Assembly (NCBI RefSeq): GCF_022808855.1
Contig: NZ_JAKZLF010000021.1
Span: 1-64,000, forward strand
Origin: Anaeromyxobacter soli
GTDB lineage: Bacteria > Myxococcota > Myxococcia > Myxococcales > Anaeromyxobacteraceae
Direction: 5' to 3'
Length of the DNA stretch: 64,000 nt
The notes below the pieces were generated by a model, which saw nothing but the letters and a program-made list of their open reading frames with translations, ran no database searches and was not told the origin of the DNA. The first letter of the stretch is position 1. Each line of letters begins with the position of its first letter. Made by a program: the position numbers and the translations under genes. Below, in pieces: positions 1-64,000 of this stretch.

Positions 1-1028
1 TGCGGCGCCGGCGCCGAGGTCGTCGCCGACGGCCGCTGCGGCGCGGGCGCAGCCGGTGCAGGCGCCGCCGACGCGCCCGACGGCCGCTGCGGCGCGGGCG
101 CGGCCGGGCCCGGGGCAGGTGCCGCGGCCGCTCCGGACGATCTCTGCGGGGCAGGTGCAGCGCCCGGAGTCCGGCCCGCGCCGCTCGTGCCGCCGCGCGA
201 CGGCGCCGGCGCGGGGCGCGCACCCTCGGTGGACCGCTGCGGCGGCCGCCCAGGCGACGCGGGGACCTGTGACCGGGTGGGCGCCGGCGCGGCCGCGACG
301 CCTGGCCGGTACGCCGGGATCGCCCCACCCGGCCGTCCGCGGGCCCCCGCCGGAGTGGGCACCGAGACGATCGGCGCCGGCCTCACCGGGTGTCCGACCT
401 CCGTCTCGACCATGCGCAGCGGCGGGCCGCCGCGCGGCGGCGCCGGCCGGGCCACCCCGGCGCGGCGGGGCGGCGCGGGGCGCGTCCTCGGCAGGATGTC
501 CGGGACGCGCGCGGGCGGCACGAGCGCGGGTCGGACCGGGTGGCCGACGAACCGCGGCGCGGGCACGAACACCCAGTACGTCACCGCGATGGGCGCCGGG
601 TCCACCCACCACGTCACCAGGCCGGGCGGCAGGGGCGCCCACCCGATGAAGCCGCCCCCGACGCGCCAGGCGACCCAGGCCGGCGCCCACGCATGCCCGG
701 GCACCCAGATCCAGCCCAGCCAGGGATCGAAGATCCAGCGGCCGTAGTGGTACGTCGCCCACGCCCACGGCTCGTCGCTCGCCCAGTACCAGCCCTCGTC
801 CGTCCAGACCCACTCGCCGTCCACGTAGGGGCGCCAGTCGGGCCCGGCACCGACGGGCCGCCACACGCGCCCGTAGCTGCCCGCCACCATCCACTCCCCG
901 TACGGCGCGAGCCCCTCCTCGAAGAGCTCGAACGAGACCCCCGCCTGCGGGCCTTCCGCGACCGCGCGCGCCGGCAGGACGCCGGCGCCGCAGAGGAGGA
1001 GCGCACCGAGCAGCGATCGCCACCTCAT
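1..1028 (-). CDS. DUF6600-like secreted protein with Pro/Ala-rich tail (3' end cut by window edge)
   Basis: The frame is open from an ATG at 1028 to the left edge, so the C-terminus is missing. Residues 1-24 look like a signal peptide (MRWRSLLGALLLCGAG, then PARA). Residues ~30-140 are a tryptophan/tyrosine-rich domain with repeated W-x-W and Y-G-x-W patterns (APYGEWMV, YGRVWRP, WIWVPGHAWAPAWVAWR, GWAPLPPG), the hallmark of DUF6600 proteins. From ~residue 165 the chain is low-complexity, rich in Pro, Ala and Arg, ending in imperfect APAPQRPS repeats. Such proteins are exported and their function is unknown; cell-envelope location is an inference from the signal peptide. The tail resembles other disordered envelope linkers. 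Confidence 0.75.
   Translation of the reverse strand, partial: MRWRSLLGALLLCGAGVLPARAVAEGPQAGVSFELFEEGLAPYGEWMVAGSYGRVWRPVGAGPDWRPYVDGEWVWTDEGWYWASDEPWAWATYHYGRWIFDPWLGWIWVPGHAWAPAWVAWRVGGGFIGWAPLPPGLVTWWVDPAPIAVTYWVFVPAPRFVGHPVRPALVPPARVPDILPRTRPAPPRRAGVARPAPPRGGPPLRMVETEVGHPVRPAPIVSVPTPAGARGRPGGAIPAYRPGVAAAPAPTRSQVPASPGRPPQRSTEGARPAPAPSRGGTSGAGRTPGAAPAPQRSSGAAAAPAPGPAAPAPQRPSGASAAPAPAAPAPQRPSATTSAPAP
27..101. repeat. In-gene 51-bp tandem repeat
   Basis: A 24-base stretch at 27-50 recurs exactly at 78-101, an offset of 51 bp or 17 codons. It encodes the APAPQRPS-containing repeat in the tail of the DUF6600-like protein. More units could lie beyond the left edge. Confidence 0.7.
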
Positions 1029-1397
1029 GGCCTGCCCTCCCGGCCGCGCTGCGCGTGGCCGCGCCCGCGTGCCGTGACGCTGACGCGGGCGCCGCGCGGC
1101 CTCGGCACGTTCCCAGGATCCCGCCGCGGGCGCGCGCGCCGCAACGAAGCACCTTGGGTCGGCGCGCTCCGTGGCACGCGCCGCGCGGGCGTGCGCCGCT
1201 CCGCCCGGCGGGCGGGCCACCGTCGAGCGCGCGCGGCACGGGCGGGGAGCGGGGGGCACCGCGGTTCGTACGCAGGCCACCTCCGGAGCGCCCCGCCTCT
1301 CTGCGGCGCCGGGCCGGGTGCCGGACGTAGCATGAGGGTGCGGCGCCGGGGCCGCCGGTCTCGGCGCGGCAGGCGCTAGGCAGGCGGAGGTGACGCG
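1029..1397. other. Intergenic region between divergent genes, no gene seen
   Basis: This 369-base GC-rich gap separates the divergent starts of the DUF6600-like gene and the hibernation-factor gene. The open frames crossing it are compositionally biased Arg/Ala-rich artefacts. It presumably holds both promoters, but I see no convincing -35/-10 pair. A clear ribosome binding site (GGAGGTG, about 1386-1392) belongs to the gene starting at 1398. Confidence 0.5.
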
Positions 1398-1976
1398 ATG
1401 CAGAAGCCCATCGAGATCGGCTGGCGGAACGTGACGCCCTCCCAGGCGGTGGCGACGCTCATCCAGTCCGAGGCGGCGCGACTCGAGCGCGCCTCGGACC
1501 GGATCGTCGGGTGCACGGTGAGGCTCGAGGCGCCGAGCCGGCATCACCGGCACAGCGGCGGCCAGTACCGGGTCCGGCTGGAGGTGTCGATCCCGCGCGG
1601 CAGGATCGTCGTGGGGCGCAATCCCCCCCTGGGCACGGATACGCACGAGGATCTCTACGCGGTGGTGAAGCAGGCCTTTCGCGAGGCGCGGCGGCAGCTC
1701 GAGGATCGCGTGCGGCGTCTCGACGGCCGCGTGAAGGCCCACGCGGCGGCTACGGAGGGGGTGGTGGTGCGCCTGTTCCCGGACGAGCACTACGGGTTCC
1801 TGCGCACGCCGGACGGGCGCGACGTCTACTTCCACGCGAACGCGGTGGTGCGCGGCCAGTTCCCGCGGCTCGAGGTCGGCCGCGGCGTTCGCTTCGTCGA
1901 GGAGAGCGGCGACGAGGGCCCGCAGGCGAGCACGGTGGACCCGCTCCCGGTCCGCCGCAGCGCGCCGGCGCACTGA
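1398..1976 (+). CDS. Ribosome hibernation-factor-like (HPF/RaiA) domain fused to a cold-shock domain
   Basis: The protein has 192 residues. Residues ~1-115 have the HPF/RaiA (S30AE) pattern: a beta strand with WRN, an alpha helix, a second strand (CTVRLEAPSRHH), then a strand ending in IPRGRIVVGR and a long helix (EDLYAVVKQAFREARRQLED). Residues ~119-185 look like a cold-shock nucleic-acid-binding domain, with YGFLRTPDGRDVYFHANAV matching the two RNP motifs. Known HPF proteins bind the 30S decoding site and inactivate ribosomes in slow growth. The fusion suggests a ribosome- or RNA-binding stress factor in the cytosol. The start is an ATG with a strong ribosome binding site 6 nt upstream. It appears to be a single-gene unit. 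Confidence 0.85.
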   Translation: MQKPIEIGWRNVTPSQAVATLIQSEAARLERASDRIVGCTVRLEAPSRHHRHSGGQYRVRLEVSIPRGRIVVGRNPPLGTDTHEDLYAVVKQAFREARRQLEDRVRRLDGRVKAHAAATEGVVVRLFPDEHYGFLRTPDGRDVYFHANAVVRGQFPRLEVGRGVRFVEESGDEGPQASTVDPLPVRRSAPAH

Positions 1977-2141
1977 AGCCGGCGCGGGCGGCGCGAAGGC
2001 GGGATCGGACGGGCGCCTCGAGGCGGCCCGGCGGCCGAGGGGGGCGCTCCCCTCTCGTTTTCGCGGCTGCGAGTTGCGCGACGCGGCCGTCCGCGCGAGA
2101 TCTGGAGGCGGCGCGCCCCGTCGGGCGGCCGCGGAGAAACC

Positions 2142-2744
2142 ATGCAGAGCCCTGCACCCTCCGGCCTCGCCCCCGGCTACCTCGTCGCCGCTCCCGCCCT
2201 CTCCGACCCGAACTTCGCGGGCTCGCTCGTGCTCATGGCCGAGCACCACGGCGAGGGGGCGCTCGGGTTCGTCGTGAATCGCCCCGGTCCGGTGACGGTC
2301 GCTGAGGTGCTCGCGAGCGTGGACGAGGACCTGCGCCGCGCTGCGGAGGCGCACGGCCGCGCCGACGCGCCGGTGCTCGTGGGCGGCCCGGTCCAGCCGG
2401 AGCGGCTCTGGATCCTCTTCCGGCCAGGGACCGTGGCGGCCGACGCCGAGGGCGCGGTGAAGGTCGGCGACGCCCTCTCCCTGGGCGGCTCGCGCGAGCT
2501 GCTGGAGGCGCTCGTGCGCGCTCCGGGCGCCGGCGATCCGTTCCTGCTCCTGCTCGGCTACTCCGGCTGGGCGCCGATGCAGGTCGAGCGGGAGGTGGCG
2601 GCCGGCGCGTGGGTGCCGCTCGAGCTCGACGGCAGCTCGCTCGTGTTCGACGTGCCGCTCGAGAAGCGCTGGGACACCGCGGTGCGCCGGCTCGGCCTGG
2701 AGCCGGGGGGATTCCTGGTCGGCGGCGGCGGGGCGTCGGCCTGA
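2142..2744 (+). CDS. YqgE/AlgH family protein (UPF0301)
   Basis: The protein has 200 residues, close to the usual size of this family. Family signatures are visible: GYLVAAPALSDPNFAGSLVLM near the N-terminus, EGALGFVVNRPG, LVGGPVQPERLWIL, and GYSGWAPMQVEREVAAGAWV. AlgH was named for an effect on alginate regulation in Pseudomonas, but the biochemical role of the family is not established. No signal peptide is seen, so it is probably cytosolic. It sits alone upstream of the recA promoter. Confidence 0.9.
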   Translation: MQSPAPSGLAPGYLVAAPALSDPNFAGSLVLMAEHHGEGALGFVVNRPGPVTVAEVLASVDEDLRRAAEAHGRADAPVLVGGPVQPERLWILFRPGTVAADAEGAVKVGDALSLGGSRELLEALVRAPGAGDPFLLLLGYSGWAPMQVEREVAAGAWVPLELDGSSLVFDVPLEKRWDTAVRRLGLEPGGFLVGGGGASA

Positions 2745-2790
2745 CCCACGTGCGTCTCGAGGGGTACCCGGGATGCGCCTGGCCGTCTCC

Positions 2791-2829
2791 TTGACGGCCG
2801 ACCGTCCGTTCAGTATCCATCTGTTCAGG
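2791..2829 (+). promoter_or_regulatory. recA promoter with two overlapping LexA-box candidates
   Basis: A sigma70-type pair is visible: TTGACG (2791-2796), a 17-bp spacer and TATCCA (2814-2819). GTTCAG occurs twice, at 2808-2813 and 2823-2828, 15 bp apart. The 17-mers ending at 2814 and 2829 match the myxobacterial LexA motif, recalled as CTRHAMRYBYGTTCAGS, at 14 and 15 of 17 positions. One site overlaps the -10 box and the other the expected transcription start, so LexA bound here would block RNA polymerase. The leader to recA is about 100 nt. Confidence 0.6.
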
Positions 2830-2929
2830 TCCCGACGAAAGCGCCTGTCAGGGCGCGCTGCTAGGAGAGACCTCCACCGCGCAAGTCGCCGGGAGCGCTG
2901 AAGGCGCCCCCCGCAAGGAGACGAAAGAA

Positions 2930-4006
<1,077 letters not shown>

Positions 4007-4115
4007 TCTTCCAGCCTTTTCACCGGCCGAGGGCCTCCGCCCCTCCCGCCTTTCCACCCGGGCGGGCGAGCGAGACCCGGACGAAGCGCGCTACACTCGC
4101 CGGCCCGGACGCCAC

Positions 4116-5495
4116 GTGCCGAGACGGCTCACCGACAGACGGTGGCTGGGGAAGCTCCTCGACGAGGAGCTCCTCCGCCACGATCCTGACCAGGCCCGCG
4201 CCCGGCTCCCCGCCGAGGTGCGCGGCGCCGGCGCGTCTCCGCTCGATCTCGCGCCCGCGGCGAACCTGCTCGTCACCCGCTCGCTCAGGCGCCGGGTCGC
4301 GGTGGGGCGGCCCGGTGCCTCCGACGGCAGCCGCGCACCCGCGTCCTCTGCCGCGGACGCGTTCATCGAGGAGATCCGCGCGCACATCGGGCTCGCCCTC
4401 GATCTCGCGCTCCTGCGCGGCGATCCGTTCGTGCGCGCCCGCCGCCGTGCCGAGATCGCCGCGGCGCTCGCCGCCGCGGTCGGCGAGCACGCCGTCGCGA
4501 TCGCCGCGGAGCCCGAGCAGCCAGGCGGCGCGAGCGATCGCGCCGTGGATCGAGCCGCCCGCGCCGCGGCGGAGGCGCTCCATGCGCGCTTCTACCCGCC
4601 CGGCGATCCGGCGCACGCGCTGCCCCTCCACGCCGGGGCCGTGGCCGTGCTGCGCCGCCGGCTCGCGCGCGTCGTCTGCGGGTACCACCGGGACGGGCGC
4701 CTCGTGGCCGAAGCCCTCGCGCGCCACGGCGCCTACGCCGTGCGCGAGTCGGCCCTCCTCGCGGAGGCGCTCGCCGGCCTCCTCGGCGCGGCGGGCCTCT
4801 CTGGCGCGCCGGTCCAGGCCGTGCGCCACCGGCAGATCGCGCGCCTCGGCCTCGACCGCGCGGCGACCCGGGAGACGCGCCACGCGATCACCTCGCCCCG
4901 CTCGCCCGAGGCCCTCGCCGAGGCCACGCCGGAGCGCGTGCGCGGGTTCCTCCTCGAGCAGCTCCGGCTCGCCCAGCTCGGGCTGAAGCTCGTGCACGAC
5001 GCGCCGGCAGCGTGGGTCGAGTCGTTCGCGCGCGCCGCCCGGCTCGACGCGCAGGTCATCGCGGCCGCGGAGATCGAGGCCGCCGCGCAGCACGCCGATC
5101 ACGCGGACTGGCTCGAGGCGCTCGGCGACGGCGGCAGCTCGGGCTGGCACGTGTTCACGGCCGACCTCGACGCCGCCACCGACGTGGTGGTGGAGCGCGT
5201 CTCCACGGCCGTCACCGACAACCTCGACGCCCTCGTCACGGAGATCCGCGAGACCGGCGAGCTCGGGCAGCTCCTCGCGAAGGCGGCGGCGGGGAACGCC
5301 CTCACGCAGGACGAGAAGCGCAAGGTGAAGGCGCAGCTCGTCGATCTCGCGAAGGCCGTGCCCGCCCTCGCGATCTTCGCCGCGCCCGGAGGGATGCTGC
5401 TCCTCCCGCTCGTCGCGAAGCTCCTGCCATTCAGCCTCCTGCCGAGCTCCTGGGAGCGCCCGGGCGCCTCGAAGCGGAAGCGGGCGGCGAGGTAG
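4116..5495 (+). CDS. LETM1-like domain protein
   Basis: The protein has 459 residues from a GTG start. Most of it is Ala/Arg-rich, predicted helical and unlike any family I recognise. The C-terminal ~60 residues ([19 protein letters not shown], then [16 protein letters not shown] and LLPSSW) match the hydrophobic core of the LETM1 domain, known from mitochondrial inner-membrane proteins for K+/H+ or Ca2+ exchange and ribosome association. Bacterial LETM1-like proteins are uncharacterised, so a transport role here is speculative. A single hydrophobic stretch of ~25 residues could span the membrane. A TACACT element (4092-4097) lies ~20 nt before the start. It is transcribed away from recA and converges on the HEAT-repeat gene. 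Confidence 0.65.
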
Positions 5496-5600
5496 GGCTG
5501 CGCACGGCCGTCGATCCCGATGGCCGCGGCCCGTCGCCGCAGGGCGGGCCCGTGCTCCAGGTCGTCGGAAGCGCCCGGCGGTGAGGCCCTGGAGACGAGC

Positions 5601-5630
5601 CGGGCGCGATCGCCGAGGCGACCGCGCCCG
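5601..5630. terminator. Candidate bidirectional terminator hairpin
   Basis: CGGGCGCG (5601-5608) pairs with CGCGCCCG (5623-5630). Inside it, TCGCC (5610-5614) pairs with GGCGA (5617-5621), with one A/C mismatch between the stems. This makes about 13 bp of very stable stem between convergent genes. No T-run follows on either strand, so intrinsic termination is inferred from position and stability. Confidence 0.5.
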
Positions 5631-5651
5631 GGAGTGAACCGCGGCTCGCTG

Positions 5652-7193
5652 CTACCGCGCCGCGCGGCGGAGCCGCGTCGCGAGCCGCAGCGCGTCCTCG
5701 TTCACGCCGGCGGTGAGCGTCCGGCCGCGATCGTGCGAGATCATGCCGTCGATCTTCGCGGCGAGGTCCGCGCCGGCCGCTCCGAGCGGCTCGCGGGAGG
5801 CGATCCAGCCGAGGCCCAGCACCGCGTGGTAGCGCGCGGCGAGGTCGGCGTCCTGCTCGACCGGGCGCACGAGCGCGTCGGCGAGCGCCGCGGCCTGCTT
5901 CGCGCCGCCCGCGCGCCCCACCTCGAGCGCCGCGCGATCGCGCACTGCCGCGCTGGGATCCGCGAGCTTGCCCGTCCAGCAGCTCGCGTCCCCGCCGCAG
6001 GCGGCGGCGGCGTCGAGCCGCGCGAGCATGCCCTTGAACGCGGCCTCGCGCCCGGCGTCGCAGCCCGCGGCGCAGACGCGCTGCGCCGCCGCCTCCACGA
6101 CCGAACGCTCGGAGGCGCCGCCGAGGCGGGAGAGCGTGGCGAGCGCGGCGTCGCGGAGCCGCGCGTCCTGCGAGGACGCCGCGCTGCGGAGCGCCGGGAC
6201 CGCGCCGGCGTCGCCGATGCGGGAGAGCGCGTCGCAGTAGCGGTCGCGCACGTCCGGGTCGCGCTCGCGCGCGACGAGGTCCGCGAGGGGGCGGACCGCC
6301 TCGCGGGCGCGCATGCGCCCGAGCGACTCGGCGGCGAAGACGCGCACGTAGAGCGCGAGGCGGGGGTCCGCGTCCTGGTAGGAGAGCTTCTGCACGAGCG
6401 CCGGGACCGCCTCCGCGCCCGCGACGTCGCCGAGGAGCTGCGCGGACTTGGCGTAGAGCGCGCCCTGCACGACGCCGCGCTGACGTGCCCAGCCGGCGAG
6501 CTCGGCGTCGCGGCCCTCCAGGACCGCGATGAGGGGGGCCGCCATGGGCGGACCGATCTGGTAGGCCGCGAACGCCGCCTCCGGGAAGAAGGACACGCCC
6601 GGCCGCTCGTCGAAGAGCATGCGGAGCACGGCCTTGCCGGCGCGCGGATCGGCGATGGAGCCGAGCGCGAGGAGCGCCTTCTTGGCGGTGAACGGCTCGA
6701 CGCCGTCGCCGGTGGCGATCTTGACGAGCGTGTCCACCGCCGAGGGATCGCCGATGCGGCCGAGCGCGTCCACCGCGGCGACCTGCGTGTACCCGTCGGA
6801 CGAGGCCGTGAGCTGCTTCAGCGCCGGGACGGCCTCGCGCGCGCGCAGCGCCCCGAGCGCCTCGGCGATCCGCCGGTTCGCGTCGACCGTGTCGCGATCC
6901 TTGGGCGCCGGATCGAGGGCGGCGAGGAGGGGCGCGGCGGCGCGCGAGTCGCCGATCTCGCCGAGCGCCACGGCCGCCTCGGCGCGGGCGCGCGGCGCCT
7001 GCGCGAGGACCTCCACGAGGTACGGCACGGCGGCGGCCCGATCGCCGGGCGCCTTGCGGACGTGGGAGAGCGCGTCGAGCTTCTCGTCGAGCCGGCTGCG
7101 GCTCGCGGCGCGCTTCGCCCAACCGGCGGGATCGCTGGGGCTCCCGCATGCGGCGAGGAGGAGGCAGGCGGCTACGGCGGGGAGGGTTCGCAT
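5652..7193 (-). CDS. HEAT-repeat lipoprotein
   Basis: The protein has 513 residues. The N-terminus MRTLPAVAACLLLAACGS carries a lipobox (LAAC), so it is probably lipid-anchored. The rest is a series of about ten HEAT-like helical repeats of ~35-40 residues, each with the pattern A-(V/L)-P-x-L, D-x-x-V-R/D and A-x-x-A-L-G-x-(I/L)-G (for example ALGEIGDSRAAAPLLAALD, LGRIGDPSAVDTLVKIA, LSRIGDAGAVPALRSAA). HEAT solenoids bind proteins; a cell-envelope scaffold role is inferred. Cysteines near residues 360-395 are sparse and show no metal motif. It lies 16 nt downstream of the HAMP protein gene and is probably co-transcribed with it. Confidence 0.75.
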   Translation of the reverse strand: MRTLPAVAACLLLAACGSPSDPAGWAKRAASRSRLDEKLDALSHVRKAPGDRAAAVPYLVEVLAQAPRARAEAAVALGEIGDSRAAAPLLAALDPAPKDRDTVDANRRIAEALGALRAREAVPALKQLTASSDGYTQVAAVDALGRIGDPSAVDTLVKIATGDGVEPFTAKKALLALGSIADPRAGKAVLRMLFDERPGVSFFPEAAFAAYQIGPPMAAPLIAVLEGRDAELAGWARQRGVVQGALYAKSAQLLGDVAGAEAVPALVQKLSYQDADPRLALYVRVFAAESLGRMRAREAVRPLADLVARERDPDVRDRYCDALSRIGDAGAVPALRSAASSQDARLRDAALATLSRLGGASERSVVEAAAQRVCAAGCDAGREAAFKGMLARLDAAAACGGDASCWTGKLADPSAAVRDRAALEVGRAGGAKQAAALADALVRPVEQDADLAARYHAVLGLGWIASREPLGAAGADLAAKIDGMISHDRGRTLTAGVNEDALRLATRLRRAAR

Positions 7194-7209
7194 GTGGGGA
7201 CCTCTCTGG

Positions 7210-7857
7210 CTAGGGCGCGGCGTGCCGCTGCGGCGCAGGGACGGCGAGCGGCGTGGGCTCGGGATCGTCGAGGGCGAGGGCGCTGCGCCGCTCGCGCGCG
7301 GCGGCGGCGAGCGCCTCGATGGCGGGGGCGAGCTCCGGCGAGCGCACCGCGGCGGCGCGCATCCGCGCGAGGGCGTCCTCGAGGACCGCCGCGTGCCGCG
7401 CCTCGCGCGCCTTCATCCGCTCGACGGCCTCGATGAAGGTCCGGAAGAAGGCCTTGAGCTCGTCGCTCCTGCGGAGGGTGCGCATCTGCGGGAACCGACC
7501 CTCGGAGAGGACGCGCAGGTAGTGGCCCATCACGAAGATGGGGCCGGCGACGCGGTGGGTGATGACGACGCCGAGCAGCCCGAGGGAGCCGGCGAGGAGC
7601 AGCGCGATCGCGGCGAACGCCCAGAGGAGCACGCGGTCGCTGCGCGCCACGAGGGCGCGGGTCTCCGGATCGGCGGCGACGAGCGCGGTCACCTGCGCGT
7701 GGACCTGGTGGAGCCACAGCCCGAACACGACCGCGACGAGCAGCCCGGCGCCTGCCATGAGGAGCGCGTACTTGAGCTGGAAGCCGCGGTCGACGAGGAC
7801 CTGCCGCCGCTTCACGGCTGCGCCGGGCGCGTCGGCTGCGGCGGATGCCTCGGCCAT
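7210..7857 (-). CDS. Two-helix membrane protein with HAMP-like domain, no output domain
   Basis: The protein has 215 residues. Two transmembrane helices are visible at ~30-50 (ALLMAGAGLLVAVVFGLWL) and ~80-102 (VLLWAFAAIALLLAGSLGLLG). They flank a short periplasmic loop. A HAMP-like segment follows (ITHRVAGPIFVMGHYLRVLSEG), then a helical, probably coiled-coil region and a disordered Pro-rich tail. There is no kinase, methyl-accepting or GGDEF domain, so any signal must pass to a partner. It heads a probable two-gene unit with the HEAT-repeat lipoprotein, suggesting a common envelope task. Function unknown. Confidence 0.65.
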   Translation of the reverse strand: MAEASAAADAPGAAVKRRQVLVDRGFQLKYALLMAGAGLLVAVVFGLWLHQVHAQVTALVAADPETRALVARSDRVLLWAFAAIALLLAGSLGLLGVVITHRVAGPIFVMGHYLRVLSEGRFPQMRTLRRSDELKAFFRTFIEAVERMKAREARHAAVLEDALARMRAAAVRSPELAPAIEALAAAARERRSALALDDPEPTPLAVPAPQRHAAP

Positions 7858-7949
7858 GCGATGCTCCCTCCGGCCCCGCGACGCCGGGCCCCCGCGATTC
7901 TATCGTTTGCCCCTCGCACCGCAACGACGCCGTCGCACGGGAGGTGACG

Positions 7950-9227
7950 ATGCAGGTTCCACGCCCACTCGCCTCCACGTGTGGGGACATCTACCGAACC
8001 GCCGTCGCGCAGCTCGGCGCGGCGCGGCGCGTCGCCGAGGCGCTCGCGGAGGAGCCGCTCCCCGCGGGCCCCGTCCGCGTGCTCGCCCTCGGAAAGGCCG
8101 CGACGCCGATGATCGAGGCCGCCCTCGCCGTGCTGGGGTCGCGCGCGTCGGACCCGCTCTGCGTCCACCCCGAGGGCACGCGGGCGCCGGCGGGCGTGCG
8201 CACCATCGCGGCCGGCCACCCGCGCCCGACGCGCGGCTCGCTCGAGGCCGGCGAGGCCATCGCCGCCTGGGCCGACGCGAACGGCGGGTCGGCCGCGCTC
8301 GTGCTCCTCTCGGGCGGCGGCAGCGCGCTCGCCGTGGCCCCGCCGGCGGGGATCTCCCTCGACGACAAGGCGGGCGCGCTCGCGGCCGTGATGCGCGCCG
8401 GCGCGACGATCCAGGAGCTGAACGCCGTCCGGAAGCACCTCTCCGCGCTGAAGGGCGGCCGCCTCGGCGCGCGGCTCGCGCCCGCGCCGGTGCGCGTGCT
8501 CGTCCTCTCCGACGTGCCCGGCGACGACCTCTCCACGATCGCGTCCGGGCCGCTCGTGCCCGATCCGACCACCTGGGCCGACGTCGAGGCGATCCTCGCC
8601 CGCACCGGCGCCCGCGCCGCCCTGCCCGCCTCTGTGCGTGCGTTCGTGGATGAAGAGTCGGCGGCGGCCCGCGAGACGCCGAAGCCGGGCGACCCGCGCT
8701 TCGCGGCGATCGCGCACCGCCTCCTCGCCGGCCCGGGGGATCTCGCCCGCGCCGCCGCCGAGGTTGCTCGCGGGCGGGGGCTCGACGCGGAGGCGGATCC
8801 CGCGCCGCTCGTGGGCGACGTCGCGGAGGTGGCGGCGCGGCTCGGCGCGTGGGCGCGCGCGAACGCGGGCCAGGGCCGGCGGCTCCTCGCGCTCGGCGGC
8901 GAGCCGACCATCCACGTCCCGCCCTCCGCCGCCAACCCCGACGGAGGCCGCGCGCAGGCGCTCGCGCTGCTCGCGGCGAAGGAGATCGCCGGGCTGCGCG
9001 CCGCCGTCCTGGCCGCGGGCTCCGACGGGCGCGACGGTCCGACCGAGCACGCGGGCGCGGTCGTGGACGGCGAGACCGCGGGACAGGCGGCCCGGGCCGG
9101 GATCGATCTCGACGCGGCGCTCGCCGAGGCGCGCTCCGGCCCCGCCTGCGCCGCGCTCGGCGCCGCCATCCCGCGCTTCGAGACGGGGACGCACGTGTGC
9201 GATCTGGTGATGGTGGCGGTCGAGTGA
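7950..9227 (+). CDS. Glycerate 2-kinase / MOFRL-family (GckA/TtuD-like)
   Basis: The protein has 425 residues, typical for the family. It phosphorylates D-glycerate to 2-phosphoglycerate in the cytosol; older annotations call it hydroxypyruvate reductase. Motifs visible are LALGKAATPMIEAAL, LVLLSGGGSALAVAPP, NAVRKHLSALKGGRL, VLSDVPGDDLSTIASGPLVPDPTT, LALGGEPTIHV, and the C-terminal MOFRL signature AAGSDGRDGPTEHAGAVVDG. The ATG at 7950 was chosen over in-frame upstream codons because GGGAGGTG lies just before it and the family N-terminus begins here. It is transcribed divergently from the HAMP protein gene and lies upstream of fmt. Confidence 0.92.
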   Translation: MQVPRPLASTCGDIYRTAVAQLGAARRVAEALAEEPLPAGPVRVLALGKAATPMIEAALAVLGSRASDPLCVHPEGTRAPAGVRTIAAGHPRPTRGSLEAGEAIAAWADANGGSAALVLLSGGGSALAVAPPAGISLDDKAGALAAVMRAGATIQELNAVRKHLSALKGGRLGARLAPAPVRVLVLSDVPGDDLSTIASGPLVPDPTTWADVEAILARTGARAALPASVRAFVDEESAAARETPKPGDPRFAAIAHRLLAGPGDLARAAAEVARGRGLDAEADPAPLVGDVAEVAARLGAWARANAGQGRRLLALGGEPTIHVPPSAANPDGGRAQALALLAAKEIAGLRAAVLAAGSDGRDGPTEHAGAVVDGETAGQAARAGIDLDAALAEARSGPACAALGAAIPRFETGTHVCDLVMVAVE

Positions 9228-9228
9228 C

Positions 9229-9280
9229 CCCGACCCGACCGCGACCTTCGTCGCCCCGATGGACCCCGACCTCGACCCCG
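9229..9280. repeat. Degenerate GACC-rich repeat tract
   Basis: The gap between glycerate kinase and fmt is a run of imperfect hexamer-like units (GACCCCGACCCGACCGCGACC, then GACCTCGACCCC after a break). The 15-mer GACCCGACCGCGACC (9232-9246) recurs exactly at 45633-45647. Related tracts are at 22866-22918 and inside lhr at 51171-51216. Confidence 0.5.
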
Positions 9281-9288
9281 CCTATACA
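9260..9288 (+). promoter_or_regulatory. Possible fmt-rsmB promoter
   Basis: TGGACC (9260-9265), a 17-bp spacer and TATACA (9283-9288) form a weak -35 with a good -10. Transcription would start about 3 nt before the fmt ATG at 9298, implying a nearly leaderless mRNA; no ribosome binding site is visible. Confidence 0.35.
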
Positions 9289-9297
9289 GACCCCCTC

Positions 9298-10239
9298 ATG
9301 CGCATCGTCTTCATGGGCACTCCCGCCTTCGCCGTACCCCCGCTCGACGCGCTCGCGCGCGCCGGGCACGAGATCGCGGCGGTGGTGGCGCAGCCGGATC
9401 GCCCGGCCGGCCGCGGGCAGGCGCTGCGCGAGCCGGCGACGAAGACGTGGGCGCGCGAGCACGGCGTCCCGGTGCTGCAGCCGGTGAAGGTCCGCGACGG
9501 CTCCCTCGCGCGCGAGCTCGCGCAGCTCCGCCCGGACCTCCTGGCCGTCGCGGCGTACGGGCGGATCCTGGGCCGCGATCTCCTCGAGCTCGCGCCGCAC
9601 GGCGCGCTCAACGTGCACGGGTCGCTCCTGCCGAAGTACCGCGGCGCTGCGCCCATCCAGTGGGCGATCGCCGAGGGCGAGGCGGAGACGGGCGTCTCGA
9701 TCATGCAGATGGACGAGGGGCTCGACACGGGCGACGTGCTCCTCCAGCGCGTCCTCCCCATCGGCCCCGACGACACCTCCGAGACGCTCGCGCCGAGGCT
9801 CGCCGCGCTGGGCGGCGAGGCGCTCGTCGCGGCGCTCGCGCTCCTCGCCGCGGGCGAGCTCGTTCCGGTGAGACAGGACGGGACGCGCGCCACCCTCGCG
9901 CGGATCCTCGAGAAGGAGGACGGGCGGGTGGACTGGACGGTCCGCGCCCGGCGCATCCGCGACCGGCTGCGGGCGTTCACGCCCTGGCCCGGGGCGACGA
10001 CCACGCTCGAGGGACGGTCCGTGAAGCTGCTCGAGGTCGTCGAGGATCCCGCCGCCGCGGCGGCGGCGCCGGACGCCCCCGGGGCGGCCGCGGTCGTGCC
10101 GGGGCGCGGCGTCGCGGTGCGCTGCGGCGAGGGGACCGCGCTCCTCGTCACCCGGCTGCAGCCCGAGGGGAAGCCCCCGCAGGCCGCGGTCGACTTCGCG
10201 AACGGCCTGCGCCGTCGCACCTTCACGTTCGGCACATGA
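9298..10239 (+). CDS. fmt: Methionyl-tRNA formyltransferase
   Basis: The protein has 313 residues, the normal size. It transfers a formyl group from 10-formyl-tetrahydrofolate to the amino group of Met-tRNA(fMet) for translation initiation. Visible signatures are the N-terminal MRIVFMGTPAFAVPPLDAL, the catalytic-core region GALNVHGSLLPKYRGAAPIQWAI with the conserved Asn/His, and TGVSIMQMDEGLDTGDVL. The C-terminal OB-fold domain follows from about residue 205. An ATG 13 codons upstream is less likely because the family starts at MRIVF. It overlaps rsmB by 4 bp, implying translational coupling. Confidence 0.97.
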   Translation: MRIVFMGTPAFAVPPLDALARAGHEIAAVVAQPDRPAGRGQALREPATKTWAREHGVPVLQPVKVRDGSLARELAQLRPDLLAVAAYGRILGRDLLELAPHGALNVHGSLLPKYRGAAPIQWAIAEGEAETGVSIMQMDEGLDTGDVLLQRVLPIGPDDTSETLAPRLAALGGEALVAALALLAAGELVPVRQDGTRATLARILEKEDGRVDWTVRARRIRDRLRAFTPWPGATTTLEGRSVKLLEVVEDPAAAAAAPDAPGAAAVVPGRGVAVRCGEGTALLVTRLQPEGKPPQAAVDFANGLRRRTFTFGT

Positions 10240-11558
10240 CGACCGCACGCCAGATCGCCTTCGAGGTCCTGCGCCGCGTGGACGAGGGCGGCGCCTACGC
10301 GTCGCGCGCGCTCGACGCGGCGCTCGCGGGCGCCGGCGCGCTCGACCCGCGCGAGGCCGGCCTCGCGACCGAGCTCGTCTACGGCACGCTCCGCCGCGCG
10401 CTCGCCCTCGACGGCGCGCTCGCGCCGCACTCGCGGCGCCCGGTGGACGCGCTCGATCCCGCCGCGCGCGTCGCGCTCCGGCTCGGCGCCTACCAGCTCC
10501 TCTTCCTCAGGAAGCCGGCCCACGCGGCCGTCGGCGAGACCGTCTCGCTCGTGAAGGCGGTAGACCACGGGCGCGCCTCGGGCTACGTGAACGCCGTGCT
10601 GCGCTCCCTCGCGCGCGCGTCGACCCTGCCCGAGCCGCCCGCCCTCGCGGTCGATCCGGTGGGGCACGTCGCGGTGGCCGAGGCGCTGCCCCGCTGGCTC
10701 GCGGAGGAGTGGGTCTCCTGGCTCGGACCGGAGGAGGCGCTCGCGCTCGCGCGCGGCATGAACCAGCCGGCCGCGCTCACGGTGCGCTCGCCGGATCGCG
10801 ACGCCCTGCTCGCGCGGGCCCGGGCGGCCGGCCTCGCCGCCGAGCCCACGCCCCGCTCGCCGGACGGGATCGTCCTCGCGGGGGCCTCGGTCGCCGCGCT
10901 GGCGCGGGCCGCGGGCGGGCTCGCCTTCCAGGTGCAGGACGAGGCCGCTCAGCTCGTCACCCTCTACGCGGCGGGCGCGCTCCGCGGGACGCGCGCGCGC
11001 GTGCTCGACGCCTGCGCCGCCCCCGGCGGGAAGGCGTTCCACCTCGCCGAGCTGCTCGCGCCCGGCGCCGAGGTCGTCGCGGTGGAGCTCCACCCGCGCA
11101 AGGCGGAGGAGCTCGCCCGCGAGGCGGCGCGCCGCGGCCTCACCGGCGTCCGGGTGATCTGCGCCGACGCAGCTCGCCCCATCCCGGGCCTCGAGCCCGA
11201 GAGCTTCGACGCCGTGCTCGTGGACGCGCCCTGCGCCGGCCTCGGCACCCTCCGGCGCCACCCGGAGCTGAAGCTGCGGCGGACGCCCGCCGATCTCACC
11301 CGGATGGCCGAGCTCCAGGCGGCCGTGCTGGCGAGCACCGCGCGCTACGCTCGACGGGGCGCGCCGGTGACCTACTCGATCTGCTCGCTCTCGCGCGCCG
11401 AGGGCCCGGACGTGGTCGCGGGCGCGCTGCGCGCAGGCTTCGCCCGCGCCGGCGGCGGCGCGGTGCCGGCGGACGTGCTCACGCCCGACGGCGACCTGCT
11501 CACCGTGCCCCATCGCCACGGGACCGACGGCTTCTACGCGGCACGGCTCGTACGGTGA
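10236..11558 (+). CDS. rsmB: 16S rRNA (cytosine-967-C5)-methyltransferase
   Basis: The protein has 440 residues. An N-terminal NusB-like RNA-binding domain (about 1-140; TARQIAFEVLRRVDEGGAYAS) is followed by an RsmB/NOL1-type methyltransferase domain. Motif I is LDACAAPGGKAFHLAELL, motif IV VDAPCAGLGTLRRHPELK with the catalytic Cys, and motif VI YSICSL with the second Cys (family consensus YSTCSL). It uses S-adenosylmethionine to methylate helix 31 of 16S rRNA. The ATG overlaps the fmt stop (ATGA), and the fmt-rsmB pairing is common in bacteria, which supports the assignment. Confidence 0.95.
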   Translation: MTTARQIAFEVLRRVDEGGAYASRALDAALAGAGALDPREAGLATELVYGTLRRALALDGALAPHSRRPVDALDPAARVALRLGAYQLLFLRKPAHAAVGETVSLVKAVDHGRASGYVNAVLRSLARASTLPEPPALAVDPVGHVAVAEALPRWLAEEWVSWLGPEEALALARGMNQPAALTVRSPDRDALLARARAAGLAAEPTPRSPDGIVLAGASVAALARAAGGLAFQVQDEAAQLVTLYAAGALRGTRARVLDACAAPGGKAFHLAELLAPGAEVVAVELHPRKAEELAREAARRGLTGVRVICADAARPIPGLEPESFDAVLVDAPCAGLGTLRRHPELKLRRTPADLTRMAELQAAVLASTARYARRGAPVTYSICSLSRAEGPDVVAGALRAGFARAGGGAVPADVLTPDGDLLTVPHRHGTDGFYAARLVR

Positions 11559-11639
11559 GTTCGGGGTCCGCGCCGCGGACCCTCGCCGCCCCGCGCCGCG
11601 GCCCACGCGCCGGCCGGTCTCGCGTAGACTGTGCGCCCC

Positions 11640-12329
11640 ATGCCCCTGCCGATCCGCATCGCCCCCTCGATCCTCTCCGCCGACTTCGGCCGCCTCGCCG
11701 AGGAGGTGCGCGCGATCGAGGCGGCGGGCGCGGACGTCGTCCACGTGGACGTGATGGACGGCCGGTTCGTGCCGAACATCACCATCGGGCCGCTCGTGGT
11801 CGAGGCGGTCCGGAAGGTGACGAAGCTGCCGATCGACGCGCACCTCATGATCGTCGAGCCGGAGCGCTACGTGGAGGCGTTCGCCCGGGCGGGCGCCGAC
11901 CTCGTCTCCGTCCACGCCGAGGTGTCCCCGCACCTGCACCGCACGCTGCAGGCAATCCGCGCCGCCGGCGCGCGGCCCGCCGTCGCGCTCAACCCCTCGA
12001 CGCCGCTCTCCGCGATCGAGTGGGTGATCGGCGACTGCGAGATGGTGCTCGTCATGACCGTGAACCCCGGGTTCGGCGGCCAGCGCTACATCGACGCGTG
12101 CACCGACAAGATCCGCCAGCTCCGGGCGCTCGCCGACGCGCGCAACCCGGCGCTGGAGATCGAGGTGGACGGCGGGGTGAAGCCCGAGACGGCGGCCCTC
12201 GTCGCGGGCGCGGGCGCGAACGTCCTCGTCGCGGGGACCGCCGTGTTCGGCGCCCCCGACTACCGGGCCGCCATCGACGCGATCCGCGCCGGCGCGGAGG
12301 GTGCGCGCGCGGCCGGTGGCCGGAGGTGA
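11640..12329 (+). CDS. rpe: Ribulose-phosphate 3-epimerase
   Basis: The protein has 229 residues. It interconverts D-ribulose 5-phosphate and D-xylulose 5-phosphate in the pentose phosphate pathway. The TIM-barrel signatures are all present: IAPSILSADFGRLAEEV, DVVHVDVMDGRFVPNITIGP with the metal/catalytic Asp, IDAHLMI with the metal-binding His, VLVMTVNPGFGGQ, and IEVDGGV. The ATG at 11640 was preferred to a GTG 9 nt upstream because it fits the family start. A TAGACT element ends 9 nt before the ATG, so the transcript may be almost leaderless. Its stop overlaps the start of the histidine kinase gene. Confidence 0.96.
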   Translation: MPLPIRIAPSILSADFGRLAEEVRAIEAAGADVVHVDVMDGRFVPNITIGPLVVEAVRKVTKLPIDAHLMIVEPERYVEAFARAGADLVSVHAEVSPHLHRTLQAIRAAGARPAVALNPSTPLSAIEWVIGDCEMVLVMTVNPGFGGQRYIDACTDKIRQLRALADARNPALEIEVDGGVKPETAALVAGAGANVLVAGTAVFGAPDYRAAIDAIRAGAEGARAAGGRR

Positions 12330-13780
12330 ACGTCGCCGCGGCCATCGCCGCGTCGGCGGCGCTTGTCGCGGTGCTCGCCGGCGCGCTCTCGCGCCGGCTC
12401 TCGCTCGCGCCCGGCTGGCGCGATCAGCACCGCTTCTCGCTCGTCGCGTTCTCCGCGGCGGCCTACGCGGTGTGCAACCTCGCGACGACGCTCGGGCTCC
12501 CCGATCCGATCGTCACGCTCACCTCGCGGTTCCAGGTGGCGAGCGCGCTCGTGCACTTCTGGGCCTGGTTCGGCTACTCCGAGACGTTCGCCGGCCTGAA
12601 GCCCGGCCGGTGGCAGCACGCGGCGAGCCGGGCGTTCCTCCTGCTCGCCGCCCTCGCGCTCATCCCCGGCGTGGTCTTCACGTACGACGTCGTCAGCCAC
12701 GAGGTGCCGGCGTTCGGCGCCGTCTACCGGGACGCCCTCCCGACCACGTTCGGCTACGCCGTCTTCGCCGTCCTCCTCGGCGCCTCGCTCGTCACCTGGT
12801 GGCGCTTCGTGCGCGCCTGGCGCGCCGGCATCCGGCACGCCGGCGTCCACGCCGCCGCCTTCGGGACCCTGATCCTCTTCGGCCTCAACGACGCGTTCGC
12901 GACGACGGGCCGGTTCCCGACGCCGTACCTCCTCGACACCGGCTTCATCGTGCCGATCGTCGCGGTCTACTGGACGATCACCGTGCGCTTCTCCGACAAC
13001 GCCCGCGCGCTGCAGTCGATGCGCGCGCGGCTCGAGGAGCTCGTCGACACCCGCACGCACGCGCTCGCGGAGGCCCAGGCCGCGCTGCACCAGTCCGAGA
13101 AGCTCGCGGCCCTGGGCCGGTTCGCGACCGCGGTCGCCCACGAGATCCGCGACCCGGCCGCGGTGATCACGACGAACCTGCGCCTGCTCGAGGACGGGCT
13201 GCGGCGCGCGGACGGCTCGGGCCACGAGGGTCGCGACGCCATCGCGGACGCGCTTGCGGCGCTCGAGCGGCTCGGCACGCTCGTCCGCGCGCTCGCCGAC
13301 GCGGGCGGGGCCGCCGCCGCGGAGCCTGGCGGCCGCGCCGTCGTCGCCGACGTGGTGCGGGCGAGCGTGTCCCACGCCCGCATCCGCGCGGGCGACCGGA
13401 TCCGGATCCTCGAGGAGATCCCGGCCGGCCTCTCCGTGCGCGCGCGGCCGGAGAGCGTCGCGCACGTGCTCGGCAACCTGCTCGCGAACGCCGCCGACGC
13501 GGTGCCGGAGGGGCGCGCCGGCCGCGTCGAGGTGCGCGCGGAGCGGCGAGGGGGCGCCGTGCGGATCACCGTCTCCGACGACGGGGCCGGCATGCCGCCC
13601 GACGTCCTCCGCCGCGCGTTCGAGCCGTTCTTCTCGACCAAGCGCGACGGGCGCGGGCGCGGGCTCGGGCTCGCCATCTCGCGGGGCGTGGTGGAGGGGA
13701 GCGGCGGCGCGCTCTGGCTCGAGAGCGAGCCGGGCAAGGGCACGCGCGCCGTGCTGGAGCTGCCGGAGCTCGGCGGCTGA
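12326..13780 (+). CDS. Membrane sensor histidine kinase
   Basis: The protein has 484 residues. Six or seven hydrophobic helices fill residues 1-225, with no recognisable ligand domain. A helical linker (MRARLEELVDTRTHALAEAQ) leads to the HisKA region with the phosphoacceptor His272 in AVAHEIRDPAAV. The ATPase domain shows the N box NLLANAADAV, G1 DDGAGM, F box FEPFFSTK and G2 GRGRGLGLAIS. The H box reads HEIRDPAA instead of the common HEIRNPLA. No receiver domain is attached and no response regulator is adjacent, so it is an orphan; the single-domain regulator at 16004 is a possible partner. The GTG start overlaps the rpe stop (GTGA) with GGAGG just upstream. Confidence 0.85.
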   Translation: MNVAAAIAASAALVAVLAGALSRRLSLAPGWRDQHRFSLVAFSAAAYAVCNLATTLGLPDPIVTLTSRFQVASALVHFWAWFGYSETFAGLKPGRWQHAASRAFLLLAALALIPGVVFTYDVVSHEVPAFGAVYRDALPTTFGYAVFAVLLGASLVTWWRFVRAWRAGIRHAGVHAAAFGTLILFGLNDAFATTGRFPTPYLLDTGFIVPIVAVYWTITVRFSDNARALQSMRARLEELVDTRTHALAEAQAALHQSEKLAALGRFATAVAHEIRDPAAVITTNLRLLEDGLRRADGSGHEGRDAIADALAALERLGTLVRALADAGGAAAAEPGGRAVVADVVRASVSHARIRAGDRIRILEEIPAGLSVRARPESVAHVLGNLLANAADAVPEGRAGRVEVRAERRGGAVRITVSDDGAGMPPDVLRRAFEPFFSTKRDGRGRGLGLAISRGVVEGSGGALWLESEPGKGTRAVLELPELGG

Positions 13781-13836
13781 TCGACCGATCCGACGCGGGC
13801 CGCGCCTTCACGGCCCGCCCGCGACCCGGGGGCCCG

Positions 13837-14274
13837 TCAGTCCTCGACCGCCTCCACGCGGACGCGGGCGAGGCCGCGGTCGACGATCCCGAGCTTGCGC
13901 GCCGCCGCCATCGAGAGATCGACCACCCGCCCGCGCTTGAACGGCCCGCGGTCGGTGACGGTGACGACGACGCTCCGCCCGTTCTCGAGATCGGTGACCT
14001 TGAGGCGCGCGCCGAACGGCGCCCGGGGGTGCGCGCAGGTCATGGCGTGCATGTCGTAGCGCGCGCCGCTCGCGGTGCGCCGGCCGTGGAATTTCCTCGC
14101 ATAGAAGCTCGCGAGGCCGACCTCGCCCTCCTCGCCCGCGGGCGCGGCCGAGGACGGGCGCGGCGACTCCTCGGGCTCCGAGCGACGCGGGGCGTGGGTG
14201 CAGGCGGCGAGGGCGGCGAGGAGCACGGCGACCGGCACGACCCGGCCGAGCGTGCGCGGGCGCCGAGCGCTCAC
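13837..14274 (-). CDS. RlpA-like lipoprotein (double-psi beta-barrel, septal ring type)
   Basis: The protein has 145 residues. A lipoprotein signal peptide with lipobox (VAVLLAALAAC) is followed by a short disordered linker. The C-terminal ~90 residues are a double-psi beta-barrel with RlpA landmarks: GLASFYARKFHGRRTASGARYD, TCAHPRAPFG, LENGRSVVVTVTDRGPF with the catalytic-type Asp, and GRVVDLSMAAARKLGI. RlpA of Pseudomonas cleaves naked glycan strands at the septum. This one lacks the SPOR domain, so septal targeting is uncertain. It overlaps the uracil-DNA glycosylase gene by 4 bp and is last in a three-gene unit. Confidence 0.88.
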   Translation of the reverse strand: MSARRPRTLGRVVPVAVLLAALAACTHAPRRSEPEESPRPSSAAPAGEEGEVGLASFYARKFHGRRTASGARYDMHAMTCAHPRAPFGARLKVTDLENGRSVVVTVTDRGPFKRGRVVDLSMAAARKLGIVDRGLARVRVEAVED

Positions 14275-14915
14275 GGCTGCGCCCTCCGCCGGAAGGTGCG
14301 CGCGACCTCCGGGTGACTCGCGAGCAGCGTGAGCGCCTGGTCGAGCAGGGTGCGCCCCGGCTCCATCTTGAACCAGGTGGAGGCCCCGGACGGATGCGGG
14401 AGCGGGATGACGTCGACGTCCACCCCGTGGAACTGCGTCCTGAGCGTGCGTCCGACCACGGCCGCGATGGGCTCCGTGTGGCCGAGCACCTCCTGGATGG
14501 CGAGCCGGCCGACCGGAATGACGAGTCGCGGCGCGAGGATCTCCACCTCTCGGGCGACGAAGCCCCGCCACAGCGCGCACTCGTCGGGCGTGGGGACCCT
14601 GTCCCCTCCGCCCTTCGTCTTGCCGGGAAAGCAGCGCACCACGGCGCTGATGTAGACGCGCGCCCGCACCGTCTCCTCGTCGGCGCCGGTCGCGCGCTCG
14701 AGCCAGCGGAAGAGCGTCTTGCCCGCCGTCCACGCGAAGGGGCGGCCGAACCGCGCCTCGTGCGGGCCGGGCGCCTGACCGATGAGGAAGATGCGGCTCG
14801 CCACGGCCGGGCCGTGCACGGGCGGACCGAAGCCGCGCGGCTGGAACGCCTGGATGTCGCGGTGCACCGCCGCGAGCGCGGCGGCGGCAGCGGCGCGCCC
14901 CGCGCTCAGCGCCAC
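14271..14915 (-). CDS. Uracil-DNA glycosylase superfamily protein (family 4/5-like)
   Basis: The protein has 214 residues from a GTG that overlaps the upstream gene by 10 bp. Motif 1 reads GQAPGPHEARFGRPFAWTAGK, close to GxAPG-E-xxGxPF of family 4 enzymes, and motif 2 reads HPSGAST. The strand VYISAVVRCFPGK and the downstream cysteine (DECALW) correspond to two of the four Fe-S ligands of family 4, but the usual N-terminal C-x2-C pair is missing, replaced by IQAFQPRGF. It may therefore lack the cluster or belong to a side branch. The expected activity is removal of uracil from DNA to start base-excision repair. Confidence 0.8.
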   Translation of the reverse strand: MALSAGRAAAAAALAAVHRDIQAFQPRGFGPPVHGPAVASRIFLIGQAPGPHEARFGRPFAWTAGKTLFRWLERATGADEETVRARVYISAVVRCFPGKTKGGGDRVPTPDECALWRGFVAREVEILAPRLVIPVGRLAIQEVLGHTEPIAAVVGRTLRTQFHGVDVDVIPLPHPSGASTWFKMEPGRTLLDQALTLLASHPEVARTFRRRAQP

Positions 14916-15838
14916 GGCTCCTCGCGCACGGAGTGGATCCAGCCCTCCGAGCGCGGCACGTTCGACGGGACGCCCTGGAACCCGTCCTCCCACGCGGCCG
15001 CGGCGCCGGTGGCGGCGAGGACCGCGTCGAGGTGGTCGCCGCGGCCGTCCTCGACGACCTGCGCGGCCTGCTCCATCTCGAACTCCAGCTTCGAGGCGCT
15101 GCGGAGGGTGCGGAGGATCGCCGCGCGGGTCGAGGCGCGAGAGATGCCGTCGCGGTCGTCGTCGCGGTAGGCGCAGACGCCGCAGACGACGCGGGCGACG
15201 TGCGCGGGCCGCACCTCCGCCACGGCGGGCTTGCCGGTCTGCGGCGGATCCCAGGGGAGGAAGCTCGCCTGGACCTGGGCGAGCGTGCACAGCCCGAAGA
15301 ACGTCTGGCGGTAGCTGCGCGCGCTCGTCGGCGCTCCGACCTCTGCGCGGTAGCAGTCGGTCGCGCGCGGGCGATCCTTGCCGAGCTCGTCCCGGAACTT
15401 CGCCGCGCCCTCGGTGAAGTCGCCTCCCGGACCGACGAACCGCTCGTGGAGGTTCCGGCCGAGCACCGCCGGCCCGCGGATGGCCTGGCGCAGGAGCCCG
15501 AGCTGGCGGAGGTGGGTCTCCGAGAGCGACAGGGCGAAGTCCACGCCGAGGACGAGGCGCCCCTCGGCCCACTTCGCCTCCTCCGCGACCCAGGCGGCGA
15601 AGCGCGCGTGCACGTCGCGACGGCCCGGCGCGTCGGTGAACGGACGCCACAGCCGCGTGAGCCGGGTCTTCGTCCGGCCGCACTCGATCTTGGCGGCGAG
15701 GATCTGGTTGCCCGCGCCCTCGACGCCGCTCCAGCGGAGGCCGATGACGACCCCGCGATCCGGCAGCGAGAACGAGGGCGGGCGCGCGCGGCCGAACACC
15801 GCCGCGGCAGAGCTGCTCGTGCCCTCGTTCTCCGACAT
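14906..15838 (-). CDS. DUF429-like protein (predicted RNase H-fold nuclease)
   Basis: The protein has 310 residues. GVVIGLRWSGVEGAGNQILAA near residues 29-49 resembles the first strand of an RNase H-like fold. LVLGVDFALSLSE supplies an internal acidic motif, and the C-terminal HLDAVLAATGAAAAWEDGF matches the usual helix of DUF429 proteins. A nuclease activity has been predicted for the family but not established. The gene heads a probable operon with the uracil-DNA glycosylase and RlpA genes, hinting at nucleic-acid processing. The assignment is tentative. Confidence 0.55.
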   Translation of the reverse strand: MSENEGTSSSAAAVFGRARPPSFSLPDRGVVIGLRWSGVEGAGNQILAAKIECGRTKTRLTRLWRPFTDAPGRRDVHARFAAWVAEEAKWAEGRLVLGVDFALSLSETHLRQLGLLRQAIRGPAVLGRNLHERFVGPGGDFTEGAAKFRDELGKDRPRATDCYRAEVGAPTSARSYRQTFFGLCTLAQVQASFLPWDPPQTGKPAVAEVRPAHVARVVCGVCAYRDDDRDGISRASTRAAILRTLRSASKLEFEMEQAAQVVEDGRGDHLDAVLAATGAAAAWEDGFQGVPSNVPRSEGWIHSVREEPWR

Positions 15839-16003
15839 CTTCCTGGACTCTCCGGCGCACGCGGCGCGACCGGTGCGTTTACCTTTCGCTTGCCATGAGT
15901 GTCAACGGCGCACCCCGGATCACCCCGGCGCGAGTCTCGATTGGGGCCACCTCGCGTACCCGGGTTCCCGGACGGGATCCCGCTGCCTAATGTGCAGCCG
16001 AAC

Positions 16004-16372
16004 GTGGCTTCCCCCGCCCGCATCCTCGTCGTCGAGGACGACACCGCGATCCGGCAGACGCTCGCGGAGCTGCTCCAGGACGAAGGCTTCGAGGTCTCCT
16101 GCGCCGCGAACGGCGCCGAGGCGCTCGCGCACCTCACCCGCTCCGCTGCACCGAGCGTCATCCTGCTCGACCTCACCATGCCGGTGATGGACGGCTGGAC
16201 GTTCCGCTCCGCCCAGCGCGAGGACCCGCGCATCGCAGGCATCCCCACGGTGGTGGTGTCGGCGAACCACGCCGCGGATCGGCGCGCGGTCGCGGGGCTC
16301 GGCGCGGCCGCGTTCCTCGCGAAGCCGTTCGATCTGGACTCGCTCATCGACACGATCCACAGGCTGTGCTGA
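16004..16372 (+). CDS. Single-domain response regulator (CheY-like)
   Basis: The protein has about 122 residues. The receiver fold is complete: acidic pair in ILVVEDD, phosphoacceptor Asp56 in VILLDLTMP, Ser in VVVSANH and Lys in FLAKPFD. No output domain follows. The GTG at 16004 was chosen because receiver homology starts immediately after it; the frame extends upstream to an ATG at 15899, but those 35 extra codons look unlike a receiver. A second possible GTG is at 15992. Which kinase phosphorylates it is unknown; the orphan kinase at 12326 is nearby. The downstream hydrolase gene starts 28 nt after the stop. Confidence 0.85.
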   Translation: MASPARILVVEDDTAIRQTLAELLQDEGFEVSCAANGAEALAHLTRSAAPSVILLDLTMPVMDGWTFRSAQREDPRIAGIPTVVVSANHAADRRAVAGLGAAAFLAKPFDLDSLIDTIHRLC

Positions 16373-16400
16373 GGCTGCGACCGGTGGTGCCGCCCGGCTC

Positions 16401-17336
16401 GTGAAGTCGCCGATGGCCCCGCTCCTCGACCGCGCGATCGACGGGTTCGCGATGTGGACGGAGGATCGCCGCGCACGTCCGGCGGTCGGCTTCCGCGCGG
16501 CCCCCGGCGTGCCGCTCGACTGCTTCGGGCCGCTGCCGGTGCTCCCCGCGGCGCCGCCGCGGGAGGGGGACTGGCTCGAGGAGTCGCCGCGCCCCGCCCC
16601 GGGCGACGACAGGATGGCCGTGCACGCGCGCGCCGCGCGCGGTGCCCGGCGGGGAACCGCCATCCTGGTGCCGCCGTGGAAGGTGCCGCGGCTCGCCGTC
16701 GTCGCCGGGTACGCGCGGCTCCTCGCGCGCGCGGGCCTCGACGTCTGGACGCTCGTGCCGCCGCGCCACCTGCAGCGCTCGCCCCCGGGCACGCGCAGCG
16801 GCGAGGGCTTCGTCTCGCCCGACCTCCCCGCGCTGCGCGGGGCGTTCGAGCAGCTCGTGCTCGAGATCAGGGTCCTCACGGCGCTCGCCCGCGCTCGCGG
16901 GGAGGGATCGGTCGGGGTGGTGGGGCTCTCCCTCGGCGCGCTCGCCGCCGCCCTCGCCGCGACCGCGCCCGAGCCGCTCGACTTCGCGGCGCTCGTCGCG
17001 CCCCCGGCGGATCTGGCGGCGGTGTTCGCGGGCACCCGCATCGGCCGGCGCTACCTCGCGCTCGCGCGCCGCGCCGGCGCGCCGGCGCCCCCGCCCGACG
17101 CGCTCTCCCGCATGCTCGCGCCCTTCCGCGCAGACGCGCGCCGGCCGACCGCGCGGCGCGTGCTCGTGGCGGTGGGACGGGAGGATCGGATCGCGCTCAG
17201 CGCGGGAGCGCTCGGGCTCGCGGCGGCCTGGGGAGCGACCGCGCGGAGCTACCCGCGCGGCCACCTCACCCTGATCTTCGCCTGCCGCACGCTGCGGCGC
17301 GATCTCGCCCGCTTCGTCGCGGGCGCGGACCTTTGA
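16401..17336 (+). CDS. Alpha/beta hydrolase-fold protein
   Basis: The protein has 311 residues from a GTG. Residues ~84-100 (GTAILVPPWKVPRLAVV) mark the first core strands. The nucleophile elbow GVVGLSLGAL places Ser177 as the likely nucleophile. VGREDRIAL supplies the Asp and RGHLTLIF the His, giving a plausible triad. There is no signal peptide. The substrate cannot be deduced; members of this group are annotated as esterases or PHA depolymerase-like proteins. It may be co-transcribed with the response regulator 28 nt upstream and converges directly on dctP, the two stop codons abutting at 17336/17337. Confidence 0.7.
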   Translation: MKSPMAPLLDRAIDGFAMWTEDRRARPAVGFRAAPGVPLDCFGPLPVLPAAPPREGDWLEESPRPAPGDDRMAVHARAARGARRGTAILVPPWKVPRLAVVAGYARLLARAGLDVWTLVPPRHLQRSPPGTRSGEGFVSPDLPALRGAFEQLVLEIRVLTALARARGEGSVGVVGLSLGALAAALAATAPEPLDFAALVAPPADLAAVFAGTRIGRRYLALARRAGAPAPPPDALSRMLAPFRADARRPTARRVLVAVGREDRIALSAGALGLAAAWGATARSYPRGHLTLIFACRTLRRDLARFVAGADL

Positions 17337-18317
17337 CTACTTCGCCGGGCAGGCGTCGCGCGCGGCCTTCACCGCGTCGAAGAACTCCGCCGGGACGACG
17401 CCGCCGCGCACGACCGGCCACGACCGCTCCATCGCCTGGCGCCACGGGGCGGCGTCGACCTTCACGACCTGCAGGCCCTGCTTCTGCATGGCGCCGACGG
17501 CGTCGGCGTTGAGGCGGCGAACCTCGACGTCGACCTTCTGCCCGAGCTCCTTCGCGATCTGGAGCAGCTTCGGCCGGAGGTCCGCCGGGATCTTCTCCCA
17601 CGCGTCCTTCCGCACGAGGGTCGCCCCCATCATGTAGGACCAGGACACGTCCATCATGTTGTTCGCCTTCTCGAACAGGCGCGCGGTGAGGACGTAGAGG
17701 GGGACGTTCGGGACGCAGTTGATCATCCCGGTCTGGAGCGACGGGTACATGTCGTTCGCGGAGAGCACGACCGGCTGCATCCCGGCCGCCCGGAACGCCT
17801 CGACGCTCTTGGGATCGCCCTCCCACGCCCAGATCTTCGCCCGGCTCATCTCGGCGGGGGTCTTGAACGGCGAGTCGCAGAACAGGTGGATCGCCCCGAT
17901 CCGGCTCCACTGCAGCGCGAGGAGGCCGCGCTTCTCGAGCGCCTGCTCCACGCGGGGGCGCACCTTGTCGAAGGCGCACTCCATCTGCCCCTCGCTCTGG
18001 AACAGGAACGGCACGCTCAGCGCCTGGGGCTCGGGGATGACGTCGTGCATGCCGACGTTCGAGATGGCGGCCGCCTGGAGCTGGCCGATCCCCATCTTGC
18101 GGACCATGTCGCCCTCGGACCCCTGGGCGCCGCCTGCGTAGATGCGGAGCTTCACCTTCCCGCCCGACGCCTGCTCCCACTTCTGGGCCATCTCGCGGAG
18201 GAGGTCGTGCCAGGTGGAGCCCTGCGGCGCGAGCGTGCCGAGCTTCAGCGTCACGGTCTGCGCGCGGGCGGCGGTGGCGAGCGCCGCGAGCAGCGCGGCG
18301 AGGAGCAGCTTCTTCAC
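17337..18317 (-). CDS. dctP: TRAP transporter substrate-binding protein DctP
   Basis: The protein has 326 residues. A signal peptide (MKKLLLAALLAALATAARA) precedes a DctP domain beginning TLKLGTLAPQGSTWHDLLREMAQKWEQ. Other landmarks are YAGGAQGSEGDMVRKMGIGQLQ, LSVPFLF, KTPAEMSRAKIWAWEG (helix-strand switch with the carboxylate-binding Arg/Lys region) and LQTGMINCVPN. It captures a solute, typically an organic acid, in the periplasm and delivers it to a DctQM permease driven by ion gradients. The subfamily resembles the TatT-associated type. It lies 17 nt downstream of tatT, and the permease is encoded on the opposite strand at 19320. Confidence 0.93.
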   Translation of the reverse strand: MKKLLLAALLAALATAARAQTVTLKLGTLAPQGSTWHDLLREMAQKWEQASGGKVKLRIYAGGAQGSEGDMVRKMGIGQLQAAAISNVGMHDVIPEPQALSVPFLFQSEGQMECAFDKVRPRVEQALEKRGLLALQWSRIGAIHLFCDSPFKTPAEMSRAKIWAWEGDPKSVEAFRAAGMQPVVLSANDMYPSLQTGMINCVPNVPLYVLTARLFEKANNMMDVSWSYMMGATLVRKDAWEKIPADLRPKLLQIAKELGQKVDVEVRRLNADAVGAMQKQGLQVVKVDAAPWRQAMERSWPVVRGGVVPAEFFDAVKAARDACPAK

Positions 18318-18334
18318 GGGGATCTCCTTGGGGA

Positions 18335-19246
18335 TCAGAGGAACAGGTCTTCGACGTGGTCGAGCAGGACGCGCGCGCGCCGCTGCGCGAGGATGTTCGC
18401 GAGCCGGTACTTCGGCACTTCCTCGGCGTTCGCCCGCAGGACCTCCTCGAGCTCGCGCTCGAACGCGGCCCGGTCCTGCTGCTTCACCAGGGTTCCCTCT
18501 GCATAAGCGACGCGCGGGCCCAGCTTCTTGTTCAACGAGAGCTCGAGCGCGCGGTCGAGGTGCGCCTTCGCGCGCGCCGGGCCGCCGCCCTCGTGCTCGC
18601 CGCGGGCGGCGTCCAGCGAGACGAAGTACTCGTGCAGCGCCCCCTCCCCCCAGCGCTCGTCGAGCGCGAGCGCCCGCTCCATCATGGCGACCGGGATCGG
18701 GAGCTCGGCCACGAGCGCCATGTCCCCCTTGCCGTTCGCGATGGCGAGCGTCCAGGCGGACGCCGTCCAGTAGAGCGCCTCCACGTCCCGCTTCTCGGCG
18801 CGCTTCAGCGCCTTGGCGAGATCGCGCCCCTCGCGGAGCTGCGCCGAGAGGTGCTCGTGCCGCTCTTCGAGCGCCCTCAGGCCGTAGTCGCGCGCGCGGA
18901 GGTACAGCTTGCGCGCCCGCTCCCGGCCGGCGCGGGCCGCGTCGAGGTTGCCGTCGAGGTCCGCGCGGTCGGCGTCCGACTGGACGAACGCGTACGCATA
19001 CTGGGTGAAGTTGCCCGCCAGGGCCCGGAGCAGGCCCTCGTGCTTAGGGTTCTCGGAGAGGAGCCCCTCCATCGTCTTGAGGCCGAAGGGCACGGCCTCG
19101 CGGACGAGCTCGGGATCGTCGTCCGACCCGTAGGCGGAGCCGCTCTGGGCCACGGCGTCGGAGACGAACGACATGGCGGTGCTGCGACAGCCGGTGAGGG
19201 ACGCAGCGGTGACGGAGAGTGCAGTGACGAGCAGGAGTCGCTTCAC
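18335..19246 (-). CDS. tatT: TRAP transporter-associated TatT lipoprotein
   Basis: The protein has 303 residues. The lipobox LTGC sits at the end of a signal peptide (KRLLLVTALSVTAASLTGC). The rest is all-helical with cryptic TPR-like pairs (EGLLRALAGNFTQYAYAFVQ, ARKLYLRARDYGLRALE, YWTASAWTLAIANGKGDM). TatT of Treponema (Tp0956) is such a TRAP-associated TPR protein that binds the DctP partner as a trimer and may handle hydrophobic ligands. The GTG start at 19246 was chosen for the signal peptide. It is the first gene of tatT-dctP and divergent from the fused permease. Confidence 0.88.
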   Translation of the reverse strand: MKRLLLVTALSVTAASLTGCRSTAMSFVSDAVAQSGSAYGSDDDPELVREAVPFGLKTMEGLLSENPKHEGLLRALAGNFTQYAYAFVQSDADRADLDGNLDAARAGRERARKLYLRARDYGLRALEERHEHLSAQLREGRDLAKALKRAEKRDVEALYWTASAWTLAIANGKGDMALVAELPIPVAMMERALALDERWGEGALHEYFVSLDAARGEHEGGGPARAKAHLDRALELSLNKKLGPRVAYAEGTLVKQQDRAAFERELEEVLRANAEEVPKYRLANILAQRRARVLLDHVEDLFL

Positions 19247-19279
19247 GGGAAAGGGCGCGGCTGAGGGGAGTTCGTGGTA

Positions 19280-19308
19280 GTCATATTTGCCCCTCCCTGA
19301 CGGGTCAA
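19280..19308 (-). promoter_or_regulatory. Promoter of tatT-dctP
   Basis: On the minus strand TTGACC (complement of 19303-19308), a 17-bp spacer and TATGAC (complement of 19280-19285) make a sigma70-type promoter. Transcription would begin near 19273, about 27 nt before the tatT GTG. The element lies in the 73-bp gap to the divergent dctQM gene. Confidence 0.55.
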
Positions 19309-19319
19309 TCGACTTTCTC

Positions 19320-21182
19320 GTGACCGCCCCATCCACGCTCCCTCCCGACTCCGAGGTCGCTCCCGCCCGCGCCGCCGGGACGCGGCTCGAGCGCGGCCTG
19401 CTCGCCTTCTTCCTCCTCGCGATGGTCGCCCTCCCCGCGGCCTCGACGGTCTCGCGCCGCTTCACCGGGCGCGAGCTGCCGGGCTCCGCGGTGCTCGCGC
19501 AGCACATCACGCTGTGGGTCGGCTTCCTCGGCGCGCTGCTCGCCACCGCGTCCGGCCACCACCTCGCCCTCTCGACCATCGAGCTCGTCCCCGCGGGGCG
19601 CCCGCGGCGGATGGCACGGTTCTTCACCCAGGCCGTGTCGGCGGCCGCCTGCGCGCTCCTCGCGTGGGCGTCGGCCCGGCTCGTGGCCGTCGAGTGGAGG
19701 GGCTTCGGGACGGTGGCGTTCGGCATCCGCGTGGCGTGGAGCGAGCTCGTGATGCCGATCGGCTTCGGCTTCATGGCGCTCCGCTTCGCCTGGCGCGCCG
19801 GCGACGGGGCCGGCGCGGAGCGCTGGGCGACCCGCGCCGCCGCCTTCGCCCTCGCCGCCTCCGCCTTCGGACTCGGCGCCGTCGAGCCCGGGCCGACGCT
19901 CGTCTGGATCCTCCTCGCGATCGTGCTCGCGGCGTTCCTGCTCGGCGCGCCGGTCTTCGTCGCGATGAGCGGCGTCGCGATGGCCCTGTTCTTCCGCGAC
20001 GGGGGCTCCGAGGCGATCGCGGCGGTGCCCACGGCCACGTTCAACCTCGTCTCCTCCGCCACGCTGCCGGCGATCCCGCTCCTCACCGCGGCCGGCTACG
20101 TGCTCGCCGAGGGCGGCGCCGCGCAGCGGCTGGTCCGCGCGTACAAGGGGATCTTCGGCTGGATGCCCGGCGGCGTCGCCATCATGGCGACCTTCGTCTG
20201 CGCGCTCTTCACGACGTTCACGGGCGCGTCCGGCGTCACGATCCTCGCCCTCGGCGGGCTCCTCCTCCCCGCGCTCCGCCGCGAGGGCTACCCGGAGGAC
20301 TTCTCGGTCGGGCTCGTCACCGCCTCCGGCTCGCTCGGTCTGCTCTTCCCGCCCTCGCTGCCGGTCATCCTCTACGGCGTGGTCGCCCAGGCGCCCATCG
20401 ACCACCTGTTCCTCGGCGGGCTCGTCCCGGGCCTGCTCATGATCGTCATCGTCGCCGCGTACGGCGTGGCGGTCGGCATCCGCTCCCACGCGCCGCGCGA
20501 GCGGTTCGAGCCGCGCGAGGCGGCCGCCGCGCTGTGGGCGGCGAAGTGGGACCTCGGCCTGCCGACCCTGGTCGTGGTCTCCGTCGCGACCGGGTTCGCC
20601 ACCATCGTCGAGGCGGCGGCGCTCGCGGCGGCCTACTCGATCGTGGTCGAGCTCTTCATCTTCCGCTCCATCCACCCGCTGCGGGATCTGCCGCGCGTGC
20701 TGGTGGACGCGGCCGCCCTCGTCGGCAGCGTGCTCATCCTGCTCGGCACGGCGCTCGGGCTCACCTCCTGGTTCGTGGACGCGGAGATCCCCACCCGGCT
20801 CGTCGAGTGGATGACCGCGACGGTGAAGAGCCCGGCGCTCTTCCTGCTCATGCTGAACGCGGTGCTCCTCGTCCTCGGGAGCGTGCTCGAGATCTACTCG
20901 GCGATCGTGGTGCTCGCCCCCCTCGTGGCGCCCCTCGGCGCGGCCTACGGGATCGAGCCCATCCACCTCGGCGTCGTGTTCCTCGCGAACCTCGAGCTCG
21001 GGTTCCTGTTCCCGCCGATGGGCCTGAACCTCTTCCTCGCCGCCTCGCGCTTCGGCAAGCCCCTGCCCTACATGTACCGCAAGGCCTTCCCGTTCCTGCT
21101 CATCATGGCGGCGGGCGTGCTCGCCATCACCTACCTGCCGGCCATCACGACGGGCGTCGTCGAGCTGCTCGTCGGGAAGTAG
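19320..21182 (+). CDS. TRAP transporter fused permease DctQM
   Basis: The protein has about 620 residues. Residues ~20-160 are a DctQ-type small permease of four helices (GLLAFFLLAMVALPAASTVSRRF, LAQHITLWVGFLGALLATASGHHLAL). Residues ~190-620 are a DctM-type large permease with about twelve helices; typical segments are GAPVFVAMSGVAMALFF, FTTFTGASGVTILALGGLLLPALRREGY, GSLGLLFPPSLPVILYGV and NLELGFLFPPMGLNLFLAASRFGKPL. It is the inner-membrane secondary transporter for the DctP ligand. GTG 19320 is preferred to a TTG at 19287 because the TTG overlaps the divergent tatT -10 region. Fused DctQM commonly accompanies TatT. Confidence 0.92.
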   Translation: MTAPSTLPPDSEVAPARAAGTRLERGLLAFFLLAMVALPAASTVSRRFTGRELPGSAVLAQHITLWVGFLGALLATASGHHLALSTIELVPAGRPRRMARFFTQAVSAAACALLAWASARLVAVEWRGFGTVAFGIRVAWSELVMPIGFGFMALRFAWRAGDGAGAERWATRAAAFALAASAFGLGAVEPGPTLVWILLAIVLAAFLLGAPVFVAMSGVAMALFFRDGGSEAIAAVPTATFNLVSSATLPAIPLLTAAGYVLAEGGAAQRLVRAYKGIFGWMPGGVAIMATFVCALFTTFTGASGVTILALGGLLLPALRREGYPEDFSVGLVTASGSLGLLFPPSLPVILYGVVAQAPIDHLFLGGLVPGLLMIVIVAAYGVAVGIRSHAPRERFEPREAAAALWAAKWDLGLPTLVVVSVATGFATIVEAAALAAAYSIVVELFIFRSIHPLRDLPRVLVDAAALVGSVLILLGTALGLTSWFVDAEIPTRLVEWMTATVKSPALFLLMLNAVLLVLGSVLEIYSAIVVLAPLVAPLGAAYGIEPIHLGVVFLANLELGFLFPPMGLNLFLAASRFGKPLPYMYRKAFPFLLIMAAGVLAITYLPAITTGVVELLVGK

Positions 21183-21225
21183 CGCGCCCGCGCGGCCCCG
21201 TACCCGGGAGCGCGCGCCGCGGCCT

Positions 21226-21960
21226 TCAGGCCCCGTCGCCCGCGCGGGCGGGCCAGCCCTCGCGCAAGGCGAAGATCGCGAACGTCACCGCGTACGCGCC
21301 CACCACGTCGATCGCGTAGTGCAGGTGCGAGAGGAAGACCGACGCGACGACGAGCACGTGGGCGACGAGCGCGGCCGCGCGGAGCGGCGGCGAGCGCCAC
21401 ACGTACAGCACGAGCAGGAAGGTGGTCGCGGTGTGGCCCGAGAAGAACAGATCCTGCGTGAGGTAGGCGCGCATGGACCCGTCGGCGAACACCTGCCACG
21501 GGGACACGAGGGACAGGAACACCTCGCCGAACCCGTGGCCCGCGATCCCGACGCCGCCGACCTGCGGCGGCGGGGCGCCGAGCCCGGTGAGGACGAGCGT
21601 CGCGCCGCGGGCGAGCGAGACGAGGCCGCCCGTCACGGTGTAGCGGGCGAAGCGGCGAGGCGCGCGCCACAGGAGCGCGAGCGCGAGCGGGACGTACGCG
21701 ACGAGCCAGAGCACGTAGTTCGCGCGGGCGATCCAGTCGACGTACGGCACCGCCGACAGCACGAGGTCCGGGAGCGGCGGCGCGAGGCGCCGCTCGTTCC
21801 AGATCGCCGCGGTGGTCATGACCGCGTAGCAGGCGGCGCGGAAGGCGAGCGCGCCGAGCACGGCGCGCCACAGCGCGCGCAGGCCGGCGAGCCCGCGCGG
21901 GCCCTCGGCCTCGATCGCGGCGACCTCGACCCGCTCACCCTCTGTTCGTCGCAGGTCCAC
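21226..21960 (-). CDS. PAP2-type integral membrane lipid phosphatase/transferase
   Basis: The protein has 244 residues with about six membrane helices. DLFFSGHTATTFLLVLY carries the SGHT motif and SHLHYAIDVVGAY the H-Y-x-x-D motif of the C2/C3 active site, as in sphingomyelin-synthase-like PAP2 proteins. The C1 K-x6-RP motif of classical PAP2 enzymes is not evident. It probably hydrolyses or transfers a lipid phosphate at the inner membrane; the substrate is unknown. The GTG at 21960 is one possible start. It follows the methyltransferase gene by 44 nt on the same strand and may be co-transcribed. Confidence 0.75.
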   Translation of the reverse strand: MDLRRTEGERVEVAAIEAEGPRGLAGLRALWRAVLGALAFRAACYAVMTTAAIWNERRLAPPLPDLVLSAVPYVDWIARANYVLWLVAYVPLALALLWRAPRRFARYTVTGGLVSLARGATLVLTGLGAPPPQVGGVGIAGHGFGEVFLSLVSPWQVFADGSMRAYLTQDLFFSGHTATTFLLVLYVWRSPPLRAAALVAHVLVVASVFLSHLHYAIDVVGAYAVTFAIFALREGWPARAGDGA

Positions 21961-22004
21961 GGGCGGGCTTATCCCACGCGCCGGCGCCGGCGCGCAAAGG
22001 CGGC

Positions 22005-22838
22005 CTACGCCGGCTCGCCCGCGAGCAGCCGGAGGAGCTTCGGCCGGACCCCGGCCGCCGCCACGAGCGCGTCGAGCCGCTCCTTCGCGTCGCGCGAGGA
22101 GGCCCGCACCTTCTTGCCGAGGATGAGCTCGTTCTTCACCGAGTGCTCCCACCCGGTGAGCTCGGTGACGGTCACCTTGTAGCCGGCCGCCTCGAGCGCG
22201 AGCGCGCGGACGACGTTCGTGAGGTGCGACCCGAACTCGCGCCGGTGCCAGGGGTGGTCGAAGAGCGGCGCGAGGAGAGGGGACGGCGCCGGCGCACCGG
22301 CGAGCTGGCGCGCCACCTCCGCCTGGCAGCACGGCACCACCGCGACGTGGTCCGCGCCGTGGCGGATGGTGAGCGCGAGCGCGTCGTCCGTGGCCGTGTC
22401 GCAGGCGTGGAGCGCGGTGACGACGTGGACGCGCTCGGGCACGGGCGCGCCCGCGATGGGCGCCTCGACGAAGCGGAGCCGGTCGAACCCGAGCCGCGCG
22501 GCGCGCTCCGCGCCCGCGCGCGCGAGGTCCGGGCGCGACTCGACCGCGAGGAGGCTCCCCTTGCCGGCCGGCCGGAGGAAGAGCTCGTAGAGGACGAAGC
22601 CGAGGTAGCTCTTGCCCGCGCCGCAGTCCACGACGACCGGGTCGCCGAAGCGGCCGAGCACGTCGTCGAGCGCCGGCGCGAGGAGCCCCGCGAGGTGGTT
22701 CACCTGCTTGAGCTTGCGCAGGCTGTCCGCGTTGAGATCGCCCGCGCGCGTGAGGAGGTGGAGCTCCTTCAGGAGCTCCGTGGACGTGCCGGGGAGGAGC
22801 TCGCGGCGGACGGCCTCCCCTTTCACCTGGCGGCGCAT
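22005..22838 (-). CDS. SAM-dependent methyltransferase
   Basis: The protein has 277 residues. VVVDCGAGKSYLGFVLYELFL is motif I of a class I methyltransferase, LLAVESRPDLARAGAERAARLG the second strand, and VHVVTALHACDTATDDALALTI plus DHVAVVPCCQAEVARQLAG follow. The LHACDTATD and PCCQAE motifs mark the methyltransferase-32 (GSTCD-like) group, whose substrates are largely unknown; RNA has been proposed. The ATG at 22838 begins MRRQVKGEAV. It may be transcribed with the PAP2 gene downstream. Confidence 0.8.
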   Translation of the reverse strand: MRRQVKGEAVRRELLPGTSTELLKELHLLTRAGDLNADSLRKLKQVNHLAGLLAPALDDVLGRFGDPVVVDCGAGKSYLGFVLYELFLRPAGKGSLLAVESRPDLARAGAERAARLGFDRLRFVEAPIAGAPVPERVHVVTALHACDTATDDALALTIRHGADHVAVVPCCQAEVARQLAGAPAPSPLLAPLFDHPWHRREFGSHLTNVVRALALEAAGYKVTVTELTGWEHSVKNELILGKKVRASSRDAKERLDALVAAAGVRPKLLRLLAGEPA

Positions 22839-22865
22839 GCGGGCGTGTTGTAACCGAGGGAGGCG

Positions 22866-22950
22866 CCGAGATCGAAGACGATCTCGATCCTCGCCCCCGA
22901 TCTCGCCCTCGACCCGACCCATGCACCCCTTCCTCTCCCTCCCCTCCCCC
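22866..22950. repeat. GATCTCG/GACC-rich tract followed by pyrimidine tract
   Basis: Imperfect GAYCYCG-like units run to about 22918 and lead into a CT-rich stretch (CCCTTCCTCTCCCTCCCC) inside the first codons of the GDPD gene. The same composite order, GACC-rich units then a CCCTCCCCTCTCC tract, occurs inside lhr at 51171-51237, suggesting a shared dispersed element. Confidence 0.4.
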
Positions 22951-23712
22951 TGGCTCGTCGCCCACCGCGGCGGCAGCGCCCTCGCCCCGGAGAACACGCT
23001 CCCCGCCTTCGACGTGGCCGCGGAGCTCGGCGCGGACGCGATCGAGACCGACGTGCGGCGCACGCGAGACGGCGTGGTGATCGTCTTCCACGACGAGACC
23101 ACGGAGCGGATCACCGGCGCGCCCGGGACGGTCGAGGGCCGGACGCTCGAAGAGCTCCGGACGCTCGACGCCGCGTTCGGCTTCACGCCGGACGGGGGCC
23201 GCACCTTTCCGCGCCGCGGCACGGGCGTCCGGATCCCCACCTTCGCCGAGGCGCTCGCGCGCTACCCGGCCATGCGCTTCATCGTGGACGCGAAGTCCGA
23301 GGAGCCGGCGCTCGCCGAGGCGCTCGCGGCGGCGATCCGGGCGGCCGGCGCGGAGCACCGCGTCTGCGTGGGATCGTTCTTCGACGCGCAGGCCGAGCGC
23401 CTGGGGGCGCTCCTCCCCGCCTGCGCGCGGTACCTGCCGCAGGAGGCCGCCACCTGCCACGTCCTCGCGGCGCTCTCCGGCGGCGACGCGTCCGCCTGCC
23501 CCGGCGGCTACGCGCTCGCCTCGCTGCCGGCGCGCATGAACGAGCTCGAGGTGGTCTGCCCGCCGGTCATCGCGCACTTCCACGGGCGCGGCATGCCCGT
23601 GCACGCCTGGACGGTCGACGCCGCCGACGAGATGCGCGCGCTGCTCGCCATGGGCGTCGACGCGATCGTGACCGATCGGCCCGACGTGCTCCGCGCCGTG
23701 CTGGGGCGCTGA
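22921..23712 (+). CDS. Glycerophosphodiester phosphodiesterase
   Basis: The protein has 263 residues. It hydrolyses glycerophosphodiesters to an alcohol and sn-glycerol 3-phosphate. The GDPD TIM-barrel signature is intact: LVAHRGGSALAPENTLPAF with the catalytic His-Arg, DAIETDVRRTRDGVVIVFHD with the Glu-Asp metal ligands and second catalytic His, and the C-terminal VHAWTVDAADEMRALLAMGVDAIVTDRPDVL. No signal peptide is seen, so it is probably cytosolic. The first eight codons come from a CT-rich tract shared with the element upstream. Confidence 0.93.
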   Translation: MHPFLSLPSPWLVAHRGGSALAPENTLPAFDVAAELGADAIETDVRRTRDGVVIVFHDETTERITGAPGTVEGRTLEELRTLDAAFGFTPDGGRTFPRRGTGVRIPTFAEALARYPAMRFIVDAKSEEPALAEALAAAIRAAGAEHRVCVGSFFDAQAERLGALLPACARYLPQEAATCHVLAALSGGDASACPGGYALASLPARMNELEVVCPPVIAHFHGRGMPVHAWTVDAADEMRALLAMGVDAIVTDRPDVLRAVLGR

Positions 23713-23731
23713 CGCCCCGCTCGCGTCGCGG

Positions 23732-24541
23732 TCACTTGCCGGCCGGCGGCGCCTCGCCCGCGGGCGGCTTCATCAGCTCCTCCAGCTTCTTGCGCTGCTC
23801 CGGCGGGAGGTTCTTCAGCGCCTCCTCGCGCTGCTTCATCGCCTCCTCCATCTTCTGCTGCATCTCCGGCGAGGCGACCGGCGACTCCGTGCGGGCGTAG
23901 CCGGCCGGCACCTCGAGCATCGAGGCCGGCACCTTCTGCTTCTTCGCGCTCACGAGCTCCATCTTCATGCGCGGCTCGCCCGTCTTCGCGTCGAGGAGGA
24001 CCCAGCGCGCCGGCAGGCCGTCGAGCCCGGCTTCCTTCAGGGCGCGCGGCAGCGCCGAGTCCGCGTCGCCGCTCGCCGCCGCCCAGCCCGCGACGGTCCC
24101 GAGCTCGCGCGTCACGCAGACGTCGAAGCTCGCGCCGCCCGAGCTCTCGACCTTGGCCCGATCGCAGCGGAGCCCCGCGACGCGATCGCTCCCGGCGCGC
24201 TTCACCGTCCAGCGCTCCTGCGGCTCGCCCTCCCGCTTCGAGTCGACGACGCTGTAGCTCTTGCGCTCCTCGTGCAGGAAGTACACGCGCCCGGGCTCGC
24301 TCGCCTTCACGATCGAGATCATCCGCAGCCGATCCTTCAGCCCCTGCTGCACGAGCTCGGGCGGCGGGGCGACGTCGAGCTCGCTGCGCGAGCCCCTCGG
24401 CGACAGGTACACGACGGCGTGGCCCTCGCGCGCGGGCCCTTCGCCCCCCGTCATCCGGTACTCGGCCCTGCCCTCGAACTCCGCGCCGCGCGCGCCGAGG
24501 GCGACTGCGAGCGAGAGCGCTGCGACGACGAGCTGACGCAT
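23732..24541 (-). CDS. Secreted protein, DUF4412-like
   Basis: The protein has 269 residues. A signal peptide (MRQLVVAALSLAVALGARGA) leads to a beta-rich domain (EFEGRAEYRMTGG, RVYFLHEERKSYSVVD, WTVKRAGSDRVAGLRCDRAKVESS) resembling DUF4412 proteins, which look like periplasmic carriers or sensors of unknown function. The last ~60 residues are a Met/Glu/Lys-rich helix (MQQKMEEAMKQREEALKNL) and a Pro tail. Of two ATG codons, 24541 is preferred because GGGAGGG lies 6 nt upstream; the ATG at 24547 would have no spacing. Confidence 0.65.
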   Translation of the reverse strand: MRQLVVAALSLAVALGARGAEFEGRAEYRMTGGEGPAREGHAVVYLSPRGSRSELDVAPPPELVQQGLKDRLRMISIVKASEPGRVYFLHEERKSYSVVDSKREGEPQERWTVKRAGSDRVAGLRCDRAKVESSGGASFDVCVTRELGTVAGWAAASGDADSALPRALKEAGLDGLPARWVLLDAKTGEPRMKMELVSAKKQKVPASMLEVPAGYARTESPVASPEMQQKMEEAMKQREEALKNLPPEQRKKLEELMKPPAGEAPPAGK

Positions 24542-24721
24542 GGACATCCCTCCCGGCCGCCCCAGTAGCGGCCCGGCCGATGATGCGCCGCTCGGCGGCA
24601 GCGCGCCACGGGAGACCTCGCCTGCTGCCCCACCCGGAGGGAACCCGAGGCGAGGGCCCGCGCGGCGAGCGGCGCGCGCGCTCCGGCGCGCTCGCGCTCG
24701 GCCGTCCGGCGGGGCGGAGGA

Positions 24722-26320
24722 TCAGCCGTGCGCGCTGGCGAGATCCGGGTGCTTCTCGACGAACTCGTCGAAGGTGCCCGGGAAGTCGAGCACCGGCTCC
24801 CCCTGGTGCAGCGCCCAGATGCGCGTGCCCACCTCGCGGATGAGCTCCTGGTCGTGCGTGACGACGACGAGGGTGCCCTCGTAGCGCTGCAGCCCCTCCG
24901 AGAGCGCCGCGATCGACTGCAGGTCGAGGTGGTTCGTCGGCTCGTCGAGGACGAGGACGTTGTCCTTGAAGAGCATGAGCTTCGCGAGCAGGAGCCGGAC
25001 CGTCTCGCCGCCGGAGAGCGTCGCGGTGGGCTTCATCCGCTCCTCGCCCGAGAACAGCATCCGGCCGAGCAGCCCGGAGATCTCCTCGTTGGAGAGCTTG
25101 TCCTCGAGCTCGCGCAGCCAGCCGAACGCGGTGGTCCCCGGCCGGATCGCCCCCTGCTGATCCTGCGGCAGGTAGCCGACCTGCGCCTGGTGGCCCCACT
25201 TCACGTGACCGTGGTCCGGCTGCAGCTCGCCCGCGATCATCTTCACGAGCGTGGTCTTGCCGACGCCGTTCTTGCCGATGACGCAGATCTTCTCGCCGCG
25301 GGTGACGAGCGCGCTGAACGGCTGGATCACCTCGTTGCCGCCGTAGCGCTTGTCGATGCCCTCGACGGTGAGCGTCTGCTTCCCCGAGGGCGCCTTCTGC
25401 TCGAACTTGATGAACGGCGCCTGGATGTTCGAGCGCTTCATGTCCTCGAGCTTGAGCTTCTGCATCGAGCGGATGCGGCTCTGGACCTGGGAGGCGCGCG
25501 TGCCGGCGTGGAAGCGGGCCACGAACTCGCGGAGCTGCTCGATCTTCTTCTTCTTCTCCGCGTTCTCCGACTCGACGCGCGAGCGCACCTGGCCCTTCTG
25601 GCGGACCATGTCGTCGTAGCCGCCCGGGTAGGTGATGATCGTCTCGTAGTCGATGTCCGCGATGTGCGTGCAGATCGCGTTCAGGAAGTGGCGGTCGTGC
25701 GAGATGGTGATGAGCACGCCCTCGTAGGCGTGGAGGAACTTCTCCAGCCAGCGGATGGACTCGATGTCGAGGTGGTTCGTGGGCTCGTCGAGGAGCAGCC
25801 CCTGGGGCTTGCCGAAGAGCGCCTGCGCGAGCAGGACGCGCAGCTTGTAGCCGCCGGTGAGCGCCCGCATGGGCTGATCGTGCCAGGGCTCCTCGATACC
25901 GAGGCCCTGGAGCAGCTCCGCCGCGTCGGCCTCCGCCGAGTAGCCGTCCTCCTCGGCGATGGTCCCCTCGAGCTCGCCGAGCCGGGTGCCGTCCTCATTG
26001 GAGATCTCCTCCTTGGCGAGGAGCGCCTCCTTCTCCTGGATCGCTGCCCAGAGCCCGCCGTTGCCCATGAGGACGACGTCGAGGACGCGGTTGTCCTCGA
26101 AGCGGAAGTGGTCCTGGCGGAGGATGCCGAGCTTCTTCGGCCGGAGAACGGAGCCGGTGTCGGAGTCCTCGTCCCCGGCGAGGATCTTCATGAAGGTGGT
26201 CTTGCCCGCGCCGTTCGGGCCGGTGAGGCCGTACCGGTTCCCGGGCGAGAACGCGACGTTCACGTCCTCGAAAAGCCGCTTCGGGCCGAAGGCCTTGGTG
26301 ACGTTCTGCACTGAGATCAT
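24722..26320 (-). CDS. ybiT: ABC-F family ATPase, YbiT type
   Basis: The protein has 532 residues, close to E. coli YbiT (530). Two ABC cassettes are joined by a charged linker. Cassette 1 has Walker A GPNGAGKT, signature LTGGYKLRV and Walker B GLLLDEPTNHLD; cassette 2 has GKNGVGKT, LSGGETVRL and VLVLDEPTNHLD. The P-site tRNA interaction motif region lies at ~240-310 (ENAEKKKKIEQLREFVARFHAG). There are no membrane segments. ABC-F proteins act on the ribosome to relieve stalls; YbiT binds near the tRNA E site. It is a single gene with a short AT-richer leader (TTTTAGCGGAAA at 26334-26345). Confidence 0.95.
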   Translation of the reverse strand: MISVQNVTKAFGPKRLFEDVNVAFSPGNRYGLTGPNGAGKTTFMKILAGDEDSDTGSVLRPKKLGILRQDHFRFEDNRVLDVVLMGNGGLWAAIQEKEALLAKEEISNEDGTRLGELEGTIAEEDGYSAEADAAELLQGLGIEEPWHDQPMRALTGGYKLRVLLAQALFGKPQGLLLDEPTNHLDIESIRWLEKFLHAYEGVLITISHDRHFLNAICTHIADIDYETIITYPGGYDDMVRQKGQVRSRVESENAEKKKKIEQLREFVARFHAGTRASQVQSRIRSMQKLKLEDMKRSNIQAPFIKFEQKAPSGKQTLTVEGIDKRYGGNEVIQPFSALVTRGEKICVIGKNGVGKTTLVKMIAGELQPDHGHVKWGHQAQVGYLPQDQQGAIRPGTTAFGWLRELEDKLSNEEISGLLGRMLFSGEERMKPTATLSGGETVRLLLAKLMLFKDNVLVLDEPTNHLDLQSIAALSEGLQRYEGTLVVVTHDQELIREVGTRIWALHQGEPVLDFPGTFDEFVEKHPDLASAHG

Positions 26321-26464
26321 GGTCGCGGGGCGTTTTAGCGGAAACGCCGGGTATTTGCGAGCCGGCCGAACCCTCGCCGGAACGGCCTCCCTCCGCGCGC
26401 GGCGAGCGTCCGCCAGCGTTCGCGTTCTCGACCCGCTCGCCCTCGCGGTTTAGGCTCCCGCCGC

Positions 26465-27643
26465 GTGAGGGCGCCCCGCGCCGAGTCCCGCTTGCCCGCC
26501 CGCCCGGCCGCCCGCGCCGCTGCGCTCCTGGCGCTCGTGCACGCGCTGCCGCTCCTCGATCGCGCCGCCTTCGGCGCGGTGCTGGAGCGGATGCGCGCCG
26601 ACCTGTGGCTCACCGATCTGCAGCTCGGGCTCGCCGCGAGCGTCCCCGCGCTCGCGCTGGGCGTCCTCGCGCTGCGCCCCGCGCGCGCGCCCGCCCGAAG
26701 GATCCGCGGGGTGCTCTCGGCCGCCCTGTGGAGCGCGGCGGGGGCGCTCGCCTGGGCGTCGCGGGGCGCGGGGACGCTCCTCCTCTCGCGCGCGGCGGCG
26801 GGCGCCGCCTCGGCGGCCGCGGCCCCTGCGCGTCAGTCGCCGCGCGAAGGCGAGGAGACCTTGCCAGGCGGCGGCGCCCTCGTCACCACCGCGGTCGCGC
26901 TCGCGGCGCTCGGTTATGCGGGCGCCGGCGCGCTCGGCTGGCGCCTCGGCTGGCGCGCGGCCCTCGTCGCCTCCGCGGCGACCTCGCTCCTCGCCACCGT
27001 CACGCTGAGCCGGGGGGCGGTCGCCGCCGCCCCTTCCGCGCTCCCCCGCCATCCCGCGTTCCGGCGCGCGCTCGCCGGCGGCGCGCTCGTCGCCTTCGCG
27101 GCCGGCGCGCTCGCCACCTGGGCGCCCGCGTTCCTGGAGCGCGCTCGCGGGGTGCCGCGCGCGATCTCGCCGCTCGAGACCGGCGCGGCCGTGCTCATGG
27201 CCGGGGCCGCGGCCGCCTGGGGACGCGGCGTCCTCGCGGAGGCGCTCCGGCGGGCCGGCGCTTCCCGCTGGCTCTGCCCCGGGGCGGCCCTGGCGGCCGC
27301 GCCGCTCGCCCTCGGCGCCCTCCTCGCCCGGCGCCCGGTGGCGTACCTCGCCGCCCTGGTGACGGCCATCGCGCTCGTGCTCGTCGCGCTCGCCGCGCTG
27401 CGCGAGGCGCTCGCGCGGACGCTGCCCGCCGACCGACGCGGCGCCGCGACGGGCGCGCTCCTCCTCGTCGCGCTCCTCGGTGACGCGCCGGCGGCGCTCG
27501 TCGTCGGCGCGGTCTCGCACCGCACCTCGCTCTGGTGGGCCATGTTGCTCGTCCCCGCCGCGCTCCTCGCCGGAGGCGTGCTCCTCGCGCAGGCGGCGCG
27601 GCGTCCGGGCGGAGGGCCCGGGGAGGAAGCCGGACGGCGCTGA
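26465..27643 (+). CDS. MFS-like membrane transporter (Spinster-like, divergent)
   Basis: The protein has 392 residues with about twelve hydrophobic segments, heavily Ala/Leu rich. MRADLWLTDLQLGLAASVPALALGVLAL near the start resembles the first periplasmic-loop/helix-2 region of Spinster-type MFS carriers. The A-motif G-x-x-x-D-R/K-x-G-R-R is not preserved. Substrate unknown; the divergence makes even the family call moderate. It is monocistronic and converges on the glycosyltransferase gene. Confidence 0.6.
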   Translation: MRAPRAESRLPARPAARAAALLALVHALPLLDRAAFGAVLERMRADLWLTDLQLGLAASVPALALGVLALRPARAPARRIRGVLSAALWSAAGALAWASRGAGTLLLSRAAAGAASAAAAPARQSPREGEETLPGGGALVTTAVALAALGYAGAGALGWRLGWRAALVASAATSLLATVTLSRGAVAAAPSALPRHPAFRRALAGGALVAFAAGALATWAPAFLERARGVPRAISPLETGAAVLMAGAAAAWGRGVLAEALRRAGASRWLCPGAALAAAPLALGALLARRPVAYLAALVTAIALVLVALAALREALARTLPADRRGAATGALLLVALLGDAPAALVVGAVSHRTSLWWAMLLVPAALLAGGVLLAQAARRPGGGPGEEAGRR

Positions 27644-27655
27644 ACGGCGCGCCCG

Positions 27656-28465
27656 CTACGGCAGCAGCCGGTACACGTCCGCGAACCGCCGCTCCGCGAA
27701 GGCGCGGACGAGCTCGGGGTGCGCGCCGCGCCGCACGTCGTCGAGCAGCGCGTACTTGCGCGCGTGGTAGTGCGCGACCGCCTCGGCGAGGCGGACGCCG
27801 TCGCGGCCCCCGCGGAACAGCGCGCCGTGGACGAGCGTCTCCTTCGCGGCGTGGACCACCTTCTGGAGCGCAGGCGGCTTCGTGCGGCGTCCCTCCGCGT
27901 GGAAGCGGATGGCCCACAGGAGCGCGTAGCGATCGACCTTCGAGCGCATCCCCTCGACGCTCGTCGCGAAGCGGTGCTCGACGTGCGCCTCGAGCCGCAC
28001 CGTGGCCGCGGGCGGGAGCGCCTCGTGGACGATCATGCTCGGCTCCCAGCGCGCGTGGTCGCGCCGCACGAGCCGGACGTGCCGCTCGGTGCGGAAGAGG
28101 AAGCGGTGACCCGGCAGCTCCGCCCAGTCGCGCCGGACGAGCGAGTAGTGCGGCGCGGACGGCGCGGACGCCTTCCAGGCGCGGAGCGCGGCGATCGCCT
28201 CGGGCTCCAGCCACTCGTCCGAGTCGAGGAAGAACACGTAGTCGCAGGCGGGCAAGGCCTCCGTGGCCACCTGGCGCGCGGCGCCGTAGCCCTCCCACCG
28301 GTGGACCACGTGGCGGATGCCGCGCGCGCGGACGAGCTCGGCGGACCCGTCCGACGAGCAGGAGTCCACCGCGACGAGCTCGTCCGCGACCGCCGCGACC
28401 GAGTCGAGGCAGCGCGCGAGGGTGTCCGCGTTGTCGCCGTGGATGACGAAGCCGCCGAGCCGCAA
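27656..28465 (-). CDS. Family 2 glycosyltransferase (WaaE/KdtX-like)
   Basis: The protein has 269 residues. The GT-A fold begins MRLGGFVIHGDNADTLARCLDSV, with VDSCSSDGSAELV (UDP-sugar binding) and the metal-binding motif FFLDSDEWLEPEAI. The following DYVFFLDSDEW, RRDWAELPGHRF and C-terminal region resemble the WaaE/KdtX branch that decorates lipopolysaccharide core. No membrane helix is obvious. It probably adds a sugar to a surface polysaccharide; donor and acceptor are not deducible. It is convergent with the MFS gene, 12 nt apart. Confidence 0.85.
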   Translation of the reverse strand: MRLGGFVIHGDNADTLARCLDSVAAVADELVAVDSCSSDGSAELVRARGIRHVVHRWEGYGAARQVATEALPACDYVFFLDSDEWLEPEAIAALRAWKASAPSAPHYSLVRRDWAELPGHRFLFRTERHVRLVRRDHARWEPSMIVHEALPPAATVRLEAHVEHRFATSVEGMRSKVDRYALLWAIRFHAEGRRTKPPALQKVVHAAKETLVHGALFRGGRDGVRLAEAVAHYHARKYALLDDVRRGAHPELVRAFAERRFADVYRLLP

Positions 28466-28611
28466 GGAGCCTCCCGAGGCGGCGACCTTTACCCGGGGGG
28501 GCCGCCGCGGCGCAAGCGCGACGGTCCGCCGGCCCCGTGGGCGAGCGGCTCGCGCGCCGGGGCGCGCGTCGTCCTTGCGAGCGGCGCCGGGGTGCCGTCA
28601 GGATGCGGCGC

Positions 28612-29559
28612 ATGAGCCGTTCCGAGCGGATCTTCTGCGCCTGCGCGCCCGGGCTCGAGCCCGTCCTCGCGGCCGAGCTCGCGGCGCTGGGGCTCGCCGC
28701 GCGCGCCCTCCCGGGCGGCGCCGAGGCCGAGGGCGAGGACGCCGCCGCGCTCGCCTGCCTCGCCTCCCGCGCCGCGGACGCGGTGCTCCTGCGGCTGTGG
28801 GAGGGCGACCCGGCGGAGCTCCCCGCCGCGAAGCGCGCCGCGGCGCGCCGCGCGGGCGGCGCGGCGCTCGAGGTCCGCACCGGGCGCGGGCGCGCGACCC
28901 TCTCGGTCGACGCGGCCGGGGCGCCGCTCTTCCGCCGCGGCTGGCGCGCCCGGATCGGCGCCGCCCCGCTGCGCGAGTCGCTCGCCGCGGGCATCCTCCT
29001 CGCGTGCGGGTGGAAGGGCGACCGCCCCTTCCTCGATCCGATGTGCGGCTCGGGGACGATCGCCATCGAGGCGGCGCTCGCCGCCGGCCGGCGCGCGCCG
29101 GGACTCGGCCGCTCCTTCGCCTTCGAGCGCCTGCCCGGCCACGACGCCGCCCGCACCGAGCGCCTCCGCGCGCGCCTCGCGGCGCAGGCCCGGCCGATCG
29201 CGGTCGCCATCCACGCCTCCGACCGGAACGCCGGCGCGCTCCGGCTCGCCCAGAAGAACGCCGCCGCGGCGGGCGTCGCGGACGCGATCCGCTTCGAGCG
29301 CGCGGACGCCGCCCGCGTCGAGCCGCCCCCCGGGCCGGGGCTGTGCGCGGTGAACCCACCGTACGGCGTGCGGCTCGACGAGGACGCTGCCCTCGCCTGG
29401 CGCGCGCTGGGCGCGCTCCTCCCCCGGCTCCGCGGCTGGGAGGTCGCGGTCCTCGGGCCCGACCGCGGGTACGAGCGGCTCCTGCCGCTCGCGCCCGCGT
29501 CCGCGCTGCCCGTTCGCAACGGCGGGCTCGCCTGCCGGCTCCTGCGTCTCTCCCCCTGA
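28612..29559 (+). CDS. RlmL-like RNA N2-guanine methyltransferase with shortened THUMP region
   Basis: The protein has 315 residues. The methyltransferase domain has PFLDPMCGSGTIAIEAAL (motif I), IHASDRNAGALRLAQKNA, and the N6/N2-type catalytic motif VNPPYGVRL, as in RlmL (23S rRNA m2G2445). The N-terminal domain ([20 protein letters not shown]) is recognisable but about 65 residues shorter than in the full RlmL at 44419, so the THUMP RNA-binding module is reduced. The second ATG at 28612 is preferred, with AGGA about 8 nt upstream. It may methylate a different RNA than its paralogue. Confidence 0.85.
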   Translation: MSRSERIFCACAPGLEPVLAAELAALGLAARALPGGAEAEGEDAAALACLASRAADAVLLRLWEGDPAELPAAKRAAARRAGGAALEVRTGRGRATLSVDAAGAPLFRRGWRARIGAAPLRESLAAGILLACGWKGDRPFLDPMCGSGTIAIEAALAAGRRAPGLGRSFAFERLPGHDAARTERLRARLAAQARPIAVAIHASDRNAGALRLAQKNAAAAGVADAIRFERADAARVEPPPGPGLCAVNPPYGVRLDEDAALAWRALGALLPRLRGWEVAVLGPDRGYERLLPLAPASALPVRNGGLACRLLRLSP

Positions 29560-29570
29560 CGACCCGAGGA

Positions 29571-29606
29571 GCGGTCGCGGTCGGTCGGCGGAGCGCCGGC
29601 GACCGC
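29571..29606. terminator. Candidate terminator hairpin
   Basis: GCGGTCG (29571-29577) pairs with CGACCGC (29600-29606), and CGGCG (29586-29590) pairs with CGCCG (29594-29598) around a GAG loop. It lies 12 nt after the stop of the RlmL-like gene. There is no T-run, so the call rests on stability and place. Confidence 0.45.
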
Positions 29607-29703
29607 CTTCACGGGGCGGGGGATCGGGCCACCGTGCGCTCGGCCGGGGCGTCCAGACGAGGGTGCAGGCATTCGCAGCCCGCGGGACGCACATTGGTGC
29701 CGC

Positions 29704-30642
29704 ATGTGGAGGCAGGTCGGCGGGCGCTTCGCCCTTTTGACGCGCGCCGTGCGCCGGGCCCGGCGCCGCGCCGGGATCGGGCTGCTCACGCCCCGGGTGA
29801 AGCGCGCCGGCCCGCCCAAGATCGACGTCTCCCGCGTGGGGCACCGCTTCGGGAACCAGGTGGTCGCGCTCCGGGACGTGAACATCGAGGTGCACGCCGG
29901 CGAGTTCGTGTGCCTCGTCGGGCCGTCCGGCTGCGGGAAGACCACCCTCCTCTACGCGCTCGCCGGCCACCTCGAGCCGAGCGGCGGGCGCATCACCATC
30001 GACGGCCTGCGCGTGAAGGGCCCCGGGCCGGACCGCCTGCTCGTGTTCCAGGAGCCCGCGCTCTTCCCCTGGCTCACCGTCCGCCAGAACCTCGTCTTCG
30101 CGCTCCGGGCGCGCGGCCTCTCCCGCGCCGATGCCGACGCGCGCGCCCGCGAGTACGTCGGACGCGTCCACCTCGACGGGTTCGAGGAGACGCTCCCGCA
30201 CCAGCTCTCGGGCGGCATGCGCATGCGCGTCCAGCTCGCGCGCGCCCTCGCGCTCGACCCGGCCGTGCTGCTGATGGACGAGCCGTTCGCCGCGCTCGAC
30301 GCGCAGACCCGCAGCCACATGCACCAGCTCCTCCAGCAGGTCTGGCTGCGGGACCGCAAGACGGTGGTGTTCGTGACGCACGACGTGCGCGAGGCGCTCG
30401 TGCTCGGCGACCGCGTCATCGTGATGGCGGCGCGGCCCGGCCGCGTGCTGCAGGACCTGGACGTCCGGCTCGAGCGACCGCGCGATCCGGACGACGATGC
30501 GCTCGTGGAGATGTCGCGGCGCATCCGGGACGAGCTGAGGCGCGCCGAGGCGGCGGGCGCGGCGGAGGGACGGGATGCACGGATCGCTGCGGACGGGGCT
30601 GCTCCTCTCGGTCCCGCTCCTCATCTGGGAGCTCCTCTCTAG
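29704..30642 (+). CDS. ABC transporter ATPase, sulfonate/nitrate/taurine type
   Basis: The protein has 312 residues. The cassette is complete: Walker A GPSGCGKTT, Q-loop FQEPALFPWLTV, signature LSGGMRMRV, Walker B VLLMDEPFAALD and H-loop VFVTHD. The FQEPALFPWLTVRQNL stretch is typical of SsuB/TauB/NrtD proteins. An N-terminal basic extension of ~40 residues and a C-terminal Ala-rich tail are extra to the family. The permease start overlaps its end by 68 nt. It energises uptake of a small anionic or thiamine-precursor-like solute. Confidence 0.9.
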   Translation: MWRQVGGRFALLTRAVRRARRRAGIGLLTPRVKRAGPPKIDVSRVGHRFGNQVVALRDVNIEVHAGEFVCLVGPSGCGKTTLLYALAGHLEPSGGRITIDGLRVKGPGPDRLLVFQEPALFPWLTVRQNLVFALRARGLSRADADARAREYVGRVHLDGFEETLPHQLSGGMRMRVQLARALALDPAVLLMDEPFAALDAQTRSHMHQLLQQVWLRDRKTVVFVTHDVREALVLGDRVIVMAARPGRVLQDLDVRLERPRDPDDDALVEMSRRIRDELRRAEAAGAAEGRDARIAADGAAPLGPAPHLGAPL

Positions 30643-31339
30643 GATCGGCCCCTGGCCTCACTGGCTCTTCCCCGGCCCGCTCGCGGTCGCCGCGAGCGTC
30701 GTCCACATGGCCGCGGACGGCCGGCTCGGGGCGGCCGCGGCGCGCTCGCTCGGCCGCCTCGCGCAGGGGTACGCGTTCTCGGCGGTGGCGGGGGTCCCGC
30801 TCGGCGTCCTGCTCGCGCGGAGCGCGCTCCTGCGCGGCGCGCTCCGCCCCGTCGTGCTGGGCCTGCAGGCGCTCCCGTCGATCTGCTGGCTGCCGCTCGC
30901 GATCCTCTGGTTCGGCCTCTCGGAGACCGCCATCCTGTTCGTGGTCGTCATGGGCTCCGTGCTCGCGATCGCGATCGCGACGGAGGACGCGATCGCGGGC
31001 GTGGACCCGCTCATCCTCCGCGCCGCCGGCACGCTCGGGATCCGCGGCGCGCGCTTCCACGCCGGGGTGCTCCTGCCCGCCGCGCTCCCCGGGATCCTCA
31101 CCGGGCTGAAGCTCGGCTGGAGCTTCGCGTGGCGCGCGCTCATGGCGGGCGAGCTCCTCTTCGTCGCGGGCGGCCTCGGGCAGCTTTTGCAGAACGGCCG
31201 CGAGCTGCTCGACGCGGCGCAGGTCATGGGCGTCATGGCCGCCATCGTCGCCATCGGCGTCGCGGTCGATCGCGTCCTCTTCCGCATCCTCGAGCTGCGC
31301 GTGCGGCGCCGCTGGGGGCTCCTCGAGGAGCCCGCGTGA
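30575..31339 (+). CDS. ABC transporter permease, sulfonate/nitrate/taurine type
   Basis: The protein has 254 residues with six membrane helices, as in SsuC/TauC. The cytoplasmic loop that contacts the ATPase is visible ([44 protein letters not shown]), matching the EAA motif consensus. It works with the ATPase encoded just upstream, whose gene it overlaps by 68 nt, and with the binding protein whose GTG overlaps its stop codon. Confidence 0.9.
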   Translation: MHGSLRTGLLLSVPLLIWELLSRIGPWPHWLFPGPLAVAASVVHMAADGRLGAAAARSLGRLAQGYAFSAVAGVPLGVLLARSALLRGALRPVVLGLQALPSICWLPLAILWFGLSETAILFVVVMGSVLAIAIATEDAIAGVDPLILRAAGTLGIRGARFHAGVLLPAALPGILTGLKLGWSFAWRALMAGELLFVAGGLGQLLQNGRELLDAAQVMGVMAAIVAIGVAVDRVLFRILELRVRRRWGLLEEPA

Positions 31340-32349
31340 CGCCGCGTCTTCTCGGTCTCGCCACGCGTCGCGCGTCGCCCGTCGCCGTCGTGGCGGCGGC
31401 CGCGCTCGTGCTCGCCGGCGGCTGCTCCCGCGGGCGGGGGCCCGACGCGCCGTTCCGCCTCGGCTACTTCCCGAACGTCACGCACGCCCAGGCGCTCGTG
31501 GGCGTCGACGACGGCACCTTCGCGCGGGCGCTCCCGGCGCGGCTCGAGACGCGCATGTTCAACGCGGGGCCGGCGGCGATGGAGGCGCTGCTCGCGGGCG
31601 ACCTCGACGCGAGCTACGTGGGCCCCGGCCCGGCCGCGATCGCGTTCCTGCGCACGCAGGGGCAGGCGCTGCGCGTCCTCGCGGGCGCCACCTCGGGCGG
31701 CGCGGCGCTGGTGGTGAAGGACGCGCGCGTCCCCGCGGATCTCGCCGGGAAGCGCGTGGCGTCGCCGCAGCTCGGCAACACGCAGGACGTCGCGCTCCGC
31801 ATGTGGCTCCGCAAGGTGGGGCTCCACGACGCGCGCGGCCAGGGGACGGTGGAGGTGACGCCGCTCGCGAACCCCGACATCCTCGCGCTCTTCGCGCGCG
31901 GCGACCTCGCCGGCGCGTGGGTGCCGGAGCCCTGGGCGTCGCGGCTCGTGGCCGAGGCGGGCGGACGGATCCTCGTGGACGAGCGCACCCTCTGGCCAGA
32001 AGGGCGCTTCCCCACCACCGTGCTCGTCGTGTCCGCGCGCGCGCTCGAGCGGCGCCGCCCCGAGGTGCTCGCGCTCGTGCGCGCGCACCTCGAGCTCACC
32101 CGGCGCTGGGAGCAGGATCGAGCCGGCTTCGCCCGGCTCGCGAACGCGGCCTACGGGGCGCGCACCGGCAAGCCGCTCCGGGAGGCCGTGCTGCGCGACG
32201 CCTTCTCGCGCGTGGCGCCGACCGTGGACCCGCTGAAGGCGCAGCTCGAGCGCATGGCGCGCGACGCGCAGGCGCTGGGCTTCGCGCCCAAGGGCGAGCT
32301 CTCGGGTATGGTGGACGCGACCATGCTCCAGGAGATCGCGCACCGATGA
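31336..32349 (+). CDS. ABC transporter substrate-binding lipoprotein (SsuA/NMT1-like)
   Basis: The protein has 337 residues from a GTG overlapping the permease stop. A signal peptide ends in a lipobox (LVLAGGC), so it is membrane-anchored on the outer face. The fold is periplasmic-binding type II of the NMT1/THI5/SsuA group: FRLGYFPNVTHAQALVG, EALLAGDLDASYVGPGPAAIAF, RVASPQLGNTQDVALRMWL and GAWVPEPWASRLVAEAGGRILVDE. Ligand candidates are sulfonates, nitrate, taurine or pyrimidine precursors; the sequence alone does not decide. Confidence 0.9.
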   Translation: MTPRLLGLATRRASPVAVVAAAALVLAGGCSRGRGPDAPFRLGYFPNVTHAQALVGVDDGTFARALPARLETRMFNAGPAAMEALLAGDLDASYVGPGPAAIAFLRTQGQALRVLAGATSGGAALVVKDARVPADLAGKRVASPQLGNTQDVALRMWLRKVGLHDARGQGTVEVTPLANPDILALFARGDLAGAWVPEPWASRLVAEAGGRILVDERTLWPEGRFPTTVLVVSARALERRRPEVLALVRAHLELTRRWEQDRAGFARLANAAYGARTGKPLREAVLRDAFSRVAPTVDPLKAQLERMARDAQALGFAPKGELSGMVDATMLQEIAHR

Positions 32350-33164
32350 GCGGGACCCCAGGGCGCACCGCCCGCCGCGCCGCCAAGCTGCTCGCGCTCA
32401 CCCTCGCGTCCGTCCTCGGCGCCGGCTGCGCCGCCCGCAGCGCGGTCGCGCCGCCGCTCGACGGGGCCTCGACGTCCGCGGATCGCGACCCCACCCCGCC
32501 CCCCGGCGAGGCGCCGCCGGAGCCGCCGCGGCGCGCGCCGGAGCTCGGCGCGGAGCCGGAGGCGGCGCCGGACGCGGGCGCCGAGGCCGCGCCGGAGCGC
32601 GCCGCGCAGCCGGGCGCCGACGCCGCGCTCGACGCCGTGCGGGAGCGCATCGTCGCCGCTGCGCGCGCGCTCCTCGGGAGGCGCTTCCGCGGCGACTGCT
32701 CGGCGTTCGTGCTGCGCGCGTACCGGGCGGCGGGCGTCGGCGTGCGGCTCGGCCCGGGCGTGTCCCGCTCCGAGTCGCTCTACCGCGCGAGCCGGCCGGT
32801 CGAGGCGCCGCGCCCGGGCACGCTCGTGTTCTTCCACGACAGCTACGACCGCGATCGCGATCGGCGGCTCGACGATCGCTTCACGCACGTCGCGCTCGTC
32901 GAGCGCGTCGAGGGCACGACGGTGTTCCTCCTGCACCGCGCCCGCACGGGCGTCGAGCGCGCGCGCATGGACCTTTCACGGCCGGACGATCCCGCCTCGA
33001 ACGATCTCCTGCGCGCCCGGCGGCGCCGCGATCCGCGCGGCACGCGCTACCTGACGGGCGAGCTCTTCACCGCTTTCGGGGAGTTGCTGCAGGGAGACGT
33101 CACCCAGATGTTGCAGGCGGGCCGCGTCGCCGAAACGGGCGCGCGGCACCCTGCAGCCAGATGA
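32346..33164 (+). CDS. NlpC/P60-like lipoprotein endopeptidase
   Basis: The protein has 272 residues. The signal peptide carries a lipobox (LGAGC). A Pro/Ala/Glu-rich linker of ~70 residues precedes an NlpC/P60-type domain: RGDCSAFVLRAYRAAGV contains the catalytic Cys and RFTHVALVERVEG the catalytic His. Such enzymes cut peptide bridges in peptidoglycan. The first ATG overlaps the binding-protein stop (ATGA). Coupling to an ABC transporter and a PAP2 phosphatase is unexpected and its reason is unknown. Confidence 0.85.
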   Translation: MSGTPGRTARRAAKLLALTLASVLGAGCAARSAVAPPLDGASTSADRDPTPPPGEAPPEPPRRAPELGAEPEAAPDAGAEAAPERAAQPGADAALDAVRERIVAAARALLGRRFRGDCSAFVLRAYRAAGVGVRLGPGVSRSESLYRASRPVEAPRPGTLVFFHDSYDRDRDRRLDDRFTHVALVERVEGTTVFLLHRARTGVERARMDLSRPDDPASNDLLRARRRRDPRGTRYLTGELFTAFGELLQGDVTQMLQAGRVAETGARHPAAR

Positions 33165-33784
33165 GCCACGACCCCACCACCCCAGGCGGCGCCATCGAGA
33201 TCGACGCGGGCGGTGGCGCCTCGATCGCCATCGACCCGTCCACGGCGACGGTCGTCATCCGGACCGGTCGCCTGGCCCGTATCCTCTCCTTCGACGAGGC
33301 GCTCCTCCTCTCGTTCAGCCGCTTCCACAGCCCGTGGCGGACGGCGGTCGCGCGGGCGCTGACGCACGCGGGCGACGCGAAGAGCTGGACCTTCGCCGGC
33401 CTCGCGCTGCTCGCCACCGGGACGGCGCAGGGCAAGCACCTCGGGCTGCGGCTCGGGGCGGCCTCGCTGCTCGCGACGGTCCTCTCCCAGTCGCTGAAGC
33501 GCAGCCTCACCCGCGCGCGGCCGGACGTCTCGATCGCGGGCTTCGAGGCCCTGGCGCAGAACCCCGACCGCTTCTCGTTCCCGTCCGGCCACACCGCCGC
33601 CGCGTTCGGCGTGGCGGTGGCCTACGCCGGCGAGCCCAAGGGGCTGGGGCCGCTGGCGCTGCTCCTCGCGGTGGGCATCGGGCTCTCGCGCGTGTACCTC
33701 GGCGCGCACTACCCGCTCGACGTGGGCGCCGGCGCGCTCCTCGGGGTGGCGGCCGGGCTCGCGGCCCGCCTCCTCGTCTCCTGA
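33161..33784 (+). CDS. PAP2 family phosphatase
   Basis: The protein has 207 residues. All three PAP2 motifs are present: C1 LKRSLTRARP, C2 FSFPSGHTAA and C3 GLSRVYLGAHYPLDV. Several hydrophobic helices make it an inner-membrane enzyme, of the type that removes phosphate from undecaprenyl diphosphate or phosphatidate. An N-terminal soluble stretch of ~45 residues (IEIDAGGGASIAIDPSTATVVI) is extra. The ATG overlaps the NlpC stop. It is the last gene of the coupled run starting at 29704. Confidence 0.88.
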   Translation: MSHDPTTPGGAIEIDAGGGASIAIDPSTATVVIRTGRLARILSFDEALLLSFSRFHSPWRTAVARALTHAGDAKSWTFAGLALLATGTAQGKHLGLRLGAASLLATVLSQSLKRSLTRARPDVSIAGFEALAQNPDRFSFPSGHTAAAFGVAVAYAGEPKGLGPLALLLAVGIGLSRVYLGAHYPLDVGAGALLGVAAGLAARLLVS

Positions 33785-33847
33785 GCCGGCGGGTGAGCGC
33801 GCGCGCTCGTCGCGCGATGCGCATCCGTTCGGGCGGGAGGAATCCAC

Positions 33848-34468
33848 ATGCGGAAGCTCTCGATCGCGGCGGCGCTCCTGGCGCCGGCGCTCACCCTCGC
33901 CCAGGCGGGCACGACCACCGGACAGCCTGGCGCCGCGGGCGCCTCCGGAGCCGGCACCGCCGGCGCTGCCCAGCCCGGCCAGGCGGGCGCGGGCACCACC
34001 GACTCGACCACCGCAGGGACGACGCCGGGCGCGGCCGGGACCGGGACCGCCGGGGCCGCCGGGACGGCCGGCGGCGCCGGGACGACGGGCGGCACGGGCG
34101 CTCAGCCCTGCCCGCCGGGCATGGTCCCCGCGACGAGCGCCGGAGTGCCCTCCACCGCCACGACCCCCGGTGACGGCGCGACGGCCGGAGCGGCGGCGGG
34201 CGCGGCGCAGGGGACCGGCTCGGGCGCCACGGGCGCGGGGACCGGGACCGGCGGGAGCGCGGTCGGGACCACCTGCGTCCCCGCGGGCACGACCGGGAGC
34301 GGGACGGGCGCAGCCGGGACCACCGGCGGGAACGGCGCGACGCAGTCGCCCGGCGCGGGCGGCACGTCGGGGATGTCGCCGCCCGCGGGTGGCGCCCCGG
34401 AGGGCTCGGGATCCGGCGCAGCGGGCGCGGTCGGCGGCGCCTCCGGGCCCGCCACGCGGCAGCCCTGA
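33848..34468 (+). CDS. Secreted Gly/Ala/Thr-rich low-complexity protein
   Basis: The protein has 206 residues. A signal peptide (MRKLSIAAALLAPALTLAQA) is followed by disordered sequence made almost entirely of Gly, Ala, Thr, Ser and Pro. Two short cysteine motifs recur, QPCPPGMVPA and TTCVPAGT, about 55 residues apart, the only likely structured points. GGGAGGAA lies 8 nt before the ATG, supporting a real gene. It does not resemble a known family and its function is unknown. Confidence 0.6.
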   Translation: MRKLSIAAALLAPALTLAQAGTTTGQPGAAGASGAGTAGAAQPGQAGAGTTDSTTAGTTPGAAGTGTAGAAGTAGGAGTTGGTGAQPCPPGMVPATSAGVPSTATTPGDGATAGAAAGAAQGTGSGATGAGTGTGGSAVGTTCVPAGTTGSGTGAAGTTGGNGATQSPGAGGTSGMSPPAGGAPEGSGSGAAGAVGGASGPATRQP

Positions 34469-34476
34469 CCTCGGGG

Positions 34477-34530
34477 GAGCGGCGCCTCGCAGCGATAGGC
34501 GTCGGCGCCGGCTCGGGCGCGAGGCCGCTC
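34477..34530. terminator. Candidate bidirectional terminator hairpin
   Basis: GAGCGGCGCCTCGC (34477-34490) pairs with GCGAGGCCGCTC (34519-34530), 12 bp with a two-base bulge, between the convergent low-complexity gene and phoU. A second perfect palindrome, AGAGGCGCCTCT, lies at 34539-34550. Confidence 0.45.
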
Positions 34531-34595
34531 CGCGCGCGAGAGGCGCCTCTTCCACGGCCAGGGCGCCTCGGCGGCGCGCTCGCGGCGACCGCCGC

Positions 34596-35291
34596 CTACG
34601 CGCCGGGGACGCCCGGCGCGCGGCTCCGCGGGTGACGCACGTCGGTGCCGCGGACCATGTAGACGACCATCTCGGCGAGGTTCGTCGCGTGGTCGCCGAA
34701 GCGCTCGAGGTGCTTCGCGGCGAACATGAGCGCGGTCGCGCGGCGGATGTTCTTCGAGTCCTCCATCATGCGGCCGAGCATGTCGTTGAAGATCTTGAGG
34801 TAGAGGGCGTCGATGAGCTCGTCGCTCTTCATGACCTCCTCGGCCTTCGCGACGTCTCCGGTGACGAACGCGTCGAGCGCCTTCTTGAGCTGCGCCTCGG
34901 CGAGGTCCGCGATCTTGGCGAGGTCATGGGTGGGCGCGAAGGCGGGCGCCTGGGCGAGGTCGAGCGCGCGCTCGGCGACGTTCACCGCGAGATCACCCAT
35001 CCGCTCCAGGTCCACCACGATCTTGAGCGCGGTCGTGATGAAGCGCAGGTCGGAGGCGGCCGGCTGGCGCAGGGCGAGGATGCGCCGGCACTGGCCGTCC
35101 ACGTCCACCTCCATCCGGTTGATCTCGCGGTCCCGCAGCTTCACCTGCTCGGCGAGCTCCACGTCGCGCTCGGTGACCGCGCGCACGCTCGAGACGATGG
35201 CCTGCTCGACCAGGCCCCCCATCGCGAGCAGCCGGTCGCGGAGCTCCCGGAGCTCCGCCTCGTACGTCTTGTCGGTATGGGTCGTCGCCAT
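34596..35291 (-). CDS. phoU: Phosphate regulon signalling protein PhoU
   Basis: The protein has 231 residues and two PhoU helical repeats. Metal-binding-type motifs are VVDLERMGDLAVNVAERAL in the first repeat and KHLERFGDHATNLAEMVVYMVRG in the second. PhoU links the Pst transporter to PhoR and keeps the regulon off when phosphate is plentiful. It is cytosolic. It is the last gene of the pst unit, 20 nt after pstB, and ends at the terminator-like hairpin. Confidence 0.95.
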   Translation of the reverse strand: MATTHTDKTYEAELRELRDRLLAMGGLVEQAIVSSVRAVTERDVELAEQVKLRDREINRMEVDVDGQCRRILALRQPAASDLRFITTALKIVVDLERMGDLAVNVAERALDLAQAPAFAPTHDLAKIADLAEAQLKKALDAFVTGDVAKAEEVMKSDELIDALYLKIFNDMLGRMMEDSKNIRRATALMFAAKHLERFGDHATNLAEMVVYMVRGTDVRHPRSRAPGVPGA

Positions 35292-35311
35292 GATCGTCCT
35301 CGAGGAGAAGC

Positions 35312-36094
<783 letters not shown>

Positions 36095-36095
36095 C

Positions 36096-37010
36096 TCAGT
36101 GTCCGGCGGCGGCCTTGCGGCGGGTGCGGGTGCGGATGGCGATCGCGACGAGGTTCAGGGCGAAGGTGAGCGCGAGCAGCACGAACACCGTCGCGTAGAG
36201 CAGGGGGCGCGTCGCCTCGACGTCGGGCGACTGCGTCGCGAGCACGTAGACGTGGTAGCCGAGGTGCATGAACTGCGACCACACGGAGCCGGGCAGCTCG
36301 GGGAGGAAGTAGGCGACCCCCGTGAACAGGAGGGGTGCCACCTCGCCCGCGCCGCGCGCCACGGCGAGGATCGCGCCGGTGAGGATACCCGGGAGCGCCT
36401 GGGGGAGAACGACGCGGGCGAGGGTCTGCGAGCGGGTCGCGCCGAGCGCGAGGCTCGCGTCGCGGTGCTCGCGCGGGACGGCGCGGAGCGCCTCCTCGGT
36501 CGCGACGATGACCACCGGGAGGGTCAGCACCGCGAGCGTGAGCGCGGCCCACAGGAGCGCGGGGCGCCCGTAGTGGAGCTCGCCCGGCGGGGAGAGCGCG
36601 TGGTCGAGCGCCCCGCCCACGAACTGGATGAAGAAGCCGAGGCCGAACAGGCCGAAGACGATCGACGGCACCCCGGCGAGGTTCGTGACGGCGACGCGCA
36701 CCAGCGCCGCCATGCGCGAGCTCGGCGCCGCGTACTCGTGCAGGTAGACCGCCGTGAGGACGCCGACCGGCATGACGGCGACCGTCATGATGAGCGTCAT
36801 CACCGCGGTGCCGTAGATGGCGGGGAAGATGCCGCCCGCGGTCATCCCCTCCTCCGGCGAGGAGGTGAGGAACTCCCAGCTCACCCGGCCGGCGCCCCCG
36901 CGGAACACGTCCACGAGGATCACCGCCAGCATGGCGACGACGAGCGCGGCGGCGGCCCCGGTGAGGACCGTCAGCGCGGCGCCGAGGGTCTTGCGGCTGG
37001 CGACGCTCAC
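36096..37010 (-). CDS. pstA: Phosphate ABC transporter permease PstA
   Basis: The protein has 304 residues with six membrane helices. Signature segments are [70 protein letters not shown] (EAA loop) and [10 protein letters not shown]. It forms the channel with PstC in the inner membrane. The start overlaps the pstC stop by 4 bp. Confidence 0.96.
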
Positions 37011-38002
37011 GCGGTCCCCGCCATGCGCCGCACGAGCCGCTTCACGAACGCCGCCGCGAGCGAGTTGAGCACGAAGGTGAAGAGGAACAGCTCCACCCCG
37101 ATGAAGAACAGCACCGCGTAGTGGGTGCCCCCGAACACCACCTCGCCCATCTCCGCGGCGATGGTGGCGGGCAGCGTGCGGACCGAGTCGCCCAGGCTGA
37201 AGGTCGTCATCGCGGCGTTGCCGGAGGCCATGAGCACGATCATCGTCTCGCCGATGGAGCGGCCGAAGCCGAGCACCACCGCGGCGAGCACGCCCGGGGC
37301 CGCGGCGGGCAGCACCACCTTGAACGCCGTCTCCCAGCGGGTGGCCCCGAGCGCGAGCGACGCCTCGCGGTAGCTGCGCGGGACCGCGGTGAGCGCGTCC
37401 TCGCTGACCGTGAAGATGACCGGCACCACGGTGAGGGCGAGCGCGACCCCGGCCACCACCGCGTTCAGGCGCGAGGTGAAGCCGAACGCGTCCTGGAGGA
37501 CGCTCGCGAGGACGATGAGCGCGAAGAACCCGAGCACCACGGAGGGGATGCCGGCGAGGAGCTCGATCGTCGGCTTCAGCACCTCGCGCAGCCGCCGGGG
37601 CGCGAACTCGGAGGTGAAGAGCGCCGCCGCGACGCCCACCGGCACCGACACGAGCATGGCGACGGCCGTCACCTTGAGGGTCCCGACGAACAGCGGGACC
37701 ATCGAGTACTTCGGGATCTCGGAGACCGGCTGCCAGCTGAAGAAGGCCGGCCGCCCGGCGCGCCAGGCCTGCGGGAGGAACATGCGCGCGAGGTCCGTCT
37801 CCTCCCGGACCTCCGGCGAGGTGAAGATCGGGAGCGCCTCGCGCGCGACGAAGACGAAGATGAGGACGACGGCGGCGATGCCGGTGAGCGCGACCAGGGT
37901 GATGACCGCCTGGATCGCCGCCTCACGAAGCTGCCGCCGTCGCATCGACGGGGAGGGGCGTGCCACCGCCTCCTCCCCGGTTTCGGCAATGACCTGTTCC
38001 AC
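37007..38002 (-). CDS. pstC: Phosphate ABC transporter permease PstC
   Basis: Six membrane helices follow residue ~35. Signature segments are [55 protein letters not shown] (EAA loop) and GRSIGETMIVLMASGNAA. The frame is open to 38071, and starts at 38059 or 38071 are possible. I favour GTG 38002 because a Pho-box promoter lies at 38010-38065 inside the longer version, and this GTG sits exactly 25 nt after the repeat, as in phoB. A further GTG at 37966 has GGGGAG upstream and gives 319 residues, the size of E. coli PstC. It is separated from pstS by a stable hairpin. Confidence 0.9.
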   Translation of the reverse strand: MEQVIAETGEEAVARPSPSMRRRQLREAAIQAVITLVALTGIAAVVLIFVFVAREALPIFTSPEVREETDLARMFLPQAWRAGRPAFFSWQPVSEIPKYSMVPLFVGTLKVTAVAMLVSVPVGVAAALFTSEFAPRRLREVLKPTIELLAGIPSVVLGFFALIVLASVLQDAFGFTSRLNAVVAGVALALTVVPVIFTVSEDALTAVPRSYREASLALGATRWETAFKVVLPAAAPGVLAAVVLGFGRSIGETMIVLMASGNAAMTTFSLGDSVRTLPATIAAEMGEVVFGGTHYAVLFFIGVELFLFTFVLNSLAAAFVKRLVRRMAGTA

Positions 38003-38009
38003 GGGCGGG

Positions 38010-38065
38010 GTTTCTCGCACGGCTCGGTGACGCCCGCGTGACGGCCGCGTCGCGTCCATGTGACA
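38010..38065 (-). promoter_or_regulatory. Pho-box promoter of pstC-pstA-pstB-phoU
   Basis: GTGACG occurs at 38027 and 38038, a degenerate unit (GTCGCG) at 38049 and GTGACA at 38060, all spaced 11 bp. Read on the minus strand, the last unit CGTCAC is followed by 10 nt and then GAGAAAC (38016-38010), the same layout as at the porin and phoB promoters. PhoB binds pairs of 7-bp repeats at 11-bp spacing. This would give pstCAB-phoU its own phosphate-controlled start after the hairpin. Confidence 0.6.
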
Positions 38066-38070
38066 CGGCA

Positions 38071-38101
38071 CCGCCCGCCCGGCGTGACGCCGGGCGGGCG
38101 G
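38071..38101 (-). terminator. Perfect 14-bp hairpin between pstS and pstC
   Basis: CCGCCCGCCCGGCG (38071-38084), loop TGA, CGCCGGGCGGGCGG (38088-38101). The stem has no mismatch and starts 15 nt after the pstS stop. No T-run follows. It could terminate part of the transcripts or protect the pstS 3' end, raising PstS above the membrane subunits. Confidence 0.65.
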
Positions 38102-38116
38102 CAGGGTGCCTGTCCG

Positions 38117-38929
38117 CTACTTGACGGGGAAGTAGCCGACCTGCGTGACGATCTTCTGCCCGGCGGGGGAGAGGCAGTAGTCGATGAACGCCTTGGCCTC
38201 GCCGGAGGGCTTGCCGCGCGTGTACATGAAGAGCGGCCGGGAGAGCGGGTACTTGCCGGAGGCGACGTTCTCCGCGCTCGGCGTGTAGCCCTGGCCGTCC
38301 GCGCCGACCACCTTGACCTCCTTCACGCCCTTCGCGTACGCCGCGCCGCCGTACCCGATGCCGTTCTTCTCCTTCGCGACCGCGTTCACCACCGCGGCCG
38401 TGCCGGGCAGCGTCTGCGCGGAGGACGCGTAGTCGGCGCCCTTGAGCACGTTCTCCTTGAAGAAGACGTAGGTGCCCGACGAGTTCTCGCGCGAGTAGAG
38501 GACGATGGGCGCGTCGCTGCCGCCGACGTCCTTCCAGTTCGTCACGTCGCCCGCGTAGATCTTCGCGAGCTGCTCGATCGTGAGCTGCTGCACGGGGTTC
38601 GCGGCGTTCACGTAGATCGCGACGCCGTCCTTCGCGACGGCGGTCTCGGTGGGCAGGATGTTGTAGCGCTCCCGCACCTTGCCCTTCTCCGCGTCCTTCA
38701 TCGCGCGCGACGCGTTCGCGATGTCGGTCGTCCCGTTGATGAGGGCGGCGATGCCGACGCCCGAGCCGCCGCCCGTGACCTGGACGCGCTTGCCGGTGTT
38801 CTGCTTCATGTACTCCTCGGCCCAGCGCTGGGCGAGGATGACCATCGTGTCGGAGCCCTTCACGGTCACGGCGGCGCTGGCGAGGGCCGGCGCGATGGCC
38901 GCGACGAGGGCGATGAGCGTGCGCTTCAT
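38117..38929 (-). CDS. pstS: Periplasmic phosphate-binding protein PstS
   Basis: The protein has 270 residues, the short PstS type. A signal peptide (MKRTLIALVAAIAPALASA) is followed by VTVKGSDTMVILAQRWAEEYMK and the phosphate-binding GGGSGVGIAALINGTTDIANASRAMK. SRENSSGTYVFFKENVL supplies further phosphate ligands. It captures phosphate in the periplasm for PstCAB. It starts 27 nt after the porin stop, so it is transcribed with the porin from the promoter at 40233-40277. Confidence 0.95.
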   Translation of the reverse strand: MKRTLIALVAAIAPALASAAVTVKGSDTMVILAQRWAEEYMKQNTGKRVQVTGGGSGVGIAALINGTTDIANASRAMKDAEKGKVRERYNILPTETAVAKDGVAIYVNAANPVQQLTIEQLAKIYAGDVTNWKDVGGSDAPIVLYSRENSSGTYVFFKENVLKGADYASSAQTLPGTAAVVNAVAKEKNGIGYGGAAYAKGVKEVKVVGADGQGYTPSAENVASGKYPLSRPLFMYTRGKPSGEAKAFIDYCLSPAGQKIVTQVGYFPVK

Positions 38930-38956
38930 TCGTGTCTTCTCCTGTTCCCTGGGTGA

Positions 38957-40183
38957 CTAGAACTTGGCCTGCGCCTGGACGATGAACTGGTCGCGCTTGG
39001 GGTCGGACGAAACGCCCGGGGCCCGGTCGCCGTTCATCGGGTGCGCCCAGGCGAGGGAGATCTTCCCGCCCTCGCCCACGAAGGTGTGCACGGCCGCCTG
39101 GATCTCGCGGGCGGTCTTCACGTTCGTGCCGGTGAGCGGGAGCGTGTTGTCCGCCGTGAACTCCTCGTAGCGGAACGCGACCTGGTGGTAGCGCCCCACG
39201 TTCTGGGTGGCGAGCCCGTACCAGCCGTGACCCGTCTTGCCGAGCTTGTCGCCCGCGCCGCCGTTCTTGTCGCTGATGGTCGTGCGGCCCCAGATGTACT
39301 CACCCTTGAGCGCGGTGCCGCCCACGGGGAGGAGATCGAGGTAGAGCTGCGCGTCGGCGCCGAGGCGGTAGCGGTCGTACTCGGGGTCGTCGGAGGCGAC
39401 GTAGTTCACGGTCTTGCCGTACCAGCCCGACACGCCGCCGGTGAGCATCCCGAGGTCGACGCCGAGGCGGCCGATCACGTCCTTGCGCTGGTCGTTGTCG
39501 TAGCCCGCCTGCTTCGCGTCGACGCCGTCGCCGTTGAAGAGGCCGACCTTGAAGTTGAGCGGCCCGTACACGCCCTTCAGGGCGACGCCGAGGTCGTACT
39601 CACCGGCGAGGTAGGCGCGGACGACCGCGGAGCGCTCGAGGAGGTCGAGATCCGACGAGGAGCGGACGCCGACCTCGTAGCCGAAGGGGAAGAGCTGGAG
39701 GCCCGCGTCGATGGCGAAGCCCTGCCACGGCAGCTTGATGGACGCGAACGCCTCCTTCGCCGAGACGCCGGCGGGGGTCGCGTCGAGCTGGAGGACGAAC
39801 TGCGACCAGTCCGCGTCGTAAGCCGCCTTGAGGCGGCCGCGGCGGATGAAGAACCCCTGCTGCGCCGGGGCGCTCTCGGGCGTCGTGTTGAAGTCGGCGG
39901 CGGTGCTCTCCTGCCAGGCGTAGCGGCCCTGGACGTAGCCGGAGAACTTGAGCTTCTTGAGGCTCGCCACGTCGGTCTTCGTCTCCGCGTACTGCTCCGC
40001 GAGGGAGTCGACCTTGCCCTGGATGGCGGAGCCGTCGAACGGAGTCTCTTCCTGCCCGCCCTGAGCGGCGGCGGGGGCCTGCTGCTCGGCGGGGACCTGC
40101 TGGGGCGCGGCGGCGGCCTCCTGCGCGCGCGCGAGCGCGGGGCAGAGCGCGAGCACGGCGAGGACGGCGGTGAGGCGGTTCAT
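38957..40183 (-). CDS. Phosphate-selective outer-membrane porin (OprO/OprP type)
   Basis: The protein has 408 residues. A signal peptide (MNRLTAVLAVLALCPALARA) is followed by a disordered Gln/Pro region, a short coiled coil (KVDSLAEQYAETKTDVASLKKLK) as in trimeric porins, and amphipathic beta strands (KFSGYVQGRYAWQE, FFIRRGRLKAAYDADWSQFVLQLDATP). The last residue is Phe, as in BAM substrates. The coiled coil and porin O/P start match OprP-like proteins. Position in the pho unit and its Pho-box promoter support phosphate uptake across the outer membrane. Confidence 0.9.
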   Translation of the reverse strand: MNRLTAVLAVLALCPALARAQEAAAAPQQVPAEQQAPAAAQGGQEETPFDGSAIQGKVDSLAEQYAETKTDVASLKKLKFSGYVQGRYAWQESTAADFNTTPESAPAQQGFFIRRGRLKAAYDADWSQFVLQLDATPAGVSAKEAFASIKLPWQGFAIDAGLQLFPFGYEVGVRSSSDLDLLERSAVVRAYLAGEYDLGVALKGVYGPLNFKVGLFNGDGVDAKQAGYDNDQRKDVIGRLGVDLGMLTGGVSGWYGKTVNYVASDDPEYDRYRLGADAQLYLDLLPVGGTALKGEYIWGRTTISDKNGGAGDKLGKTGHGWYGLATQNVGRYHQVAFRYEEFTADNTLPLTGTNVKTAREIQAAVHTFVGEGGKISLAWAHPMNGDRAPGVSSDPKRDQFIVQAQAKF

Positions 40184-40232
40184 GAGGTGTCGGACCCTTT
40201 CGTGAGGTCGAGCGAAGGCTCGGTCCGGGCAC

Positions 40233-40277
40233 GTTTCTAGGGGCCGGCGATGACGCGCCCACGGCGGCGGCGTGACG
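40233..40277 (-). promoter_or_regulatory. Pho-box promoter of porin-pstS
   Basis: ATGACG (40250) and GTGACG (40272) are 22 bp, or two 11-bp turns, apart, with degenerate units at 40261 and 40283. On the minus strand CGTCAT is followed by 10 nt and TAGAAAC (40239-40233). Transcription would start near 40226, a leader of about 43 nt. The rest of the 159-bp gap between the porin and phoR shows nothing else. Confidence 0.55.
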
Positions 40278-40342
40278 AAACGGCGAACTCGGCAGCGGCG
40301 CCGGCCCGGACGGGAAGGACGGGCGACCGGAGGCGACGGAGC

Positions 40343-41476
40343 TCAGGCGGCGGGGAGCCGCACCCAGAACCGCGAGCCGCTCGCGCCGCTCTCGACGCCG
40401 ACCTCGCCGCCCATCCCCTGCACGAGGTGCTTCACGATGGCGAGGCCGAGGCCGGTGCCGCCGTGGTCGCGCGCGCGGCCCGGGTCGATGCGGTAGAAGC
40501 GCTCGAAGAGCCGCGGCAGGTGATGGCGGTCGATGCCCGGGCCGGTGTCCGTCACCGACAGCACCCACCCGTCCCCCTCGCGCTCGGCGCCGACGGTCAC
40601 GCCGCCCTCCGCCGTGTACTTCACGGCGTTCTCGACGAGGTTCACGAGCACCTGCTCGAGCGCGCGCGCGTCCGCCCGCACCCGCGCCTCCTCCGGCACC
40701 TCGGCGGCGAGCCGGAGGCCCTTCCCGCGCGCGGCCGCCGCGACGAGGTCCACGGCCTGCGCCGTCACGTGCGCCGCGTCGACGGGCGCGAGCTCGAACG
40801 ACCACTGCCGCGACTCGATGCGCGAGAGGTCGAGCAGGTCCTGGGTGAGCCGCGACAGCCGCTCCGCGTGCCGCGCCACGATGCCCACGAACTCGCGCGC
40901 GGCGGCGGGATCCTCGAGCGCGCCGGCGAGCAGCGTCTCCGCCGCGGCGCGGATGGCCGCCACCGGGGTGCGGAGCTCGTGGCTCGCGTTCGCCACGAAG
41001 TCGCGCCGGGTCGCGGCCGCGCGCTTCGCCTCGGTGACGTCGCGGAGCAGGAGGAGCACCTCGCCGCGGAGGAGCGGCGCGAGGTGGACGAGCCAGGTGC
41101 GGCGGCCGAGCTGCAGCTCGAGCTTGCGCGCGGTGCCCTCGAGGGCGCGCTTCACCGCCTCGGACAGCTCCGCGCTCCGCGTGATCTCGAGCGGCGTGAG
41201 CCCGGCGGCGCGCCCGCTCGCGGCGAGCGTGTCGAAGGCGGCGTTGGAGACGCGCACCCAGCCGTCGCGCGACACGAGCGCGGCGGCGTCGGGGAGCGCC
41301 GCGAGGAGCTCCTGCTCGGTCGCGTCCGGGTGGAGCGCACCGCCCCGGCGCGGCGCGCGCGCGGCGAGGAGCTCCGCGAGCTCGCGCACGTCGCGGCCCA
41401 GATCCGCCGGCGGCCCCCCCGCGAGCTCGGCGCGCAGCGCGCGGATGGCGGCGTTCAGGGGGGTGCGGCCGAGCAC
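40343..41476 (-). CDS. phoR: Phosphate regulon sensor kinase PhoR (no membrane segment)
   Basis: The protein has 377 residues. A helical N-terminus leads to a PAS-like domain (~60-150, LPDAAALVSRDGWVRVSNAAFDTL, LLLLRDVTEAKR). The HisKA domain carries His166 in NASHELRTPVAAIRAAAETLL. The ATPase domain has NLVENAVKYTAEGG, DTGPGI, FERFYRIDPGRAR and GTGLGLAIVKHLV. Unlike E. coli PhoR it has no transmembrane helices, so it must contact PhoU-Pst as a soluble or peripheral protein. It starts 3 nt after the phoB stop. Confidence 0.92.
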   Translation of the reverse strand: MLGRTPLNAAIRALRAELAGGPPADLGRDVRELAELLAARAPRRGGALHPDATEQELLAALPDAAALVSRDGWVRVSNAAFDTLAASGRAAGLTPLEITRSAELSEAVKRALEGTARKLELQLGRRTWLVHLAPLLRGEVLLLLRDVTEAKRAAATRRDFVANASHELRTPVAAIRAAAETLLAGALEDPAAAREFVGIVARHAERLSRLTQDLLDLSRIESRQWSFELAPVDAAHVTAQAVDLVAAAARGKGLRLAAEVPEEARVRADARALEQVLVNLVENAVKYTAEGGVTVGAEREGDGWVLSVTDTGPGIDRHHLPRLFERFYRIDPGRARDHGGTGLGLAIVKHLVQGMGGEVGVESGASGSRFWVRLPAA

Positions 41477-41479
41477 GCG

Positions 41480-42175
41480 CTAGCCTTTCTCGTCGGGGTC
41501 GATCAGCCGGTAGCCGATCCCCCTCACCGTCTCCAGCAGATCCCTGCCCGATCCCAGCTTCTCGCGCAGCCGCTTCACGTGCGTGTCGACGGTGCGCGTC
41601 TCGACCTCCGACGACATCTCCCAGACGTCCTCGAGGAGCTGCTCGCGCGACTGGACGCGGCCGAGCCGCGCCATGAACGTCGTGAGGAGCCTGAACTCGA
41701 GGGGCGTGAGCTGCACCTCCGCGCCGTCCACGAAGGCGCGGTGCGCGTCCACGTCCACGCGGATGGGCCCGACCGACTCGGGAGGCCGCTCCGCCGAGCG
41801 CCCCCCGCCGGCGCGGCGCGCGACGGCCTTGAGGCGCAGCACGAGCTCGCGCACGCTGAACGGCTTCGTCACGTAGTCGTCGGCGCCGACCTCGAAGCCG
41901 ACCACGCGGTCGAGCTCGTCCCCCTTGGCCGTGAGCATCACCACCGGGACGTGCCGCGTGCGGGGGTCCGCCTTGATCTGCCGGCACACCTCGGTACCCG
42001 ACACGTCGGGCAACATGAGGTCGAGGAGGACGATGTCCGGAACCCTGCGCCTGAGCTGGATCAGCGCCTGCTCGCCCGTGGTGGCGAGGAGGGTCTCGAA
42101 CCCGGCGGCTCGCAGGTTGAAGTCCAGGAGCGAGAGGAGATCCCGCTCGTCGTCGACCAGAAGTACGGACGTCAC
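41480..42175 (-). CDS. phoB: Phosphate regulon response regulator PhoB
   Basis: The protein has 231 residues from a GTG. The receiver has VLLVDDERDLL, phosphoacceptor Asp52 in IVLLDLMLPD, and MLTAKGDE plus VTKPFSVREL. The OmpR-type winged helix (LTPLEFRLLTTFMARLGRVQSREQLLEDVW, RTVDTHVKRLREKLG, IRGIGYRL) follows. It binds Pho boxes when phosphorylated by PhoR. The Pho box at 42183-42239 predicts autoregulation; the expected start of transcription is within ~3 nt of the GTG, so the mRNA may be leaderless. Confidence 0.96.
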   Translation of the reverse strand: MTSVLLVDDERDLLSLLDFNLRAAGFETLLATTGEQALIQLRRRVPDIVLLDLMLPDVSGTEVCRQIKADPRTRHVPVVMLTAKGDELDRVVGFEVGADDYVTKPFSVRELVLRLKAVARRAGGGRSAERPPESVGPIRVDVDAHRAFVDGAEVQLTPLEFRLLTTFMARLGRVQSREQLLEDVWEMSSEVETRTVDTHVKRLREKLGSGRDLLETVRGIGYRLIDPDEKG

Positions 42176-42182
42176 GGGACGA

Positions 42183-42239
42183 GCTTAACGCACGCTGCTG
42201 TGACAGGCTGATGACCGCCATGCGACGGAACGGTGAACG
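42183..42239 (-). promoter_or_regulatory. Pho-box promoter of phoB-phoR
   Basis: Four units spaced exactly 11 bp: GTGACAG (42200), ATGACCG (42211), GCGACGG (42222) and GTGAACG (42233). Read on the minus strand, TGTCAC is followed by 10 nt and GTTAAGC (42189-42183), the -10-like element. This is the clearest of the three Pho promoters in the window and resembles the E. coli CTGTCAT tandem. Confidence 0.7.
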
Positions 42240-42291
42240 GCCCAGGGCGGGTCCCCGCGCGGGGCGCGGCTCGCGGTACGATGGCGCGCGC

Positions 42292-43386
42292 ATGCGACGC
42301 CTCGCGCTCTCCGCCTCGCTCGCGCTCGCGCTCGGCTGCGCGTCCGCCCCCGTCGCGGAGCCCGCGACGCTCACGCCGAACGGTGCGATGCTCCGCGGCG
42401 CGGAGCTCGCGCGCGCGCGGTGCCTCCTCGTCGCGCCGTTCGAGAACGCCTCCGACGTCGCGCTCGCCGCGGAAGCCGCCACCTCGGCGCTCCTCTCCGG
42501 GGTCGATCCCTCGCGGGCGCGCGTGTTCCCCATCCCCGAGCTGCGCGCGGTCTTCCGCGACACTCCGCTCGAGCTGCCCGCCGGGATCGCCCCGAGCCTC
42601 GCGCTCGAGCTCGCGGAGCTCGTGGGCGCCGACGCGGCGGTGTACGGCACCGTCGAGGGCGGGGGAAAGGGCGAGGACGCCCCCCTGCTCGTGTCGGTGC
42701 GCGTCGCCGTCACCGGAGCGCACCGCCTGCTGTTCGCGCGGAACGCGGTGGTCCACGCCGCGCCCGGCGAGTCGCCGGAGGAGGCCGTCCGGCGCACGGT
42801 GGACGAGCTCGCCCGCCCGATGCTCGCCAGGATCGGCGACCCCGGCCGCAAGCAGTGCTTCGATCCGGCGCGCACGCAGGCGCTCCGGCGCTTCGCCCTC
42901 GCGGAGCCGCGCCAGGGCGCCCGGCCCGACCCGCAGCCCGCGGTGGTGCCGGCGGTCGCGGAGGCGAAGGCGCCCGCGCCCGCCGCGCCGGCCTCCGAGG
43001 TGCAGCCGCGGACGCCGCGCCAGGCGGAGTGGGCCCGGAGGCTCGCGGCCGGCGAGCGGGTGGTCGTCGAGGACGTCGCGTTCTCCGGCCGCACGGCCGA
43101 GCTGCTCCGCGACGGCGGCCTCGCCGACCTCGCGATCGCGCTCGGCGCCTCGCCGGGCGTCCCGGTCCGCGTCGAGGCGTTCGTGGACGCGACCGACGAT
43201 CGCGCCGGCGACGTGGAGCTCTCGAGCGCGATGGCGCGCGCGGCGGGCGAGCGGCTCCTGCAGCTCGGCCTCTCCCGCGCGCGGGTGAGCTGGGTCGGAC
43301 GAGGCGGCGAGAGCCCGCTCCTCCCCAACTTCACGGCGCGCGGCCGCGCCGCCAACCGCCGCGTCGAGGTGGCCGCGGGGCGCTAG
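42292..43386 (+). CDS. OmpA-like C-terminal domain lipoprotein
   Basis: The protein has 364 residues. MRRLALSASLALALGCAS ends in a lipobox (ALGC). Residues ~40-190 include ARCLLVAPFENASDVALAAEAATSALLSG and VGADAAVYGTVEGG, like the nucleotide-independent CsgG/TolB-N fold of envelope lipoproteins. After a Pro/Ala linker, residues ~260-364 resemble an OmpA domain (RVEAFVDATDDRAGDVELSSAMARAAGERLLQLGL, GRAANRRVEV), which binds peptidoglycan. It probably tethers an outer-membrane-linked lipoprotein to the wall. It is transcribed divergently from phoB. Confidence 0.7.
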   Translation: MRRLALSASLALALGCASAPVAEPATLTPNGAMLRGAELARARCLLVAPFENASDVALAAEAATSALLSGVDPSRARVFPIPELRAVFRDTPLELPAGIAPSLALELAELVGADAAVYGTVEGGGKGEDAPLLVSVRVAVTGAHRLLFARNAVVHAAPGESPEEAVRRTVDELARPMLARIGDPGRKQCFDPARTQALRRFALAEPRQGARPDPQPAVVPAVAEAKAPAPAAPASEVQPRTPRQAEWARRLAAGERVVVEDVAFSGRTAELLRDGGLADLAIALGASPGVPVRVEAFVDATDDRAGDVELSSAMARAAGERLLQLGLSRARVSWVGRGGESPLLPNFTARGRAANRRVEVAAGR

Positions 43387-43398
43387 GCTCCCGCCCGC

Positions 43399-43428
43399 TT
43401 GACACGGCGCCCCGGCGCCGGGATTGAA
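43399..43428 (+). promoter_or_regulatory. Possible promoter of the diguanylate cyclase gene
   Basis: A consensus TTGACA (43399-43404) lies 18 bp before ATTGAA (43423-43428), just 13 nt upstream of the chosen GTG at 43441. The TTG itself is in frame, but its role as a -35 box is more likely. Confidence 0.4.
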
Positions 43429-43440
43429 CGGACACCGCGC

Positions 43441-44409
43441 GTGCGCCTGCGATCCAGAGGACGGCCGACCGAGGGCCCGCCCACCCCGCCGCCGCCCGGC
43501 GTCCACGCCCCGTCACGCGCCGCGCTCGGCGCGGGGGCGCCCTCCGGGCTCGCGCGCGCGGCCTGGCTCGCGGCCGCGTTCGGGATGACGGTCTGCGTCG
43601 GCTTCGCCGACTACCTCACCGGCACGGACGTCTCGCTCATCCTGCTCTACCTCGCGCCGATCGGCTTCAGCACCTGGTTCGTCACGCTGCGGGGCGGGGT
43701 CGCGCTCTCGATCGGCGGCGCCGTGGTCGCCACCGCCGCCGACACGCTGTACCGGCTCGAGTCGGGCGGGCGCGCGCTGCCGGTGGCGGTGCTCGGCTGG
43801 AACGGCGTCATCCAGCTCGGCACCTCGCTCGCGCTCGTCCTCGTCCTGAACGCGCTCCGGGTCCGGCTCGAGGCGGAGGAGCTCCTCGCCCGCACCGACA
43901 CGCTCACGCACATCCCCAACCGGCGCGCCTTCATCGAGGCCGCCACGCTGGAGCTGGAGCGCGCGCGGCGGCACCGCCGGCCGCTCACGTTCGCCTACGT
44001 GGACTGCGACGACTTCAAGGACGTGAACGACCGGCTCGGCCACGCGGAGGGCGACGCGCTGCTCGCCGTCGTCGGGCGGACGCTCCGGTCGGCGACCCGC
44101 GCCATCGACTCGGTCGCGCGCCTGGGAGGCGACGAGTTCGGGCTCCTGCTCCCGGAGACCGACGAGCCGATGGCGGAGGCGCTCCTCGCGCGGCTCCAGG
44201 GGACGCTGCGGGAGACGATGGACCGGCACGGCTGGGCGGTGCGCTTCAGCGTCGGGGCGGCGGTGTTCCGAAAGCCCGCCGTCTCGGTGGACGAGATGAT
44301 GGCGCGCGCGGACGAGCTCATGTACGCGGCGAAGCGCACGGCCAAGGGGTCGGTCAGGCTCGGCGTGTTCGACGGCGGCGCGCGCGCCAGCGCGGCCCGG
44401 CCGAGGTAA
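43441..44409 (+). CDS. Membrane diguanylate cyclase (GGDEF domain)
   Basis: The protein has 322 residues. Four to five hydrophobic helices occupy residues ~30-130. The GGDEF domain (~150-310) is intact: DTLTHIPNRRAFIEAA, YVDCDDFKDVNDRLGHAEGDALL (metal and GTP binding) and ARLGGDEFGLLL. The inhibitory I-site RxxD is present exactly five residues before GGDEF (RAID, then SVARL), so the product c-di-GMP should bind back and stop it. It makes cyclic di-GMP from two GTP. There is no EAL domain. It sits between an OmpA-like lipoprotein gene and rlmL. Confidence 0.93.
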   Translation: MRLRSRGRPTEGPPTPPPPGVHAPSRAALGAGAPSGLARAAWLAAAFGMTVCVGFADYLTGTDVSLILLYLAPIGFSTWFVTLRGGVALSIGGAVVATAADTLYRLESGGRALPVAVLGWNGVIQLGTSLALVLVLNALRVRLEAEELLARTDTLTHIPNRRAFIEAATLELERARRHRRPLTFAYVDCDDFKDVNDRLGHAEGDALLAVVGRTLRSATRAIDSVARLGGDEFGLLLPETDEPMAEALLARLQGTLRETMDRHGWAVRFSVGAAVFRKPAVSVDEMMARADELMYAAKRTAKGSVRLGVFDGGARASAARPR

Positions 44410-44418
44410 AAGACGGCG

Positions 44419-45570
44419 ATGCGCTTCTTCGCGACGTGCGCGAAGGGTACCGAGGGTGCCCTCCGCCGAGAGCTGTCCGCGCTCCGCCTCCCCGCCGTGC
44501 GCGGCGACCGCGGCGGCGTCTCCTTCGAGGGCCCGCTCGAGGCCGGCATGAAGGCCTGCCTGCACGCGCGCACGGCGATGCGCGTGCTCCTCGAGCTCGC
44601 GCGGTTCCCCGCCCCGTCGCCGGAGGCGCTCTACGAGGGCGCGCGCCAGGTGGCCTGGGGCGAGTGGCTCACGCTCCGGACCACCCTCGCGGTCGAGGCG
44701 ACGGTCACCTCCTCCGCCATCACGCACTCGGGGTACGCTGCGCTCAAGGTGAAGGACGCGGCGGTGGACGTGCTCCGCGAGGCGCTCGGCGCGCGCCCCG
44801 ACGTCGATGCCAAGGATCCCGACGTCCGCATCGTCCTCCACCTCGCCCGCGACGAGGCGGCCCTCTCGCTCGACCTCGCCGGCGAGCCGCTCCACCGCCG
44901 CGGCTACCGCGGCGGCGCGGCCACCCTGGCGCCGCTCAAGGAGACCCTCGCCGCCGCGATCCTGCTCCTCGGCGGCGTGGACCCCGAGGCGCCTTTCGTG
45001 GATCCGATGGCCGGCTCCGGAACGCTCGCGATCGAGCACGCGCTCCGCGCCCGCCACGTCGCGCCCGGCCTCGGCCGCGCGTTCGGCTTCCAGCGCTGGC
45101 CGATGTACCGCGGCGCCCCCCAGTCCGCCTGGGACCGCATGAAGGTCGAGGCGCGCGAGGCGATCCTCCCGCGCGCGCCCGCGCCGGTGCTCGCCCGCGA
45201 TCTCCACACCAAGGCCATCGACGCCCTCCACCGCAACGCCGCCGCCGCCGGGGTGGCCGCGGACGTGACCATCGAGCGCGGCGACGCGCGCGAGCTCCAG
45301 CCCATCGCGGCGCGCGGCTTCCTCGTCACGAACCCGCCCTACGGCGAGCGGCTCATGTCGGGCGAGGAGGACCCGCGCGTGCAGCAGAAGAAGCTCGGAG
45401 GCTTCTACCGCGGCCTCGCCGAGATGCTCGCCCGCCACTCCGGGTGGACCGCCGTCGTGCTCTCGGGGAACCCGCTCCTCGAGCGTGCGATCGCGCTCCG
45501 GCCCGAGGTGGATCACCGGCTCTGGAACGGCCCGCTCGAGGCGCACCTGCTGAAGTACCGCATCCCGTGA
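44419..45570 (+). CDS. rlmL: RlmL-type rRNA N2-guanine methyltransferase
   Basis: The protein has 383 residues, the N-terminal (RlmL) half of the E. coli bifunctional enzyme. Residues ~5-160 hold the THUMP domain (FATCAKGTEGALRRELSAL, VTSSAITHSGYAALKVKDAAVD), and the methyltransferase has PFVDPMAGSGTLAIEHAL, VLARDLHTKAIDALHRNA and the catalytic TNPPYGERL. It modifies guanine 2445 of 23S rRNA in E. coli; the site here is assumed. It lacks the RlmK half. Start ATG follows the cyclase stop by 9 nt. Confidence 0.92.
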   Translation: MRFFATCAKGTEGALRRELSALRLPAVRGDRGGVSFEGPLEAGMKACLHARTAMRVLLELARFPAPSPEALYEGARQVAWGEWLTLRTTLAVEATVTSSAITHSGYAALKVKDAAVDVLREALGARPDVDAKDPDVRIVLHLARDEAALSLDLAGEPLHRRGYRGGAATLAPLKETLAAAILLLGGVDPEAPFVDPMAGSGTLAIEHALRARHVAPGLGRAFGFQRWPMYRGAPQSAWDRMKVEAREAILPRAPAPVLARDLHTKAIDALHRNAAAAGVAADVTIERGDARELQPIAARGFLVTNPPYGERLMSGEEDPRVQQKKLGGFYRGLAEMLARHSGWTAVVLSGNPLLERAIALRPEVDHRLWNGPLEAHLLKYRIP

Positions 45571-45692
45571 GCCGGCCGCGGGCGAGTGACGAGGACGTCG
45601 GGCCGGACCCCGCGCCGGGACGACCGGCCTCGGACCCGACCGCGACCAGACTCTCCGTTGCAGCGCCCGCGGCGCTCGCCTACGGTTCGGCC

Positions 45693-46265
45693 GTGCGCCC
45701 GCTCCTCACCGTCCTCCTCGCGATGGCGCTCACGGCCTCCCCCGCGCGCGCCGCCGAGGCGCCCCGCGCCACGCCGGGCCGCGCGGCCCCGAAGGCGGCC
45801 TCTCCCGCCGGTGGAAAGGAGTCGGTCGAGCGCCGCCGGGAGGCGATCGCGCGTGAGCTCATCCGGCTCGGCGGCGAGCTGCAGCGCGCCATCGAGGCGG
45901 GCGACGTCGGGGCCGTCGTGGCGCGCGTCCCGCCGGACGGGCTGCGCTGCGGCGACCGCGTCGTGCCGCGCGAGCGGGTCGAGCAGGATCTCCGCGCGGA
46001 GGGGAGCTGGCTGCACGGCGTCTTCTTCGGCGGACCCGGCCACGTCCCCTTCCCCGGGATGGCCCGCTCGCTGCGCGCCTTCTTCCGCGAGGCGCGCGAG
46101 GTGGCGGTGCTCGTCGCGTTCCGCGCGGACGCCCGCGCGGGGCCGGCCGGCCTGCCCTGCATCGACTACCGAGCGCCCGGCCTCGGGACGCCCGGGGCGC
46201 CGCTCTGCTTCGTGCGGCGCGACGGCCGCTGGTGGTTCACCGAGAGCCTGTACCCGTGCCGGTGA
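45693..46265 (+). CDS. Hypothetical secreted protein
   Basis: The protein has 190 residues from a GTG chosen because it yields a clear signal peptide (VRPLLTVLLAMALTASPARA). A charged helix (SVERRREAIARELIRLGGELQRAI) leads to a small domain with conserved-looking cysteines and Trp/Phe (RVPPDGLRCGDRVVPRERV, VFFGGPGHVPFPG, LPCIDYRAPGLG, WWFTESLYPCR). Four cysteines could form two disulfides in the periplasm. The family is not recognised. TTGCAG (45658-45663) and TACGGT (45681-45686), 17 bp apart, form a possible promoter whose start would coincide with the GTG. Confidence 0.55.
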   Translation: MRPLLTVLLAMALTASPARAAEAPRATPGRAAPKAASPAGGKESVERRREAIARELIRLGGELQRAIEAGDVGAVVARVPPDGLRCGDRVVPRERVEQDLRAEGSWLHGVFFGGPGHVPFPGMARSLRAFFREAREVAVLVAFRADARAGPAGLPCIDYRAPGLGTPGAPLCFVRRDGRWWFTESLYPCR

Positions 46266-46298
46266 GGATGCGGGGCGCGGACGGCGCCCCGCCGCGGG

Positions 46299-47627
46299 TC
46301 ACGACGTCCCCAGCTCGCCGAGCAGCTTCTTCGCCTTCCGGAGATAGCCGCGCGGCCTCGACGCCTCGGGCATCGCCTCGCCGTCGCTCATGGCGCGCTC
46401 GAGCGTCGCGCGCGCGCCGGGGCGATCGCCGAGCTTCGCCTGCGCCTCCGCGCGGAGCACCAGCACCCGGATCCGGCGCGGTCCCTCCGCGAGCGCGAGC
46501 GCGCGGTCGGCGGCGCCGAGCGCGTCGGCCGGCCGCCCGAGGGCGAGGTAGAGGACACCGAGGTTCGTGGGGGGCACGTACTCGCCGGGCAGCTCGCGCT
46601 CGGACGCGAGGAGCGCCGGGAGCATGCGCTCCGGCTCGCCGATGCGCAGCGCCGCCTGGAGCCGCTGCCCGTCGAAGGCGGAGCGCGCGAGCGGGGTCGG
46701 CGCGCGGCGGGCCTCCCCGTCCAGGAACGCGAGCCAGCGGCGCGCGAGCGCCTTCGCCCCGGCCGCGTCCCCCGCCTCGGCCCGCGCCGAGGAGAGGACG
46801 TCGTACAGCCAGGAGCGGTCGTCCGCGAGGACCCCGCGCGCGTCCAGCGCACGCCGCGCGCCGGGCTCGAGCGCGGCGACCTCCGCCGCGCGCGCCTTGG
46901 CGTCCTCGAGCTCGAGCGCGCACGAGAGCCCCTGGGCGGCGACGCGCGCCGCGCTCGCGCCGCGGAGGCCGGGCAGGACCTCGCCCGCCGCGCGCGCGCA
47001 GCCGGCGGGGTCGCCCGCCATCGAGAGCGCCTGGACCGCGGCCTCGGAGGCGCGCTCCCGCGCCGGGAAGCTCTTGCCGCCCGCCGCGAGCGCCTCGTGG
47101 TAGGCCACCGCGGCCTCCGCGTGCCTCCGCGCGCCGAGGAGCCGGTCCGCGCGCGCGAGCGCCTCCTCCGCGCGCGACACCTCGCCGGCCCGGAGCTGGC
47201 GCTCACCGTCGAGCGCGATCCGCTCGATCTGCTCGGCCGTCGCGGTCCCGGCCCAGCGGACGATCACCCGCTCGTCCTCCGGGTTCACGACGAGGATGCT
47301 CGGCCACGCGTCGATCGGGAACTTGCCGACGAAGGCCGCGTTCCTGGGCTTCTCCGTGTCGATGTCGAGCCAGACGAACCGTCCGGCGAGCTTCTGGAGC
47401 CGCTTGTCCGGGAGGACGTAGGCCCGCATGAAGCGGCAGGTGGGTCACCAGGGGGCCCAGACGTCCACGACGAGCGGCACGCCGCGCGAGCGCGCCTCGG
47501 CGCGCGCGCGGTCGTAGTCGTCCGCGATGGACCGGCCCCGCGCGGTGCCGGGCGCCGCGACCGCGCGGACCGGCCCGACGAGGGCGAGCGCTGCGGCGAG
47601 GACGGCGACGGAGGCGGGGAGTCGCAT
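46299..47627 (-). CDS. Secreted thioredoxin-fold/TPR protein with in-frame TGA at the active-site position (candidate selenoprotein)
   Basis: Read through a TGA at 47445-47447, this is one frame of 442 residues. A signal peptide (MRLPASVAVLAAALALVGPVRAVA) precedes VPLVVDVWAPW, then TGA, PTC, RFMRAYVLPDKRLQKLAGRFVWLDIDTEKPR and the cis-Pro region AWPSILVVNPEDE: a thioredoxin fold in which W-C-P-T-C appears as W-(TGA)-P-T-C, with the TGA as codon 61 and Cys64 intact. From ~residue 150 the chain is TPR-like (ERASEAAVQALSMAGDP, VPPTNLGVLYLALGRPADALGAADRALAL). Coding character is seamless on both sides of the TGA, so selenocysteine is the simplest reading; a single-base error or nonsense mutation (TGC to TGA) is the alternative. 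It is probably periplasmic with a redox role. Confidence 0.7.
47399..47437 (-). promoter_or_regulatory. SECIS-like stem-loop after the in-frame TGA
   Basis: On the mRNA, GCCGCUU (nt 8-14 after the UGA) pairs perfectly with AAGCGGC (nt 40-46), and inside it CGG (19-21) pairs with CCG (34-36) under an apical loop beginning with a G (nt 22). The loop begins 21 nt after the UGA, within the 16-37 nt window described for bacterial SECIS elements. Confidence 0.45.
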
Positions 47628-47695
47628 GCCCGGAGCATAGCGTCCGGGCTCCCCGCGCGACAGCGGAAGCTCACGACCGGCGCTCGCGAGCGCCG

Positions 47696-48217
47696 TCAGG
47701 CGCCACCGGTCCGGGTCTCGCGCGGCGGCGCCTCGGCGAGCCGCACCGGCCCGTCGCCGCGCTTCAGCGAGAGCGCGAGCGTGAAGCGCGCGACCGGCTC
47801 CTCACCGTACTTGTCCGGCACGAGCGCCGTGATCCCGACGGGCAAGGTCACGCGCTCGCCGGTCTCGTGCGTCTTGCGCACCGCCGCGGCGACGCGCGCG
47901 CCGTCGGCGCAGCGGAAGAGGACGTCGCCGTCGGCGCGCTTCAGGAACTCTCCCTTCACGTCGGCGAAGACGAGCTTCACGCCGCGGAACTTCCCGACGG
48001 TGGTGAGCCGCGCGGCGTGCAGCCCGCCGGCCAGGTCGGCGCCCGCGCACAGCGCGCCGAAGTACATGGAGCCGAGGTGGTTCCGCGTGCGCCAGCCGAG
48101 GGGGATCTCGATCTCGCAGACCTCCTCGTCGAGCCGCATCACCCGGGGCCCGACGAAGAGGAGCACCGGGATCCTGAGGGACAGCAGGCGTACGAGCGCG
48201 GTTTCCTTGAGCAGCAT
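47696..48217 (-). CDS. DUF4442-like hotdog-fold protein (possible thioesterase)
   Basis: The protein has 173 residues. Signature segments are EVCEIEIPLGWRTRNHLGSMYFGALCAGADLAGGL and KFRGVKLVFADVKGEFLKRADGDVLFRC, matching DUF4442, a single hotdog domain related to acyl-CoA thioesterases. Catalysis has not been shown for the family. The ATG at 48217 was chosen, with GGGGAG 4 nt upstream; an in-frame ATG at 48250 has none. It is divergent from lhr. Confidence 0.8.
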   Translation of the reverse strand: MLLKETALVRLLSLRIPVLLFVGPRVMRLDEEVCEIEIPLGWRTRNHLGSMYFGALCAGADLAGGLHAARLTTVGKFRGVKLVFADVKGEFLKRADGDVLFRCADGARVAAAVRKTHETGERVTLPVGITALVPDKYGEEPVARFTLALSLKRGDGPVRLAEAPPRETRTGGA

Positions 48218-48304
48218 GAGGCTCCCCGTCGAGGTTGAGGCACGAATCATAGGGGGGAGCCCGAGACGCGGGCGTCGCCCGGGCGGGGCGCTTAAGAGAA
48301 GCGC

Positions 48305-51300
48305 GTGCTCGACAGCTTCCACCCGGTCGTCCGCGACTGGTTCACGCGGCGGTTCGGCGACGCGACGGAGCCGCAGACGCCCGCCTGGCGGGAGATCGAC
48401 GCGCGGCGCGACGTGCTCGTCTCGGCGCCCACGGGCTCGGGCAAGACGCTCGCGGCGTTCCTCCACGCCATCGACGCCCTCCTGAAGGAGGGGCTCGCCG
48501 GCGAGCTCGGCGACCGGACGCGCGTCGTCTACGTCTCGCCGCTGCGCGCGCTCGGCAACGACATCACGAGGAACCTGCAGGCGCCGCTCGCCGAGATCCG
48601 CGCCGCGGCCCACGCGGCCGGGCTCACGCTGCCCGAGCTCCGGGTCGCGGTCCGCACCGGGGACACGCCCGCCTCGGCACGGCGCAAGCTCCTGCTCCGT
48701 CCGCCGCACATCCTCGTCACCACGCCCGAGTCGCTCTACCTCCTGCTCACGAGCGAGAGCGGGCGGGCCTCCTTGGGCGACGTCGAGGCGGTGATCGTGG
48801 ACGAGATCCACGCCCTCGCGGGCGACAAGCGCGGCGCGCACCTCGCGCTCTCCCTCGAGCGGCTCGAGGCGCTCGCGCGGCGGCGGCCCCAGCGCATCGG
48901 CCTCTCCGCCACGGTCGATCCGGTGGAGGAGGTGGCGCGCTTCCTCGTCGGCTCGGAGCGGGTCGATCCGCGGGGCCGTCCGCGCTGCGCGATCGTGGAG
49001 GTCGGCCGCCGGCGCCGCTTCGACGTGGCGATCGAGGTCCCGCGCGACGAGCTCTCGTCGGTCGCCTCGAGGGAGCTGTGGGCCGAGACCTACGACCGGG
49101 TGGCCGACCTCATCCGCGAGCACCGCTCCACGCTCGTGTTCGTGGGCACCCGCAGGCTCGCGGAGCGGGCGGCGCACGCGCTCGTCGAGCGGCTCGGGGA
49201 GGGCGCGGTGTCGGCGCACCACGGCAGCCTCTCCCGCGAGCGCCGGCTCGCCACGGAGGAGAAGCTGAAGGCGGGCGCGCTGCGCGCGGTGGTGGCGACC
49301 GCCTCGCTCGAGCTCGGCATCGACGTGGGCGAGGTGGACCTCGTCGTCCAGCTCGGCTCGCCGGGGGCGATCTCCACCGGCACCCAGCGCATCGGGCGCG
49401 CCGCGCACGTGCGGGGCGGCACGCCCAAGGGCCGGCTCTTCCCGATGAGCCGCGACGAGCTCGTGGAGTGCGCCGCGCTCGTGCGCGGGCTCCGGCGCGC
49501 GCGCCTCGAGCCCGTCGCGGTGCGGGCCGCGCCCCTCGACGTCCTCGCCCAGCAGCTCGTGGCCGAGGCGACCTGCGGGTCGATCCACGAGGACCGCCTC
49601 TACGCGCTCGCGCGGCGCGCCTGGCCGTACCACGACCTCGCGCGGGCCGACTTCGACGCGGTGGTGGAGATGCTCTCGGAGGGGATCGCCACCACGCCCG
49701 GCCGCACCACCGCGCTCCTCCACCGCGACGGCGTGCACGGCCGCGTCAAGGCGCGGCGCGGAGCGCGCATCGCCGCGCTCACCGGCGGCGGGACCATCCC
49801 CGACACCGCGCAGTACGCCGTGGTGGCCGAGCCGGAGGGCGTGACCATCGGGCAGGTGGACGAGGACTTCGCGGTGGAGAGCCTGGCGGGCGACGTGTTC
49901 CTGCTCGGCACGACCTCCTGGATGATCCGGCGCGTGGAGGCCGGGATCGTCCGGGTCGAGGACGCCCACGGCGCTCCGCCGGGCGTCCCGTTCTGGAACG
50001 CCGAGGCGCCGGGGCGGAGCGGCGCCCTGTCGGCGGAGGTGTCGGCGCTGCGCGCGGAGCTCGAGCCGCGCCTCGCCGACCCCCAGGCGGCCGTCGCCTG
50101 GCTCGCGGCGGAGGCGGCGCTGCCCGAGGCGGGCGCGCGCCAGGTGGTGGACTACCTCGCGGCGGGGCGCGCGGCGCTCGGCGCGCTGCCCACGCAGGAC
50201 ACGCTCGTCGCGGAGCGCTTCTTCGACGAGGCCGGCGGGATGCAGCTCGTCCTGCACGCGCCGTTCGGCGCGCGCACCAACCGCGCCTTCGGGCTCGCGC
50301 TCCGCAAGCGCTTCTGCCGCACGTTCGACTTCGAGCTGCAGGCCGCCGCGACCGACGACGGCGTGCTCCTCTCGCTCGGGCCGCAGCACGCGTTCCCGCT
50401 CGAGACCATCTTCTCCTACGTCACGCCCGCGACGCTCGACGAGGTGCTCGAGCAGGCGGTGCTCCAGGCGCCCATGTTCGGCGTGCGCTGGCGCTGGAAC
50501 GCCACGCGCGCGCTCGCCATCCCCCGCCTCTTCAGGGGCAAGCGCATGCCTCCGCCCATCGCGCGGATGCGCGCCGAGGACCTGCTCGCCGCGGTCTTCC
50601 CGGCGCAGGTCGCCTGCCAGGACAACGCGCCGGGCGGGCCGATCGAGGTGCCCGCTCACCCGCTCGTGCGCGAGACGCTGCGCGACTGCCTCACCGAGGC
50701 GATGGACGCGGCCGGGCTCCGGAGCTTGCTCGCGCGGATCGCGGCCGGCGAGGTGCGGCTGCTCGCGGTGGACACGCCCGAGCCCTCGCCGCTCTCGCAC
50801 GAGCTCCTCAACGCCCGGCCCTGGGCGTTCCTCGACGACGCGCCGCTCGAGGAGCGCCGCGCGCGGGCCGTCGCGGTGCGGCGGTCGTTGCCGGCGGCCG
50901 AGGCGAGCGGCATCGGCGCGCTCGATCCCGCCGCCATCGCGGAGGTCGCCGAGCAGGTGTGGCCCGCGCCGCGGGACGCGGACGAGGTGCACGACGCGCT
51001 CCTCGATCTGGGGATCCTGCCGCTGGCGCCCGCGTCCGGATGGGAGCGGTGGCTCGGCGAGCTCGAGGCGGCGGGGCGGGCGGCCGTGATGACCGTGGGT
51101 GAGCGCCGGTGGTGGGTGGCGGCGGAGCGTGTGGGGACGGCGAGGGGGGCGGCGGGGGGGATGGGCGGATCGACGTCGACCTCGACCGCGAGCCCGACCT
51201 CGAACCCGACCTTCTCCCCTCCCCTCTCCCCGCTCGCGTCCGAGCGCATCCCCGAAGATCCGGTCCTCGCCCTCGTCCGCGGCTGGGTCACCCACCTCGG

Positions 51301-52645
51301 CCCCACCACCGCCGTCGACCTCGCCGGGCGCATCGGGCTCTCCGAAAGCGCCGCCGCGTCCGCGCTGCTCCGCCTCGAGGCCGAGGGGCTCGTCCTTCGC
51401 GGCTCCTTCCTCGCCGGATCGCCCTGGTCCGCCGACGCGCCGCACTGGTGCGAGCGGAGCGTGCTCGCGCGCATCCACCGCCTCACCCTCGGCCGGCTGC
51501 GCCGCGAGATCGAGCCCGCCAGCGCCGCCGTGTTCCTCCGCTTCCTCGCGCGCTGGCAGCACGTCGCGCCGGGCACGCGGCTCCACGGCGCGCGCGGCCT
51601 CGCCGAGGTCCTGGGAATGCTCCAGGGCTTTCACGCCGCCGCGGGCGCGTGGGAGCGCGATCTCCTGCCCGCGCGCGTCGCAGGCTACGAGCCCGGCCTG
51701 CTGGACGGGCTGTGCTCGTCCGGCGAGGTCGCCTGGGGCCGGCTGCACGTGGCGCCGCCGCAGGACGGCCCGCCGCGCCGCAAGGGCGCCCCCACCCGCT
51801 CGGCCCCGGTGACGCTCGCGCTGCGCGAGGAGCTCCCCTGGCTGCTCGAGGCCATCGCGCCCGAGCGACCGCCGCTCGGCGAGATCGCGGGCGCGCTCGT
51901 CGCGGTGCTCGCGCGGCGTGGCGCCTCGTTCCTCGCCGAGCTCGCACCGGCGGTCGGCGCACCGCCCGGAGAGACGGAGGAGGCGCTGTGGGAGCTCGTG
52001 TCGGCGGGGCTCGTGACCTGCGACGGGTTCGCGGGGCTGCGCGCGCTCGTCGCGCCGCCGGCGCGCGGGCGGGCCGCCCGACCGGGCAGCGCGGGGGGAC
52101 GGTGGGCGCTGCTGAGGCCGACCCCGACCGAGAGTTCCGCGCTTCGTCCCACGGACCGCGTCGCGGCCGGCTCGAGCTCGTCCCGCCCGACCGAGAGTTC
52201 CGCGCCACGTACCGCCGGACGCGGGACGGACGGCGACCTCTCCCCGGAGACGCTCGACCGCGTGGCGCGCCAGTACCTGCGCCGCTACGGCGTCGTCTTC
52301 CGCGATGTCCTGGCTCGCGAGTCTCGCCCGCCGCCCTGGCGCGATCTCGTCCGCGTCTACCGGTCGCTCGAGGCGCGCGGTGAGATCCGCGGCGGTCGCT
52401 TCGTGGTGGGCTTCAGCGGTGAGCAGTTCGCGCTGCCGGAAGCGGTGGACGCGCTCCGCGCCGCGCGGCGCGCGGGGGATGGGAACCCCGACCGGCTCGA
52501 CCTCTCCGCGTCCGACCCGCTGAACCTCGCCGGCATCCTCACTCCCGGGCCGCGCATTCCCGCCGCGCCAGGGAGCCGCGTCATGCTCGAGGGCGGCGTT
52601 CCCGTCGCCGCGATCGTGCAGGGCACGCAGGCGGGGACGGGGTGA
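48305..52645 (+). CDS. lhr: Large Lhr-type ATP-dependent helicase
   Basis: The protein has 1446 residues, near the 1500 of mycobacterial and E. coli Lhr. Helicase motifs are Walker A APTGSGKT at 41-48, VDEIHAL (DEIH box), GLSATVDPVEEVA, TLVFVGTRRLAERAAHALVE and IGRAAHVRGG. It is a 3'-5' DNA/RNA helicase with a winged-helix and beta-barrel core; the C-terminal region (about 900 residues) is typical of Lhr, and a repair role has been reported. A Ser/Thr/Pro-rich linker at ~942-978 and a second at ~1275-1318 are low-complexity and unusual. It converges on the cobC phosphatase gene, 21 bp away. Confidence 0.93.
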   Translation: MLDSFHPVVRDWFTRRFGDATEPQTPAWREIDARRDVLVSAPTGSGKTLAAFLHAIDALLKEGLAGELGDRTRVVYVSPLRALGNDITRNLQAPLAEIRAAAHAAGLTLPELRVAVRTGDTPASARRKLLLRPPHILVTTPESLYLLLTSESGRASLGDVEAVIVDEIHALAGDKRGAHLALSLERLEALARRRPQRIGLSATVDPVEEVARFLVGSERVDPRGRPRCAIVEVGRRRRFDVAIEVPRDELSSVASRELWAETYDRVADLIREHRSTLVFVGTRRLAERAAHALVERLGEGAVSAHHGSLSRERRLATEEKLKAGALRAVVATASLELGIDVGEVDLVVQLGSPGAISTGTQRIGRAAHVRGGTPKGRLFPMSRDELVECAALVRGLRRARLEPVAVRAAPLDVLAQQLVAEATCGSIHEDRLYALARRAWPYHDLARADFDAVVEMLSEGIATTPGRTTALLHRDGVHGRVKARRGARIAALTGGGTIPDTAQYAVVAEPEGVTIGQVDEDFAVESLAGDVFLLGTTSWMIRRVEAGIVRVEDAHGAPPGVPFWNAEAPGRSGALSAEVSALRAELEPRLADPQAAVAWLAAEAALPEAGARQVVDYLAAGRAALGALPTQDTLVAERFFDEAGGMQLVLHAPFGARTNRAFGLALRKRFCRTFDFELQAAATDDGVLLSLGPQHAFPLETIFSYVTPATLDEVLEQAVLQAPMFGVRWRWNATRALAIPRLFRGKRMPPPIARMRAEDLLAAVFPAQVACQDNAPGGPIEVPAHPLVRETLRDCLTEAMDAAGLRSLLARIAAGEVRLLAVDTPEPSPLSHELLNARPWAFLDDAPLEERRARAVAVRRSLPAAEASGIGALDPAAIAEVAEQVWPAPRDADEVHDALLDLGILPLAPASGWERWLGELEAAGRAAVMTVGERRWWVAAERVGTARGAAGGMGGSTSTSTASPTSNPTFSPPLSPLASERIPEDPVLALVRGWVTHLGPTTAVDLAGRIGLSESAAASALLRLEAEGLVLRGSFLAGSPWSADAPHWCERSVLARIHRLTLGRLRREIEPASAAVFLRFLARWQHVAPGTRLHGARGLAEVLGMLQGFHAAAGAWERDLLPARVAGYEPGLLDGLCSSGEVAWGRLHVAPPQDGPPRRKGAPTRSAPVTLALREELPWLLEAIAPERPPLGEIAGALVAVLARRGASFLAELAPAVGAPPGETEEALWELVSAGLVTCDGFAGLRALVAPPARGRAARPGSAGGRWALLRPTPTESSALRPTDRVAAGSSSSRPTESSAPRTAGRGTDGDLSPETLDRVARQYLRRYGVVFRDVLARESRPPPWRDLVRVYRSLEARGEIRGGRFVVGFSGEQFALPEAVDALRAARRAGDGNPDRLDLSASDPLNLAGILTPGPRIPAAPGSRVMLEGGVPVAAIVQGTQAGTG
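51171..51237 (+). repeat. GACC/CCCT composite tract inside lhr
   Basis: A run of imperfect GACCTCGA/GACCGCGA units is followed by CCCTCCCCTCTCCCC and encodes the STSTSTASPTSNPTFSPPL linker. The same composite is seen at 22866-22950, suggesting a dispersed element in the coding sequence. Confidence 0.4.
52123..52205 (+). repeat. 20-bp direct repeat inside lhr
   Basis: CCCGACCGAGAGTTCCGCGC occurs at 52123-52142 and 52186-52205. The 63-bp spacing is 21 codons, so the duplication keeps frame and encodes PTESSALR and PTESSAPR in a disordered linker. Confidence 0.7.
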
Positions 52646-52666
52646 TGGTGACGGCGGCGATACCTC

Positions 52667-53335
52667 CTAGCGCGCCCCGGGAACCGGGGGCCGGGGGGCC
52701 GGGTCCGGACCAGCGCGGCCGGGACCCCCGTTGACGAGCCGAACGACGGCGCCGCTCTCGAACCAGTCGAGCAGGTTCACGGCGCCGGGCACCTGATCGA
52801 TGCGGAACGACTCCGCGGCCTCCATCCCGAGCGCGTCCGCCAGGATTGCCCGGTTCACGCCGGCATGGGCGACCACCAGCACCGTCTCGCCGGGGTGCTT
52901 CGCGCGGAGAGCGGCCATCGCCTCGAGGGCACGAGCCGAAATGCCCGGGAACCCGTCTCCGCCGGGGAACGTGACCTCGTGCGGGCGCGCGAGCCAGGCG
53001 GCGCAGGTCTCCGGGTCGCGCGCTCGTGCCTCCTCCCAGGTGAGCCCCTCGAACGCGCCGAAGTCCACCTCCCGGAGTCCCGGCACCTGCTCGATCCCGA
53101 GCGAGCGGCCGGCGGCGAGGAGCCGCGCCGTCTGCATTGCACGCCGCGCCGGGCTCGCGCACACCGCCGCGACCTCGATCTCGCGGAGCCAGCGCGCCAC
53201 CCGGCGGATCCGCGCCCTTCCCGCCGCCGAGAGCGGCGGATCGAGCCGCCCGCAGATCCGCCCCGGCTCGATCGCCGCCTCGCCGTGCCGCACGAGGATG
53301 ACGCGCGTCGCGCCGCTCGGCCGCGGGGCTATCAC
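52667..53335 (-). CDS. cobC: Histidine phosphatase, probable alpha-ribazole phosphatase (CobC)
   Basis: The protein has 222 residues. VILVRHGEAAIEPGRICGRLDPPLS contains the RHGE phosphohistidine motif, and VLVVAHAGVNRAIL the second His. It belongs to the phosphoglycerate-mutase-like family. In a cobalamin operon it is expected to remove phosphate from alpha-ribazole 5'-phosphate. A general phosphatase is possible. It is the last gene of the operon; its GTG overlaps the cobS stop by 4 bp. Confidence 0.85.
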   Translation of the reverse strand: MIAPRPSGATRVILVRHGEAAIEPGRICGRLDPPLSAAGRARIRRVARWLREIEVAAVCASPARRAMQTARLLAAGRSLGIEQVPGLREVDFGAFEGLTWEEARARDPETCAAWLARPHEVTFPGGDGFPGISARALEAMAALRAKHPGETVLVVAHAGVNRAILADALGMEAAESFRIDQVPGAVNLLDWFESGAVVRLVNGGPGRAGPDPAPRPPVPGAR

Positions 53336-54075
53336 GGCGCCGCCAGCCCCACGCCGAGCACGAGCACGAGCGCCTCGGCGAGCTCGCCCGTGGCCCCCAG
53401 CGTGTCGCCGGTCATCCCGCCGATGCGGCGACGGCAAAACCCGGCGAACGCGGCGCCGGCGAGCGCGACCGTCGCCCACGCCACCGCGCCCCGGACTCCC
53501 GCGAGGCCGAGCGCGACGCCGAGCGCGAGCGCCGTCGCGCCGGCCACCTCGGGCGGGCCGACGTGCGCCGCCACCGAGGCCCCGAGCCCGTCGGGCCGCG
53601 CACTCGGCGCGAGGCGGGCGACAGGCACGAGCACCCAGCGCGACAGCGCGCCCGCGAGCGGGAGCCATGCGGCGGCGCCGGGCCGACTGAGGAGTGCCGC
53701 GATCGCGGCCACCTTCACGAGCAGCGCGAGGACGAGCGCCGCGGCGCCGTAGGCGCCCACCGCGTGATCGCGCATGATCCGCAGCGCGTCCTCCGCGTTC
53801 CTTCCGCCTCCGAGCCCATCGGCGGTGTCGGCGAGGCCGTCCAGGTGAAGCGCGCCCGTCATCGCGGTCCCGAGCGCGACGACGAGGATCGCCGCGAGAG
53901 GCGGCGGCAGCGCGCGGACGAGGAGGAGGCCGGCGGCAGCGAGGACCGCGCCGAGCGCGGCGCCCACCGCGGGGAAGAACAGCATCGCGCGCCCCACCTC
54001 GCGCGCGCCCGCCTCCGCCCGCACCGGCGCCGGGAGCCGCGTCAGAAACGCGAGCGCGACCGCGAGCCGGCTCAC
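53332..54075 (-). CDS. cobS: Cobalamin synthase (adenosylcobinamide-GDP ribazoletransferase)
   Basis: The protein has 247 residues with about six membrane helices. It joins adenosylcobinamide-GDP and alpha-ribazole (phosphate) at the inner membrane. Signature segments are ALAFLTRLPAPV, ALHLDGLADTADGLGGGRNAEDALRIMRDHAVGAYG with the Asp-rich motif, and GGMTGDTLGATGELAEALVL. The GTG overlaps the cobQ stop. Confidence 0.95.
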   Translation of the reverse strand: MSRLAVALAFLTRLPAPVRAEAGAREVGRAMLFFPAVGAALGAVLAAAGLLLVRALPPPLAAILVVALGTAMTGALHLDGLADTADGLGGGRNAEDALRIMRDHAVGAYGAAALVLALLVKVAAIAALLSRPGAAAWLPLAGALSRWVLVPVARLAPSARPDGLGASVAAHVGPPEVAGATALALGVALGLAGVRGAVAWATVALAGAAFAGFCRRRIGGMTGDTLGATGELAEALVLVLGVGLAAP

Positions 54076-55613
54076 GCGCCCACCGCCGCCGGCCGGGCGA
54101 CCCTGACGCCCGCGAGCCCGCAGAGGAGCTCCCAGTCGAGGTGTGTGGCGAGCGCGTCGGCGAGCCGGTCGTACTCCGCATCGCGGCTGGGGATGAGCGG
54201 GCCCGCGGGCGCGGCGAGGCTCCGCCGGTCGCGGAGCCGCGCGAGCAGCGCCGCGCGCACTGCGTCGTCCTCGAGCACGCCGTGGACGAGCGTCCCGACG
54301 ACGGCGCCGTCCGCCGACACCGCCCCGTCCTCCGCATCGCACGCCGCCCCGTTCCGCGCGACGAGCCGAAGCGCCGGCGCTCCGGAGAGCCGCTCGACCT
54401 CTCCCATGTGGATCTCGTACCCGCGCACCTCGCCGCCGCCGGCGGGGGCGAGCAGCCTGGCGGCCGCGTGCGCGCGCACGCGCGCGGTCGTCTTCTGCCG
54501 CCGGAAGCGAGTCACGATCGGAAGGATCCCGAGCCCGGCCACCTCGGCCTCATCCGACTCCACGCCATCCGGGTCGAGCAGCGCGTCGCCGAGCATCTGG
54601 CAGCCACCGCACACCGCGAGGACCGGCTCGCCTCGCGCAGCGCGCTCCCGGAGCGCCGGCGCGACGCCGCTCTCGCGGACCCAGCGCAGGTCCGCCGCGG
54701 TGCTCTTCGATCCCGGAACGATCACGAGATCCGCGCCGCGCAGCTCCTCCGGCCGATCGACGTAGCGCACCACCACGCCCGGCTCGTGCTCGAGCGCGTC
54801 GAACTCGTCGTAGTTCGAGATGCGCGGGAGCCGCACGATCGCGATCTCCAGCTCGCCCGGCGCGGCCCGTCGGGTCCGCCAGCGATGGTCGAGCGAGACC
54901 GAGTCCTCCTCCGAGATCCGCAGCCCGCGCAGGTACGGGAGCACGCCCGCGACCGGCACGCCCGTCCGCTCGCGCAGGAACGCGAGCCCCGGCTCGAGGA
55001 GCCTGAGGTCGCCCCGGAACTTGTTCACGAGGAAGCCGCCCACGAGCGCGCGCTCGTCGGGCTCGAGGAGCATCAGCGTCCCGACGAAGGCCGCCAGGAC
55101 GCCGCCCCGATCGATGTCGCCCACGAGGAGCACCCGCGCGCCGGCCGCCTTCGCGACGTCCATGTTGACGATGTCGCGTTCCTTCAGGTTCACCTCTGCG
55201 GGGCTCCCGGCGCCCTCGATCACGACGAGGTCGACCTGGAGGCGGAGCCGCGCGAGCGCCTCGCGCACCACGGCCCGCAGCTCGGGCTTCCGGGCGTGAT
55301 AGTCGGCGGCGCTCATGCTCCCCGATGGACTGCCGAGCACGATCACCTGCGAGCGGGAGTCCCCCTCGGGCTTGAGCAGGATCGGGTTCATGTCGACGGC
55401 GGCGTCGATGCCGGCCGCCTCCGCCTGCACCGCCTGGGCGCGTCCGATCTCGCCGCCGTCCACGGTCACGGCGGAGTTGAGGGCCATGTTCTGGGCCTTG
55501 AAGGGCGCGACGCGCAGGCCCGCCCGCCGGAACAGCCGGCACAGGCCGGTGACGACGAGACTCTTGCCGACCGACGAGGCTGTCCCCTGCACCATGATGA
55601 CGGCGGCGGTCAT
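54072..55613 (-). CDS. cobQ: Cobyric acid synthase (CobQ/CbiP)
   Basis: The protein has 513 residues. It amidates side chains b, d, e and g of adenosylcobyrinic acid a,c-diamide using glutamine and ATP. The dethiobiotin-synthase-like N-domain has VQGTASSVGKS and KAQNMALNSAVTVDGGEIGRAQ, with EGAGSPAEVNL and GDIDRGGVLAAFVGT. The glutaminase domain (~250-480) carries Cys in AVCGGCQMLGDALLD and the HMGEVE histidine. The ATG overlaps the stop of the upstream CobD gene. Confidence 0.96.
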   Translation of the reverse strand: MTAAVIMVQGTASSVGKSLVVTGLCRLFRRAGLRVAPFKAQNMALNSAVTVDGGEIGRAQAVQAEAAGIDAAVDMNPILLKPEGDSRSQVIVLGSPSGSMSAADYHARKPELRAVVREALARLRLQVDLVVIEGAGSPAEVNLKERDIVNMDVAKAAGARVLLVGDIDRGGVLAAFVGTLMLLEPDERALVGGFLVNKFRGDLRLLEPGLAFLRERTGVPVAGVLPYLRGLRISEEDSVSLDHRWRTRRAAPGELEIAIVRLPRISNYDEFDALEHEPGVVVRYVDRPEELRGADLVIVPGSKSTAADLRWVRESGVAPALRERAARGEPVLAVCGGCQMLGDALLDPDGVESDEAEVAGLGILPIVTRFRRQKTTARVRAHAAARLLAPAGGGEVRGYEIHMGEVERLSGAPALRLVARNGAACDAEDGAVSADGAVVGTLVHGVLEDDAVRAALLARLRDRRSLAAPAGPLIPSRDAEYDRLADALATHLDWELLCGLAGVRVARPAAVGA

Positions 55614-56671
55614 GACAGCTCCTTCTCGAGCGAGGCGAGGAACACCTCGCGGTCTTGGGCGGGCCGCGCCGCGACGCGGACGAAGCCGGGGAGGCCGAAC
55701 GACGTGCAGTCCCGCACCAGCACGCGTCGCGCGAGCAGCCGCCGGCGCAACGCGGCGCCGTCGCCGGCGCGGAACACGAGGTAGGGCGCGACGGAGGGCG
55801 GCGCCTCGAGGCCGAGCCGGGCGAGGCCCTGGCGGAGCGCCTCCCGGTCGACCGAGAGCCGGGCCCGGCTCGCCGCCACGAACGGTTCCTCGCCGAGCGC
55901 GGCGAGCGCGGCGGCCTGCGCGGGGGCGCTCGTCGACCAGGTCGGGCGCGCTGCGTCGAGGGCGGCGATGAGCCCGGGGTCGGCGAGGAGATACCCCACT
56001 CGCAGACCCGGGATGGCGTGCTCCTTGGTGAGGGAGCGGACGCGCGCGACGTTGAGGGGGAGCGTGACGTCCGCCTCGGCGTGCCGGTCGGAGAGCGCGA
56101 GGAACGACTCGTCGAGGACGAAGAGGACGTGGGGGTGTGCGCGCGCGAGGCGCGCGACGTCGGCGGAGGGCACGGCGGCGCCGGCGGGGCTCGTCGGCGA
56201 GGCGAGGTAGGCGGCGGCGGCGCCCGAGGACGCGAGCCGCTCGGACACCGCCTCGAAGTCCACCGAGAGCCCACGCGCCGGGTCGGGCGACCACTCGATC
56301 GCGTCGCCGCCGGCAGCCGCGACGCCCGCGCGGAACTCCGAGAACGCGGGCTCGACGACCAGCGCTCGCCTGCCCGCGCGCGCGACGTGGCGGGCGAGAT
56401 CCCACAGGAGCTCCGCCGCGCCGTGCGCGAACAGGACGCCGCCCGGCTCGACCCGCCACCGCGCGGCGAGGGCCGCCCGGACCGTCTCGGCCCGAGGCTC
56501 AGGGTAGCGCGAGACGTCCGCGCCCCGCGCCGCCGCCGCGACGGCCGGCGCAGGGCCGTACGGGTTCACGTTCACGCTGAAGTCGATCACGTCGGCGGCC
56601 GCGAGACCGAGCGCGGCGAGCTCGGCGGCGACGGGGCCGCCGTGGACGCGGGGCCGGTCAGGCGAGCTCAC
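55610..56671 (-). CDS. cobD: PLP-dependent L-threonine-O-3-phosphate decarboxylase (CobD/CobC)
   Basis: The protein has 353 residues of aspartate-aminotransferase fold type I. The N-terminus ([26 protein letters not shown]) is characteristic. [13 protein letters not shown] and the PLP-lysine motif [20 protein letters not shown] are present. It makes (R)-1-amino-2-propanol phosphate for the nucleotide loop. This reaction needs L-threonine phosphate; no PduX gene is seen in the window. It overlaps cbiB by 14 bp. Confidence 0.9.
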
Positions 56672-57605
56672 GCCATCCCCCCGTCGCCGCGGCGAGCGCG
56701 ACCCCGACCGCCGCGGCGGCGACCGCCGCGAGCAAGGCGATCCGCCACGCCGCCGAGATGGTTTCCGCGGTGACCGGCCGGATCGGATCGCCGAGCCGGT
56801 ACTGCCCGACCTTCTCGAGCTCGACGCCGAGCAGGCCGGCCATCGCCGCCATCGGGCGCCCGGCGTTCGGGCTCTCGGTCCGGGCGCCGTCGCGCAGGAG
56901 CACCGCCAGCCCGCGCCGCGCGTCGGCGCCGCAGGCGAGCCCCGCGACGAGGAGGAGCGCGGCGGTGACGCGCGCAGGGACGAGGTTCAGGAGATCGTCG
57001 AGCCGGGCTGAGGCCTTGCCGAGCCACTCGTGCCGCCCGCGGTACCCGACCCGCGCGTCGAGCGTGTTCACCGCGCGGTACGCGACCGCGCCGGGGACGC
57101 CGAGGACCGCCCAGAAGAGGAGCGGCGCGACCGCGCTGTCGGACGCGTTCTCCGCCACGGACTCCACCGCCGCCGCCGCCACGAGCGGCGCGTCCAGGCG
57201 GTCCGGGTCCCGGCTGCAGAGCGCCCGCAGCGCCGCGCGCGCCTCGTCGAGCGCGCCCCGCCCGAGCGCGCGCGACACCGCGCCCGCCGCGTCGCCGAGG
57301 GCGCGCACCGCGAAGCTCGACTTGAGCAGCATCGCCTCCACCGCGATCGAGAGCGCCGGCCACGGTCGCGCAGCCAGGCAGAGGAGCAGGGCGCCGCCAG
57401 CGAAGAGCGCCGGCAGCGCGAGCGCCATCACCGCGCCGTATGCCAGCGGCCCGGCGCGACCGGCTACGGGGGCGCGCCGCTCGAGCGCCGAGATCGCCCA
57501 CCCCATCCAGACGACCGGGTGCAGGCGCGCCGGGAACTCGCCGATGACGAGGTCGAGCGTGAGGGCGCCGGCGAGGACCGACGCTGCGTGGAGCCCGGGC
57601 GACAT
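56658..57605 (-). CDS. cbiB: Adenosylcobinamide-phosphate synthase (CbiB/CobD)
   Basis: The protein has 315 residues with about five membrane helices. Landmarks are [82 protein letters not shown] and [32 protein letters not shown]. It attaches aminopropanol (phosphate) to adenosylcobyric acid at the membrane. It starts 3 nt after the cobT stop and overlaps the next gene by 14 bp. Confidence 0.95.
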
Positions 57606-57608
57606 TCG

Positions 57609-58667
57609 TCAGCGCCCCGCGTCGGTGACGCCCGCGCCCTCGAACGTCGCCATCTCGTCGAGCACGCGGGCGGCGGCCTCGATGACGTGGAACGCGAGCG
57701 CCGCGCCAGTCCCCTCGCCGAGCCGCAGGTCGAGAGCGAGGAGCGGCTCCTTGCCGAGCGCGCGCAGCACGGCGCGGTGGCCCGCCTCCACGGAGCGGTG
57801 CGACGCGAGCACCGCGTCCGCGGCGCGCGGCGCGAGGCGCGCGGCGGCGAGGGCGGCGGCGCTCGCGATGAACCCGTCCGTCACCACGGGCACGCGGCGC
57901 GCGGCCGCGCCGAGGACCACCCCGGCGAGCCCGGCGATCTCGAACCCGCCCAGCGCGGCGAGCGTGCCGAGCGGGTCGGACGGATCGGGACGGTTCACCG
58001 CGAGCGCGCGATTCACGACGTCGACCTTGTGTGCGTGAGTGGCGTCGTCGATCCCGGTGCCACGCCCGGTGACCTCGGCCGCGGGGAGGCCCGTGAACGC
58101 AGCGGTGAGCGCGCTCGCCGGCGTGGTGTTGCCGATGCCCATCTCCCCGATCCCGAGCACGTGCACGCCCTCGTCGGCGAGCTCGCGAGCGACGCCGATC
58201 CCGGCCTCGACCGCCCTGGCCGCCTCCTCGCGGGTCATCGCCGGGCCGCGCGCCAGGTTGCGCGTGCCCGCCCCGATGCGCCGGTCGCGCACGCCCGCGA
58301 GCCCGGGGATGGGGAGCTTCACGCCCATGTCCACGACGATCACCCTGGCGCCGGCGTGCCGCGCGAGCACGTTGATCGCCGCGCCGCCGGCAGCGAAGTT
58401 GGCGACCATCTGCGCGGTCACCTCCTGGGGGTACGCCGAGACGCCCTCGGCGGCGACCCCGTGGTCGCCGGCCATCACCACCACCGCCTTCACGGCCGCG
58501 CGCGGCGTGGCGGTGCCCTGGATCGCGGCGAGCGCGCAGGCGATCTCCTCCAGGCGCCCGAGGCTTCCGCGCGGCTTGGTCTTGCCGTCGAGCCGGCGTT
58601 GCACGGCGGCGGCGGCGGCCGAGTCGGGCAGGGGGATCGCGGCGCAGGTGGTCTCGAGCGAGGTCAT
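57609..58667 (-). CDS. cobT: Nicotinate-nucleotide-dimethylbenzimidazole phosphoribosyltransferase
   Basis: The protein has 352 residues, standard size. It makes alpha-ribazole 5'-phosphate from DMB and nicotinate mononucleotide. Motifs are QRRLDGKTKPRGSLGRLE, VMAGDHGVAAEGVSAYPQEVTAQM, GIGEMGIGNTTPASA, DGFIASAAALAA and GEGTGAALA with the catalytic Glu. The ATG was chosen for GGAG 8 nt upstream and family start. It overlaps cobU by 4 bp. Confidence 0.97.
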   Translation of the reverse strand: MTSLETTCAAIPLPDSAAAAAVQRRLDGKTKPRGSLGRLEEIACALAAIQGTATPRAAVKAVVVMAGDHGVAAEGVSAYPQEVTAQMVANFAAGGAAINVLARHAGARVIVVDMGVKLPIPGLAGVRDRRIGAGTRNLARGPAMTREEAARAVEAGIGVARELADEGVHVLGIGEMGIGNTTPASALTAAFTGLPAAEVTGRGTGIDDATHAHKVDVVNRALAVNRPDPSDPLGTLAALGGFEIAGLAGVVLGAAARRVPVVTDGFIASAAALAAARLAPRAADAVLASHRSVEAGHRAVLRALGKEPLLALDLRLGEGTGAALAFHVIEAAARVLDEMATFEGAGVTDAGR

Positions 58668-59221
58668 GGTGGGGTCTCCGGGTGGATGAGGGTGAGGGGG
58701 CCGGGGCGGAGGCGCAGGACGCACCCGAGGGTCGCGAGATAGATGCGGTCGGCGTCGCGGGCGAGCCGCTGGTGAGCGCGGCCGGCCGCGTCGCGGAACG
58801 CGCGCCCGAGGGCGCTCTCCGGCACGACGCCCATGCCCACCTCGTTCGTGACGAGCACCGCGTGCACGCGGCGGCGCGCCAGCACCCCGGCGACGGCCTC
58901 GACCTGCGCCGCGACGGCGGCGGCGCCGTCGCCGCGCAGGAGCAGGTTGGAGATCCAGAGCGTGAGGCAGTCGACGACGACCACGTCGGCGTCGGCGCGC
59001 TCGAGCGCGCCCGCGAGGTCGAGCGGCTCCTCCACCGTGAGGAACGCGCCGCCGCGCTCCGCGTGGTGCGCGGCGATCCGCTCCTCCATCTCGCGATCGA
59101 ACGCCTGCGCGGTCGCCACGAAGACCCGGCGAGCGCCGAGCCCGCGCGCGAGGTGAAGCGCGAACGCGCTCTTCCCGGAGCGGACCCCACCACCCACGAG
59201 GACGATCTCCGCCGCGCTCAT
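58664..59221 (-). CDS. cobU: Adenosylcobinamide kinase/guanylyltransferase (CobU/CobP)
   Basis: The protein has 185 residues. P-loop GGVRSGKSAFAL, then FVATAQAFDREMEERIAAHHAERGG, VDCLTLWISNLL and VTNEVGMGVVPESALGRAFRDAAG are diagnostic. It phosphorylates adenosylcobinamide and transfers GMP to form adenosylcobinamide-GDP, the CobS substrate. The ATG overlaps cbiZ by 4 bp. Confidence 0.96.
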   Translation of the reverse strand: MSAAEIVLVGGGVRSGKSAFALHLARGLGARRVFVATAQAFDREMEERIAAHHAERGGAFLTVEEPLDLAGALERADADVVVVDCLTLWISNLLLRGDGAAAVAAQVEAVAGVLARRRVHAVLVTNEVGMGVVPESALGRAFRDAAGRAHQRLARDADRIYLATLGCVLRLRPGPLTLIHPETPP

Positions 59222-59892
59222 CGAGCCCGCTCCGAGAGCCACGCCGCCGCGCCGCGCGCCACCGCGTCGTGCACCGCCGCGCCGACCACGTAGCCGAGCG
59301 CCGTGTGCTTCCCGGCGTACCGCGCCCCGTTCGGCCGCTCCGGAGCGGCGATCACGATGCAGTCGGTGCCGGTGCCGCTCGCAGGCGCGCCGCTCATCTG
59401 GCTCGCGACGCCCGCCTCGCGCACCGCGAGCGTGCGCGCCTCGGCGGCGAGGGAGAGCGCCTCCAGCAGCGCCTCCTCGGAGAGCGGCACTCCGACCTGA
59501 CACAGCACGTTGATCGTCCCGATGCGCCCGGAGGGACCGGGAGGGTCGCCGGCGCGGAGCGCGTTCCCGAGCCCCACCGTGGCCACGCACCGCGCCGCGA
59601 CCTCGCCCGCGCGCCGCTCACAGACGACGTGCCGCGAGAGCGCCGCGCTGGTGAGGAGGCCGACCGCGTCGGCGAGGTCCGCCTCGGCGAGCTGCGTGGA
59701 GAGGAACCGCGCGGCATCCACGGGCGGCCGCAGCTCCCCGTCGTGCACCTCGCGCCAGGCGACCGCGCTCGCGATCCGGCGCCCGCCGTTCACGATCGCC
59801 CAGGAGAGGACCGCGTGCGGCCCAGGAAGGCGGACCACGAGCCAGCGACCGTCGAGCGCCGGGGCGCCGGCCCGCGCGAGGACGGCGGTCAT
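59218..59892 (-). CDS. cbiZ: Adenosylcobinamide amidohydrolase (CbiZ)
   Basis: The protein has 224 residues. The family signatures LLTSAALSRHVV, GTINVLCQVGVPLSEEALLEAL, SGTGTDCIVIAAP and KHTALGYVVGAAVHDAV are visible. CbiZ cleaves the aminopropanol arm from cobinamide or pseudo-B12, returning adenosylcobyric acid for rebuilding with DMB. Best known from archaea and Rhodobacter sphaeroides; its presence in a de novo operon shows a remodelling capability. Confidence 0.88.
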   Translation of the reverse strand: MTAVLARAGAPALDGRWLVVRLPGPHAVLSWAIVNGGRRIASAVAWREVHDGELRPPVDAARFLSTQLAEADLADAVGLLTSAALSRHVVCERRAGEVAARCVATVGLGNALRAGDPPGPSGRIGTINVLCQVGVPLSEEALLEALSLAAEARTLAVREAGVASQMSGAPASGTGTDCIVIAAPERPNGARYAGKHTALGYVVGAAVHDAVARGAAAWLSERAR

Positions 59893-61274
59893 CGCGCGCC
59901 CCCCCGCGTCGCGGCGCAGGCGCCGACGAGCGCCTCCGCCACGGCCGGGCACGACGCCCAATGCGCGTGGACGTACGAGGCGAGGACGTTGGGTGCCGGC
60001 GCGTAGCCCTCCAGGAGCGGCTCGCCGCGGCGGCGCGCGACGGCGTAGACCCGCGGCACGGCGTCGGGCACCCCCGCGAGCTCGGAGTAGCGGAACTGGT
60101 GACCGCGGAAGCGCGCGCCGGCGGGGCCCGCGAGCGACGGCGCGCGCGTGGTCACCTCGACGTAGCCGAGCGCCTGGAGCCGCTCGTGCACGATGGCGGT
60201 CCCCGGGAGGAGCCCGACGCCCGCGTGCACGCGCCCGTCGCGGGTCCTGATCGCGGCGGCGAGCGCCATCAGCCCGCCGCACTCTGCGTACACGGGCCGG
60301 CCGGACGCCGCCAGCGCGCGGACGTCGCGGAGCATCCCGACGTTCGCGGCGAGCGCGGGCGCGTGCTCCTCGGGGTAGCCGCCGCCCAGGTACAGCCCGT
60401 CGACGTCCGGGAGACCCGCGTCGTGGAGCGGCGAGAAGCGGACGAGCGTCGCGCCGAGCGCCTCGAGGCGGGCGAGGTTGTCCTCGTAGTAGAAGTGAAA
60501 CGCCTCGTCGTGCGCGACCCCGATCCGGCAGCGCGACGCCACCCGCGGGCTCGGCGCCGGGTCCGGCAGCGCGAGCGGCGGGGCCGCCCGGGCGGCTGCG
60601 AGCAGCGCGTCGACATCGAGCCACTCCTCCGCGAGCCGCGCCCAGGCGGCGACGCGGTCGTCGGGGAGCACCCGGCGCGACGCGGTGACGAGCCCGAGGT
60701 GGCGCTCCGGGAACGCGAGGTCCGCGCGGGCGGGGAGGCCGCCCACGACCGGCGGCGCCGCGACGGCCTCGCGCAAGAGCTCGAGATGCCCGCGGCTCCC
60801 CACGCGGTTGCACACGAGCGCCGCGACCCGGAGCCGCGGATCGAAGCCGGCGAGGCCGCCGGCGACCGCGGCCGCCGTCCGCGCCATCCCGGAGGCGTCG
60901 AGCACGATCGCGACGGGCGCCTCCAGCCACCGGGCGATCTCCGCGGTCGAGCCCGCGTCGGAGGCGGGCGACGCGCCGTCGTGGAGCCCCATGACCCCCT
61001 CGACGATCGCCACGTCCGCGCCGCGCACGGCGCTGGCGAACGTGGCCAGCACCCCGTCCCGCCCCATCATCCAGCCGTCGAGGTTGTGGGAGGGCGCGCC
61101 CGCCGCGCGCGCGTGGTAGCCCAGGTCGAGGTAGTCCGGGCCGCACTTGAACGCGGCGACGCGCAGCCCGCGGCCGCGCAGCGCGGCGAGGAGCGCGACC
61201 GCGAGCGTGGTCTTGCCGGAGCCGCTCGACGCCGCTCCGAGGACGAGCCGCGGGATCTCGAAGGGCGCCGTCAT
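59889..61274 (-). CDS. cobB: Cobyrinic acid a,c-diamide synthase (CobB/CbiA)
   Basis: The protein has 461 residues. P-loop GAASSGSGKTTLAVALLAAL, KCGPDYLDLGYH and VEGVMGLHDG in the N-domain; the class I glutaminase domain has GGGYPEEHAPALAAN, the nucleophile Cys in VYAECGGLMAL and RGHQFRYSEL. It amidates carboxylates a and c of the corrin ring with glutamine and ATP. HHFYYEDNL-type text is present as FHFYYEDNLARLEALG. ATG overlaps cobO; the stop overlaps cbiZ by 4 bp. Confidence 0.96.
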   Translation of the reverse strand: MTAPFEIPRLVLGAASSGSGKTTLAVALLAALRGRGLRVAAFKCGPDYLDLGYHARAAGAPSHNLDGWMMGRDGVLATFASAVRGADVAIVEGVMGLHDGASPASDAGSTAEIARWLEAPVAIVLDASGMARTAAAVAGGLAGFDPRLRVAALVCNRVGSRGHLELLREAVAAPPVVGGLPARADLAFPERHLGLVTASRRVLPDDRVAAWARLAEEWLDVDALLAAARAAPPLALPDPAPSPRVASRCRIGVAHDEAFHFYYEDNLARLEALGATLVRFSPLHDAGLPDVDGLYLGGGYPEEHAPALAANVGMLRDVRALAASGRPVYAECGGLMALAAAIRTRDGRVHAGVGLLPGTAIVHERLQALGYVEVTTRAPSLAGPAGARFRGHQFRYSELAGVPDAVPRVYAVARRRGEPLLEGYAPAPNVLASYVHAHWASCPAVAEALVGACAATRGGAR

Positions 61275-61801
61275 CAGAAGTCCACCCCGGCGATCGCCCT
61301 CACGCCCCGCGCGAAGGGGTGCTTCACCGCCCGCATCTCGGTCACCAGGTCCGCCGCGTCCACGAGCGACGACGGCGCGTCGCGGCCGGTCACGACGACC
61401 GTCGTCTCGACCGGGCGCGCCGCCATCGCCGCGAGGACCTCGTCGCAGCTCACGTACCCGTGGTTCAAGACGTGCGTGAGCTCGTCGAGGACGACGATCC
61501 GGTGCCGGCCCGCCGCGACGAGCTCCCGCGCCCGCGCCCATGCAGCCCGCGCGGCGCGCGCGTGCACCTCCGGGTCGTCTCCCTTCCAGGTGAACCCCTC
61601 GCCGAGCGTGAGGAGCTCGAGCCCAGGGAGCCGCTCCGCGAGGAGCCGCTCGCCCGTCTTCCAGCGGCCCTTCACGAACTGCAAGACCACGACGGGCAGC
61701 CTTCGGCCCAGCGCGCGGAAGGCCATCCCGAGCGCGGCGGTGGTCTTGCCCTTCCCGTCGCCGGTGTAGACGACGAGGATCCCGCGGGTCGCGCCGGTCA
61801 C
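61274..61801 (-). CDS. cobO: ATP:cob(I)alamin adenosyltransferase, CobA/CobO/BtuR type
   Basis: The protein has 175 residues from a GTG. VVYTGDGKGKTTAALGMAFRALG contains the P-loop, with LQFVKGRWKTGER, VVLDELTHVLNHGYVSCDEVL and VVVTGRDAPSSLVDAADLVTEMRAVKHPF. It transfers the 5'-deoxyadenosyl group of ATP to cob(I)alamin-type corrinoids. The GTG overlaps the SUMT fusion stop by 4 bp. Confidence 0.96.
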   Translation of the reverse strand: MTGATRGILVVYTGDGKGKTTAALGMAFRALGRRLPVVVLQFVKGRWKTGERLLAERLPGLELLTLGEGFTWKGDDPEVHARAARAAWARARELVAAGRHRIVVLDELTHVLNHGYVSCDEVLAAMAARPVETTVVVTGRDAPSSLVDAADLVTEMRAVKHPFARGVRAIAGVDF

Positions 61802-63126
61802 GCGGCCTCCCCGGCGGACACGAGCGCGAGGAGCCGCTCCCGGATCGTCACCACCTCGCCCACGACGACGAGCGCGGGCGCACCCCCGCCGCGCAGGCCG
61901 ACGCGCGCCGCGAGGTCGGCGAGCGTCCCCACCACCACCTCCTGCTCCGGCCACGTCGCCGCCGAGATCCAGGCGGCCGGCGTGGTCGCGGGGCGGCCGC
62001 TCTCGACGAGACGCGCGAGGTTCGGGCCCAGCGAGCGCGAGGCCATGTACAGCACGAGCGTTCCGCTCCCGGCGAGCCTCCTCCAGTCCGTCCGCGCGGG
62101 CGCCTCCGAGCGGGTGAGGTCGTGGCCGGTCGCGAAGGTCACGTCCGAGCTGACCTCCCGGTGCGTGAGGGGGATCCGCGCCGCGGCGGCGGCACCGAGC
62201 GCGGCGGACACGCCGGGGACGACCTCGAACGGCACCCCCGCCGCCGCGAGCTCCTCGGCCTCCTCGCCCCCGCGGCCGAACACGAAGGGATCGCCTGCCT
62301 TGAGCCGCACGACGCGCTTCCCCGCACGAGCGCGCTCGAGGATGTCCGGGTGGAGCCGCAGCGGCCCCCGGGTGCGCCCGTGACACCGGCGGCCGACCGG
62401 GAGGCGCTCCGCGCCGGGCGGCGCGAGCGCGAGGAGCGCCCGAGGCACGAGCTCGTCGTACGCCACGACGTCCGCCGCACGGAGGAGCTCCCGCGCGCGA
62501 ACGGTGAGGAGGCCGGGATCGCCTGGGCCGGCGCCGACGAGATCGACGCGCCCACCGCGCGGACGCTCGCGCCCGACCACCGCGCACGCCCACTCGAGCC
62601 GCGCTGCGGGGGTGTCGAGCCCGGGGGGCAGGTGATGCACGCGCGCGGGCACGGCGTGGGCCCTCAAGAGCCCCTCGAGCACGAGCTGGTATCGCAGCTC
62701 GACATACGGCTCCGCCGACCGGACCCCGTCGCGCTCGTACGGGATAACGCCCCAGGGCAGGACCAGGATCGCGGCATACGAGGCGGCGTGCGCGGCCGAC
62801 GCCTCGAGGAGCGCCCCGGTCCCGGGGTCGCCCGTCGAGGCGCAGCCGTGGTGGAGCGCGTAGGCGGCGAGGTCCAGGCTGCAGTTGTCGGCCACGAACT
62901 CCGTGTGGGCGCCCTCGGCGGCCACCCGCTGCCGCCAGAGCTCCTGGAGGACCGCCCTCGCCTCGCCGGGCGCGAGCCCTGGGAGCGGATGCCCGCCCCC
63001 GTCGATCCAGGCGCGAGTCTCCTCGGGCACGACGGAGAGCCCGAGCCGCGCCGCGAGCGCGCGCGCCAGCGTCGTCTTGCCGGAGCCGGCCGAGCCGGTG
63101 ACCGCGATGCGGAGCGGCGCGCTCAT
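61798..63126 (-). CDS. P-loop kinase-like domain fused to uroporphyrinogen-III C-methyltransferase
   Basis: The protein has 442 residues. Residues ~1-185 are an AAA_28/NadR-like P-loop NTPase: Walker A GSAGSGKT (11-18), PEETRAWIDGG, FVADNCSLDLAAYALHHG, ILVLPWGVIPYERDGVR and ELRYQLVLEGLLRAH, resembling nucleoside or small-molecule kinases. Residues ~192-442 are SUMT (CobA): VDLVGAGPGDPGLLTVRA, VAYDELVPRALL, VRLKAGDPFVFGRGGEEAEEL, PGVSAALGAAAAARIPLTHR and DVTFATGHD. SUMT makes precorrin-2 from uroporphyrinogen III. I know of no such fusion. The kinase substrate is unknown; L-threonine, needed by CobD, is a testable guess. Confidence 0.88.
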   Translation of the reverse strand: MSAPLRIAVTGSAGSGKTTLARALAARLGLSVVPEETRAWIDGGGHPLPGLAPGEARAVLQELWRQRVAAEGAHTEFVADNCSLDLAAYALHHGCASTGDPGTGALLEASAAHAASYAAILVLPWGVIPYERDGVRSAEPYVELRYQLVLEGLLRAHAVPARVHHLPPGLDTPAARLEWACAVVGRERPRGGRVDLVGAGPGDPGLLTVRARELLRAADVVAYDELVPRALLALAPPGAERLPVGRRCHGRTRGPLRLHPDILERARAGKRVVRLKAGDPFVFGRGGEEAEELAAAGVPFEVVPGVSAALGAAAAARIPLTHREVSSDVTFATGHDLTRSEAPARTDWRRLAGSGTLVLYMASRSLGPNLARLVESGRPATTPAAWISAATWPEQEVVVGTLADLAARVGLRGGGAPALVVVGEVVTIRERLLALVSAGEAA

Positions 63127-63893
63127 CCCTCTCCCTCCGTGCGCGCCGCGCGGAACGCGTGGCCGAACTCCGGCGCGTAGAGCCGCGAGGCCGGGAAGCC
63201 CTCGGCATCGAGCGCGGGGCCGACCAGCACCATCGCGGTCGCGTCGATGCCCTCCGCGCGAGCGAGCGCCGCGAGGTCCCCCAGGCGGCCGCGGATGACC
63301 CGCTCGTCCGGCCAGCTCGCGCGGTGAACGATGGCGGCGGGGCAGTCCCGGCCGTACGCCGGAGCGAGCGCGGCGACCGCCTCGTCGAGGCGCCGCGCGG
63401 AGAGGAACAGCGCGAGCGTCGCCCGGTGACTCGCGAGCGACGCGAGGTCCTGCCCCTCCGGCACGGGCGTCCGGCCGGCGGCGCGGGCGAGGATCACCGT
63501 CTGCGAGACGCCGGGCACGGTGAGCTCGCGGCGAAGCGCGGCGGCGGCGGCAGTGAAGGACGATACGCCCGGGACGACCTCGTACGGGATCCCGAGCGCG
63601 TCGAGCCGGCGCATCTGCTCGGCGGTCGACCCGAACAGGAGCGGGTCGCCGGTGTGCACCCGCGCGACGTCCTCGCCGCGCCCGTGCGCCTCGCGCATCT
63701 CCGCGAGGATCTCGTCCAGGGTCATGCCCGCCGAGTCGAGGACGCGCGCGTCCGGGCGGGCGCGCGCCACGACCACGCGCGGGACGAGAGAGCCCGCGAA
63801 GATCACCACCGGGCAGCGGGCGATCAGGTCCGCGCCGCGGACGGTGACGAGGTCGGGCGCGCCCGGACCCGCGCCCACGAAGTGCACCGTCAT
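63123..63893 (-). CDS. cobM: Precorrin-4 C11-methyltransferase (CobM/CbiF)
   Basis: The protein has 256 residues. The tetrapyrrole methylase fold has VHFVGAGPGAPDLVTVRGADLI, VIFAGSLVP, DSAGMTLDEI, VARVHTGDPLLFGSTAEQMRRLDALGIPYEVVPGVSSFTAAAAAL and LTVPGVSQTVILARAAGRTPVP, which are typical of CobM/CbiF. It adds a methyl group at C11 during ring construction. The ATG overlaps the upstream gene by 4 bp. Confidence 0.95.
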   Translation of the reverse strand: MTVHFVGAGPGAPDLVTVRGADLIARCPVVIFAGSLVPRVVVARARPDARVLDSAGMTLDEILAEMREAHGRGEDVARVHTGDPLLFGSTAEQMRRLDALGIPYEVVPGVSSFTAAAAALRRELTVPGVSQTVILARAAGRTPVPEGQDLASLASHRATLALFLSARRLDEAVAALAPAYGRDCPAAIVHRASWPDERVIRGRLGDLAALARAEGIDATAMVLVGPALDAEGFPASRLYAPEFGHAFRAARTEGEG

Positions 63894-64000
63894 CGCGACT
63901 CCTCGGCGGAGAGCCCCGCCCCCGCCCGGCCGTACTTCTCCGCGTAACCGCGGGGCGTGACGAGGAGCCCCTCGAACGCGAAGCTCCGGCTCGACCCCAC
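63890..64000 (-). CDS. C-terminal fragment of a gene running off the right edge
   Basis: Only the last 36 codons are seen, ending SFAFEGLLVTPRGYAEKYGR and AGAGLSAEESR before TGA. The stop overlaps the cobM ATG by 4 bp, so it belongs to the operon and is probably another cobalamin-biosynthesis gene. I cannot assign the family from this fragment. Confidence 0.6.
   Translation of the reverse strand: MGSSRSFAFEGLLVTPRGYAEKYGRAGAGLSAEESR

Follow-up and report, generated by a model that had tools for sequence, protein, structure and literature searches.

A candidate exported selenocysteine-containing thioredoxin-TPR protein in Anaeromyxobacter soli and other Myxococcota

Thioredoxin-fold selenoproteins in which selenocysteine (Sec) takes the place of the first active-site cysteine, resulting in a UxxC motif, are known, and GSU3446 of Geobacter sulfurreducens is one example (PMC13188914, PMC1914089). 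For Anaeromyxobacter dehalogenans, Table 3 of Zhang 2006 (PMC1794560) gives FdhA (three), SelD, peroxiredoxin (three), and thioredoxin (two) as selenoproteins, and a term search of that paper brought up no mention of a TPR domain. Here, we analyzed a gene of the Anaeromyxobacter soli genome (5.3 Mb, 80 contigs) that lies in a stretch of 64,000 nucleotides, all of which is referred to as the window, and in which a thioredoxin-fold protein with an in-frame TGA had been predicted. The whole is best explained, with a probability of roughly 0.9, by an exported Sec-dependent thiol-disulfide enzyme that has a Sec61/Cys64 active site and a TPR domain.

The in-frame UGA codon and its counterparts in relatives

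The gene starts with an ATG at 47627 on the minus strand and runs from there to 46299 in the window, where it ends with a TGA at 46301–46299. With the in-frame TGA read as Sec, this is a complete gene (46299..47627, minus strand) for a putative exported thioredoxin-TPR selenoprotein of 442 residues with Sec at position 61. The original prediction had named this reading frame without its strand; the frame was borne out, and the strand is the minus strand. The plus strand at 46299–47627 is likewise open, but its translation is unlike a thioredoxin-TPR protein. When the frame was read again, the TGA was found at codon 61 (47445..47447, minus strand), exactly at the position of the first active-site cysteine, in W-U-P-T-C, and the predicted motif DVWAPW-U-PTC-RFMRAYVL was present as claimed, within the active-site stretch VPLVVDVWAPW-U-PTCRFMRAYVL and with 381 codons between the in-frame TGA and the terminal TGA. 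Full-length orthologues are found within the same genus (L011–L015).

In a scan of the whole window, in-frame TGA codons were sought for which the GC bias by codon position is strong and the 55 codons before and the 100 codons after are free of other stops. Three sites resulted, and only the TGA at codon 61 lies in a recognisable motif. A further in-frame TGA at window position 57611 on the minus strand is flanked by sequence with coding bias but lacks a Cys-type motif, and possibly separates two adjacent genes. The neighbours of the thioredoxin-TPR gene, which code for an RlmL-like methyltransferase, an Lhr-type helicase, and a DUF4442 protein, gave no functional hint, and the gene does not share an operon with redox genes.

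A protein search across 145 genomes of the order detected the thioredoxin-TPR family in 127. The counterpart of codon 61 was compared in 50 genes; it was TGA in 26 and TGC or TGT in 24 of them, and no other codon occurred at this position, so that the homologues behaved as the original prediction had anticipated. Cys at position 64 was present in all 50 genes. On the level of the sequences, this exact exchange between Cys and TGA is a strong point for Sec. Within the same genus, TGA was found at codon 61 in all seven genomes with a match. SelB is encoded by 127/145 genomes of the order, including all 26 with the TGA, and eight listed genomes with the family in which SelB was not detected have no stop inside the match. 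As SelB is so common in this order, the association of TGA with SelB is by itself a weak argument.

In a tree for which the codon-61 site had been masked, six changes between Sec and Cys were obtained by parsimony, at least five of which are forced by well-supported branches; the tree was built by a quick method, and some of its branches are long. Within one genus (group g16), close relatives differ in this respect, as L041 has TGA, whereas L032 and L050 have TGC.

TGA is one base change away from TGC and TGT, and an error in sequencing or a nonsense mutation in a gene undergoing decay could in this way produce the in-frame codon, but the same TGA is present in 26 genomes that belong to several families and assemblies, including the single-contig genomes G013, G014, G015, G017, and G023. 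Downstream of the UGA, dN/dS was below 0.5 in six of six pairs (for example, dN 0.118 and dS 0.428), which speaks against gene decay, and by this measure purifying selection acts on the 381 codons that follow the UGA. Error or decay is refuted by these comparative data and has, in our view, practically no chance of being correct.

Alternatively, the UGA could be a real stop that is followed by a separate TPR protein of 376 residues, whose start would be Met67, an ATG six codons downstream. An ORF finder gives exactly this 376-residue ORF with the ATG at 47429, but a protein starting there would lose the signal peptide and the active site, and its start would fall inside the first helix after the thioredoxin active site. 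Met67 is nearly invariant in the thioredoxin-TPR family; however, it is equally conserved in the Cys61 relatives, in which the protein is one uninterrupted chain. Moreover, the 26 genomes keep TGA at codon 61, and never have TAA or TAG. We thus regard termination with a separate TPR protein as very improbable, and the comparison makes it very likely that UGA codon 61 encodes Sec.

Most of the named relatives with the Cys form belong to the Myxococcota (Myxococcus, Corallococcus, Archangium, Sorangium, Minicystis, and Polyangium), and a few records are titled otherwise; as the scan of named relatives used the W-C-x-x-C pattern, only Cys forms could be found. No thioredoxin-TPR copy was detected in the same-genus genome G016, which is near-complete and has SelB, an FdhA with UGA, and a SelD with UGA, and the gene therefore appears to be dispensable. 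The genomes G101, G110, G112, and G113 of group g33 have several family copies each, including a tandem pair in some of these genomes, and no stop was reported among the matches listed for these copies.

Selenocysteine decoding in the genome and the RNA downstream of the UGA

A check of the genome for the Sec machinery had been proposed together with the original prediction, and all of its parts are present: a tRNA-Sec (75.4 bits; anticodon TCA, as determined with ARAGORN), SelA (444 bits), SelB, and a SelD that carries an in-frame TGA of its own. In-frame TGA codons also occur in three formate dehydrogenase alpha subunits (FdhA) and in two AhpC-TSA (peroxiredoxin-type) proteins, and two of the FdhA genes have a hairpin about 18 nt after the UGA, with the loop GGUCU or AGUCU. 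As the machinery, the UGA-containing FdhA, SelD, and AhpC-TSA genes, and the FdhA hairpins all point in the same direction, it is very probable that UGA is read as Sec at these other genes of the genome. The selenoproteome of the genus appears to be large, with three UGA-containing FdhA, a UGA-containing SelD, and two to three UGA-containing peroxiredoxin-type proteins in G013 and the genome of the window. The W-U-x-x-C pattern gave too many chance matches to be of use when whole genomes were searched with it, and no site of the A. soli genome was among the matches listed.

The 60 nt that follow the UGA (47385..47444, minus strand) are a candidate bSECIS region, with a GUCCU that begins 27 nt downstream of the UGA. 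When the folding of the 60 nt after the codon was compared with that of synonymous shuffles, the RNA of TGA genes proved more stable than the shuffles (mean z -1.62) and that of Cys genes hardly more stable (-0.27; Mann-Whitney p 8e-6, which is optimistic, as the sequences are related), and the z of the window gene was only -0.36. The published bSECIS rule demands a G in the first two loop positions, a distance of 16–37 nt from the UGA, and an MFE of at most -7.5 kcal/mol. With these constraints, no bSECIS was found in the window gene, and elsewhere the matches were scattered and included Cys genes, for which reason we do not claim a bSECIS for the window gene. It has a stable hairpin whose apical loop is located some 30 nt downstream of the UGA, and this loop deviates from the G rule. 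Relatives of group g4 fit the rule, such as L031 with the loop GUCCUG 27 nt after the UGA, and GUC at alignment columns 31–33 is invariant among the aligned TGA genes. The RNAalifold consensus of the TGA genes was weak, and its first hairpin was too near the UGA.

Architecture of the protein and its proposed function

The thioredoxin fold and the TPR domain that had been predicted for this protein were both recovered. The N-terminus (about residues 1–25; 47553..47627, minus strand) reads by eye like an export signal. It is followed by a thioredoxin-fold domain (about residues 32–135; 47223..47534, minus strand), in which D55, W57, and P109 at the cis-Pro position are invariant, and by a TPR-type helical superhelix (about residues 149–441; 46305..47183, minus strand) that is indicated by TPR models and the predicted structure. 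The Pfam models Thioredoxin_7, Thioredoxin_2, and Thioredoxin match above their cut-offs at about residues 35–136, with the best score for Thioredoxin_7, and Pfam TPR models match below their cut-offs at about residues 355–413. The AlphaFold model, with a mean pLDDT of 93.1, contains a thioredoxin domain and then helix pairs. VIA-align placed the N-terminal part with thioredoxins (e.g., 1ep8; Z 15.0, 2.1 Å, 108 residues) and the C-terminal part with the LGN TPR domain (Z 17.5, 5.3 Å, 283 residues), and the nearest solved structures by sequence profile were the putative disulphide isomerase 2kuc, the thioredoxin 2lst, and the DsbD gamma domain 2fwe. As many relatives of group f6 (Myxococcaceae-like) have a lipobox-like L-x-C, for example in MRT..LLACTAS, the protein is likely exported.

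D55, W57, W60, C64, P109, C210, and C236 vary little or not at all among 48 full-length family members. Cys64, the resolving cysteine of U-P-T-C (47436..47438), is Cys in 48/48 sequences, and the same invariance was found for the two residues of a second cysteine pair, Cys210 (46998..47000) and Cys236 (46920..46922), all on the minus strand. Apart from the active site, this pair provides the only cysteines of the window protein, and its two members should be near each other according to the helix limits of the model (207–220 and 223–238). U/C-x-x-C at the start of helix 1, a buried Asp (D55), and the cis-Pro position (P109) are in agreement with a thioredoxin-fold oxidoreductase. As far as comparison of sequences can establish it, Sec coding, the thioredoxin-TPR architecture, and the conservation of the four redox residues are firm.

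In the mechanism that we propose, SelB would deliver Sec-tRNA to UGA codon 61, which an RNA structure would closely follow, and readthrough would result in the 442-residue protein. After export, Sec61 and Cys64 would form the thioredoxin-fold active site, the selenol of Sec61 would attack disulfides (or sulfenic acids) in client proteins of the cell envelope, and Cys64 would resolve the mixed selenide-sulfide. The active site would then probably be recharged by a DsbD/CcdA-type thiol reductase in the membrane; DsbD_TM membrane proteins are encoded in the genome. The TPR superhelix probably binds client proteins or a partner, and Cys210/Cys236 could either form a disulfide with a structural role or serve as a further redox site. 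As to the direction of the reaction, we lean towards a thiol-disulfide reductase or isomerase.

With the whole model, Foldseek ranked E. coli YbbN (3qou), which likewise consists of a thioredoxin domain and TPR, first and TPR proteins next. A selenoprotein that functions mainly as an oxidant, in a peroxidase-like manner, or as a holdase chaperedoxin of the E. coli CnoX/YbbN kind instead of as a disulfide reductase would be in line with this match, but the match is weak (TM 0.19 by query), and the invariant U/C-x-x-C and the export signal of our protein contrast with the cytoplasmic S-x-x-C protein YbbN; we consider such a function rather unlikely in comparison to that of a reductase or isomerase. 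Equally speculative is a combined picture, in which the protein would be an uncatalogued exported Sec "chaperedoxin" of mainly Myxococcota, with TPR holding the clients, C210/C236 swapping electrons with Sec61/Cys64, and frequent exchange of Sec and Cys between close relatives.

Comparison with known selenoproteins and thioredoxins

None of the entries in a 2026 inventory of 119 selenoprotein families is described as a thioredoxin with TPR. The view in the original prediction that this is not a recognised case holds in this respect, but an orthologue has probably already been counted as a Sec thioredoxin in Table 3 of Zhang 2006 (PMC1794560). The same-genus genome G013 has exactly three FdhA, one SelD, and three AhpC-TSA with UGA, and among its PF00085 matches the thioredoxin-TPR gene alone has an in-frame TGA. 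As this set matches the table, one of the two A. dehalogenans Sec "thioredoxins" is probably the thioredoxin-TPR orthologue.

The window protein scored far below the cut-offs of the NCBIfam selenoprotein models, of which TsoB (22.3 vs 805 bits) and trx7_PDZ (13.8 vs 300 bits) came closest. As no curated NCBIfam selenoprotein model covers the thioredoxin-TPR protein, the gene is likely mis-annotated, and automatic annotation probably yields a truncated TPR protein from it. With our analysis, the selenoproteins known from Anaeromyxobacter-like and other Myxococcota would come to include a thioredoxin-TPR protein that is exported and of full length, and close relatives that differ in Sec and Cys, such as L041 in comparison to L032 and L050, are natural pairs for asking what makes a bacterium retain selenium in an enzyme.

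E. coli YbbN/CnoX, the best Foldseek match (3qou, E 1e-5), shares the order of a thioredoxin domain followed by TPR. It is cytoplasmic, has an S-x-x-C site, carries the TPR model PF14561, and its TPR region is shorter than that of the window protein. PF14561 was not reported for the window protein at E up to 1, where HMMER filters may drop weak matches, and YbbN was not among the best 50 VIA-align rows, which is no argument against similarity. The DsbD gamma domain (2fwe; profile match E 3.8e-12) is also an exported thioredoxin-like domain, but it is linked to a membrane domain and lacks TPR, and with 29.4 bits the window protein stays well below the cut-off of 330 bits of the full DsbD model NF001419. 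The Trx7/PDZ selenoprotein (NF041199) is likewise a Thioredoxin_7 selenoprotein with a second domain; however, it has Sec at the second position (CxxU, PMC13188914) and a PDZ domain, whereas the window protein has UxxC and TPR. The Sec thioredoxins (PF00085, UxxC) have Sec in place of the first active-site cysteine, as proposed here, and the window protein passes PF00085 (29.5 bits vs a cut-off of 23.5 bits). They are listed as plain thioredoxins, whereas the window protein adds an export signal, the motif W-U-[PHK]-[TS]-C, and about 290 residues of TPR.
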